DNA from: a virus
Length of the DNA stretch: 31,875 nt
Strand: one strand, 5' to 3'
IMG/VR virus record: IMGVR_UViG_3300020202_000181
Span: 1-31,875 of that record
How positions within the stretch are numbered: position 1 is the first letter of the stretch; each line of letters starts with the position of its first letter. The notes below the pieces were generated by a model that saw nothing but the letters and a program-made list of their open reading frames with translations, did no database searches and had not been told where the DNA came from. Shown piece by piece: positions 1 to 31,875 of this stretch. The translations under genes and the position numbers were made by a program.

Positions 1-171
1 TTGGCTGGCTTGCTTCTGCCGTCGTGCCAGCTCTTCTTCGATCAAATCGTTCTCAAACAGATTCCACAGTTGGTCAACCACACTGGTCACCCAATTGTGT
101 GCTTCCTGTGGTTTAAAGTCGTTCATGCGACGCCGCAGCAGGTCGCGTGCTTTCGCCCTTACGCCCGTCAT
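1..171 (-). CDS. Partial hypothetical protein, cut by the window edge
   Basis: An open frame starts at ATG 171 and runs 57 codons to position 1 without a stop, so the gene continues outside the window. Its start overlaps the stop of the upstream methyltransferase as ATGA (168-171), which supports it as the next gene of the leftward late operon. The visible N-terminus is basic and then amphipathic (MTGVRAKARDLLRRRMNDF), with an acidic/basic helix ending near ARRQKQASQ. No family is recognised. Its place behind virion and modification genes allows a structural role, but that is inference only. Confidence 0.6.
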   Translation of the reverse strand, partial: MTGVRAKARDLLRRRMNDFKPQEAHNWVTSVVDQLWNLFENDLIEEELARRQKQASQ

Positions 172-761
172 TTCTGCACCCTCCGAGCCACAACCGTAAT
201 GATCCAGTCGGGATGTTCGGGACGACGCAGCCGCCCGTCGTCGAAGTTAATCTCAACAATCTCGTAGCCGAGGGCTTCGAGGACGACCTTCAGACTGTGA
301 CGGTCAAAGTAGAAGATGTGCTCGCCAGGACGGTAATGCGGCCAGCCAATGATGGGACGAGCCAGCAGGCTTTCCAGATTCGGGGTGGAGATAAATATCC
401 ACTCAGGATTGATGGCCGAAATGTTGTTGAAGAATTCAGGGTCGTGCTCAATGCTGTCCCACATCGTCAGAACGTCGATGATGTGCCGAGGAGCAACAGC
501 CCCCTGAATGACCTTCTCTTCCCAAGGCTTCGACGTAAAACCGCACGCCGGATTAATGTCGTAATTCAAGCGGTTGAATGTGCTTGGCCCGAAAGCGTTG
601 AACGTCCCAGGTCCACAGCCGTAATCCAACAGCGTCCCGCCCTTCACGTACTTTGTCACCAACGCCCAGCGTCCAGTGTGAATCGCCTTGCCTAATGGTG
701 TTTGTCCTAGCTGCAAATAACGGTCTTTGTAATCTTCGTTATAAATGCTCGTCCAACTCAT
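168..761 (-). CDS. Class I SAM-dependent methyltransferase
   Basis: 197 aa. A glycine-rich motif I (LLDYGCGPGTF, residues 44-54) binds S-adenosylmethionine, followed by an acidic stretch and a conserved central motif (DVLTMWDSIEHDP) typical of small-molecule or sugar methyltransferases of the Methyltransf_23/11 type. The C-terminal part (PGEHIFYFDRHSLKVVL, then ALGYEIVEI) matches the usual end of that fold. No DNA methyltransferase DPPY/NPPY motif is present, so DNA is an unlikely substrate. The ATG at 761 overlaps the TGA of the glycosyltransferase gene (ATGA), and GGGTGGGG precedes it. Coupling to a glycosyltransferase suggests a shared glycan or modified-protein substrate; that is inference. 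Confidence 0.85.
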   Translation of the reverse strand: MSWTSIYNEDYKDRYLQLGQTPLGKAIHTGRWALVTKYVKGGTLLDYGCGPGTFNAFGPSTFNRLNYDINPACGFTSKPWEEKVIQGAVAPRHIIDVLTMWDSIEHDPEFFNNISAINPEWIFISTPNLESLLARPIIGWPHYRPGEHIFYFDRHSLKVVLEALGYEIVEINFDDGRLRRPEHPDWIITVVARRVQK

Positions 762-1783
762 ACCCCACCCTTTCTGAGATTCTTGTACACGTAGTCAACA
801 CGCTTCAGAATGTCCTCAGTCCTAAACTGCTTCATACAAGCTGTTGCTAAAAATTCGTTCTTGTCCGTCACCACTTCGTTCTCGCAGTCGCCTCGGTAGT
901 AAATGGCGCGGTGGCAAGGACTGCAATAAATCGGAGCCTGGATGCTAAAGTCGTTCTTCTGGTACTGCGTCATCTGCCACACGCTGGATGTGGTGGCTAA
1001 GAAGATTTTGGGCGTACCGAACATGCCAGCAGCCACCAGCAGGAACGTCTCTGGGCCAATGACCATATCCGCGTATTGCGTGCGATGAACCGCCTGCTTC
1101 AAACTTACGTCATCACCGATCATCGTCCCTACGCGGGGATGCTTAAACACCCACGGTCTGCACGTCTCATCACCAGCCAGGTAAATAAAGGCGTCTGGAT
1201 AGTGGGCTAAAATCTGTTCGCAAATCTCTCGGTAGCTGTGGACAACCTTCTGTGCCGTGCTGCCAGCCAACGCCAGGATGACAACGAATTGCCCTTCGTG
1301 CTCCTTTCGCCACCGCTCACAGTTGGCAATTTGCTCAGGCGTAAAGTACATGCCCTGCAGGTTGATGTTCTTAGGCACCTCTAAACCGCACCGCTTAAAC
1401 ACCGCATCGTAGAAACCGCTCTTTCCGTAGAAAGCCCTACGTTCGCCTACCGGCCAATAGAACTGCTCCTGAAACGCCTCACCAATACACTCCACTTCAA
1501 GGGTGCCATTCAGATTTATCTCAACGTCCGCCTTCACCTGCTTTCGTACCTTCTCCCAGCGAGCGTGAAACAAGGCGTCGTACTCGGACCGATCTTTGCC
1601 CTCGTAGTCCGTATACACCGCTATCTGCTTAAACCGTGGATCGTCGTAGAAGAGGGCGTAACCTTTCGTATTGGTTTCCAAATACACATCAAATTTCTCA
1701 GTAAGTATCGGTATCAGCGGACACCAATACAGGTGGTCCCCGAGCGCCCGATAAGCGATAAGGAGCAGTTTAGGCTTGGACAC
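758..1783 (-). CDS. Glycosyltransferase family 9 (heptosyltransferase-like)
   Basis: 341 aa. The N-terminus KLLLIAYRALGDHLYWCPLI matches the GDH-type loop of GT9/ADP-heptose LPS heptosyltransferases. The C-terminal half has FVVILALAGSTAQKVVHSYR and then ADMVIGPETFLLVAAGMFGTPKI, the acceptor/donor-site segment of this GT-B fold. Three late cysteines (YCSPCHR, RGDC) are typical of phage and environmental members. The start is GTG 1783 with AAAGG about 11 nt upstream; it overlaps the HNH stop by 14 nt and ends in ATGA with the methyltransferase. It probably transfers a sugar to a virion protein or host surface glycan. The fold assignment is firm; the substrate is unknown. Confidence 0.85.
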   Translation of the reverse strand: MSKPKLLLIAYRALGDHLYWCPLIPILTEKFDVYLETNTKGYALFYDDPRFKQIAVYTDYEGKDRSEYDALFHARWEKVRKQVKADVEINLNGTLEVECIGEAFQEQFYWPVGERRAFYGKSGFYDAVFKRCGLEVPKNINLQGMYFTPEQIANCERWRKEHEGQFVVILALAGSTAQKVVHSYREICEQILAHYPDAFIYLAGDETCRPWVFKHPRVGTMIGDDVSLKQAVHRTQYADMVIGPETFLLVAAGMFGTPKIFLATTSSVWQMTQYQKNDFSIQAPIYCSPCHRAIYYRGDCENEVVTDKNEFLATACMKQFRTEDILKRVDYVYKNLRKGGV

Positions 1784-2213
1784 GCGGATGCCAACCTTTC
1801 TGAAAATATCCAGTTACGTTTTGCTTATACGTGCGCATAGCATGGCAGTTAGCGCACACCACATCGCACTTCGCTATCTCTTCTTTGATCTTCGAAAGCG
1901 AATTACACGACATGTACATCTTGCCTACGTTGTATTTCTTAGTGGCCGGGTCGCGGTGGTCAAAGTGCATAACATACGGTTCAAACGTTTGACCGCAGTC
2001 CTTGCAAGGAACTGATTTCTGCTCCCATACATACCGCTTCAAGCGTTCTCGATTCCTTCGATTCGCCGCTTTCCACCGACTGCTATCTTGTGCGTATTTC
2101 TCCCGTCTGCGCCGATTCTGTCGTTCACGCACATCTGGCCGTGAGTAATAAAGCTTGTAATACTCACGTAACTTCTCTCTATTCCGTTCGTGCCACGTCT
2201 GCTTCTTCTCCAC
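1770..2213 (-). CDS. HNH homing-type endonuclease
   Basis: 147 aa. The first about 80 residues are a highly basic helical DNA-binding region (NREKLREYYKLYYSRPD...RRRREKY). The nuclease core follows: CKDCG, MHFDHRDP (catalytic His/Asp), then a second Cys pair in VVCANCH. This is the zinc-supported HNH layout of free-standing phage homing endonucleases. The start is GTG 2213 with GGAGGAAAG before it. The gene sits between the capsid genes and the glycosyltransferase and overlaps the latter by 14 nt, so it is probably a mobile insertion. Its N-terminal composition resembles that of the split HNH gene at 6924-7440, suggesting a shared family within this genome. Confidence 0.82.
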   Translation of the reverse strand: MEKKQTWHERNREKLREYYKLYYSRPDVRERQNRRRREKYAQDSSRWKAANRRNRERLKRYVWEQKSVPCKDCGQTFEPYVMHFDHRDPATKKYNVGKMYMSCNSLSKIKEEIAKCDVVCANCHAMRTYKQNVTGYFQKGWHPRVQA

Positions 2214-2236
2214 CTTTCCTCCACCTTTAAAATCGT

Positions 2237-2259
2237 CGGGGTTTTTAAAAGGAACCCCG
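2237..2259 (-). terminator. Hairpin between decoration gene and HNH gene
   Basis: CGGGGTT (2237-2243) and AACCCCG (2253-2259) form a perfect 7-bp stem with a 9-nt loop, and the loop side is T/A-rich. It lies upstream (in minus orientation) of the decoration-like gene's end and HNH start, in the only sizeable gap of this part of the operon. Read on the minus strand, the stem is followed by CGATTTTAAA rather than a clean T-run, so it could be a leaky terminator or an RNA-processing hairpin. Confidence 0.35.
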
Positions 2260-2276
2260 GAAACCTTTACTGACTA

Positions 2277-2678
2277 TTAGCCTTTGTAACCGAGCGAGAA
2301 AATAATCGCCGGGGTAGAAGCCACAGTACCAGCAACGTTCGTGACAACGATCTCATCGCCTTCGTCAAACTCCGTCGAAGTGAGAGTGGTCGTGAACACA
2401 GAACCGTTCGCATTGGTGCCGAACGCCTGGGTGCCGATCGCGGTAACCGCACCAGTGCCACCGACAGATTTGCCGATGGTGATGGTGGGACCAGCCGCCG
2501 TGCCGCCAGTGATGGCGCGGATACGAGCCTGATTCAGCTTCAGTCCCTCAACTGCAACGGGGATGCGAAGAAGAACCGTGTCGGAAGCCGCAGTGCCAGG
2601 AACGGATATGCCAGTGTTGTTAGGGACGATCACCACAAGGTTACGCGCCCTATCAGCATCGTAAGGTAGATTAGCCAT
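2277..2678 (-). CDS. Putative capsid decoration/head protein
   Basis: 133 aa, rich in Gly, Ala, Thr, Val and Ile and almost free of Cys and His (none seen). It has the beta-rich composition of phage decoration or stabilisation proteins, for example GTAASDTVLLRIPVAVEGL and TITIGKSVGGTGAVTAIG. It directly follows the major capsid gene, 17 nt downstream, with an excellent AGGAGG ribosome binding site. High expression right after the coat gene is what is expected of a head decoration or cement protein. No family signature is recognised, so the function rests on position and composition; a minor head or tail protein is possible. Confidence 0.75.
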   Translation of the reverse strand: MANLPYDADRARNLVVIVPNNTGISVPGTAASDTVLLRIPVAVEGLKLNQARIRAITGGTAAGPTITIGKSVGGTGAVTAIGTQAFGTNANGSVFTTTLTSTEFDEGDEIVVTNVAGTVASTPAIIFSLGYKG

Positions 2679-2695
2679 TAGTTATATCCTCCTGA

Positions 2696-3655
2696 TTAAG
2701 CACTAGCGCCAGCCGAGGCCCATTTAATGACCGCAGCGTCGCCTTCGTTGGTGAACTCAAGGGCAAAGCCCCCGAGCCAATACCAAGCCAGACCCTTAGA
2801 CCGACCGTAGTCTGTGACTTCTTTCGCCCTGATTTGCTCAGGCACCGCAACCGCTTCGATAACCGGCTTCCCAACAAACATGAAGCCTTCGAGCGAGTTG
2901 GCACCAGGCCAGGACTTCGCAGAAGTAGTGCGAGCAGAGAGGTTGTAGGTATTCCGCGTCGCGTTGTTGTCCTTCATGATGCGAATGTTATGCACCATTC
3001 CGACTTCATCGCTGGCGATTTTCTGATACCCCAACTCGCTGTACTGCTGAACGCTAACCATCGCGCCCTTCAGGCCTTCAACAGCCTCAAGAGAACCAAT
3101 GAAGATAGCATCCCCAACCATCTGCTTCCGTTTCTCAAGTTCGAGCTGCATCTTGCGAAGATGGCGCTCATTGAGAACCGACGTGTTGGTAGCCGTCGCC
3201 GTTCCGTTCGTGGTCAGTGCATGACCGTCGGTAGCCGTACCAACATAGTACAGCGGCGTGGCGTTGAACTGCGCATGGCAGGCAGCATCCGTAACCTTAA
3301 CCATGTCGTCCCGCAAACCTTTTTCGATAACACGCTCAAGTTCGAATTGCGAGAGTTTTTCGAGCTTGAAGGAAAAGGGAATCGAGTTCCCGTATTCCGT
3401 AATTGTGAGAGTACCCTTCGTGATCGCCTGACTGGACTGGTGCATCGTATTCGTCTCAAGCAGTGATCCGCCGATGGTGCCAAGATTCGCAACACGATCC
3501 CAGTTGAAGGAATCGCCGGGCTCTTTGCTGAACCCGTCTTTCAGTTCCGTGAACTTCCGGAACTTGAGGAGCGGCTGCGCGGAATAGCGCAGGAACTTGG
3601 ACAACTTCGGGCTGAAGTGAACTCCACTGTCATTAACCCACAGTGGTGCAGCCAT
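2696..3655 (-). CDS. Major capsid protein (N4-gp56-like, HK97 fold)
   Basis: 319 aa. Pattern features match the N4-gp56 group of coat proteins: an N-terminal arm, then KGTLTITEYGNSIPFSFKL, SQFELERVIEKGLRDDMVK and DAACHAQFNATPL, followed by a middle part on element positions (LRKMQLELEKRKQ) and a C-terminal alpha/beta segment ending at KWASAGASA. The gene lies between scaffold and a decoration-like gene, the canonical position. Its ribosome binding site (GGAGG) lies inside a short hairpin at 3660-3681. This protein would form the icosahedral shell assembled around the scaffold. Confidence 0.88.
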   Translation of the reverse strand: MAAPLWVNDSGVHFSPKLSKFLRYSAQPLLKFRKFTELKDGFSKEPGDSFNWDRVANLGTIGGSLLETNTMHQSSQAITKGTLTITEYGNSIPFSFKLEKLSQFELERVIEKGLRDDMVKVTDAACHAQFNATPLYYVGTATDGHALTTNGTATATNTSVLNERHLRKMQLELEKRKQMVGDAIFIGSLEAVEGLKGAMVSVQQYSELGYQKIASDEVGMVHNIRIMKDNNATRNTYNLSARTTSAKSWPGANSLEGFMFVGKPVIEAVAVPEQIRAKEVTDYGRSKGLAWYWLGGFALEFTNEGDAAVIKWASAGASA

Positions 3656-3659
3656 TTGT

Positions 3660-3681
3660 AGCCTCCGTTATTTTGGAGGCT
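3660..3681 (-). promoter_or_regulatory. Hairpin that holds the capsid gene ribosome binding site
   Basis: On the minus strand AGCCTCC and GGAGGCT form a perfect 7-bp stem with the 8-nt loop AAAATAAC. The 3' arm contains the GGAGG that serves the major capsid ATG (ATG at 3655). Pairing would hide the ribosome binding site, or the hairpin could block 3' exonucleases and define the 5' end of a stable capsid mRNA. The structure is visible directly; its effect on expression is inferred. Confidence 0.55.
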
Positions 3682-3698
3682 CTACTGGTCAGAACTAC

Positions 3699-4601
3699 TT
3701 AAACGCGAGGGGAAACCTTTCCCTTCCACTTAAGATAGTCATCCACTGAATCTGTTTCTTCTTCCTCTTCGTCGTTCTTTTCATCAACCGGCTTTGAACC
3801 GGGATTTCCAGACACTTTCGCGGCAGCAGCCTTACGCTGTTTCTTCTCTTCAAGAGTTGTTTCTTTCTTAATCGGAACAAACAAGGCAGCAACTGTAGGA
3901 AACACTTCGGTTTTATAAACCTCTTCCCACTTAGCCGGATTGCGATATTCGTCTTCCGTGATGTCGCCTTCCTCAACCTTTTTCAGCATGAGTTCAGCCA
4001 AGTCACTTCCAGCGAGGCGGAAACCTGGGTAACCTTCTTTCGCAAGGCGCTCATCCGTTTGACGGGTGCGCTCCATACGAAGCTGGTATGCCTCTTTCTG
4101 TTTCCGCTCTTCCTCCGCTTTCCTTTCGGCTTCAAGGGCCTGAAGGCGTGCGGTCAGGTTCTTAACTTTCGGGTCAGAAGATTCAGACTCTATGGACTCT
4201 TCTTCATTTCGGGGAGCTGACGCAGCTTGAAGTTTCTGCTCCATGGCCTTGATTTTTTCGTCAAGTTGCCGCTGAAGTTCTCGAAGCTTGCGATTGGCTT
4301 CCTTACGTTTTTCTCGTTCTTCCTGTAGAGCCTTCTCTTTATTGCTTAACAGCTCTTCGGTCTTGTCAACCTTCGGAGCCTTTTCTTCTTTCCCACCTTT
4401 TGTTTCTTCCTTAACGGAGGAAGAATCCGATTGCGTCTCAGTAACGGCGGACGCGTCCGACTCTTCGTTTACTTCTTCTGCTTCCTCAGATTGACCGTGG
4501 GCTTTCTCAAATTGGTCATGAAAGCCGTCTCTCTGATTTTCGACAAGGAACGGTGCTTCGTTCTCCGTCACTTGTCCATCTTGCTTCTGCTCACCTTCCA
4601 T
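3699..4601 (-). CDS. Capsid scaffolding protein
   Basis: 300 aa, very acidic and Lys/Glu/Gln-rich, with almost no hydrophobic core. A long coiled coil runs through roughly residues 80-190 (KEKALQEEREKRKEANRKL, then LEAERKAEEERKQKEAYQL). The C-terminus turns basic (KKQRKAAAAKV) and then ends in an acidic run and KWKGKVSPRV; scaffolds commonly bind the coat through a charged C-terminal segment. It sits directly upstream of the major capsid gene, as scaffolds usually do, with AAAGGAGCTAAAG before ATG 4601. No protease domain is visible, so it does not look like a protease-scaffold fusion. Confidence 0.8.
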   Translation of the reverse strand: MEGEQKQDGQVTENEAPFLVENQRDGFHDQFEKAHGQSEEAEEVNEESDASAVTETQSDSSSVKEETKGGKEEKAPKVDKTEELLSNKEKALQEEREKRKEANRKLRELQRQLDEKIKAMEQKLQAASAPRNEEESIESESSDPKVKNLTARLQALEAERKAEEERKQKEAYQLRMERTRQTDERLAKEGYPGFRLAGSDLAELMLKKVEEGDITEDEYRNPAKWEEVYKTEVFPTVAALFVPIKKETTLEEKKQRKAAAAKVSGNPGSKPVDEKNDEEEEETDSVDDYLKWKGKVSPRV

Positions 4602-4664
4602 CTTTAGCTCCTTTAACGGGGGCTAGCCCGAATGCTCGTTTAACGTCCGGCAGACGAAGTTGCT

Positions 4665-5024
4665 TCAAATTGTCTTTAGATAAGTGGCTATGCGGTCCAT
4701 CCAGCCTTGCTCTTTGGCTGTTTCGAACGCCTCACGTCCTCGATTGCGATACTCTTCGATGGATCGCGGAAGAACGTTGTCGTAAAAATCAATCATCGTC
4801 TGACAGCGACGAATACCCTCAATATCTGTAGGGTCGATAGTTGTCAGCTTCTCCACCATCGCATCCCTGTTGTCTTTCCAAACCCTTCGCAGCACCTTCC
4901 ACTCTTCGCTTTTAAGAACCGTCTCCAGCATGTGACGGTCTTCAAGCTTCGCCATCGTTGTGTAGAATTCCTGTTTCTCAAGCTCCTTCTCAGAAAGCTC
5001 TTTACCCACCTCTTCAATTTCCAC
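4665..5024 (-). CDS. Conserved-position head gene, unknown function
   Basis: 119 aa, helical and charged (EVGKELSEKELEKQEFYTTMAKLEDRHML), with a WKVLRRVWKDNRDAM segment and DPTDIEGIRRCQTMIDFYDNVL. The start is GTG 5024, one base past the portal stop (5026), with GGAGGG just upstream. Location between portal and scaffold suggests a small head-assembly or portal-associated protein. No domain is recognised. An alternative is a helix-rich chaperone-like factor. Confidence 0.72.
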   Translation of the reverse strand: MEIEEVGKELSEKELEKQEFYTTMAKLEDRHMLETVLKSEEWKVLRRVWKDNRDAMVEKLTTIDPTDIEGIRRCQTMIDFYDNVLPRSIEEYRNRGREAFETAKEQGWMDRIATYLKTI

Positions 5025-5025
5025 C

Positions 5026-6927
5026 CTACCCTCCTATCTGTGCCGAAAGAGCGTCAACAAACTCAGGATTCAGTTCTGGCTCTTCGTTCCCTTGCGGAGC
5101 ATTCTGTCCTTCCACCACCTGCGACTGCTCGCCACCTTCGCTAGAAGGCTGGCCTGGAGCAGCGGCCTCAGCCGGGGGAGGCTCAACAGGAATCAGGTAC
5201 TTCTCCAAGTTCGGCATCCCAAGTTCAGGCAGCAGTTCCGCCTGCATTGCGCCGAGGTCGTACAGCTTCGGATTCTGGATTTTGATGCCGCTCTTCAAGG
5301 CGAGAATGACGGAGTTGTTGGATTGCTGCACACTTTGCATTGCAGCCATGATCCGCTGCGAACGGATGTTGCGGCCCACTTCAGTTAAGCCAGCCTCCAC
5401 TTCCAAATCAAAATCAAACTCAAGGTCGTAAATATTGTCATGGTCTTTCGGTGCGATGCCCTGCTGTCGCAACGCTTCGTTGGCCACCCTAAAGATCCTC
5501 TCGTCCGTCTCAAACAGCTGAATGTGGCGAGCGAGGTTGTAGATGAACTGGCGAACCAGCGTCTGCCCGATCGTCTCAATGAACAGGTCGTGCTTGGCGT
5601 TCGCTTCAGAAAGATTGATCTGTGCGACGGTGGCCTTCTGCGTGTTGGACGAACCCTGCTTCGTGGGGTTAACGCCGTCCATCTCCTCCATCATTCCGAT
5701 GTACTGCGCCACTTCAACGTAGGAGCTTTGGGTAACGTCACGCACTTCAAGAGGCTTCACACCATTCACATCATCCGCAGCAATCGTCACACCAGGACCA
5801 GATTTACGGAGTGATTGCTTATCCACATTCGCAAACCGACTGTACACATGCCGCGTGTTCATGGCGAGCAGGACGTTATCTTTGCGAAGGTTGACGGTGA
5901 GGTTGATGGATTCTTGCGGACCTTCCAGAACTTCCGGCAGACCTTCGGGCACGGGCTTGTGCGGATCAATCAGCATGTGCCCAATCGAAAGGGGATACTC
6001 TTTGCCGTAAGGCGAGCACACCGTCTCCAACAGATCAACCTGCTTATCCGGGTTGATGACCGTGTAATACAGCTTCCCTTTGTGCTTGAAGAAAATCTTA
6101 AGAACCAGGAAACGTCGCAGGTACTCGTTCGCCTTCGGCGTTTCACTGCCGCGCTCAGGATAGGCGTGGCCTACAGCCCCACCAGAATAGTTCAGTCCAT
6201 CGCTCGTGCTGGAACCCTTGTACGGATCTTGGGTGTTGGTATAACGGACATCACGCGGTTCAGACGAAGGGGGAAGTTCCTCTGTCAACTTGCTGATGTT
6301 CTTGTAGCCCTCTTCTTCCATCTGATCCATCGTCATCCAGTCTTCGAAGATGGCGAAGCGCATACGTTGCGGATCGCCGCTGGCTAACTCAGGCCAATCA
6401 AGGCACACCTGCTCGATGGGATAAACGGTCAAATCCGGCTCGTCAATGCCCTGCTCTTCGTTCCACTTCCATGTCTGAAGGATGACGGAGAAGCCGGGGG
6501 TGATGCAGTTGAAGATGGCCGTAACCAGCTTCACAAAGAGGTTGCGACGGCGAAGCATCCAGTTGAATCGGTACTTCGTCATGGTTTCCAGCACCTTCGC
6601 CTTGACGTAATCCTGCTGCTCGTCACGTCCAACAATGCGAAGTTTGTTCTGGTCCATCAGGTACGCCTGAACCGCAGAGGCCAACAGACGGGTGCAGTCG
6701 CTCCAAATCTTGCGGAAATAAAGTTTGTTCTTGCCCGTCACTTGAGAGCGGGTAGACTCTTCCTCCACAGGAATGCCTTTGGTCAAACGCATGTTGCGAG
6801 CAATGCGAGGGTCAATGGCCTGCTCACGATACGACTTGCTATCACGCCAATACGCCAACAGCTTGCCCATCAGCTTTGGTGTGAGCGAAAGATGATCTTC
6901 GTCAGAAACTAAAATGTTCGGGTCTAT
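5026..6927 (-). CDS. Portal protein, possible ATA start
   Basis: About 633 aa from the proposed start. It contains the portal-type wing and stem (KLLAYWRDSKSYREQAIDP, then SDCTRLLASAVQAYLMDQ, PLSIGHMLIDPHKPVPEG and GPQESINLTVNLRKDN) and a Pro/Gly/Gln-rich tail. It forms the dodecameric DNA-entry ring at one vertex. Start choice is unclear. In-frame ATG 7005 would add a Cys-rich 26-residue leader read out of frame through the HNH gene, and ATG 6870 would cut the conserved-looking DPNILVSDEDHL. GGAGG lies 7 nt before an in-frame ATA at 6927, which overlaps the HNH stop as ATAG, so ATA is the best-placed start. ATA initiation is rare; treat it as a hypothesis. Confidence 0.85.
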   Translation of the reverse strand: MDPNILVSDEDHLSLTPKLMGKLLAYWRDSKSYREQAIDPRIARNMRLTKGIPVEEESTRSQVTGKNKLYFRKIWSDCTRLLASAVQAYLMDQNKLRIVGRDEQQDYVKAKVLETMTKYRFNWMLRRRNLFVKLVTAIFNCITPGFSVILQTWKWNEEQGIDEPDLTVYPIEQVCLDWPELASGDPQRMRFAIFEDWMTMDQMEEEGYKNISKLTEELPPSSEPRDVRYTNTQDPYKGSSTSDGLNYSGGAVGHAYPERGSETPKANEYLRRFLVLKIFFKHKGKLYYTVINPDKQVDLLETVCSPYGKEYPLSIGHMLIDPHKPVPEGLPEVLEGPQESINLTVNLRKDNVLLAMNTRHVYSRFANVDKQSLRKSGPGVTIAADDVNGVKPLEVRDVTQSSYVEVAQYIGMMEEMDGVNPTKQGSSNTQKATVAQINLSEANAKHDLFIETIGQTLVRQFIYNLARHIQLFETDERIFRVANEALRQQGIAPKDHDNIYDLEFDFDLEVEAGLTEVGRNIRSQRIMAAMQSVQQSNNSVILALKSGIKIQNPKLYDLGAMQAELLPELGMPNLEKYLIPVEPPPAEAAAPGQPSSEGGEQSQVVEGQNAPQGNEEPELNPEFVDALSAQIGG

Positions 6928-7289
6928 GACACAGCCTCCAAAACTCGTTCTGCAACATGAGGACACGCACCACCGTAGCGCGTAGCAAAATTGCAGTTCA
7001 TGCAAAGTAATCTAAATCTGTCTTTCGGCCATCCACGACGCTTCAAATCCAGATACAGCATCGCACCGCCCTTAATGCCTAAAACTTTTCTGTGAAACTT
7101 CCCGTCCCTGTAGATGTGGTCGATCGTCAAAAACGGCTCTCTAAATTCACCACAGCAAGCACACGCACCGCCATAAGCGAGAATTGTTTCCTTTTTGAGG
7201 CGAGCCATTCGCTCTCGCTCCCTAGCAGACTGAACAGAACTGTTCTTTTTCTGCCACCGTTTGCTCACTTCTCGATAGTGCGGGGGCAT
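6924..7289 (-). pseudogene. HNH endonuclease, C-terminal part after frameshift
   Basis: About 121 aa from ATG 7289. It carries the nuclease core: CACCGEFREPFLTIDHIYRD (Cys pair and catalytic DH), then LKRRGWPKDRFRLLCMNCNF with the second Cys pair. It lacks the basic N-terminal domain, which is encoded in the other frame (7222-7440). Restart at ATG 7289, immediately beside the frameshift, could give a separate nuclease polypeptide. It ends at TAG 6926-6924 just before the portal. Whether one protein is made by slippage or the gene is dead cannot be told from sequence. Confidence 0.75.
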
Positions 7290-7440
7290 TAGCCCAGTAC
7301 TTCTCACGAACACGCTTCAGCGTACGTTTGTGATTCTTCCAATACCGCGCTCTGTCTAAGGCGTGGATCTTCTCTCGATTGACAGCTCTGTACTTTCGCA
7401 TCCAATCCCGCTGGTAAAGTCGGTTCTCTTCGGGCGTCAT
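7222..7440 (-). pseudogene. HNH endonuclease, N-terminal part
   Basis: 72 aa. The first about 54 residues (ENRLYQRDWMRKYRAVNREK to REKYWANAP) match the basic repeat-like N-terminus of the HNH gene at 1770-2213. After P54 the frame reads non-homologous residues to a stop at 7222. Removing one C from the C5 run (G5 on the plus strand, 7282-7286) would join ...YWANAP directly to HYREVSKRWQ of the downstream frame, giving one normal HNH protein. ATG 7440 overlaps the large terminase TGA (ATGA). This is either a real one-base mutation, a slippage site or a base-calling error. Confidence 0.72.
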
Positions 7441-8999
7441 ATGTACCGTTCTTCCGGGACTTCTTCATCAACGGTATCGTCAATAGCGATGAATCGGGGG
7501 TTGCCCTGATACACGTAACGAAACGCGGCGTGCCGATCCTTCTTCCCTTCATTGATTTTGTCCCGCGTGCCCTTCTTCTCTTCGTTCGCTGCTCTGTCTC
7601 GTTCAAGCGTTTGAATGTCCTTGATCAACAGCCACACTTCTGGCGTGTCGAAGAAGTACACCTTCGGCTTCTTCGTATGCTGATCCAACTTCAAATCCCG
7701 CTTGATCAAATCTATGCCTGCGTCAATGGAGCCTTTATGCTTGTCCGACGGAAACATCGCTGGAATGGCGTTGGGGGAACGCTTCAGCAGGTCAATGATG
7801 TTCATTCCGCCCAGGATGGTCTGCTCGTAATCTAAAGACTTATCGTAGCGCGTCCATCCGAGACGGTACTTTCGTTCCACCGCACGAGCTGCCAAGTCCC
7901 GCTTAACTGTCTCAGCGTCGGCCTTCTTCCAGTAAACTCCAACAACCACTTTTGTGTTATTAGGCAGCACAGCCACCTCCACACAGCACGTCTCTTTTGA
8001 AGTGTGTATGTCGATGCCCCGATAGACGATGTGGTTGTCCCATTCCAATTCGAAGGGTTTGATAACATGGATGTCCTTGTAAAACTGACAGTCGCCGGAA
8101 TAAATCAAGCCGCTGAGTGACACAAATTCACCGAGCAAGCGCATCTTCCGCGATTCATAACTGTCCAGCTGCTGCATGATGGTCTCTAGCGAATCAATGC
8201 TGATGTGCTTGTTCGTCAGCGTGGACACCTTGAACGTCTCGATGTTCTCGTCGCCATTGTTAATCAACGTATCGTACAGCCAGCTAATACCGTTCGTCGG
8301 CGTAAGAAAGAAACCAATGTCCATCTTCGTGGTGCCGAAACGGGACAAGGCTTCTTCGTAAAAGTTGTGCGGAGGTTCTTCGTCGAAATGTGCAAAGGAC
8401 AGGTCTACGCCCTGCGTCTTTTCAACTTCCTGCTCGCACGAAATAAATTTGATGTGGCCTACAAACTCACGCCCGTTTTTGTAAAAACGTAAAATCTTTT
8501 CCTGCTTGTTATACGTGTGATCCCAACCACCCGAATGCCAGTATTCTTTCGGCATCCACTCTTTGAACTTTGGAATAAGTACTTCTTCGATGACTGAAGA
8601 AGAAAGACCGTACACACGCCCGTACACCGGCCATTTCTTCGGTAGCTTGTGCTCAGGCACCACACCCTCAAGCGACTTGGGTACACGACCAATCACCTTC
8701 GCGCAGCTCAGGATGACGAGGGCGATGGTTTTGCCTGCCCGGTTTCCACCGAACAGCCCAACGATTTTCTTGCCTGATGCCATGGCGTCTTTAACGCCGT
8801 ACCACTTCTGTGGGCGATCTTCAGGTTTCAGCCACTTCTCAGCAAACGCCGCTGCTTCGGGGGTGAGGGAGCCATCAGACGGTTCGTAGAACCAATAGCG
8901 GTCCTGGTCCTTCACACGATCGAGAACGGCCCTTAGTTCAGCCTTCTGCTTCTGTACTTCGGCGAGCAACGCCAGCTTGTCGTCCACGCCTAGCACCAC
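7437..8999 (-). CDS. Terminase large subunit
   Basis: 520 aa, normal length for TerL. The N-terminal ATPase has Walker A GGNRAGKT (residues 84-91) and Walker B with the catalytic acid (FAHFDEEP, D207/E208). The C-terminal half has RGIDIHTSKETCCVEVAVL, where the RNase H-like nuclease begins, and later DKHKGSIDAGIDLIKRDLKL. It cuts concatemeric DNA and drives it into the prohead through the portal. The likely start is GTG 8999 or GTG 8996, just inside the stop of the preceding gene. It ends in ATGA with the split HNH gene, which separates it from the portal. Confidence 0.9.
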   Translation of the reverse strand: MVLGVDDKLALLAEVQKQKAELRAVLDRVKDQDRYWFYEPSDGSLTPEAAAFAEKWLKPEDRPQKWYGVKDAMASGKKIVGLFGGNRAGKTIALVILSCAKVIGRVPKSLEGVVPEHKLPKKWPVYGRVYGLSSSVIEEVLIPKFKEWMPKEYWHSGGWDHTYNKQEKILRFYKNGREFVGHIKFISCEQEVEKTQGVDLSFAHFDEEPPHNFYEEALSRFGTTKMDIGFFLTPTNGISWLYDTLINNGDENIETFKVSTLTNKHISIDSLETIMQQLDSYESRKMRLLGEFVSLSGLIYSGDCQFYKDIHVIKPFELEWDNHIVYRGIDIHTSKETCCVEVAVLPNNTKVVVGVYWKKADAETVKRDLAARAVERKYRLGWTRYDKSLDYEQTILGGMNIIDLLKRSPNAIPAMFPSDKHKGSIDAGIDLIKRDLKLDQHTKKPKVYFFDTPEVWLLIKDIQTLERDRAANEEKKGTRDKINEGKKDRHAAFRYVYQGNPRFIAIDDTVDEEVPEERYI

Positions 9000-9301
9000 G
9001 CCACAATTTCAACAACCGCACCAGCCGTGGGCGATTGCATATACAGCACAAGCGTCGATACACCGATAAAATCTTCGAAGTAGCTACGTGAGTCGATGGT
9101 GATGTACTCCGCACCCGACTTGCCTGACTCGTACGCCATCTTGATAACATGCGAACTGTTCCGAGGCTGAATGGAGAACTTGCGCACGTTCGTCGGCAAC
9201 GTCTGCGGATATTCCGTATTCGCTTGACCCAACGTCACGTTGTAGATGTGCGGTGTGCACGCATTCGCTAATGGGTTTTCCGATGGAATTACTGTTGGCA
9301 T
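8990..9301 (-). CDS. Small virion-region protein, unknown function
   Basis: About 103 aa from ATG 9301 (an upstream GTG 9331 would add 10 residues). The sequence is beta-rich: HIYNVTLGQANTEYPQTLP, KFSIQPRNSSHVIKMAY, SYFEDFIGVSTLVLYMQSP. It resembles small phage virion proteins but no family is recognised. It overlaps the 57-aa gene upstream and the terminase downstream, so it belongs to the late operon. A head-tail or fibre-associated role is inferred from position between fibre and terminase. Confidence 0.65.
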   Translation of the reverse strand: MPTVIPSENPLANACTPHIYNVTLGQANTEYPQTLPTNVRKFSIQPRNSSHVIKMAYESGKSGAEYITIDSRSYFEDFIGVSTLVLYMQSPTAGAVVEIVAWC

Positions 9302-9462
9302 AAGGCCACACACGCTTTGATTATTTCCCACTCAATGGTGGTGAAGTCTCTATCACACGTCACGACGCCATCCTTGACAGTGACGCCGCAATCCAAATTG
9401 TTTTCCAATAGCTCCAGCAGCCGCTCTTCGCTCTTAACGTTGGCGTAAACCACAGTCTTCAT
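9289..9462 (-). CDS. 57-aa hypothetical protein
   Basis: ATG 9462 overlaps the TGA of the fibre gene (ATGA) and the frame runs to TAA 9289. The protein starts MKTVVYANVKSEERLLELLE, continues with CGVTVKDGVVTCDRDFTTIEW and ends IIKACVALCQQ. It looks like a compact alpha/beta protein with four Cys. No function is recognised. Its tight coupling to the fibre gene could suit a fibre chaperone, but nothing in the sequence proves that. Confidence 0.55.
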   Translation of the reverse strand: MKTVVYANVKSEERLLELLENNLDCGVTVKDGVVTCDRDFTTIEWEIIKACVALCQQ

Positions 9463-10637
9463 GCGCTAAACCTCACGCCGATGGCGGGGGCCGGTACAGC
9501 CACCTTCACCGTCCCGCCTGCCGTGAAAGTAGCGGGGAAGCTGGTGGTGTAGGCCAACGTCGCCTGAATGCCATAACCAGGCGTAGTACCTAAAGCATTG
9601 TCCAGTCCAAGAAACGCCGAACATCCCGCAAGCGCAATACAGCGAATGGTGGGTGTGGCTACGCCTGCCCAATACACCAGCCAATAAAGAGTGTTTGCCG
9701 CCAGCGTTAAATTCACCGTCTGCGCCTTCATGCCCAGCGTGCTGGTCACAAATTCAGCCGTGGCACCAAGCAACGCATCTGGATACAGGTTGGTATCGGA
9801 CGTTGCGCTGTAAATGGCTAACTTCGCCACTCCACTGGCAATTTGGGTGGTGACGTTAATGGCGATACGATCAACAGTCCCACCGCGAGGAGCCACAAAC
9901 GGCATGGCGTGCAACACTCCAATGGCGGGTGCGCCTGTGGTCAAGGGAGCACAGTTGGCTACGCCTGCCACGTAGTAACGCTCCAATGGCGCTGTACCCA
10001 CCTGCTTAAAATAGTCCGCTTCTTTCGACGTGCTGCCACCACCAGCTGAAGTTTCATCCGCCTGCCAGCTGTAGTCGTAGTTGGTGTTGGAAGCCTTCTT
10101 CAACACCTGCCCCGTTGTACCGCCGCTAGGAGCCAATCCCGAGTGCGTGTGGTTACTGGCGGATTTACCGTCCAGGGCGGTTTGAAGCCCAGTGACATCC
10201 GCAATAGCGTGGCTGTGGGAAGCAGCCGCCTTGCCATCCAACGTCGTCTGTAAATTGGTCACGTCCGAAATGGCGTGGGAATGGCTGGTCGCTGCCTTCC
10301 CGTTCAACGTCGTTTGCAAGTTAGTGACATCTGCGATGGCGTGCACATGAGAAACGGCCGCCTTCCCTGCTAAATCCGTCGTCAGGTTCGTGATGTCAGA
10401 TTGGGGGTGCGTATGAGTGCTGGCAGCTTTCCCATCCAACGCTGCTGTGAGGCCCGTTACGTCGCTTTGAGCATGTGTGTGGGCAGCGTCAGCCTTCCCA
10501 TCCAAATCAGCCGCCTCAGCCTTCTCAGCCAACGCTGCCTGTAAATCCGTTTGGTTACCGATGTCGCCAGCAATGCTGCCCCAGCTGGCGTTTCCACCCT
10601 CACTGCCCCCCGTTGTTCCACCACCCCTAAACGGCAT
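9459..10637 (-). CDS. Tail fibre with 22-residue HxH repeats
   Basis: 392 aa. The N-terminus is Gly/Ser-rich (MPFRGGGTTGGSEGGNASWG). Residues about 30-166 hold six units of exactly 22 residues, each with an HxH pair (His 53, 75, 97, 119, 141 and 163) and the frame L-x-x-L-x-GKA-x-x-HxH-x-x-SDVT. A GGTTGQVLKKAS hinge common in phage fibres follows, then a C-terminal beta domain (about 215-392) rich in Gly/Thr that may bind the receptor. HxH motifs in fibres such as T4 gp12 hold metal ions in a trimer. The gene lies between TerS-like and TerL genes, an unusual position. Confidence 0.85.
   Translation of the reverse strand: MPFRGGGTTGGSEGGNASWGSIAGDIGNQTDLQAALAEKAEAADLDGKADAAHTHAQSDVTGLTAALDGKAASTHTHPQSDITNLTTDLAGKAAVSHVHAIADVTNLQTTLNGKAATSHSHAISDVTNLQTTLDGKAAASHSHAIADVTGLQTALDGKSASNHTHSGLAPSGGTTGQVLKKASNTNYDYSWQADETSAGGGSTSKEADYFKQVGTAPLERYYVAGVANCAPLTTGAPAIGVLHAMPFVAPRGGTVDRIAINVTTQIASGVAKLAIYSATSDTNLYPDALLGATAEFVTSTLGMKAQTVNLTLAANTLYWLVYWAGVATPTIRCIALAGCSAFLGLDNALGTTPGYGIQATLAYTTSFPATFTAGGTVKVAVPAPAIGVRFSA
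10140..10520 (-). repeat. Six 66-bp repeats coding the HxH fibre shaft
   Basis: The fibre gene contains six tandem 66-bp units. The repeat phase is exact at the protein level, with His pairs every 22 residues. Units are diverged at DNA level, so the repeat is old or under selection for the protein rather than a recent duplication. Copy number change by recombination would lengthen or shorten the fibre shaft in whole units. Confidence 0.8.
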
Positions 10638-10642
10638 GAACG

Positions 10643-11179
10643 TTAGTTATCCTTCGGTGTGTTCGGGAGAGCAATTGCAGCTTTCAGGGCCTGCTCCAAC
10701 TCGTCCAGCTTCTTCAGCTTCTCTTCAGCCGTTTCCACCACACCCCTAAATTCAATCACCGTCTTACCTTTGCTTTGCAATTGCAGCAGCTTATCCACCG
10801 TGATACCGATGGACGTAAACAAGGCGGGGTTACGGTTTTGTTTCAAATGGTCAATGTAGCGGTCGTCGTCCACAGCATTCACCATCTTGAGCAGGATGTT
10901 GGACAACTTGCCAGCTATGACATCCCCCACCTCATCCAAGGCTACTTCAGGGATGACGACGGTTTTGTCATTGAGCATGTTTCTAACCGTCTGCTCGCTG
11001 GTTTTAAGTTCCGCCGCTATTTCTTTGTACGACAACCCCAGCGTATGGCGCAGAGCTATCGCTGCTGTTTTCAGCACCGGTCCAAACTCTTTGCTTGGAC
11101 GGCCTGCCTTCACAGTGCGAGCCTTCACCTTCTCAATGGCGTCTTTCTGTTCGCCGGTTAGTCTGCTGTCGTCAATCAC
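10643..11179 (-). CDS. Terminase small subunit-like DNA-binding protein
   Basis: 178 aa from GTG 11179, which overlaps the preceding stop (GTGA). Residues about 35-72 form a helix-turn-helix (HTLGLSYKEIAAELKTSEQT), and the C-terminal third is a helical, coiled-coil region (EKLKKLDELEQALKAAIAL). This plan (N-terminal HTH, central oligomerisation, helical tail) fits phage TerS proteins that recognise the packaging site. It is the second gene of the late operon. A late-gene regulator with HTH is the main alternative. Confidence 0.65.
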   Translation of the reverse strand: MIDDSRLTGEQKDAIEKVKARTVKAGRPSKEFGPVLKTAAIALRHTLGLSYKEIAAELKTSEQTVRNMLNDKTVVIPEVALDEVGDVIAGKLSNILLKMVNAVDDDRYIDHLKQNRNPALFTSIGITVDKLLQLQSKGKTVIEFRGVVETAEEKLKKLDELEQALKAAIALPNTPKDN

Positions 11180-11337
11180 GGGTTACCTTTCCTTTCCTGC
11201 ATAAACCAATCTTCAGAATTTGGGGCATAGGGATACGGACTTTTATGAATGGACCTGGTTGCGTGTTGCTGCTGAAGAAGTTTCTCCAGTGCGTCTATAC
11301 GCTGTTTTAGTTGTTTGATCTCTTCTTCAAAGTCCAT
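11176..11337 (-). CDS. 53-aa coiled-coil protein, first gene of late operon
   Basis: ATG 11337 is preceded by AAAGGC. The protein starts MDFEEEIKQLKQRIDALEKL, a heptad coiled coil of about 25 residues, then a Pro/Tyr stretch (HKSPYPYAPNSEDW) and basic end. Its stop overlaps the GTG of the TerS-like gene. No family is recognised. Being the first gene of the leftward block, it may be a small assembly factor or regulator. Confidence 0.6.
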   Translation of the reverse strand: MDFEEEIKQLKQRIDALEKLLQQQHATRSIHKSPYPYAPNSEDWFMQERKGNP

Positions 11338-11701
11338 ACCGCTATGCCTTTTAAAGTGTTCGCTAGTGTTTCTGACTTTCTCTGAATCCTAGGACAGGTA
11401 CTTACAAACTACTGCTACCGTCACTTACATCCAGAGAAATGTGGGGGGCGTAAAGCCCCCACTTATGCCGACAGAGTTAAGTGTTACTAGCTGCTGTCCG
11501 TCCTAGTCGTAGGATGTGAGAAAGTCATCAAAGCACAGGGCCTACACTTGCGAAGGAGCACTTCCGACGTTTCAACCGCTTTAGCGCGAAACCCGTTAAA
11601 ATGCAAAAGGCTATCTAGTGCCCTTCTACTTATAGGGGTACCCTGCTGGAAAACTGTAAAACATTCATTTTCAACTGATATGACGATGTGGGTATTGATA
11701 A
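11338..11701. other. 364-base gap with hairpins, no convincing gene
   Basis: No reading frame here looks coding by composition or ribosome binding site. It contains a strong hairpin at 11441-11462, a TCCTA/TAGGA hairpin near 11501-11515, and GGGGTACCC near 11636. It lies directly upstream of the leftward late operon, so a late promoter and leader RNA are expected here, but I see no clear -35/-10 pair. It may also hold remains of an HNH-linked element. Confidence 0.5.
11441..11462. other. Strong hairpin in late-operon leader region
   Basis: GTGGGGG (11441-11447) and CCCCCAC (11456-11462) form a perfect 7-bp GC stem with loop GCGTAAAG. Neither strand shows a T-run directly after it, so it is not a standard rho-independent terminator. 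It could shape the 5' leader of the leftward transcript. Confidence 0.45.
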
Positions 11702-12007
11702 TCAAACACTTTCAGACTTCAAATGTGGTGTACTGGGAGCAATAACTGGGGTAATACATCGAGGTCTACAGCTGATGCACAATGGCTGAACGTTGTTGGC
11801 ATCCCATCCTAGATTTCGATCTAAGCGGCCTAGAATGACGTTAGAGCGACGTTTGGGTGCGCTAGCACACTTGGAGCAGGGGGAGAGCAGAAAACGCAGG
11901 AAATCGAGTTCTAGGAGGTTCCAGGCTATTCCACGACGTTTGGCCTCTTTCTTTGCGTTTCTGTAACGTTTGCGGATGTACTGCTTCTGCTTCTTCGTTA
12001 TCTTCAT
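11702..12007 (-). CDS. HNH-like endonuclease, divergent
   Basis: 101 aa. A basic N-terminus (KKQKQYIRKRYRNAKKEAKR) is followed by the zinc/nuclease core: LLSPCSKCASAPKRRSN, GRLDRNLGWDANNVQPLC and CISC. The GRLDRNLGW segment matches the GIDR(I/V)DN-SKGY motif of one HNH homing subgroup. Distance between Cys pairs fits. The C-terminus after CRPRC (ITPVIAPSTPHLKSESV) looks atypical and may be frame drift. It has no strong ribosome binding site and lies in the regulatory region between the two transcription units, as a free-standing homing gene would. Confidence 0.6.
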   Translation of the reverse strand: MKITKKQKQYIRKRYRNAKKEAKRRGIAWNLLELDFLRFLLSPCSKCASAPKRRSNVILGRLDRNLGWDANNVQPLCISCRPRCITPVIAPSTPHLKSESV

Positions 12008-12586
12008 GACATAAGTATAACCTGTAGCTATAGTTTATGCCATACCCTGAACCTACTCTTTTGTGAAATTTGCCTGGTATGGGTAAGGTATCCCTTGTGC
12101 GCGATGGCCGGGGGGTGCTTCCCCTGCCCCCACCCTTAGGAAATAATTAAGCGTTGAATTAGGGCCAGCCGGTCCGTCAGCCTACCCCTCCTAACCCGCC
12201 ATATCCTAGCTGTACCGTACGTGTAACCGTAACCAGCACACACCTATCCCCCCTTTAAGTGTTGATAATCAAGGCATTGGATTAACTGCAGCTAAAGCTT
12301 CGGAAGCTTAGGACGGAGAAGCGAGAGGAAAGGAGAGCGTACTACGAGGATTTACAGAGGAGAAACTAGCGATTCTCGACGGAAAGGCGCACTGTTTTTA
12401 TGGGAGCAAGGAAGCGTAAAACACGTTATATCGCACCTACCCCCGCCATTTAGGTATATCTGACTACCATGATACCCCGCAAATCGAATCCTAGAGCGTT
12501 ACAGACGGCATATAAATTACGTTCACCAGCCATTCAATTGCCATATGATTAAATTACATGCTTCTCATGTGCCTGTCATATGACAT
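12008..12586. other. 579-base non-coding strand-switch region
   Basis: No supported gene. The plus strand changes from C-rich (about 12110-12260, runs such as CCCCTGCCCCCACCC) to purine-rich (about 12305-12420, such as GAGAGGAAAGGAGAG), a switch in base skew where leftward and rightward blocks diverge. It holds CCATACC/GGTATGG (12040 and 12076), AAGCTTCGGAAGCTT near 12296, and TTGATAATCAA at 12262-12272, which also occurs at 11695-11705. Candidate for control or replication origin signals. Confidence 0.45.
12575..12584. promoter_or_regulatory. GTCATATGAC palindrome downstream of the regulator gene
   Basis: A perfect 10-bp palindrome three bases past the stop of the ribbon-helix-helix gene. 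The same CATATGAC core is at the centre of the 26-bp dyad upstream of that gene (12853-12878), and CATATGAT occurs at 12542. It may be a secondary operator or an iteron. Confidence 0.4.
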
Positions 12587-12799
12587 CTATCGAGTTACGT
12601 TTGCTTCTTTCGCGTGTCTATCCAGCCAATACGCTTTCAACACCAACCGTACGAATGCTGTGAGGGTGCGTTCTTCTTCTTTAGCCCATCTTCTAAAGTC
12701 TTCCTTCAGAGGCAGCTCGACGTAAATCGGGGGAATGGGAACAAGGCCTTTCTTCTTGTACGAATAGTGCTTCGCACGCTTGTCGGGTTGTTTGTTCAT
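12587..12799 (-). CDS. Ribbon-helix-helix-like small regulator
   Basis: 70 aa. After a basic N-terminal tail the sequence VELPLKEDFRRWAKEEERTL followed by TAFVRLVLKAYW has the beta-strand plus two-helix pattern of CopG/Arc-like repressors, with the Leu/Ala/Phe/Val core positions in place. It is transcribed leftward, divergent from the early operon, beside two dyad sequences (12824-12843, 12853-12878) that could be its operators. That arrangement is typical of an autoregulated phage repressor. A weak minus-strand promoter (ATGACA, 18 bp, TCTATT) overlaps the first dyad. The ribosome binding site is poor (AAGG next to ATG). Confidence 0.7.
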   Translation of the reverse strand: MNKQPDKRAKHYSYKKKGLVPIPPIYVELPLKEDFRRWAKEEERTLTAFVRLVLKAYWLDRHAKEANVTR

Positions 12800-12823
12800 G
12801 CCTTAATTGTCTGAAATAGACCT

Positions 12824-12843
12824 TGACAAAACAAGGCTTGTCA
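12824..12843. promoter_or_regulatory. 20-bp dyad operator candidate
   Basis: TGACAA (12824-12829) and TTGTCA (12838-12843) are perfect inverted arms with an 8-bp spacer. The dyad lies over the spacer of a possible leftward promoter for the ribbon-helix-helix gene. Occupation would shut that promoter, as expected for autoregulation. Confidence 0.5.
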
Positions 12844-12852
12844 TACATCTTC

Positions 12853-12878
12853 CAATCAATCGCATATGACATTGATTG
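12853..12878. promoter_or_regulatory. 26-bp dyad operator candidate
   Basis: Arms CAATCAAT (12853-12860) and ATTGATTG (12871-12878) are perfect inverted repeats around a central CATATG (12863-12868); only the two pairs between arm and centre do not match, so 22 of 26 bases are symmetric. It lies between the divergent regulator gene and the early promoters, the classic place for an operator. Confidence 0.6.
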
Positions 12879-12910
12879 AAGCTCATAGGACACCATGCGA
12901 CAACCGTATG

Positions 12911-12961
12911 ATTAGAAAAAACGTAACGTTAAATAAGGCTAAATAAAATAATTGAAAATAG
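12911..12961. other. AT-rich tract with TAAATAA repeats
   Basis: About 50 bases with very few G/C, including AACGTAACGTT and two TAAATAA copies. It follows the CATATGA-type repeats and precedes the rightward promoters. It could be a DNA unwinding element of an origin or an UP element for the promoter at 12965. The base composition is visible; either role is inferred. Confidence 0.35.
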
Positions 12962-12964
12962 TTG

Positions 12965-12994
12965 TGGACAGTGTCACCTGTTATCTGGTATAAA
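12965..12994 (+). promoter_or_regulatory. Candidate early promoter 1
   Basis: TGGACA (12965-12970), 18-bp spacer and TATAAA (12989-12994) on the plus strand, directly upstream of the first rightward gene and just after the AT-rich tract. Five of six -35 bases and five of six -10 bases fit sigma70 consensus. Confidence 0.45.
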
Positions 12995-12997
12995 CCA

Positions 12998-13025
12998 TTA
13001 CACGAGCTGTTGCACAGAGTATAAC
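12998..13025 (+). promoter_or_regulatory. Candidate early promoter 2
   Basis: TTACAC (12998-13003), 16-bp spacer and TATAAC (13020-13025). It overlaps the likely start region of promoter 1. Transcription would begin near 13032, a few bases before the AAGGAG ribosome binding site of the first early gene. Confidence 0.4.
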
Positions 13026-13049
13026 ATCGTCGGAAAAGGAGCCATCGTC

Positions 13050-13223
13050 ATGTTACTCACCACTGAGACAAAACGTTACGTTTACGTAGAGGATAGGAAT
13101 GGCCATACGTCGTTAATTGGTCATGAACAACCATCAACCATCTATAGGCAACTGATGGAAAATTATAGATTGGTGGCGGTGAAACGCAGCCATCGGGACT
13201 ATGTCGTTTTGAAGGTGAGCTAA
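13050..13223 (+). CDS. 57-aa early protein, unknown function
   Basis: ATG 13050 has AAAAGGAG eight bases upstream. The product (MLLTTETKRYVYVEDRNG, later RQLMENYRLVAVKRSHRDYV) is a compact alpha/beta protein with basic C-terminal strand. As first gene after the early promoters it is a good candidate for an early host-interaction protein. No family is recognised. Confidence 0.65.
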   Translation: MLLTTETKRYVYVEDRNGHTSLIGHEQPSTIYRQLMENYRLVAVKRSHRDYVVLKVS

Positions 13224-13224
13224 C

Positions 13225-13653
13225 ATGTTCCAATACAATGACGGAGGAAGGGAAGCGGCTGGCTACAAAGGAAAGGCTGGCGATTGCGTGACGCGAGCCA
13301 TTGCCATAGCCACGGGTAAACCGTACCAAGAGGTGTACGACGCCATTAACGGAATGTCGGCTTCTGAGCGAACGGGAAGCCGCAAGCGCGGGAAGTCTAA
13401 CGCCCGTACCGGCGTGTATAAGAACACTACACGTAAATACATGGAGTCACTTGGCTGGAAGTGGATACCGACAATGCAAATTGGTAGCGGTTGCAAGGTT
13501 CATCTGAAAGCTGATGAGCTGCCAGCGGGACGCCTTGTAGTGAGCGTGAGTAAACACATGGTCGCTGTTATTGATGGTGTAATTAACGATACTTTTGACC
13601 CATCACGAAATGGCACACGTTGCGTTTATGGCTACTTTCAGGAGGTGCGGTAA
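13225..13653 (+). CDS. Predicted papain-like phage protein
   Basis: 142 aa. A conserved N-terminus GREAAGYKGKAGDCVTRAIA places Cys21 at the start of a helix, as in papain-like folds. SKHMVAVIDGVINDTFDPS supplies a downstream His111 followed by strand and Asn/Asp 121-125. This Cys-His-Asp order is that of bacterial cysteine peptidases and transglutaminase-like proteins, and related conserved proteins of unknown role occur in many phages. It starts one base after the previous stop and ends just before the next gene. Activity and substrate are unknown; a structural papain-like fold without activity is possible. Confidence 0.75.
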   Translation: MFQYNDGGREAAGYKGKAGDCVTRAIAIATGKPYQEVYDAINGMSASERTGSRKRGKSNARTGVYKNTTRKYMESLGWKWIPTMQIGSGCKVHLKADELPAGRLVVSVSKHMVAVIDGVINDTFDPSRNGTRCVYGYFQEVR

Positions 13654-13654
13654 C

Positions 13655-14110
13655 ATGGCTACGATACATCACACGCGAGAGTGTCTTTCTAAGGGCATCA
13701 ATAAGGGCTGTCCTGTGTGCGAGCCAATCAATCAGAGGTTGAAAGCCAGCGAAGCGGGGGCGAACGCAGAAAGTGAGGCCGTAAGGCGTGAGCGAAGCGA
13801 ACATACGCCGACGCCGTGGAGGGCAGAAAACGATCCCTTGGGACGTTTCACGATCAAGGAAGGCGGCATTGTAGTGGCGCAGGGTGTCCACGCTGAGTTC
13901 GCTCCACGCATCGTACGAGCCGTCAATTCCCATGAGGGATTGATTCAGGAACTTAATCACCTCATCGCCACACTTGAATCTGTAAGAGCAAACGTGGATA
14001 GCCCGGAGAAATCCCTTAAGGGTAGTTGGTATTCGTTTGACCACATGATCTCCGACGACATCTCACGGACGAGGAAGGCCATCGCACAAGCCGAAAGGGA
14101 GGGGAAATAA
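13655..14110 (+). CDS. Small early protein with N-terminal Cys cluster
   Basis: 151 aa from ATG 13655, preceded by AGGAGG. N-terminal HHTRECLSKGINKGCPVCEP may bind zinc, then a low-complexity linker (SEAGANAESEAVRRERSE), then HTPTPWRAENDPLGRFTI, a start motif common to a family of phage proteins (HTPTPWR). The end is helical with several Arg. The chain could be a fusion of a zinc module to the HTPTPWR family. Function is unknown. Confidence 0.7.
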   Translation: MATIHHTRECLSKGINKGCPVCEPINQRLKASEAGANAESEAVRRERSEHTPTPWRAENDPLGRFTIKEGGIVVAQGVHAEFAPRIVRAVNSHEGLIQELNHLIATLESVRANVDSPEKSLKGSWYSFDHMISDDISRTRKAIAQAEREGK

Positions 14111-14111
14111 C

Positions 14112-14312
14112 ATGGCTTATCGTATTCTTCGCTTCTTCTCGGATGGGCGTCCGGCAGAGCGTGTGAAAGTGGTTTCTACGCTGGAACTCGCTCGCTTGCA
14201 CTGTAACAGCCCTTTAACAAAAGGCGTGTTGCGTTCTGGCGTGAAGTGGTTTGACGGCTGGCGGGAAATTAAGGGACGCACGGTTAAGAAAGTTTTAACG
14301 GGAGGGAAATAG
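14112..14312 (+). CDS. 66-aa basic hypothetical protein
   Basis: ATG 14112 with AGGGAGGGGAAATAAC upstream, one base after the previous stop. The product is basic (MAYRILRFFSDGRPAERVK, later GWREIKGRTVKKVLTGGK), alpha/beta in pattern. No family is recognised. It belongs to the uninterrupted early operon. Confidence 0.6.
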   Translation: MAYRILRFFSDGRPAERVKVVSTLELARLHCNSPLTKGVLRSGVKWFDGWREIKGRTVKKVLTGGK

Positions 14313-14313
14313 C

Positions 14314-14487
14314 ATGCGCACATTCAAGGTAACTTTTGAAGACGGCAACCACCTCTACACGGGTTTCAATGGGACGTTAGAAGATGCGAAGCGATACTAC
14401 GTTGGTCAAATCTTTAATTTTGGTGACAGCGACGAACACCCCAAAGACCTACTAGTTAAAGGCGCGGCTGTGGAAGAGGTACTGTAA
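14314..14487 (+). CDS. 57-aa acidic hypothetical protein
   Basis: ATG 14314 with GGGAGGGAAATAGC upstream. The product begins MRTFKVTFEDGNHLYTGFNG and continues with TLEDAKRYYVGQIFNFGDSD and a VKGAAVEEVL end. It resembles a small beta-alpha-beta domain that is common among phage early proteins. No function is recognised. Confidence 0.6.
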   Translation: MRTFKVTFEDGNHLYTGFNGTLEDAKRYYVGQIFNFGDSDEHPKDLLVKGAAVEEVL

Positions 14488-14489
14488 AT

Positions 14490-14585
14490 ATGGACCTCCT
14501 CCGTACCATCCTAGGAGCAACGTTGTTTGGTATGGGGTATTACGTTGTACTGCTGTGGAATAACATGCCCATTTGTGGGCGATAG
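14490..14585 (+). CDS. 31-aa membrane peptide
   Basis: ATG 14490 follows the previous stop by two bases. The peptide (MDLLRTILGATLFGMGYYVV, then LLWNNMPICGR) has one hydrophobic segment of about 17 residues. No good ribosome binding site is visible, so it would depend on coupling to the upstream gene. It may be a small membrane protein or a chance frame. Confidence 0.35.
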   Translation: MDLLRTILGATLFGMGYYVVLLWNNMPICGR

Positions 14586-14593
14586 GGGGAAGT

Positions 14594-14797
14594 ATGGTTC
14601 AGAATATTAATCATTGTGATCACGGGCACGCGACAACGGATGAAGTTCGGGCATTGCCTACGGGCGGAGACGCGCAGGTGATTATTTGTTATCGCCATTA
14701 TCTAAAAGAGTATGACTGGAGAAAATCGCAAATTGCGAACGGTGTGCCGTTTCAGTTGCCGGAGTGGGAATCATTACCGATTTATACGGGAGAATAG
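14594..14797 (+). CDS. 67-aa Cys/His microprotein
   Basis: ATG 14594 is preceded by AGGGGGAAGT. HCDHGHATTDEV and IICYRHYLKEYDW give a C-H-H ... C-x2-H zinc-type layout, shared with the proteins at 15779 and 16074. It is the last gene before the structured intergenic element at 14805-14882. No family is named. Confidence 0.65.
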   Translation: MVQNINHCDHGHATTDEVRALPTGGDAQVIICYRHYLKEYDWRKSQIANGVPFQLPEWESLPIYTGE

Positions 14798-14804
14798 ATT
14801 TAAA

Positions 14805-14882
14805 GGCGGATGAAAGTAAACAGGCATAGCGTCAGAGGCTCAGCCGGGAAGCTTAAGCTTCAGGGGTAACTGGCCATCCGCT
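14805..14882 (+). ncRNA. Candidate structured RNA element
   Basis: An 8-bp closing stem, GGCGGATG (14805-14812) with CATCCGCT (14875-14882, one G-T pair), encloses 62 bases. Inside are GGC/GCC (14837-14845), a perfect 14-bp palindrome GAAGCTTAAGCTTC (14848-14861) that folds as GAAGC-TTAA-GCTTC, and CAGGGGTAACTG (14861-14872). A T-run (GATTTT) follows the closing stem. It starts seven bases after a stop codon. It is not a tRNA: the T-arm consensus is missing. It could be a riboswitch-like leader, an attenuator or a small RNA. Confidence 0.4.
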
Positions 14883-14971
14883 GATTTTAGTTAGTAGTTG
14901 ATATGGGAGCGCGATGAGCAGCCATTACGCGCAAGCGTGCGGAACGAAGTGACCAGTAGAAGGGAGGGAAG

Positions 14972-15412
14972 ATGATTTCAAAAGATAAATGGGTTTGGAT
15001 GCCTCATGCCGCACATTTGATTGTAGGGAGCCGCTGCCGCTTTCATTTGGCTACGGTCGTTGGTCCCTATCTCGTTTCCACGGTTGGCGAGTACATGCCG
15101 GATTCCCAGGTGCGGGAGATTTTAGCGAGTAGCCGGGGCATAACGTTAAACGGACGCGGCGACGAACGCGAAGCGGACTTCATGAAGAAGCACGGGTTCG
15201 AGGAGATCGGATGCGACCGGAAATATGAAACGATGGTTTTCCGGGCCGTAAAGTCGTCGCACGGTTGTTGCCCCTTCGAAATGCGGGATGCCTCAGACCT
15301 TGATTTTGAGGGCTACAACGACCCGGCGGACGCCTACAAAGGGCACCTGAAGATGTGCGAGAAGTGGGCTAAGACACGCTTAAAGACTTCCACCCCACGT
15401 AAGGGGCGGTAA
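14972..15412 (+). CDS. Conserved phage protein, unknown function
   Basis: 146 aa. It starts MISKDKWVWMPHAAHLIVGS, continues CRFHLATVVGPYLVSTVGEY, KKHGFEEIGCDRKYETMVFR, then CCPFEMRDASDLDFEGYNDP and DAYKGHLKMCEKWAK. These blocks are familiar from a conserved phage protein of unknown role that occurs in small-gene operons. Several Cys and His could bind metal. GAAGGGAGGGAAG precedes ATG 14972. It begins a new gene run after the structured element, possibly under its control. Confidence 0.75.
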   Translation: MISKDKWVWMPHAAHLIVGSRCRFHLATVVGPYLVSTVGEYMPDSQVREILASSRGITLNGRGDEREADFMKKHGFEEIGCDRKYETMVFRAVKSSHGCCPFEMRDASDLDFEGYNDPADAYKGHLKMCEKWAKTRLKTSTPRKGR

Positions 15413-15431
15413 CGCCAAGGAGGGAGAGACT

Positions 15432-15518
15432 ATGGATACTTTCAGATGCTTGGATTGTGGCGGGGAGACGTGCCAGCATGGAACGTGCCTCCTCTGTATT
15501 TTAGACGCCCTGCGTTAG
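15432..15518 (+). CDS. 28-aa zinc-ribbon microprotein
   Basis: ATG 15432 has a very strong AAGGAGGGAGAGACT upstream. The peptide has CLDCGG, TCQHG and CLLC: five Cys and a His in 28 residues, a complete zinc-finger spacing. The strong ribosome binding site for so short a product argues that it is translated. It is too short for most gene callers. Confidence 0.55.
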   Translation: MDTFRCLDCGGETCQHGTCLLCILDALR

Positions 15519-15527
15519 GAGGGGAGA

Positions 15528-15782
15528 ATGAGTATTCCCAACGGAATGTTTGTCGTCGGAAACAAGCTGATGACGGTCTGCGGATGGTGCGAAAAAGTCG
15601 TTCGGGTCGATAAGCCGATTATCGGGAGCTTTCACCTTTGCTTAACGGACGAAGAAAAAGAACGGAAGTCGGCAGATTTGCGGGAACGCTTAAAGAGGCA
15701 ACGGGCGACCTTTCGGGATCGTCTTGGTTCTGCTGGATCAGGCCAACCCGCGAAGCCTAGCGGCTCGGAGGCGAAGGGATGA
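15528..15782 (+). CDS. 84-aa protein with CxxC and basic tail
   Basis: ATG 15528 follows AGGAGGGGAGA. A VCGWCEK pair plus FHLC forms a likely zinc site, then a basic helix (EKERKSADLRERLKRQRATF) and a Gly/Pro/Ser tail. Basic helix plus zinc finger suggests nucleic acid or RNA-polymerase binding; this is inference. Confidence 0.6.
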   Translation: MSIPNGMFVVGNKLMTVCGWCEKVVRVDKPIIGSFHLCLTDEEKERKSADLRERLKRQRATFRDRLGSAGSGQPAKPSGSEAKG

Positions 15783-15919
15783 CGATAGAGAATCCGCCCA
15801 TTTTTGCCGTGTCATATAAGTGCGGCTGTTACGAATCACGCCTAAAGGGAAAACTCTATCAGGCGATCCGTTGCGCCAAACACAAGAGAAAGAAGAAAGA
15901 ACGGAGGCCAAGAGGATGA
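15779..15919 (+). CDS. 46-aa CxC/CxxH microprotein
   Basis: ATG 15779 overlaps the TGA of the previous gene (ATGA). YKCGCYESRLKGK and RCAKHKRKKKERRPRG give Cys-x-Cys ... Cys-x2-His and a very basic tail. The layout parallels 14594 and 16074. No family is recognised. Confidence 0.55.
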   Translation: MTIENPPIFAVSYKCGCYESRLKGKLYQAIRCAKHKRKKKERRPRG

Positions 15920-16077
15920 CAACCTTAGATGAACTCTTGCGAGACGCGATCCGGGAAAAGCTCATTGCTGATTCGGACGGTCCCTATGAAATCACGGGCG
16001 GCCTTATCGAACAAAAGATGATCGTTCTGGCCCGTAAACTTGTGGGGTTACTTGGCGAACAGGAGGGGAAGGGATGA
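15916..16077 (+). CDS. 53-aa helical hypothetical protein
   Basis: ATG 15916 overlaps the previous TGA (ATGA). MTTLDELLRDAIREKLIADS, then GPYEITGGLIEQKMIVLARK. A short helix-strand-helix protein, no motif. GCCAAGAGG just upstream serves as ribosome binding site. Confidence 0.6.
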   Translation: MTTLDELLRDAIREKLIADSDGPYEITGGLIEQKMIVLARKLVGLLGEQEGKG

Positions 16078-16205
16078 AGTGTTCATTTTGTGAAGGAATC
16101 GCTGTAGCAGGTATGGGGCCAGCAACCGGAGCAACAATAAGATTCTGCGCCATTCACCAATTCTTAATGGACGCTATCCGAAAGGCATTACAGGAGGGGA
16201 AGTAA
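16074..16205 (+). CDS. 43-aa CxxC/CxxH microprotein
   Basis: ATG 16074 overlaps the previous stop and has AGGAGGGGAAGGG upstream. MKCSFCEGIAVAGMGP and RFCAIHQFLMDAIRKAL: Cys-x2-Cys, 18-residue gap, Cys-x2-His. This is the clearest of the CxxC/CxxH set. Probably a single zinc knuckle; role unknown. Confidence 0.6.
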   Translation: MKCSFCEGIAVAGMGPATGATIRFCAIHQFLMDAIRKALQEGK

Positions 16206-16234
16206 GGTTATGGATGCGAAAGGAGCCGAATAAC

Positions 16235-16405
16235 ATGCCTTACATTAGCCTTGAAGACCTAAGCAAGATCAAAGAAGTACAAGCGTTAGTACAGGTGGCG
16301 GAAGGCATGGTCCGATGGGCGCACTGCGAGTTTGATGAGACGTTCATCGCTCTGGCGACTCTAGAGGGAGCCCTTAAACCCTTCCAGAAGGAAAAAGGGA
16401 AATGA
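16235..16405 (+). CDS. 56-aa helical protein
   Basis: Start chosen at ATG 16235, which has AAAGGAGCCGAATAAC upstream; an in-frame ATG at 16214 lacks one. MPYISLEDLSKIKEVQALVQ is helical, then EGMVRWAHCEFDETFIALAT and a basic end. No family recognised. Confidence 0.55.
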   Translation: MPYISLEDLSKIKEVQALVQVAEGMVRWAHCEFDETFIALATLEGALKPFQKEKGK

Positions 16406-16551
16406 AGTTTCTAGCATTTGTCACAGCTGTAGCACTACTGTTGGTTATGGTAGCCACCTTCCCCATTAGTTTTATGTGCTATGCTATATGGGAACGTTAT
16501 TTTTATGGGAGGGGTAAGAAATGGGGCGAGAAGCAACGCACGACATCGTAG
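16402..16551 (+). CDS. 49-aa single-pass membrane protein
   Basis: ATG 16402 overlaps the previous TGA. One hydrophobic segment (residues 3-30, FLAFVTAVALLLVMVATFPI and onward) is followed by a basic/aromatic tail (WERYFYGRGKKWGEKQR), so N-out/C-in or signal-anchor topology is likely. It overlaps the next gene by 31 bases in another frame. Candidate for a small membrane toxin, holin-like or exclusion protein; unproven. Confidence 0.5.
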   Translation: MKFLAFVTAVALLLVMVATFPISFMCYAIWERYFYGRGKKWGEKQRTTS

Positions 16552-16802
16552 TTATAAAGCAGATAAAGCTAGAGGACATCCGACCGCAGCGCGTCGGCAA
16601 GCTCGATACTAAAATCGTCAAACAGGCGGCGAAGTTGAAAAAGAATAGCGGTTGTCAGCTGGATAGCAGCAAAATAACTTACGTTCACCTCGCTACGCTC
16701 GTGGCGAAACTACGTAAAGCTGGTCGCATCCCGCCTGATATTACGGTGATGAGACGTACCGAAGCAGACGGAAATATGAGTATGTACCTGGTCCGTAAGT
16801 AA
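16521..16802 (+). CDS. 93-aa basic hypothetical protein, last gene of operon
   Basis: ATG 16521 with GGGAGGGGTAAGAA upstream. IVVIKQIKLEDIRPQRVGKL, then KQAAKLKKNSGCQLD and HLATLVAKLRKAGRIPPD, RTEADGNMSMYLVRK. Basic, alpha/beta. It is followed by a terminator ten bases after the stop. No family recognised. Confidence 0.65.
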   Translation: MGREATHDIVVIKQIKLEDIRPQRVGKLDTKIVKQAAKLKKNSGCQLDSSKITYVHLATLVAKLRKAGRIPPDITVMRRTEADGNMSMYLVRK

Positions 16803-16811
16803 CAACAAACC

Positions 16812-16848
16812 TGGCGCATGTGTACCTCGCTATCCATGCGCCATTTTT
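16812..16848 (+). terminator. Rho-independent terminator
   Basis: TGGCGCATG (16812-16820) and CATGCGCCA (16835-16843) make a perfect 9-bp stem, followed at once by TTTTT (16844-16848). It ends the early operon that begins near 13050. The loop carries CCTCGCTAT, repeated just after the T-run (16852-16860). Confidence 0.88.
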
Positions 16849-16859
16849 GTGCCTCGCTA

Positions 16860-16873
16860 TTAAACCGGTTGAA
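16860..16873. repeat. Palindrome copy 1 (TTAAACCGGTTGAA)
   Basis: Imperfect 14-bp palindrome with one mismatched pair, sharing AACCGGTTGAAT with the copy at 17001-17014, 141 bases downstream. The two copies flank a 19-codon frame between a terminator and the next gene. Operator candidate. Confidence 0.6.
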
Positions 16874-16930
16874 TGAGACTACAGTGCAAAAAATTTTGGA
16901 CCAAGAAATATGACTTTCAATGGAGGACAT

Positions 16931-16990
16931 ATGCATTACGTGCAGTTTACGTATGACGCGGATTACTTCGTGCTGTACAGCATGAATTAG
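16931..16990 (+). CDS. 19-codon leader-peptide-like frame
   Basis: ATG 16931 preceded by TGGAGGACAT; the peptide reads MHYVQFTYDADYFVLYSMN and ends in TAG. Aromatic-rich (four Tyr, two Phe). It lies between the two palindromes upstream of 17046. It could be a regulatory leader peptide or chance. Confidence 0.3.
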   Translation: MHYVQFTYDADYFVLYSMN

Positions 16991-17000
16991 GTCAAGGCAG

Positions 17001-17014
17001 TTCAACCGGTTGAA
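17001..17014. repeat. Palindrome copy 2 (TTCAACCGGTTGAA)
   Basis: Perfect 14-bp palindrome, 32 bases before ATG 17046. With copy 1 at 16860 it forms a pair of probable protein-binding sites controlling the gene block that starts here. Confidence 0.65.
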
Positions 17015-17045
17015 TAAGTAGTTCCTATGGGAGGAGGATGAAGGC

Positions 17046-17243
17046 ATGTACGACGATAGCCCGTCTAGTTTCTGGTACGAACCACCGCAGCACCATGAGT
17101 TGTGCGACTGTGAAAATTGCCATTACGGAGGAGGACACGACGATGAAGAACAGTATTGGAATGACAACGGATGTGCAGCTTGCAGCGAGCGATTGCGAGA
17201 AAGAGAAGAGGAAGAGGACGGTAACCTACCACCTGCTGTTTAA
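17046..17243 (+). CDS. 65-aa acidic Cys/His protein
   Basis: ATG 17046 has GGGAGGAGG nine bases upstream. HHELCDCENCHYGGGHDDEE and NGCAACSERL give paired Cys/His sets that may bind zinc, followed by an acidic run (EREEEEDG). The last 101 bases overlap the next gene in another frame. Both frames have strong ribosome binding sites. Confidence 0.55.
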   Translation: MYDDSPSSFWYEPPQHHELCDCENCHYGGGHDDEEQYWNDNGCAACSERLREREEEEDGNLPPAV

Positions 17244-17436
17244 CCTGAGCCGTCCGGTGTCCTTACGGTTCCTGCCTACCTGCATCAAGGCGCTGGAGAT
17301 GCTGGAAGAAGGACGCATTAACGACAAGGTGCGGGTGATGAAGGGTATGGGCAGAAAAACGGCTGGCGACATCATTCAATTGTTCCAGCTTGGGGAGTAT
17401 GTGCAATGGGCACCAAGTATATACGACAGGTGGTAG
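17143..17436 (+). CDS. 97-aa helix-hairpin-helix protein (alpha-CTD-like)
   Basis: ATG 17143 with GGAGGAGGACACGACG upstream. Residues about 40-95 (LPTCIKALEMLEEGRINDKV, then RVMKGMGRKTAGDIIQLFQL) resemble the helix-hairpin-helix of the bacterial RNA polymerase alpha C-terminal domain, including the final GxGRKxAxDI helix. The N-terminal 40 residues are basic. It could bind DNA or compete with alpha for promoter elements; that is inference. It overlaps the preceding gene by 101 bases. Confidence 0.6.
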   Translation: MKNSIGMTTDVQLAASDCEKEKRKRTVTYHLLFNLSRPVSLRFLPTCIKALEMLEEGRINDKVRVMKGMGRKTAGDIIQLFQLGEYVQWAPSIYDRW

Positions 17437-17444
17437 TATGGGTA

Positions 17445-17472
17445 TTGACAAAAGCAACAATCCCGTTATACT
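17445..17472 (+). promoter_or_regulatory. Sigma70-type promoter
   Basis: TTGACA (17445-17450), 16-bp spacer, TATACT (17467-17472). It shares GGGTATTGACAAA with the promoter at 29428. Transcription would start near 17479, leaving a 17-base leader with GGAGGAGG before ATG 17496. Confidence 0.7.
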
Positions 17473-17495
17473 TCAAGCAACGGAGGAGGAACAGT

Positions 17496-17711
17496 ATGAA
17501 CTATACATTAAGTGAACTTCTGACGTTCTACCTCGATGAGTATGCGAGGGCGCAGGCATTGTACGACTTTGCCGTTGATGAGTGTGAGGAGAGACGGGCG
17601 TATATGAGCATTTGGGAAATGGAAGAGCGGGAGGCGGAGATCGAGCGATATGAGACGTTGGCCGCGCTGTTTACCAATCTCGTGCGGGAACGGAAGGCGA
17701 AACATGCTTAA
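17496..17711 (+). CDS. 71-aa acidic helical protein
   Basis: ATG 17496, GGAGGAGGAACAGT upstream. MNYTLSELLTFYLDEYARAQ, then ECEERRAYMSIWEMEEREAE: amphipathic, coiled-coil-like throughout. First gene under the 17445 promoter. No family recognised. Confidence 0.65.
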   Translation: MNYTLSELLTFYLDEYARAQALYDFAVDECEERRAYMSIWEMEEREAEIERYETLAALFTNLVRERKAKHA

Positions 17712-17820
17712 GTTTTTACAACGCCTCCTGATAGCTCTGGAAGGCATACGCGAAGAGCTGGCGATTATGAATACAAACGGAATTGTGGTGTATGGCGGCG
17801 AAACGAGCGAAGAAAACTAG
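17704..17820 (+). CDS. 38-aa hypothetical peptide
   Basis: ATG 17704 overlaps the previous stop by eight bases. MLKFLQRLLIALEGIREELA, a short amphipathic helix, then NTNGIVVYGGETSEEN. It overlaps the next gene by 29 bases. Could be a translational bridge. Confidence 0.4.
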   Translation: MLKFLQRLLIALEGIREELAIMNTNGIVVYGGETSEEN

Positions 17821-18028
17821 CGAGATTGATTTGAAAGACCTTTCGGTACGACGTGTGAAGGGTGGGTTTAGAGTGAGACGCGTGTTTTATAGCGGAGCAA
17901 CGAAGTATTCACGGCTGTTTAGAAAGTGGTCGGACGTAATGCGGTGCTACCAAGAGGAATACGAAAAGTATGAACGGGCCATTGGTCGTGTTATGTTTGG
18001 TGGGGCAATTGACAGTTACAAGCTATAG
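17792..18028 (+). CDS. 78-aa basic hypothetical protein
   Basis: Start chosen at ATG 17792 (MAAKRAKKTSEIDLKDLSVR); a TTG at 17783 is also in frame. KGGFRVRRVFYSGATKYSRL then FRKWSDVMRCYQEEYEKYER: beta-hairpin then helix, basic. Overlaps the 3D-domain gene by 59 bases. No family recognised. Confidence 0.6.
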   Translation: MAAKRAKKTSEIDLKDLSVRRVKGGFRVRRVFYSGATKYSRLFRKWSDVMRCYQEEYEKYERAIGRVMFGGAIDSYKL

Positions 18029-18401
18029 GTCAATTCCTTCGCAGACCGACAGCACTCCTTATCACACTTCAATTGGGCAGCGTACGCACGCGCACGGCAT
18101 AGCCGTCTCACGCGATTTACTGGCGAACGGTACTTTCAAGTATGGGGATTTGGTGTATGTGGAGCAGGTTGGGTTTAAATTTGTGAACGATACGATGCAT
18201 GAGCGGTGGGTGAAGAGATTAGATGTATGGGTGGAAAGCTTAGAAGAAGAACGCCGCTTTCATCGGAAATTTAAAGGGAAACAGTTACGAGTATGGAAAG
18301 TGGAGAAGGTTTGGACGGAGCCATTAGGCGCAGGGAAGAGATTAAACGGAATATTGACGAAGCCAAGCGGCGCACTGCAAACGGTTTTCAGCGTCGAGTA
18401 A
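17970..18401 (+). CDS. 3D-domain protein (double-psi barrel)
   Basis: 143 aa. A short hydrophobic N-terminus (MNGPLVVLCLVGQL) leads into TVTSYRSIPSQTDSTPYHTS, then GIAVSRDLLANGTFKYGDLV and FVNDTMHERWVKRLDVWVES. This is the 3D domain with its three Asp (SRD, ND, LDV). The fold is shared with MltA/RlpA-like murein enzymes. Phages commonly carry it for cell-wall degradation or virion entry. The N-terminus could act as a membrane anchor. The C-terminal 45 residues are basic and overlap the next gene. ATG 17970 has AGAGGA 12 bases upstream; a TTG start further in is possible. Confidence 0.75.
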   Translation: MNGPLVVLCLVGQLTVTSYRSIPSQTDSTPYHTSIGQRTHAHGIAVSRDLLANGTFKYGDLVYVEQVGFKFVNDTMHERWVKRLDVWVESLEEERRFHRKFKGKQLRVWKVEKVWTEPLGAGKRLNGILTKPSGALQTVFSVE

Positions 18402-18511
18402 AGACCAAAGGCAGCGCACCAGAGGATAAGCTGTTCGCTGAGAAGTTGGAGAAGGCGAAAGAGGAAATACGAGCGTGGAAGAAGCGAGTAAAGAACCTGA
18501 AATCCCTCTAG
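18293..18511 (+). CDS. 72-aa coiled-coil protein
   Basis: ATG 18293 lies inside the end of the 3D-domain gene (109-base overlap). MESGEGLDGAIRRREEIKRN, then DEAKRRTANGFQRRVKTKGS and AEKLEKAKEEIRAWKKRVKN, a strongly charged helix. The ribosome binding site is weak. Moderately supported, real if translation is coupled. Confidence 0.45.
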   Translation: MESGEGLDGAIRRREEIKRNIDEAKRRTANGFQRRVKTKGSAPEDKLFAEKLEKAKEEIRAWKKRVKNLKSL

Positions 18512-18903
18512 AGTTTGAACGGAGGGCGGACCACAGCCCACACGAATGGCCGCAATGGACCAATGACAACCCGGATGTGTGTGCGTGCTGTACCGAGAAG
18601 ATTCTGCATGGGTATCAGAACGTACTGAGAGTGGAAATAGCAGCTGAGGTGGTCACTAGCGTGGAAGGTGAAGTGCTTGGGGTGGAGGACAATAAGCCCA
18701 GGTTCAGGCAGCTGCACGTACGGTGTGCTGAGCGGCATTTCGGCAGAAAGATTGAATGTGAAAAGTGCGGGACGTTCGTGGTGGCGAAGACGTTAGCCGA
18801 CGGCAGGCGCAATCCATGTTTATGCACCTGTCATACGGGCAGTAAGCATTGTTCGCTAATACTTGATCCGAATGTGAACAATCCGTTGAGGAAGTTGAAG
18901 TAA
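18475..18903 (+). CDS. 142-aa zinc-finger protein
   Basis: GTG 18475 with AGAGGAAATACGAGC upstream, overlapping the previous gene by 37 bases. Cys/His sets: VCACC, HVRCAERHF, ECEKCGTF and CLCTCHTGSKHC. Central strands (VLRVEIAAEVVTSVEGEVLG) separate them. Two zinc sites are likely. CLCTCHTG is echoed by the mini-gene at 18904 (CPCECHEG). Function unknown. Confidence 0.7.
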   Translation: MEEASKEPEIPLEFERRADHSPHEWPQWTNDNPDVCACCTEKILHGYQNVLRVEIAAEVVTSVEGEVLGVEDNKPRFRQLHVRCAERHFGRKIECEKCGTFVVAKTLADGRRNPCLCTCHTGSKHCSLILDPNVNNPLRKLK

Positions 18904-18981
18904 GTGGGTTGTGGTTTCTGTGTGGAGTTCGAATGTGACCAGGACTGGTGCCCGTGCGAGTGTCACGAAGGAGAACAGTAA
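18904..18981 (+). CDS. 25-aa Cys-rich peptide
   Basis: GTG 18904, straight after the previous TAA; ends at TAA just before the next ATG. It reads MGCGFCVEFECDQDW then CPCECHEGEQ, with seven Cys. The CxCxCHxG end matches the preceding gene. Weak ribosome binding site; could be a chance frame or a broken duplicate of the zinc module. Confidence 0.3.
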   Translation: MGCGFCVEFECDQDWCPCECHEGEQ

Positions 18982-19209
18982 ATGGCAGTGAGTAAGTTAG
19001 ACAAAACAGTGAACGTAGTGCACGCCATTCTGCGTGTGTTTGATGTGAAGGGTGGGACGGTGCTAGGCGCTTTCACCGTGTTGATGATGTGCCTTTGCGC
19101 CTACGCAGTGATTAAAGGCAAGGACGTGCCAGGCGGTGTTACGTCGGCGTACGGTATTGTCGTTGGAGTGTATGGCGTTTCTAAGACGGTTAAAGAACTT
19201 AATAGCTAG
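18982..19209 (+). CDS. Putative holin or small membrane protein
   Basis: 75 aa, ATG 18982, GAAGGAGAACAGTAA upstream. Two hydrophobic segments: GTVLGAFTVLMMCLCAYAVI (about 26-45) and TSAYGIVVGVYGVSK (about 54-68). N-terminus charged, C-terminus KTVKELNS. Two-segment size and position near a cell-wall enzyme gene suit a class II holin. The amidase is elsewhere (28819), so this is not proven. Confidence 0.6.
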   Translation: MAVSKLDKTVNVVHAILRVFDVKGGTVLGAFTVLMMCLCAYAVIKGKDVPGGVTSAYGIVVGVYGVSKTVKELNS

Positions 19210-19216
19210 GGTACGC

Positions 19217-19333
19217 ATGGCGTGGCAGGTGTTGCTCACCTCTCGCCACGGTAGGCAGCGGACGTACCGGGACGGTCAGTTGTACGAGGAGTGGTGCTTA
19301 TGTTGTGGAGGAACGTTGTGGCGAAAGGACTAA
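19217..19333 (+). CDS. 38-aa hypothetical peptide
   Basis: ATG 19217, weak AGGG upstream. MAWQVLLTSRHGRQRTYRDG then EEWCLCCGGTLWRKD, a CLCC cluster near the end. It overlaps the next gene by 34 bases. Low to moderate support. Confidence 0.4.
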   Translation: MAWQVLLTSRHGRQRTYRDGQLYEEWCLCCGGTLWRKD

Positions 19334-19830
19334 AGATTGGTGTGCTGGTGTTGCTGTGTGTTGCCGCCATGGCCTTGTTCCATCGCTGTCAGCAGGAGCG
19401 TAGGGAAACCTCTCTTACACCAGTACTGAAGGAAGGGGAACGTGAAAAGGTCATTGTCAAAAAAGGGGTTGTCACTGTCGTTCGAAGAGACGGAAGTACC
19501 AAGCGACATATCGGGGTGCGAGATGCGGCGGTTACTATTAAAGATGATGGCAGCGCGCAGATATACGCTCCGAGTAAGGGGTTCACGTTTGAGCCTGGCA
19601 TCGGTATCTATCAAGGCAAAGAAGCGGCGGCAGGGTTAGACATTCAGTTCGCCTATTGGAAGAGGTTTGGAGCGGTCGGTGGGGTGATGTACCAGCTGGA
19701 AGAGAAGAAGCTTAGGCCGTTCGTGGGTATCGGTTATTCGCTGGCCTTAATCGGCGCTAGCAATTCAACCGCTTTAATAGCAGTGGATGTGGAGAAGGAA
19801 ATATACGTTGGGCTGAGGGTGGCCTTCTAA
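19300..19830 (+). CDS. Membrane-anchored beta-rich protein
   Basis: 176 aa from ATG 19300, with GAGGA nine bases upstream. A single N-terminal transmembrane segment (GLKIGVLVLLCVAAMALF) is followed by a basic/polar linker, then beta-rich repeats: DDGSAQIYAPSKGFTFEPGI, AGLDIQFAYWKRFGAVGGVM, RPFVGIGYSLALIGASNS and a terminal LRVAF. Similar PSKGFTFEPG/WKRFG proteins occur in phages. The Phe-terminal beta pattern recalls small outer-membrane barrels. Roles such as spanin-like or surface protein are speculative. Confidence 0.7.
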   Translation: MLWRNVVAKGLKIGVLVLLCVAAMALFHRCQQERRETSLTPVLKEGEREKVIVKKGVVTVVRRDGSTKRHIGVRDAAVTIKDDGSAQIYAPSKGFTFEPGIGIYQGKEAAAGLDIQFAYWKRFGAVGGVMYQLEEKKLRPFVGIGYSLALIGASNSTALIAVDVEKEIYVGLRVAF

Positions 19831-20039
19831 TGCCTGAATTCGATGAGGTGCGCGTGGAATTTGAAGCATTCTGCGCAGGCTGCGGTGGTGGAATGTGTGG
19901 GAACGTTGATACTCGTTCGTCTCGCAGGCGCGGAATGTCACAAATTACCATTCAACCTTGTGAGAAATGTTTGGAAGTGGCCCGAGATGAGGGACGAGTT
20001 GAAGCTGAGGAAGGGTTGAGGGAATCGGCTGAGCGATGA
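19830..20039 (+). CDS. 69-aa zinc-ribbon-like protein
   Basis: ATG 19830 overlaps the previous TAA (TAATG). CAGCGGGMCG and PCEKC supply five Cys in ribbon spacing, with an acidic C-terminus (DEGRVEAEEGLRESAER). Part of the Cys-rich small protein set. Confidence 0.65.
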   Translation: MPEFDEVRVEFEAFCAGCGGGMCGNVDTRSSRRRGMSQITIQPCEKCLEVARDEGRVEAEEGLRESAER

Positions 20040-20185
20040 CGCCGGATCAATGGACTGAGGTAGAGAAGCAGATTTTACGTGCGCACCACCTGCTGAAAAT
20101 CGTGGGCAAGGAACGCATACGAGAAGTACAGCAGCTATTACAAGACGCACTAATGAAGTTGCAATTAGAGGAGAAAAGGAAATGA
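20036..20185 (+). CDS. 49-aa helical protein
   Basis: ATG 20036 overlaps the previous TGA (ATGA). MTPDQWTEVEKQILRAHHLL then KIVGKERIREVQQLLQDALM, fully helical. Ends in ATGA with the next gene, with AGAGGAGAAAAGGAA as ribosome binding site for it. Confidence 0.6.
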   Translation: MTPDQWTEVEKQILRAHHLLKIVGKERIREVQQLLQDALMKLQLEEKRK

Positions 20186-20568
20186 GCAAACGAGAAATTC
20201 GAACGGGGAATGCAGGAGCGTTGAAACCTACGCCCACCGCGTACCTCACGAGGAAAGAGGGCACGCGCTTGGTTGGTGTGCTGAACCGAAAGATCGCATC
20301 CAAAACCTATCCAGGGCAACGAAGTTATCTTATTGCTGTCGAAGATACGGATGCCGCCATTCGCTTGTGGGACAAGGAAACCAAAACTGACAACGACGTT
20401 GACATTCAGGTGGGGGACAAGGTGTTTGTGAAGGGCACCCGTCAGCTGAATGCGCTGATGGATCAGGTGAACGAAGGGGAAAAAGTAGAGATCATTTACG
20501 AGAAGAAAGGCGTTGCCAAACCAGGCCAGCGTGCTCCCTACCTCTTCAAGCTGTCGGTTATTGAATAA
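20182..20568 (+). CDS. OB-fold-like early replication protein
   Basis: 128 aa. RLVGVLNRKIASKTYPGQRS, SYLIAVEDTDAAIRLWDKET, DIQVGDKVFVKGTRQLNALM, KVEIIYEKKG and a final LFKLSVIE. The strand pattern, GDxVxV turn and position before the nuclease and primase fit an OB-fold single-strand binding or replication accessory protein that recurs at this place in phages. It lacks the acidic SSB tail. Function is by analogy. Confidence 0.65.
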   Translation: MSKREIRTGNAGALKPTPTAYLTRKEGTRLVGVLNRKIASKTYPGQRSYLIAVEDTDAAIRLWDKETKTDNDVDIQVGDKVFVKGTRQLNALMDQVNEGEKVEIIYEKKGVAKPGQRAPYLFKLSVIE

Positions 20569-20580
20569 GGGAGGCACACC

Positions 20581-20862
20581 ATGCCATTGGTTAAACAAAC
20601 GAATGTTGTTGTTCCTCAGTCGTCCGTGACCGATACCAAGGCCACTGAAGGGGTTTCACCTGTTCGTCCCGCTGGGGCCAAAGCAACCGCTCCGATCAGC
20701 ACCCGTGATCGAGACATCATCAAGCAGGCCATCATCAAAAGTGTATTGGAATCGCCGCTGTTTGCCATGCACGTCTCCGCGCTCACCACTGATGCAGAAA
20801 TTGACGGCTTCATAGCCAAGCGAGCGGAAGGTGCTCTCGCACTGTTCGATAGGTTGGTGTAG
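20581..20862 (+). CDS. 93-aa hypothetical protein
   Basis: ATG 20581, AAGGGAGGCACACC upstream. A Thr/Ser/Ala/Pro-rich first half (about 1-40) then a helical second half (IIKQAIIKSVLESPLFAMHV, later DAEIDGFIAKRAEGALALFD). Probably a small replication or recombination accessory protein; no family recognised. Confidence 0.65.
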   Translation: MPLVKQTNVVVPQSSVTDTKATEGVSPVRPAGAKATAPISTRDRDIIKQAIIKSVLESPLFAMHVSALTTDAEIDGFIAKRAEGALALFDRLV

Positions 20863-20864
20863 GT

Positions 20865-21059
20865 ATGTCCGTCAGTAACACCCGTCGCATTAAGAAGGCC
20901 ATCGCCTTAGCAGAAAAGCGTGTAGAAAAACTCAAGCGCCGTATCGAAACACTCAAGCGCATTGGTGTGAATGAGATGTTTCATTTGGAACAGTTGTACT
21001 CAATGTTAGATCAGGTGGAGAAACAGGATGCCCCGAAAGAAACAGCCAGCCAACAGTAA
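20865..21059 (+). CDS. 64-aa coiled-coil protein
   Basis: ATG 20865 two bases after the previous stop. MSVSNTRRIKKAIALAEKRV then EKLKRRIETLKRIGVNEMFH, a basic heptad coil, and a QQ-rich tail. It overlaps the nuclease gene by 32 bases. No function recognised. Confidence 0.6.
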   Translation: MSVSNTRRIKKAIALAEKRVEKLKRRIETLKRIGVNEMFHLEQLYSMLDQVEKQDAPKETASQQ

Positions 21060-21660
21060 AGCCAGGGTTACGTCCATCCTCAGTTGCGTGGGGTTTAGGG
21101 ATGGGTTGATGTACTGGTATGGCAAGCACGGCACCGAAGAGTGTAACCGAGTGAAACGAGAATCGGCTGCTTTCGGCACTGCTGTACATAGCAAGGTGGA
21201 GGAGTACTTTCGTACCGGACAGCATCCTGAAGGGGAGGATAGAGCAGCGAGCTGTGCTCGTCTCATTGTGCGCTGGATACAAGATACCAGGTTTGTGCCG
21301 TTGCAGGATGAGGACGGGTTCTTCGTTGAGCGTGAAGTAGAGTCGGAGGAGGATGGGTTTGTGGGGCACCCTGACGCCATTGGTTATTTCATGGACAACC
21401 CCGACAAGCTGGGAGTGGTGGACTGGAAAACGTCCGGTCACATCGACGACAACTATCCTCTCCAGCTGGCTGCGTATGCCAAGGCCATTAAGGAGCAGTA
21501 CGGACATGACATCAGCTTTGGCGTCATTGTTCGGGTTGAGAAAGACCCCACCAAAACTCCGCAGTTTGAGATTGAAGAGTACGTCCCATTGGAACCGTAC
21601 TATCCGTTGTTCAAGTGTGCTAAGACACTGTACGACTTCTATAAGCGAAAGGCGGCATAG
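21028..21660 (+). CDS. PD-(D/E)XK nuclease (RecB/Cas4-like)
   Basis: 210 aa. The catalytic frame is visible: FGTAVHSKVEEYF (His54), GHPDAIGYF (Asp116), GVVDWKTSG (Asp132, Lys134) and LQLAAYAKAI (Gln146/Tyr150, the RecB QxxxY motif). It is a single-domain exonuclease or endonuclease of the RecB/Cas4/PDDEXK_1 type, without a C-terminal Fe-S cysteine cluster, so it is not a true Cas4. It lies between the OB-fold-like gene and the primase, suiting DNA end-processing or recombination in phage replication. Confidence 0.85.
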   Translation: MPRKKQPANSKARVTSILSCVGFRDGLMYWYGKHGTEECNRVKRESAAFGTAVHSKVEEYFRTGQHPEGEDRAASCARLIVRWIQDTRFVPLQDEDGFFVEREVESEEDGFVGHPDAIGYFMDNPDKLGVVDWKTSGHIDDNYPLQLAAYAKAIKEQYGHDISFGVIVRVEKDPTKTPQFEIEEYVPLEPYYPLFKCAKTLYDFYKRKAA

Positions 21661-23168
21661 TGTTGAAACAGCATGGCTTAGCCTACCTACGACGTGGCCT
21701 CCACGCTCTACCCGTTAAGAACAAGATTCCTTTGGTGGATGGATGGGCAGATAAACCTGTGACATCAGAAGAAGTACAGGCGTGGCCTAGTAACTGTGAA
21801 GTGGGGTTGCTTACTGGTCCAGTGAACAAACTGCTGGTGCTGGATGTGGACAAGGAAGGGCTGGAACAAATTGATTTGAAAGCTCTGCCCCTTACTCCAA
21901 CGGCACGCACGAAGAATGGCGGTTATCACTATTACCTACGGTTGGAAGGGGAGTGGCCGAGTGCCACCACCATCCGTGGGTTGTTTGGGAAGAAGGGTGT
22001 GGATGTGAGGGGCAAGGGTGGGTATGTGGTAGCTCCTCCTTCGGCTGGTTATCAGTGGTTGCCAGGGCGCTCCCTTGACAGCATCCCGTTAGCCCCTCCT
22101 CCGCAATGGCTGAAGGATAAGCTGGTTAATCGTCCTTCCGCTGGTCCTCGTTATGACGGTCCCCGCCATCCAGAGTTTGTGCGCTTAGCTTCTCGTTACT
22201 TTAACGACGGCCTTACTGAGGCGGAAGTGGAACAGAAAATGCGGGAGTGGAACGAGCAGGTGAACAGCAACCCATTCCCTGAAGATCGGTTCAAGAAAGA
22301 GATGGAAGATATAGCAAGGCCGTGGAGGGAAGGAAGGTATGTTTCGTATCGAACGAAAGAGGTACTGGGTGGCATTAACAATAGCAATGCTGGCATGGTT
22401 GGTATTAAGCCTGTTCCTGTGGGCGATTTTCTCCAAGGCACTAAACATATTGACTGGTTGGTTGATAGGTTAATTCCTCGCAACGGCTGCTCGTTGATGG
22501 CCGGGGAGATGAAGCTGGGGAAAAGTTGGGTGATGCTAGACCTCGCCATCGAAATAGCCAGAGGCGGTGGGAAGTGGCTGGGACAGTTTCCAGTAACTGG
22601 TGGCAAGGTGCTGTACATCGACGAAGAGAATGCGGAACAACTGCTGCGCTATCGGTTGGACAAGTTACTGAAAGGGAAGCAGGGTATTGAGAAGTTGGAC
22701 TTATCGCTATTAGTGGGCAAACGCTTTCGCTTCGACAATCCACAATCCTACGAAGAGCTACGACGCATCATTGCTGAATATAGACCAACCCTTGTGTGCT
22801 GTGATGCCTTCGTACGTTTCCACAACAAAGACGAGAACAGTGCTACGGCCATGGCGATGGTGAACAGCTTGGTGAAGGGGCTAGTTACCGAATACAGCAC
22901 CACCTTCATCTTCACGGATCACGAGCCAAAGGTTCAGCTGGACGAACGCGGCAAACCCGTCAATGGACCAGGCAAACCACGCGGTAGCGGAGAAAAGATT
23001 GCCTTTGCTGATACGGTGCTGAGCCTTAGGCCAACAGGCGAGCAAGGGTTGATGAAGGTGTACCACACATACAGCAGGTGGGGAGTACCGTTGCACTCTT
23101 TTCAGTTGGAACTGGCGGATGTGGGGGCGGAAGCCACAAAGGTTCAGTACAGGGCTGGTGAGCTATGA
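21660..23168 (+). CDS. Primase-polymerase/helicase (prim-pol with AAA ATPase)
   Basis: 502 aa. N-terminal prim-pol domain: VGLLTGPVNKLLVLDVDKEG (Asp62, Asp64), GGYHYYLR (His90), VDVRGKGGYVVAPPS (Asp115). A PriCT-like helical linker follows (about 170-225). The C-terminal RepA/AAA_25-like ATPase has Walker A GEMKLGKSW (282-290) and VLYIDEEN (317-324), then a Walker B-like TLVCCDAF. Primer synthesis and helicase in one chain are typical of phage replisomes. The start is GTG 21660, sharing its G with the previous TAG. Confidence 0.9.
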   Translation: MLKQHGLAYLRRGLHALPVKNKIPLVDGWADKPVTSEEVQAWPSNCEVGLLTGPVNKLLVLDVDKEGLEQIDLKALPLTPTARTKNGGYHYYLRLEGEWPSATTIRGLFGKKGVDVRGKGGYVVAPPSAGYQWLPGRSLDSIPLAPPPQWLKDKLVNRPSAGPRYDGPRHPEFVRLASRYFNDGLTEAEVEQKMREWNEQVNSNPFPEDRFKKEMEDIARPWREGRYVSYRTKEVLGGINNSNAGMVGIKPVPVGDFLQGTKHIDWLVDRLIPRNGCSLMAGEMKLGKSWVMLDLAIEIARGGGKWLGQFPVTGGKVLYIDEENAEQLLRYRLDKLLKGKQGIEKLDLSLLVGKRFRFDNPQSYEELRRIIAEYRPTLVCCDAFVRFHNKDENSATAMAMVNSLVKGLVTEYSTTFIFTDHEPKVQLDERGKPVNGPGKPRGSGEKIAFADTVLSLRPTGEQGLMKVYHTYSRWGVPLHSFQLELADVGAEATKVQYRAGEL

Positions 23169-23473
23169 AGCTTAGTAGGACGAAGCTTCGAACTCTTCGT
23201 GAGGTAGGAGGAGCAGACCCATTATGGACTTGGCAAGAGCCTACTAAAGCAAGGGTTGCATGGATTAGGGGTGCAGTGCGTAGGCAAATGCCTCGTGGCG
23301 TATGGGTTGAGATTAGGACGATGCGTTCATCGAATCCGTGGCTGCCGCACGCGATTGGATGGTATTGGCACGACACAATTAGACAAAGACGCCTTAAGCC
23401 AAAGTGGGACAGAAAACCAATCAAGGCTGACATCGAACGAGAGTGGCGAATTTATCAAAGGTTCAAGGTATGA
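23165..23473 (+). CDS. 102-aa basic hypothetical protein
   Basis: ATG 23165 overlaps the primase TGA (ATGA). MKLSRTKLRTLREVGGADPL, WTWQEPTKARVAWIRG and QMPRGVWVEIRTMRSSNPWL: basic, Trp-rich, alpha/beta. It ends in ATGA with DNA polymerase. Possibly a replisome accessory; no family recognised. Confidence 0.65.
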   Translation: MKLSRTKLRTLREVGGADPLWTWQEPTKARVAWIRGAVRRQMPRGVWVEIRTMRSSNPWLPHAIGWYWHDTIRQRRLKPKWDRKPIKADIEREWRIYQRFKV

Positions 23474-25206
23474 GTTACGAGTGGGGGCCAAGCAAGTACG
23501 GTATTACGCTGCGCGTCATAGGAGAATCGGATGTTTTATCTGAAGAAGAAACGAGAAGCTTACGAACGTCCATCTGCACCGTCGATGTGGAAGACGACGA
23601 GCGTGGGAATTTTGTCGGTGTTGGGCTTTATGGCGGTGGTGGGGTTGTATATTACTTTCGGCATTTGGGTAGTGAATTACGCAGCCTCCTTACTTCTGTA
23701 CGGCTCGTGGGCCATAACGTCAAGTATGACCTTCATCAGCTGAGGAAGTGGGGGATAAATGTATCTGTCCGCAATATTGTTTACGACACTCGCCTCGCCT
23801 TTTACGTTACCGATAGCTCTCAACCTAGTGTTGGTCTTAAGGATTTGGCTGAGAAGTATCTTGGCATAACCTACCCACACTACAGCGACATCGTTACCGG
23901 CAAAGGGAAGAAGAAGCTCACCTTAGACAAGCAGCCGGTGGAGCTGGTGGCAAATTATAACGCCATGGATTGTATTGCCACCTATCGCTTATGGCGTTTC
24001 TTTGAACGGAAGTTAAGTGCTCATCAGCGTCTGTATCTTGAAACTCTTGAGATGCCCACCATGCGCATCCTGTACGAGATGGAATGTAGGGGCATTAAGG
24101 TGGATGTGGCGTACCTTGGCGAATTAAATGAACGCTGGTTGGCAGAAGTAGACGCCATTAAGAAGAAGCTGATTGGAATGGCTGGCAAAGAATTCAATCC
24201 CAATTCACCGCAGCAGGTGAAAGAGGTGTTGCTGGCGCTAGGGCTGAAGGTGAAGGGGACGGACAAAAAGCACGACCTCTTCCCGTATCGCAGTCACAAG
24301 TTTGTGAAGACGTTACTGGAATACAAAGAGCTGGCGAAGCTTATTGGTACCTATACCAAACCGTTGATTGAACGGGCAATGCAGGATGAAGGCCACCGCA
24401 TCTATACCACGTTTAAACAAAACACCATTACCGGAAGGCTGTCATCCAGTGACCCCAACCTCCAGAACATCCCTGCTAAGACGGAGAAGGGAAGGCAGCT
24501 ACGCAGAGCTTTTGTAGCCAAGCCTGGGCATGTGTTTGTCATTGCTGACTATAGCCAAATTGATCTACGCGCCTTGGCTCACTTCTCACAAGAGCCTGCC
24601 TGGATGAACGCGTTCAATAGCGATGGTGATCCACACAAATTAACAGCAGCGGCGGTGTTTAAGGTGCCGTTGGAAGAGGTGACAAGTGAACAAAGACGAA
24701 CGGCGAAGACTCTTAACTTCACAATGGCGTACGGTAGCGGACCTGACAATGTTGCTTATGAAGTTGGATGTTCAGTTAAAGACGCCGAGGCGTACATTCA
24801 CTCGTTTTGGAAAGGTCTCGCCTCATTCTCTTCATGGCGTGCTGGTATACGAGAAGCTTGCTACCGGGGGAGAGGTATCGACACGCTTCTTCGCCGATTC
24901 ATCCCAATTCCGCATATCCGGGCCAGGGATGAGTTCGCCTCAGCTAGAGCTTTGCGTGAGGCTGTATCGTACATAGGCCAAGGTAGTCCGGCTGAAATAA
25001 TGAAACGCGCCATGATACGCCTTCGTATGGCGGGATACGTGCCGGTGTTGCAGGTGCACGACGAGTTGATTTACGAGGTGTCAGAAGACAAAGCTGAAGT
25101 TAGCACTAAGGTTATACAAGAAGCAATGGTGAATGCTGTTAAATTGCGTGTACCACTGGCAGTATCTTGTGGTACAGGTTATACTTGGGCTGAGAAGAAA
25201 GGTTAA
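23470..25206 (+). CDS. DNA polymerase I (family A) with 3'-5' exonuclease
   Basis: 578 aa from ATG 23470, which overlaps the previous stop (ATGA) and has AAAGG eight bases upstream; a GTG at 23443 would add nine residues. Exonuclease DEDY residues: VDVED (Asp39, Glu41), HNVKYD (Asp87), YNAMD (Asp167). Polymerase motifs: A DYSQIDLRALAH (360-371), B RRTAKTLNFTMAYG (409-422), C QVHDEL (528-533). Two unusual points: Asp365 where most family A enzymes have Glu, and Thr instead of Gly after the motif B Phe. It lacks a 5'-nuclease domain. It replicates the phage genome. Confidence 0.92.
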   Translation: MSYEWGPSKYGITLRVIGESDVLSEEETRSLRTSICTVDVEDDERGNFVGVGLYGGGGVVYYFRHLGSELRSLLTSVRLVGHNVKYDLHQLRKWGINVSVRNIVYDTRLAFYVTDSSQPSVGLKDLAEKYLGITYPHYSDIVTGKGKKKLTLDKQPVELVANYNAMDCIATYRLWRFFERKLSAHQRLYLETLEMPTMRILYEMECRGIKVDVAYLGELNERWLAEVDAIKKKLIGMAGKEFNPNSPQQVKEVLLALGLKVKGTDKKHDLFPYRSHKFVKTLLEYKELAKLIGTYTKPLIERAMQDEGHRIYTTFKQNTITGRLSSSDPNLQNIPAKTEKGRQLRRAFVAKPGHVFVIADYSQIDLRALAHFSQEPAWMNAFNSDGDPHKLTAAAVFKVPLEEVTSEQRRTAKTLNFTMAYGSGPDNVAYEVGCSVKDAEAYIHSFWKGLASFSSWRAGIREACYRGRGIDTLLRRFIPIPHIRARDEFASARALREAVSYIGQGSPAEIMKRAMIRLRMAGYVPVLQVHDELIYEVSEDKAEVSTKVIQEAMVNAVKLRVPLAVSCGTGYTWAEKKG

Positions 25207-25211
25207 GCATA

Positions 25212-25547
25212 ATGATAGTTAAAAGAACAAAAGAAGAACTGACCTTATGCCGTCTGTTACGAGAAGCGTGGAACAAGAGTTACTTGAAGTGGGATGCCTT
25301 GCGACGGGTGAAGATTGATGCGAACCAGTACCGCTGTGAACAGTGTAACAAGGTTTTTAAATTACGTGAAGTTCAGGTGGATCACAAGCTGCCTGTCATT
25401 GATCCTGAGAAGGGTTGGCAGGGCATCCAAATCTTCGCTGTGCGTTTATTCTGTCCTACTAAAAGTCTGCAGGTGCTTTGTATCGACACCTGCCACCAGC
25501 GAAAGACCAATAACGAGAACCGAACGCGGAGGAAAGATGCCGCTTGA
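25212..25547 (+). CDS. HNH endonuclease
   Basis: 111 aa, ATG 25212, AAAGG nine bases upstream. YRCEQCNKVFKLREVQVDHK gives the first Cys pair and catalytic Asp-His, then PVIDPEKGW and LQVLCIDTCHQRKTNNENRT with the second pair and terminal His/Asn. This is the compact HNH_5-like plan. It sits directly behind the DNA polymerase gene, a common insertion place for homing nucleases, or acts in packaging or repair. Confidence 0.85.
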   Translation: MIVKRTKEELTLCRLLREAWNKSYLKWDALRRVKIDANQYRCEQCNKVFKLREVQVDHKLPVIDPEKGWQGIQIFAVRLFCPTKSLQVLCIDTCHQRKTNNENRTRRKDAA

Positions 25548-25668
25548 AATACTGTGCCTATGTCGGACGTGCGGAAACTACATGCCGGTGGACGTGACGA
25601 ACATCAGGCTTATGTGCCGCGCCTGTTTAGAGAAGCTTATTTTTAATCAGCAAAGTAAAGCGGTTTAA
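25537..25668 (+). CDS. 43-aa zinc-ribbon protein
   Basis: ATG 25537 with GGAGGAAAG upstream, overlapping the HNH end by 11 bases. CLCRTCGNYMPVDVTN and RLMCRACLEKLIFNQQSKAV: two CxxC pairs of classic ribbon spacing. The frame extends far upstream without good starts; ATG 25537 is supported by its ribosome binding site. Confidence 0.65.
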   Translation: MPLEILCLCRTCGNYMPVDVTNIRLMCRACLEKLIFNQQSKAV

Positions 25669-25678
25669 CGAGGGAGAA

Positions 25679-26401
25679 ATGAAGCCAAAGGTTTTAGTTT
25701 TTGACATCGAGACGTACGGCGGACTGAAGGCCCACATGTCGGAAGTGGAGGCGTTTGGGTACAAGTGGTTGGGTGAAGGGAAGAAGGCTACGGTGTTGTC
25801 AGGTTTGGACTTTCCGAAAGAGTTTGAACGCGACTTTACCGACGATACGCCGCTGCTTAAAGCTCTGTCAGCAGTGTGGAACCAGGCGGACGCAGTGATA
25901 GCCCACTACGGCGAGCGGTTTGACCGACGCTTCCTCAACTCACGCATTGAGAAGAAGGGCTTGCCGCCATTGAAGCCTATGGTGCTGATAGATACATGGC
26001 GCATTTCCAAAGACAACTTTGCTCTGCCCGGCAACTCGCTGAACACGCTCCTTAAGTTCTTCAACTCGCCATACCAGAAGTTGGACCTTACTTACGAAGA
26101 ATGGCGTCGTGTGATGTTGGGCGATAAGAAGGCTCTGAAGAAGCTGAACGAGCACTGCTACTACGACGTGCTGGGTCTGGAGTGGGTGTTTCTTAACCAC
26201 CTCGCTCATTACACGAACAAGCTTCCCAACTTCAATTTGTTCGTGGACGTTAAGCACCCCGTCTGTCCTACCTGCGGATCTAAAGAGTTGAACAAAGAGG
26301 GGCGTAGCTACACACAAACCTCCGTTTGGCAGCAGTACAGCTGTAAGAATTGTCGCAAATGGTCGCGTGGCCCAGTGGAAGGAAAGGGGAGGGTGCGCTA
26401 A
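25679..26401 (+). CDS. RNase H-like 3'-5' exonuclease (YprB type) with zinc ribbon
   Basis: 240 aa, ATG 25679, GAGGGAGAA upstream. VLVFDIETYGG (Asp9, Glu11), AVIAHYGERFDRRFLNSR (Asp82) and HCYYDVLGLEWV (Asp163) form a DEDD site; a C-terminal ribbon VCPTCG with YSCKNCRKWSRG follows. YprB-like proteins act on nucleic acid ends; in phage this may proofread or process recombination intermediates. Its end overlaps the protease gene (TAATG). Confidence 0.85.
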   Translation: MKPKVLVFDIETYGGLKAHMSEVEAFGYKWLGEGKKATVLSGLDFPKEFERDFTDDTPLLKALSAVWNQADAVIAHYGERFDRRFLNSRIEKKGLPPLKPMVLIDTWRISKDNFALPGNSLNTLLKFFNSPYQKLDLTYEEWRRVMLGDKKALKKLNEHCYYDVLGLEWVFLNHLAHYTNKLPNFNLFVDVKHPVCPTCGSKELNKEGRSYTQTSVWQQYSCKNCRKWSRGPVEGKGRVR

Positions 26402-27021
26402 TGAAAACTGCTGCGTTGTTCTTTGCCAGTTTGCTGCTTACGGGTTGCATGGCGGATAGGTACATCACACCGATAGGTAATACCATAGATGCTGTTGTGG
26501 TGCTGCCTGGCGGTACAGGTACTTTCATCAGTGACAAAGGCCACATCCTCACCGCCGCTCATTTGTTCCCACCGAAGTATGACCGCCTTGTGAATGTGAA
26601 GGTGCGCTATAGCGACATTACCTACAAAGCCACCGTTCTGCACATTGATCGTAACGTGGACCTGGCGCTGTTGAAAATCAACGCTGACATCATCACCCCG
26701 CATGTGGCTGTGGCACCCATATACAGCACGAAGGTGGGGCAGGAAGTGTACGTCATCGGCCACCCCTTCAACCTCTTCTGGACCGTCACCACAGGCACCA
26801 TTAGTGCCACGGATCGCATTGGTATGGCGAGAGGTTTGCATCTTCAGACGAATGCTGCGATTAATAGCGGCAATAGCGGTGGTCCGGTGTTGAATTTAAA
26901 TGGCGAGCTGCTTGGTGTCGCGTCCTTTATCACCTCACCTGATTACGGCAACGTCGGCTTAGGGTTTGCTGTATCGCTCGAAGAAGTGCACACGTTTCTG
27001 GAGCAGTTTAGAGGGTTCTAA
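26401..27021 (+). CDS. Exported trypsin-like serine protease lipoprotein
   Basis: 206 aa from ATG 26401. A lipoprotein signal peptide MKTAALFFASLLLTGC ends in a lipobox with Cys16. The mature protein is a short DegP/S1C-type protease without PDZ: ILTAAHLF (His54), DRNVDLALLKI (Asp87), SGNSGGPVL (Ser159), plus VGLGFAVSLEEVHTFL at the end. Residue +2 after Cys is Met, so in a Gram-negative host it would tend to reach the outer membrane. A phage-made secreted protease is rare. Roles might be superinfection exclusion, envelope remodelling or cleaving host envelope proteins. Signal and triad are plain; role is unknown. Confidence 0.85.
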   Translation: MKTAALFFASLLLTGCMADRYITPIGNTIDAVVVLPGGTGTFISDKGHILTAAHLFPPKYDRLVNVKVRYSDITYKATVLHIDRNVDLALLKINADIITPHVAVAPIYSTKVGQEVYVIGHPFNLFWTVTTGTISATDRIGMARGLHLQTNAAINSGNSGGPVLNLNGELLGVASFITSPDYGNVGLGFAVSLEEVHTFLEQFRGF

Positions 27022-27512
27022 TGCGCTTCGCTTATGCTGATCCTCCCTACCTCGGTTGTGCGAAACGCTACGACCATCCAGAGGCAGGGATATGGGATAC
27101 CGTGCAAGCTCATCAAGATTTGATTGAGAAGCTTGTAAGCGAATATCCGGATGGGTGGGCATTGTCAGCGAGCTCGCCAAGTCTTCGCACTTTACTTTCT
27201 TTGTGTCCTGAGTCCGTGCGTGTGCTTGCTTGGGTAAAGCCGTTCTCTATTTTCAAGCCTGGAGTTGGCTTGGCTTATACATGGGAACCAGTAATTTTTT
27301 ACGGCGGCAGAAAAATTTCCAGAAAGCAGCCCACTGTGAAAGATCATTTAGTGTGCAATATCACCCTGAAGAAAGGTTTGTGTGGAGCAAAGCCATCAGC
27401 GTTTTGCGAATGGGTACTGCGCTGCCTTAATTACCAACCAGGAGATACCGTCGATGACTTGTTCCCAGGTACCGGCATCTTTGGGAAGGTGCTTAATGAG
27501 TTCGCGGCGTAA
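27021..27512 (+). CDS. Small DNA amino-methyltransferase (beta-type order)
   Basis: 163 aa, ATG 27021 overlapping the previous TAA (TAATG). Catalytic motif IV YADPPYLG lies at the start and the SAM-binding FPGTGIFGKVL at the end, the order of beta-class N6-adenine/N4-cytosine methyltransferases (motif IV before motif I). The middle (YTWEPVIFYGG) matches this fold. It has little room for a target domain. No cognate restriction enzyme is in the window, so it may protect phage DNA or mark it. Confidence 0.8.
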   Translation: MRFAYADPPYLGCAKRYDHPEAGIWDTVQAHQDLIEKLVSEYPDGWALSASSPSLRTLLSLCPESVRVLAWVKPFSIFKPGVGLAYTWEPVIFYGGRKISRKQPTVKDHLVCNITLKKGLCGAKPSAFCEWVLRCLNYQPGDTVDDLFPGTGIFGKVLNEFAA

Positions 27513-28041
27513 GAAGCCGTTCACCGTCTCCATCTACCTTGCCTGCGCCATGACAGGACGTACCGGCAAAGAGCTTTGGGATGAGCTGAGGATGCTACGC
27601 CCCATCTACGAGCAGCACGGCATTAAGGTGATTAGCCCCATTGAAGGTGAAGGCATTCCGTACAGCGATGCGCCGTTGCCAGATAGAACGGACAAGGACG
27701 GCACCCACATCTGGAAGGATAAGGACAAATTCAAAATACGAGAGGCTAATGTGTTCGTGTATCCGGGTTTAAGGCGTACCAGCCAAGGCGTGATGAAAGA
27801 GTACATGTACGCCCGTGGCGTGCTGTGGAGGCCGTCAGTAGGGGTGTACAAACCACCGCTTAAGGCTGGCTTTATTACCCGAGCGGAGGATGATGTTGTT
27901 TGCGCTTCCCACCAGGAAGCAGCCCTTACCATAGCTACGCGGTGGGGGAGTAAACGCAAGCGTTTGAAATGGCGGTTGGCGATGTTGAACAGGTCAATAC
28001 TGAAGTGGTTGGGATATCAGTTAAAGGAGTTGTGGCGATGA
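27496..28041 (+). CDS. Nucleoside deoxyribosyltransferase-like (DUF4406-like) protein
   Basis: 181 aa from ATG 27496, overlapping the methyltransferase end by 17 bases. TVSIYLACAMTGRTGKELWD, GIKVISPIEGEGIPYSD and FKIREANVFVYPGLRRTSQG followed by VMKEYMYARG: a Rossmann-like fold with the late Glu of the family. Such proteins handle nucleosides or nucleotides (2-deoxyribosyltransferase relatives). The C-terminal 40 residues are basic and extended. Could be involved in base salvage or modification; substrate unknown. Confidence 0.7.
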   Translation: MSSRRKKPFTVSIYLACAMTGRTGKELWDELRMLRPIYEQHGIKVISPIEGEGIPYSDAPLPDRTDKDGTHIWKDKDKFKIREANVFVYPGLRRTSQGVMKEYMYARGVLWRPSVGVYKPPLKAGFITRAEDDVVCASHQEAALTIATRWGSKRKRLKWRLAMLNRSILKWLGYQLKELWR

Positions 28042-28364
28042 CGGTTTGTAATACAACGGTTGATGTGAAGCGTGAGCACTTCCAAAAGTTCGCTGACCTG
28101 ATTAGCAATCAATTCTCCCATGGCGGCGACAAGTACGCCTTGCCTGGCTTCACCGATAGAGAAGCCACAGACATTATTTCTTCTGTGTTTGGTGGACCAA
28201 GCGAATTTGACTGGGTGCTAGGTACTATGACCAAGTACATTTTCCGCTTCAAGAATTTTCAGCGTGAGAAAGATTTACTGAAGATTGCCACCTACTGCTA
28301 CATCCTGTGGCTGAAGCAAGGGAACCATTTGAAAAACTCCCATGATGAGGATGTGGCGAAATGA
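28038..28364 (+). CDS. DUF3310-like phage protein
   Basis: 108 aa from ATG 28038 (ATGA with previous stop), AAAGGAGT seven bases upstream; an in-frame ATG at 27969 lacks one. GGDKYALPGF, then TMTKYIFRFKNFQREKDLLK and IATYCYILWLKQG are the conserved helix pair of DUF3310-type proteins, often near nucleotide metabolism genes. Ends in ATGA with the next gene. Confidence 0.65.
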   Translation: MTVCNTTVDVKREHFQKFADLISNQFSHGGDKYALPGFTDREATDIISSVFGGPSEFDWVLGTMTKYIFRFKNFQREKDLLKIATYCYILWLKQGNHLKNSHDEDVAK

Positions 28365-28477
28365 AGAGACCAGACTATTGTGAACTCTGTGGCATTGTCG
28401 AAGCAACTGTTACCTGTGAAGACTGCAACGTGATGTTGTGTTACCGCTGCTTCGTCAGCCACGAAAGGATGGCCTAA
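28361..28477 (+). CDS. 38-aa zinc-finger peptide
   Basis: ATG 28361 overlaps the previous TGA. YCELCG, TCEDCNVMLCYRCF: three Cys pairs in 38 residues (B-box-like spacing). Small but consistent with the Cys-rich set. It ends at TAA 28477, directly before the next ATG. Confidence 0.6.
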   Translation: MKRPDYCELCGIVEATVTCEDCNVMLCYRCFVSHERMA

Positions 28478-28822
28478 ATGCCCTACATTCACCCCTCAGA
28501 ACAATACGCAATTGAACAAGGCGCACAGCCCACTACTGTTGGACAGCTGAATTGGCTGATAACGAAAGAACTGATTAAGCGGTGGAAGGTACAGCCACGC
28601 TACACCACAGCTCACGCCCTGTGTCATGCCTTCGTAATGGAGCCTAAGAACAACGACTTCCTTAAGGCGCTGTCTAGGCATAACGCCCACTTCACCTGGA
28701 TGGACGTGCAAACAGCGGCCTACATGGCGTTTCAGGAATTTTATAGGCGTGTGGTGGCACGATACGAGCAGCAGAAGGCGAAAGAGAATGGCGATGTGTA
28801 TGAGAAGGTGGAGGTACGGTGA
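28478..28822 (+). CDS. DUF6899-like conserved phage protein
   Basis: 114 aa. MPYIHPSEQYAIEQGAQPTT then VGQLNWLITKELIKRW has the MPYI-P...G-LN start of this phage family. A FVMEPKNNDFLKALSRHN segment and the end (FYRRVVARYEQQKAKENGDV) are helical. ATG 28478 follows the previous stop directly and depends on coupling. Function unknown. Confidence 0.7.
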   Translation: MPYIHPSEQYAIEQGAQPTTVGQLNWLITKELIKRWKVQPRYTTAHALCHAFVMEPKNNDFLKALSRHNAHFTWMDVQTAAYMAFQEFYRRVVARYEQQKAKENGDVYEKVEVR

Positions 28823-29289
28823 GGCCGTCCTACGTCGTCCTGCACCATTCCCTTACCAAAGACCAGAAGGTTGTGGATTGGGACGCCATTACGAAGTACC
28901 ACATGCAGTACAACGGGTGGAAAAATAACGGTTATCACTACGGATGTGAATTTGACGGGGATCGCTACAAGATAAAGTACGGCCGACGTGAAGAGGAAGA
29001 GGGTGCCCATTGCAAAGATGCTGGGATGAACAACATGAGCATTGGCATTTGTATGGTGGGGGATTTTGACTTTGTGGCTCCAGATCCTAACCAACTCACC
29101 CTCACCGTAGACCTCATTCTGGATGTGATGCGGAGGTGGAACATTCGGCCAGATCACGTCATAGGCCACAGGGAAGCACAAGCGATGGCAGGCGTTCCGC
29201 CCCGCCTCCGTAAAACCTGCCCAGGCAAGCGCGTAAATATGGACGCCATTCGAGCGTTGTTGGCGTTTAAGGAACATACAGGAGATTAG
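28819..29289 (+). CDS. N-acetylmuramoyl-L-alanine amidase (endolysin)
   Basis: 156 aa, GTG 28819 overlapping the previous TGA (GTGA). Amidase_2 fold: YVVLHHSL (His9), GYHYGCEFDG, GICMVGDFD, HVIGHREA (His117) and RKTCPGKRV (Cys134). His9, His117 and Cys134 are the zinc ligands as in T7 lysozyme. It cuts the bond between MurNAc and L-Ala of peptidoglycan for lysis. There is no signal peptide or wall-binding domain, so release probably needs a holin (candidate at 18982). Confidence 0.9.
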   Translation: MRPSYVVLHHSLTKDQKVVDWDAITKYHMQYNGWKNNGYHYGCEFDGDRYKIKYGRREEEEGAHCKDAGMNNMSIGICMVGDFDFVAPDPNQLTLTVDLILDVMRRWNIRPDHVIGHREAQAMAGVPPRLRKTCPGKRVNMDAIRALLAFKEHTGD

Positions 29290-29291
29290 AA

Positions 29292-29423
29292 ATGCAATCC
29301 GAGCGTGACTGTCCCAAATGCGGTTCTTCGATGATAGTATGTGCCAAAGCCATTGAGGTGATGGAGTGGAGCTGTAGCAATCCTAAGTGTGAATACTTTA
29401 CAGAGGAGACGGTAACACTTTAG
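29292..29423 (+). CDS. 43-aa zinc-ribbon protein
   Basis: ATG 29292, AGGAGATTAGAA upstream. DCPKCGSSMIVCAK and WSCSNPKCEYF give two Cys pairs of ribbon type. Last gene before the promoter at 29428. No function recognised. Confidence 0.6.
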   Translation: MQSERDCPKCGSSMIVCAKAIEVMEWSCSNPKCEYFTEETVTL

Positions 29424-29427
29424 GGTA

Positions 29428-29456
29428 TTGACAAAGCAATACATCTAGTGTATATA
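29428..29456 (+). promoter_or_regulatory. Consensus-like sigma70 promoter
   Basis: TTGACA (29428-29433), 17-bp spacer, TATATA (29451-29456). It shares GGGTATTGACAAA with the 17445 promoter. The expected start near 29463 coincides with the next ATG, so the transcript may have no leader. Confidence 0.8.
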
Positions 29457-29462
29457 TGTGGT

Positions 29463-29768
29463 ATGGATAAGGTTTATCAGTTCGTTACGAAGGAAGAATT
29501 CGAACAGTTCAAGGCGGCGTGGGAGATCGAAATCGACAAAGGTCAGGATGACGTCAATCATCCCTACTGTGTCGATGAACAGGCTTATTACGAATTAGTG
29601 GCAATAGCTGAACGCCTCCTCGCGGAAAGAGAAGCGTTTCGGGAAGTAGCTAAGAAAAAGGCAGAAACCGTCGCTGTATTTGCGAATCCTTTGGTTCCAT
29701 GTTGGACGGAAGAATCACTTTATCAAGGCGCCGCCGCCGTAGCCCGCCGCCTCTTGGAGAAGAAATGA
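29463..29768 (+). CDS. 101-aa helical protein, possibly leaderless
   Basis: ATG 29463 lies seven bases after the -10 box and has no ribosome binding site. MDKVYQFVTKEEFEQFKAAW then IDKGQDDVNHPYCVDEQAYY and a helical end (ERLLAEREAFREVAKKKAET). First gene of a coupled chain that runs to the window end. No family recognised. Confidence 0.65.
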   Translation: MDKVYQFVTKEEFEQFKAAWEIEIDKGQDDVNHPYCVDEQAYYELVAIAERLLAEREAFREVAKKKAETVAVFANPLVPCWTEESLYQGAAAVARRLLEKK

Positions 29769-29947
29769 ACGATACGTATATCGAAGGATTGATTGAGCTT
29801 ATTGAGTCGTGGGCGGAAACTGTTCTCCCCGAAGGGACGCCGTTCGATCCCGACTATAAACGGACGTTCCCCATTCTTGAGTTGGTCCGGTTGCGCGGAG
29901 AAATGCGCGGCGCGGCAGAAGCGTTAAGGTTCGTGGAGAAGAAATGA
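29765..29947 (+). CDS. 60-aa hypothetical protein
   Basis: ATG 29765 overlaps the previous TGA (ATGA). MNDTYIEGLIELIESWAETV then PEGTPFDPDYKRTFPILELV: helical with an aromatic middle. Ends ALRFVEKK, like the previous gene's LLEKK end. No function recognised. Confidence 0.6.
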   Translation: MNDTYIEGLIELIESWAETVLPEGTPFDPDYKRTFPILELVRLRGEMRGAAEALRFVEKK

Positions 29948-30195
29948 AGAAGCTGAAAGCGCGAAGCGTACCGAAACGGAAGGCGAAGGCCCTTAAGGCG
30001 AAGAAGCTTGAGGTGGCTAAGCTTGCTTACATGGATCTCGTCGATTATCAGCACCATCTAGAGGATGATTCATACGGCACGGAAATTTATCCTGATATTG
30101 AGAGCCTCCGTCGCCGCAGAAAGTGCGTGGATGGGTGCGGCATCGTTGAAGTTTCCAGTGGAATCATCCGCATCGTCAAGGAACAGAAACTATGA
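29944..30195 (+). CDS. 83-aa basic N-terminus, Cys pair
   Basis: ATG 29944 (ATGA). A strongly basic start (MKKLKARSVPKRKAKALKAK) then DLVDYQHHLEDDSYGTEIY, RRRRKCVDGCGIVEVSS. Lysine-rich tail could bind nucleic acid. No family recognised. Confidence 0.6.
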   Translation: MKKLKARSVPKRKAKALKAKKLEVAKLAYMDLVDYQHHLEDDSYGTEIYPDIESLRRRRKCVDGCGIVEVSSGIIRIVKEQKL

Positions 30196-30806
30196 GCCAG
30201 CAAAGCGACGAAGGTCAGCTTAACGAGGAACAAAGGGCGCGGGAGACATTCCACGGCTACACGCTTGCCCAAATACGGCAGATGGATGTTTGGTTTCGTT
30301 CTCGAAACCTGTCTTGGCAGATTCTCGACGAGCATTTACGACGGGGATATGAGCTAGGCCGCGTCGCTGGCCTCCAAATGGGACGGGAGGAGAAGGATAA
30401 AGAAGTCGCGGAGCTACGGAAAGACCAGGAAGCGTTCATGGCGGCAATTGAAGAGCTTGCCTTACATCCGCAACTGGCTGGAACGCCCTATTTTTTCGTT
30501 AAGGGAGACGAAGTCACTCAAGTGGAAGCCGACAAGGTGGAGGGAATCTTTCGAGCGATCAAGACTCACGCAAAGGCCCTTCGCCCTCAAGTTGAGAACT
30601 GTTGGGGACGCGAAGCGAAGATTGAAATTGAACTCCAAGCGGAACGCGAGAAGGGGAAGGCGCTGGTCTTGGCGGGTGATGCCCTAGCCTCAGTGACCGA
30701 GTGTTTCTGCGACGATCTTACGGCGTACAAGGGCACCTGTGAAACCTGTCTTTGGAAAGCGGAAGTAGAAGCCTATCGCAAAGCGAGCAGGGGGAAGAAC
30801 GGATGA
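30192..30806 (+). CDS. 204-aa coiled-coil protein with C-terminal Cys cluster
   Basis: ATG 30192 (ATGA). Helical and charged, with coiled-coil pieces (QMGREEKDKEVAELRKDQEA, EIELQAEREKGKALVLAGD) and a late ECFCDDLTAYKGTCETCLW cluster. No domain recognised. Largest member of this right-hand chain. Confidence 0.65.
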   Translation: MSQQSDEGQLNEEQRARETFHGYTLAQIRQMDVWFRSRNLSWQILDEHLRRGYELGRVAGLQMGREEKDKEVAELRKDQEAFMAAIEELALHPQLAGTPYFFVKGDEVTQVEADKVEGIFRAIKTHAKALRPQVENCWGREAKIEIELQAEREKGKALVLAGDALASVTECFCDDLTAYKGTCETCLWKAEVEAYRKASRGKNG

Positions 30807-31165
30807 AGCTGGAAGATCAGGTCACATCGCTGGCCCTTAGTAAACGCCTCAAGGAATTGGGCGTGAAGCAGGACAGCCTTTTCCATTGGAAGGACGACCG
30901 AGGTTACGGCTATCCAGAGGACTGGATCATCATAGAAGGCAGGCCGGGATTGCGAACATCGTGTTCCGCCTTCACCGTGGCCGAGTTGGGGGAGCTACTG
31001 CCGTGGTACGTCGATTTCGGAAGTTCGAATGAAACCGGTCCCCGTTACGCCCGTTTCCCAAAACCTGGCGTTGAGTTTTATCACTACGAAGAAGCGAGAA
31101 CCGAAGCTGATGCGAGAGCGAAGCTTTTAATACTTCTCCTCGAACAAAAGCTGGTAAAGCCATGA
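30803..31165 (+). CDS. 120-aa conserved phage/plasmid protein
   Basis: ATG 30803 (ATGA). QVTSLALSKRLKELGVKQDS then LFHWKDDRGYGYPEDWIII and FTVAELGELLPWYVDFG, ARAKLLILLLEQKLV. This LSKRLKELGVKQ-S-F-W ... AFTVAELGE.LP pattern recurs in phage and plasmid genes of unknown role. Start supported by overlap. Confidence 0.7.
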   Translation: MKLEDQVTSLALSKRLKELGVKQDSLFHWKDDRGYGYPEDWIIIEGRPGLRTSCSAFTVAELGELLPWYVDFGSSNETGPRYARFPKPGVEFYHYEEARTEADARAKLLILLLEQKLVKP

Positions 31166-31452
31166 GCGAAGCGACTACCCCCAACCAAGCACCCCATTCC
31201 TTGAGGGAGAAGGCGGAAAAGATCCTCGCCTTGTTCATGAACTCTAGGTACTCAAACAATCAGGTAGTTATCGAGATCGAAGACGCCCTCCGCGAAGTGG
31301 AAACAAACGCTAGGCGTAAGGCCCTTTTAGAGGCGGCGAAGACGGCTGAAAGAATATGGCATCCCGGCTGGTCGGCCGATACGGAGAAACACGCCAAGGC
31401 GATCGCAGACCATATTCGATCCCTCCTAGAACGAGAAGGGGAAAGACGATGA
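31162..31452 (+). CDS. 96-aa helical protein
   Basis: ATG 31162 (ATGA). PHSLREKAEKILALFMNSRY, DALREVETNARRKALLEAAK and AERIWHPGWSADTEKHAKAI: helical, matching small phage proteins with an AAK..E..... helix. Function unknown. Confidence 0.6.
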   Translation: MSEATTPNQAPHSLREKAEKILALFMNSRYSNNQVVIEIEDALREVETNARRKALLEAAKTAERIWHPGWSADTEKHAKAIADHIRSLLEREGERR

Positions 31453-31715
31453 GCGAACCGAAAGAACTTGATAAGCAGGAAGGGGCGGTCCATTGTTGTG
31501 ACGAATACCTTGAAGAAAATCTGAGGCACCAAGAAACCTGGATAAAGCTAAAGAAAGCAGAGGCCGACCTAGAAACACTGCGCCAACGGGCGGAAGGGGC
31601 TGAAGCGCTGTTAAAAGCAGCGGAGAAGAAGAACGCGGAGTTAGAGGGCCAAATCAAAGCGATCAAGGCGTTGTTTCGAACGGGGCTGGATCAGGAGGGC
31701 TGGAAGAATGGCTGA
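31449..31715 (+). CDS. 88-aa coiled-coil protein
   Basis: ATG 31449 (ATGA). AVHCCDEYLEENLRHQETWI then KLKKAEADLETLRQRAEGAE and EKKNAELEGQIKAIKALF, a long heptad coil. No function recognised. Confidence 0.6.
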   Translation: MSEPKELDKQEGAVHCCDEYLEENLRHQETWIKLKKAEADLETLRQRAEGAEALLKAAEKKNAELEGQIKAIKALFRTGLDQEGWKNG

Positions 31716-31872
31716 CGTCTACTGCGTCCATCGGTGGTCGCAAGACTTGTCTACCGCCGCCGTCTTGTACATAGAGTGCTTTATCTGCGGAACAGTGTAT
31801 GAGGGCGATGCAACGGTAAAAGTCTTAATCGGACGAACCGAAGGTGCTGAGGCACAGAAGGAGGGGGAATGA
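31708..31872 (+). CDS. 54-aa hypothetical protein
   Basis: ATG 31708 overlaps the previous stop by eight bases. MADVYCVHRWSQDLSTAAVL then YIECFICGTVYEGDATVKVL: CVH and CFIC could form a zinc site. Ends at TGA 31870-31872 with GGAGGGGGA close to the end. Confidence 0.6.
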   Translation: MADVYCVHRWSQDLSTAAVLYIECFICGTVYEGDATVKVLIGRTEGAEAQKEGE

Positions 31873-31875
31873 AGA
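31869..31875 (+). CDS. Start of next gene, cut by window edge
   Basis: ATG 31869 overlaps the previous TGA (ATGA) with GGAGGGGG upstream, and only ATGAAGA remains. The operon therefore continues past the window. Confidence 0.4.

Follow-up and report, generated by a model that had tools for sequence, protein, structure and literature searches.

A probable ribbon-helix-helix repressor gene flanked by candidate operators at the early/late boundary of an uncultured tailed phage

Described small RHH repressors

Proteins of the ribbon-helix-helix (RHH; MetJ/Arc/CopG) superfamily have a beta-strand followed by two helices, form an intertwined dimer and bind specifically to operators made of short repeats or palindromes. 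CopG, a small RHH repressor of 45 residues, acts by autorepression, and Arc of phage P22 combines autorepression with early-gene control. Arc is also small, at 53 residues per protomer (PMC4803016). In the case of SvtR, a small viral RHH repressor, the targets are its own gene, which it represses, and a structural gene, whose promoter it binds; F55 of the virus SSV1, with operators at its own and at early promoters, represses its own and early genes in a concentration-dependent manner (PMC5569661). Viral RHH repressors that act on their own gene and on further genes of the virus are an established type (PMC5569661), and the word 'undescribed', which an earlier note attached to an early/late switch that it proposed for the locus considered here, is not borne out. 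A literature search on an RHH early/late switch in phages yielded no paper uniting all of the terms; the review covering SvtR and F55 surfaced, together with antitoxin papers.

The locus centers on a gene for a 70-aa protein which, judged by its anatomy, resembles SvtR, F55 and Arc. SvtR has an operator at its own promoter and further sites elsewhere on its genome; the putative counterpart here would be dyads that overlap a weak leftward promoter candidate upstream of the gene. SvtR differs in its archaeal host and promoters and in its operator sequence, and there was no match to it in a search of PDB sequences. F55, also archaeal, acts on tandem repeats rather than palindromes and maintains lysogeny. 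In the case of Arc the genome context is different, sequence similarity to the 70-aa protein is not detectable, and the operator differs from the sites described below. CopG-like plasmid repressors serve copy-number control, whereas the gene here belongs to a phage and lies where the early and late blocks diverge.

Genome setting

The window, meaning the whole stretch of DNA analyzed, is IMG/VR virus record IMGVR_UViG_3300020202_000181 (31,875 bases, G+C 51%), and its source is an uncultured tailed phage. Its left side carries structural genes read leftward, including those for capsid (2696-3655) and large terminase (7437-8999), and from 13050 on early and replication genes are read rightward. 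The gene for the 70-aa protein lies between the two, and the features relevant to it are collected in Table 1. The helix-turn-helix (HTH) protein gene close to the start of the late block is probably that of the small terminase subunit, given its HTH type and its place upstream of the large terminase gene. An Rfam search of the window gave no match.

Some neighboring genes merit mention in their own right. An HNH-endonuclease-like ORF at 11702-12007 has near non-coding codon usage (score -0.018) and is without a Shine-Dalgarno sequence; it is possibly a decaying homing endonuclease. The product of the early gene 13225-13653 (phrog_3754) is 61-75% identical to proteins in large Tunturiibacter, Sinorhizobium and Myxococcus phages and is frequent among viral contigs, which suggests that its gene may have been exchanged between phages. 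A gene for a cysteine-rich (Zn-ribbon-like) protein, 18475-18903, is within the early operon of the window; homologues in two of the relatives discussed below (L252, 2429-2776; L255, 3490-3894) are in the late-side block, with that of L252 directly upstream of a probable small terminase gene.

Table 1. Features at and around the early/late boundary of the window
Feature	Position	Strand	Basis or score
HTH protein, probable small terminase subunit, close to start of late (leftward) block	10643-11179	-	Sigma70_r4_2-type HTH
CATATGAT, partial core, weak	12542-12549		
Putative leftward promoter toward late genes, ATGACA-17-TAATTT	12551-12579	-	matrix score 8.6; weak
Perfect 12-bp palindrome TGTCATATGACA, 1 bp past RHH gene stop; CATATGACA core	12574-12585		overlaps -35 of weak leftward promoter candidate
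Putative RHH DNA-binding protein, 70 aa	12587-12799	-	ORF; codon usage; RHH_5 below cut-off
Putative leftward RHH-gene promoter, ATGACA-18-TCTATT	12815-12844	-	matrix score 8.0; weak
Dyad 1, TGACAA-N8-TTGTCA; overlaps -35/spacer of putative leftward RHH-gene promoter	12824-12843		6-bp arms
Dyad 2, CAATCAATCGCATATGACATTGATTG, CATATG central; candidate operator just upstream of putative leftward promoter	12853-12878		22 of 26 symmetric
Best rightward early promoter candidate, TGGACA-18-TATAAA, TG before second hexamer	12965-12994	+	top score in 12400-13060
First gene of early (rightward) operon, no assigned function	13050-13223	+	codon score 0.153; GGAG upstream

The 70-aa gene

The ORF is a real coding gene. 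Its codon log-odds is 0.246, against 0.149 for the 99th percentile of shifted-frame segments, and the value for the antisense ORF 12614-12814(+) is -0.07. A weak Shine-Dalgarno sequence, AAGG, is one base ahead of the ATG.

Assignment of the product to the RHH superfamily is probable, and goes no further than that because the supporting profile match is under its cut-off and the structural model has one helix and no fold match. The only profile match, to Pfam RHH_5, covers residues 31-50 with an E value of 0.0014 and 18.7 bits, below the curated threshold of 26 bits. RHH_1 gave no match at E 1 or better, and comparison with NCBIfam profiles and PDB sequences found nothing. The AlphaFold2 model, made from the single sequence with no homologue alignment, consists of a single long helix over residues 32-68 (mean pLDDT 73.6), with pLDDT at 55-59 across residues 1-30, where the beta-strand would be expected, and a Foldseek search with it returned no fold match. 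The earlier note's proposal of a CopG/Arc-like gene facing the early operon is supported in that the gene is coding and its product probably of the RHH type.

Dyads and their shared core

Two dyads are present upstream of the gene, as had been noticed earlier, with the positions and symmetry then given. Dyad 1 has 7 of 10 pairs symmetric, and with about 100 equivalent 20-bp stretches in the window it is at chance level by itself. The symmetry of dyad 2 is shared by just one other 26-bp stretch of the window (P ~0.013 within the 550-bp region). Recurrence of the core just past the stop codon, also claimed earlier, is borne out in the form of the palindrome TGTCATATGACA, at whose center is GTCATATGAC (12575-12584), though on its own it too is at chance level, there being eight perfect 12-bp palindromes in the window. 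The weaker copy at 12542 was correctly reported. Taken one by one, two of the three sites had been given too much weight.

What distinguishes the arrangement is the sharing. Dyad 2 and the TGTCATATGACA palindrome, on either side of the gene, have a CATATG center and CATATGACA in common, and CATATGACA occurs at these two places only in the whole window. Of 3000 shuffles of the region, 0.07% contained two non-overlapping dyads that had the same 6-bp core and were, taken together, as symmetric as this pair (P ~7e-4, an optimistic value since the test was devised after the sites were seen), and the joint statistic is attained nowhere else in the window. TATGACA half-sites at 12574, 12579, 12839 and 12865 make up 4 of the window's 8. 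The dyads exist, and have a core in common beyond chance.

That they are nonetheless fortuitous, and the ORF that of an unrelated small phage protein, is improbable. Chance-level occurrence of every dyad but one when taken singly, the weak RHH score, the post-hoc statistics and the lack of conservation speak for it, but it would leave unaccounted for both the joint probability, unique in the window, and the codon usage of a real gene.

A more substantial alternative, though still a doubtful one, is that the RHH protein does not bind the CATATGACA-core sites: these would serve a regulator of the host or some other factor of the phage, or would stem from -35 elements that overlap, and the RHH protein would act elsewhere, for instance in an antitoxin-like role or on the host. 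The -35 hexamer, too, has TGACA/TGTCA as its core, and dyad 1, whose half-site arrangement differs from that of dyad 2 and the TGTCATATGACA palindrome, amounts to TTGACA on one strand facing ATGACA on the other. In addition, AAACGTAAC is a further word that clusters here. Against this, matched cores in two long palindromes are more than single -35 elements need, and they flank the one small regulator-like gene.

With regard to AAACGTAAC itself, copies are at 12594, 12919-12930 and 13072-13083, three in the 500 bp surrounding the early promoter candidate, with one elsewhere, at 1813; those at 12919 and 13072 lie on either side of that candidate and are perfect inverted repeats of each other over 12 bp. 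Terminator-like sites near the RHH gene are at chance level only. The NikR-type operator is GTATGA-N16-TCATAC, and identification of the sites here as such was rejected, the half-sites TGTCATA (12839) and TATGACA (12865) being oriented the opposite way.

Promoter candidates and the direction of control

Promoters were scored on both strands across 12400-13060 with a simple sigma-70 matrix. The two leftward candidates of Table 1 are weaker than the rightward one at 12965-12994, and the -35 of each is the ATGACA of a TGTCAT/ATGACA site. Dyads 1 and 2 are on the putative leftward promoter region of the RHH gene itself, ~110-130 bp from the best early promoter candidate, and the TGTCATATGACA palindrome is at the head of the late-block leader. 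With this placement autorepression, perhaps with late control, fits better than early shut-off, and the position of the dyads lends no support to early-gene repression.

The preferred reading is that the 70-aa protein is a small autoregulatory RHH-type repressor with probable operators, and we give it a rough probability of 0.45. RHH dimers would bind CATATGACA-core sites on both sides of the gene that encodes them. Binding at the upstream pair, which covers the putative leftward promoter of this gene, would bring about autorepression; the palindrome that follows the stop codon, where the late block begins, would be a second bound site. Leftward transcription, of the gene itself and of the late genes, would be held low until late in infection, with the early operon meanwhile read rightward. 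We infer the RHH fold, DNA binding, operator identity, direction of regulation and any late-gene effect. Pointing to an autorepressor are the coding-like codon usage, the RHH_5 match, the improbability of the same-core pair, the concentration here of half the TATGACA half-sites of the window, the derivation of the leftward -35s from these sites, and the precedent of viral RHH proteins that repress their own and further viral promoters (PMC5569661). Pointing away from it are an RHH_5 score under the cut-off, a helix-only model with no Foldseek match, promoters that are weak matches to consensus, the absence of an independent homologue, the differing half-site arrangement of dyad 1, and a core word containing a -35-like hexamer, such that promoters alone could explain its recurrence.

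The switch as first proposed, in which the protein builds up early, binds the paired dyads and shuts the rightward early operon as late genes start, is unlikely. The gene is located between divergent units, a TGTCA half-site (12972) is found between the two hexamers of the best early promoter candidate, and dyad 1 overlaps a second promoter-like site read rightward, TTGACA-17-CATCTT (12823-12851), which is weaker. But the -10 of the latter is poor, direct occlusion of the best early promoter from dyads that far upstream would need spreading or looping, and in the nearest relatives the blocks diverge in the same way with neither gene nor sites. Of the earlier proposal, a small RHH-like regulator with probable operators at a divergent boundary is supported; the early/late switch is plausible but less likely. 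A scheme joining the two, with one RHH protein ordering both programmes via CATATGACA operators on either side of its gene, late genes repressed first and early genes later by spreading from the upstream pair toward the early promoter, is very unlikely.

Relatives and conservation

Conservation of gene and dyads in related phages, which the earlier note had put forward as a check, was not found. Homologues of the 70-aa protein were sought in phage records, plasmids, viral contigs and genome contigs and, by tblastn and phmmer, in all loci retrieved for comparison, and the only one is in a 100% identical contig; since this second contig is identical over 15,918 bases it is not independent evidence. 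Near-matches from phmmer in two loci (L044, L273) were rejected as not RHH-like on inspection.

The nearest relatives by terminase profile, L252-L255, have terminases 51-54% and capsids 66-69% identical where covered, and L252 and L255 likewise have divergent early and late blocks. No RHH gene was detected in L252-L255 by BLAST, phmmer or Pfam RHH_1/RHH_5, nor any TGTCATATGACA-like site at up to two mismatches. They are distant, with G+C of 32-34% as against 51% here, and the records may be fragments. Phage regulators turn over fast. Given that distance and that rate of change, absence of the gene and sites weakens the idea and does not kill it. Relatives were also sought via the early gene at 13225, which has a 75% identical counterpart in the Tunturiibacter phage Tunturi_5, and via DNA polymerase; both led to distant phages in which the RHH gene is absent.

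The relatives L252, L254 and L255 have a repeat of another kind, TGACA..ATGATGA followed ~20-25 bp on by GTGAAT, at 1406 in L252, 1120 in L254, and 1787 and 2051 in L255, in each case just upstream of the first early genes. It is possibly the relatives' own early operator or promoter.

Implications

The general picture would stay as it is, since RHH repressors of viruses that regulate both themselves and further viral genes have already been described. If the reading is true, one compact protein governing early as well as late genes would be added to what is known of poorly characterized uncultured tailed phages, and CATATGACA would provide a short candidate operator word for it.
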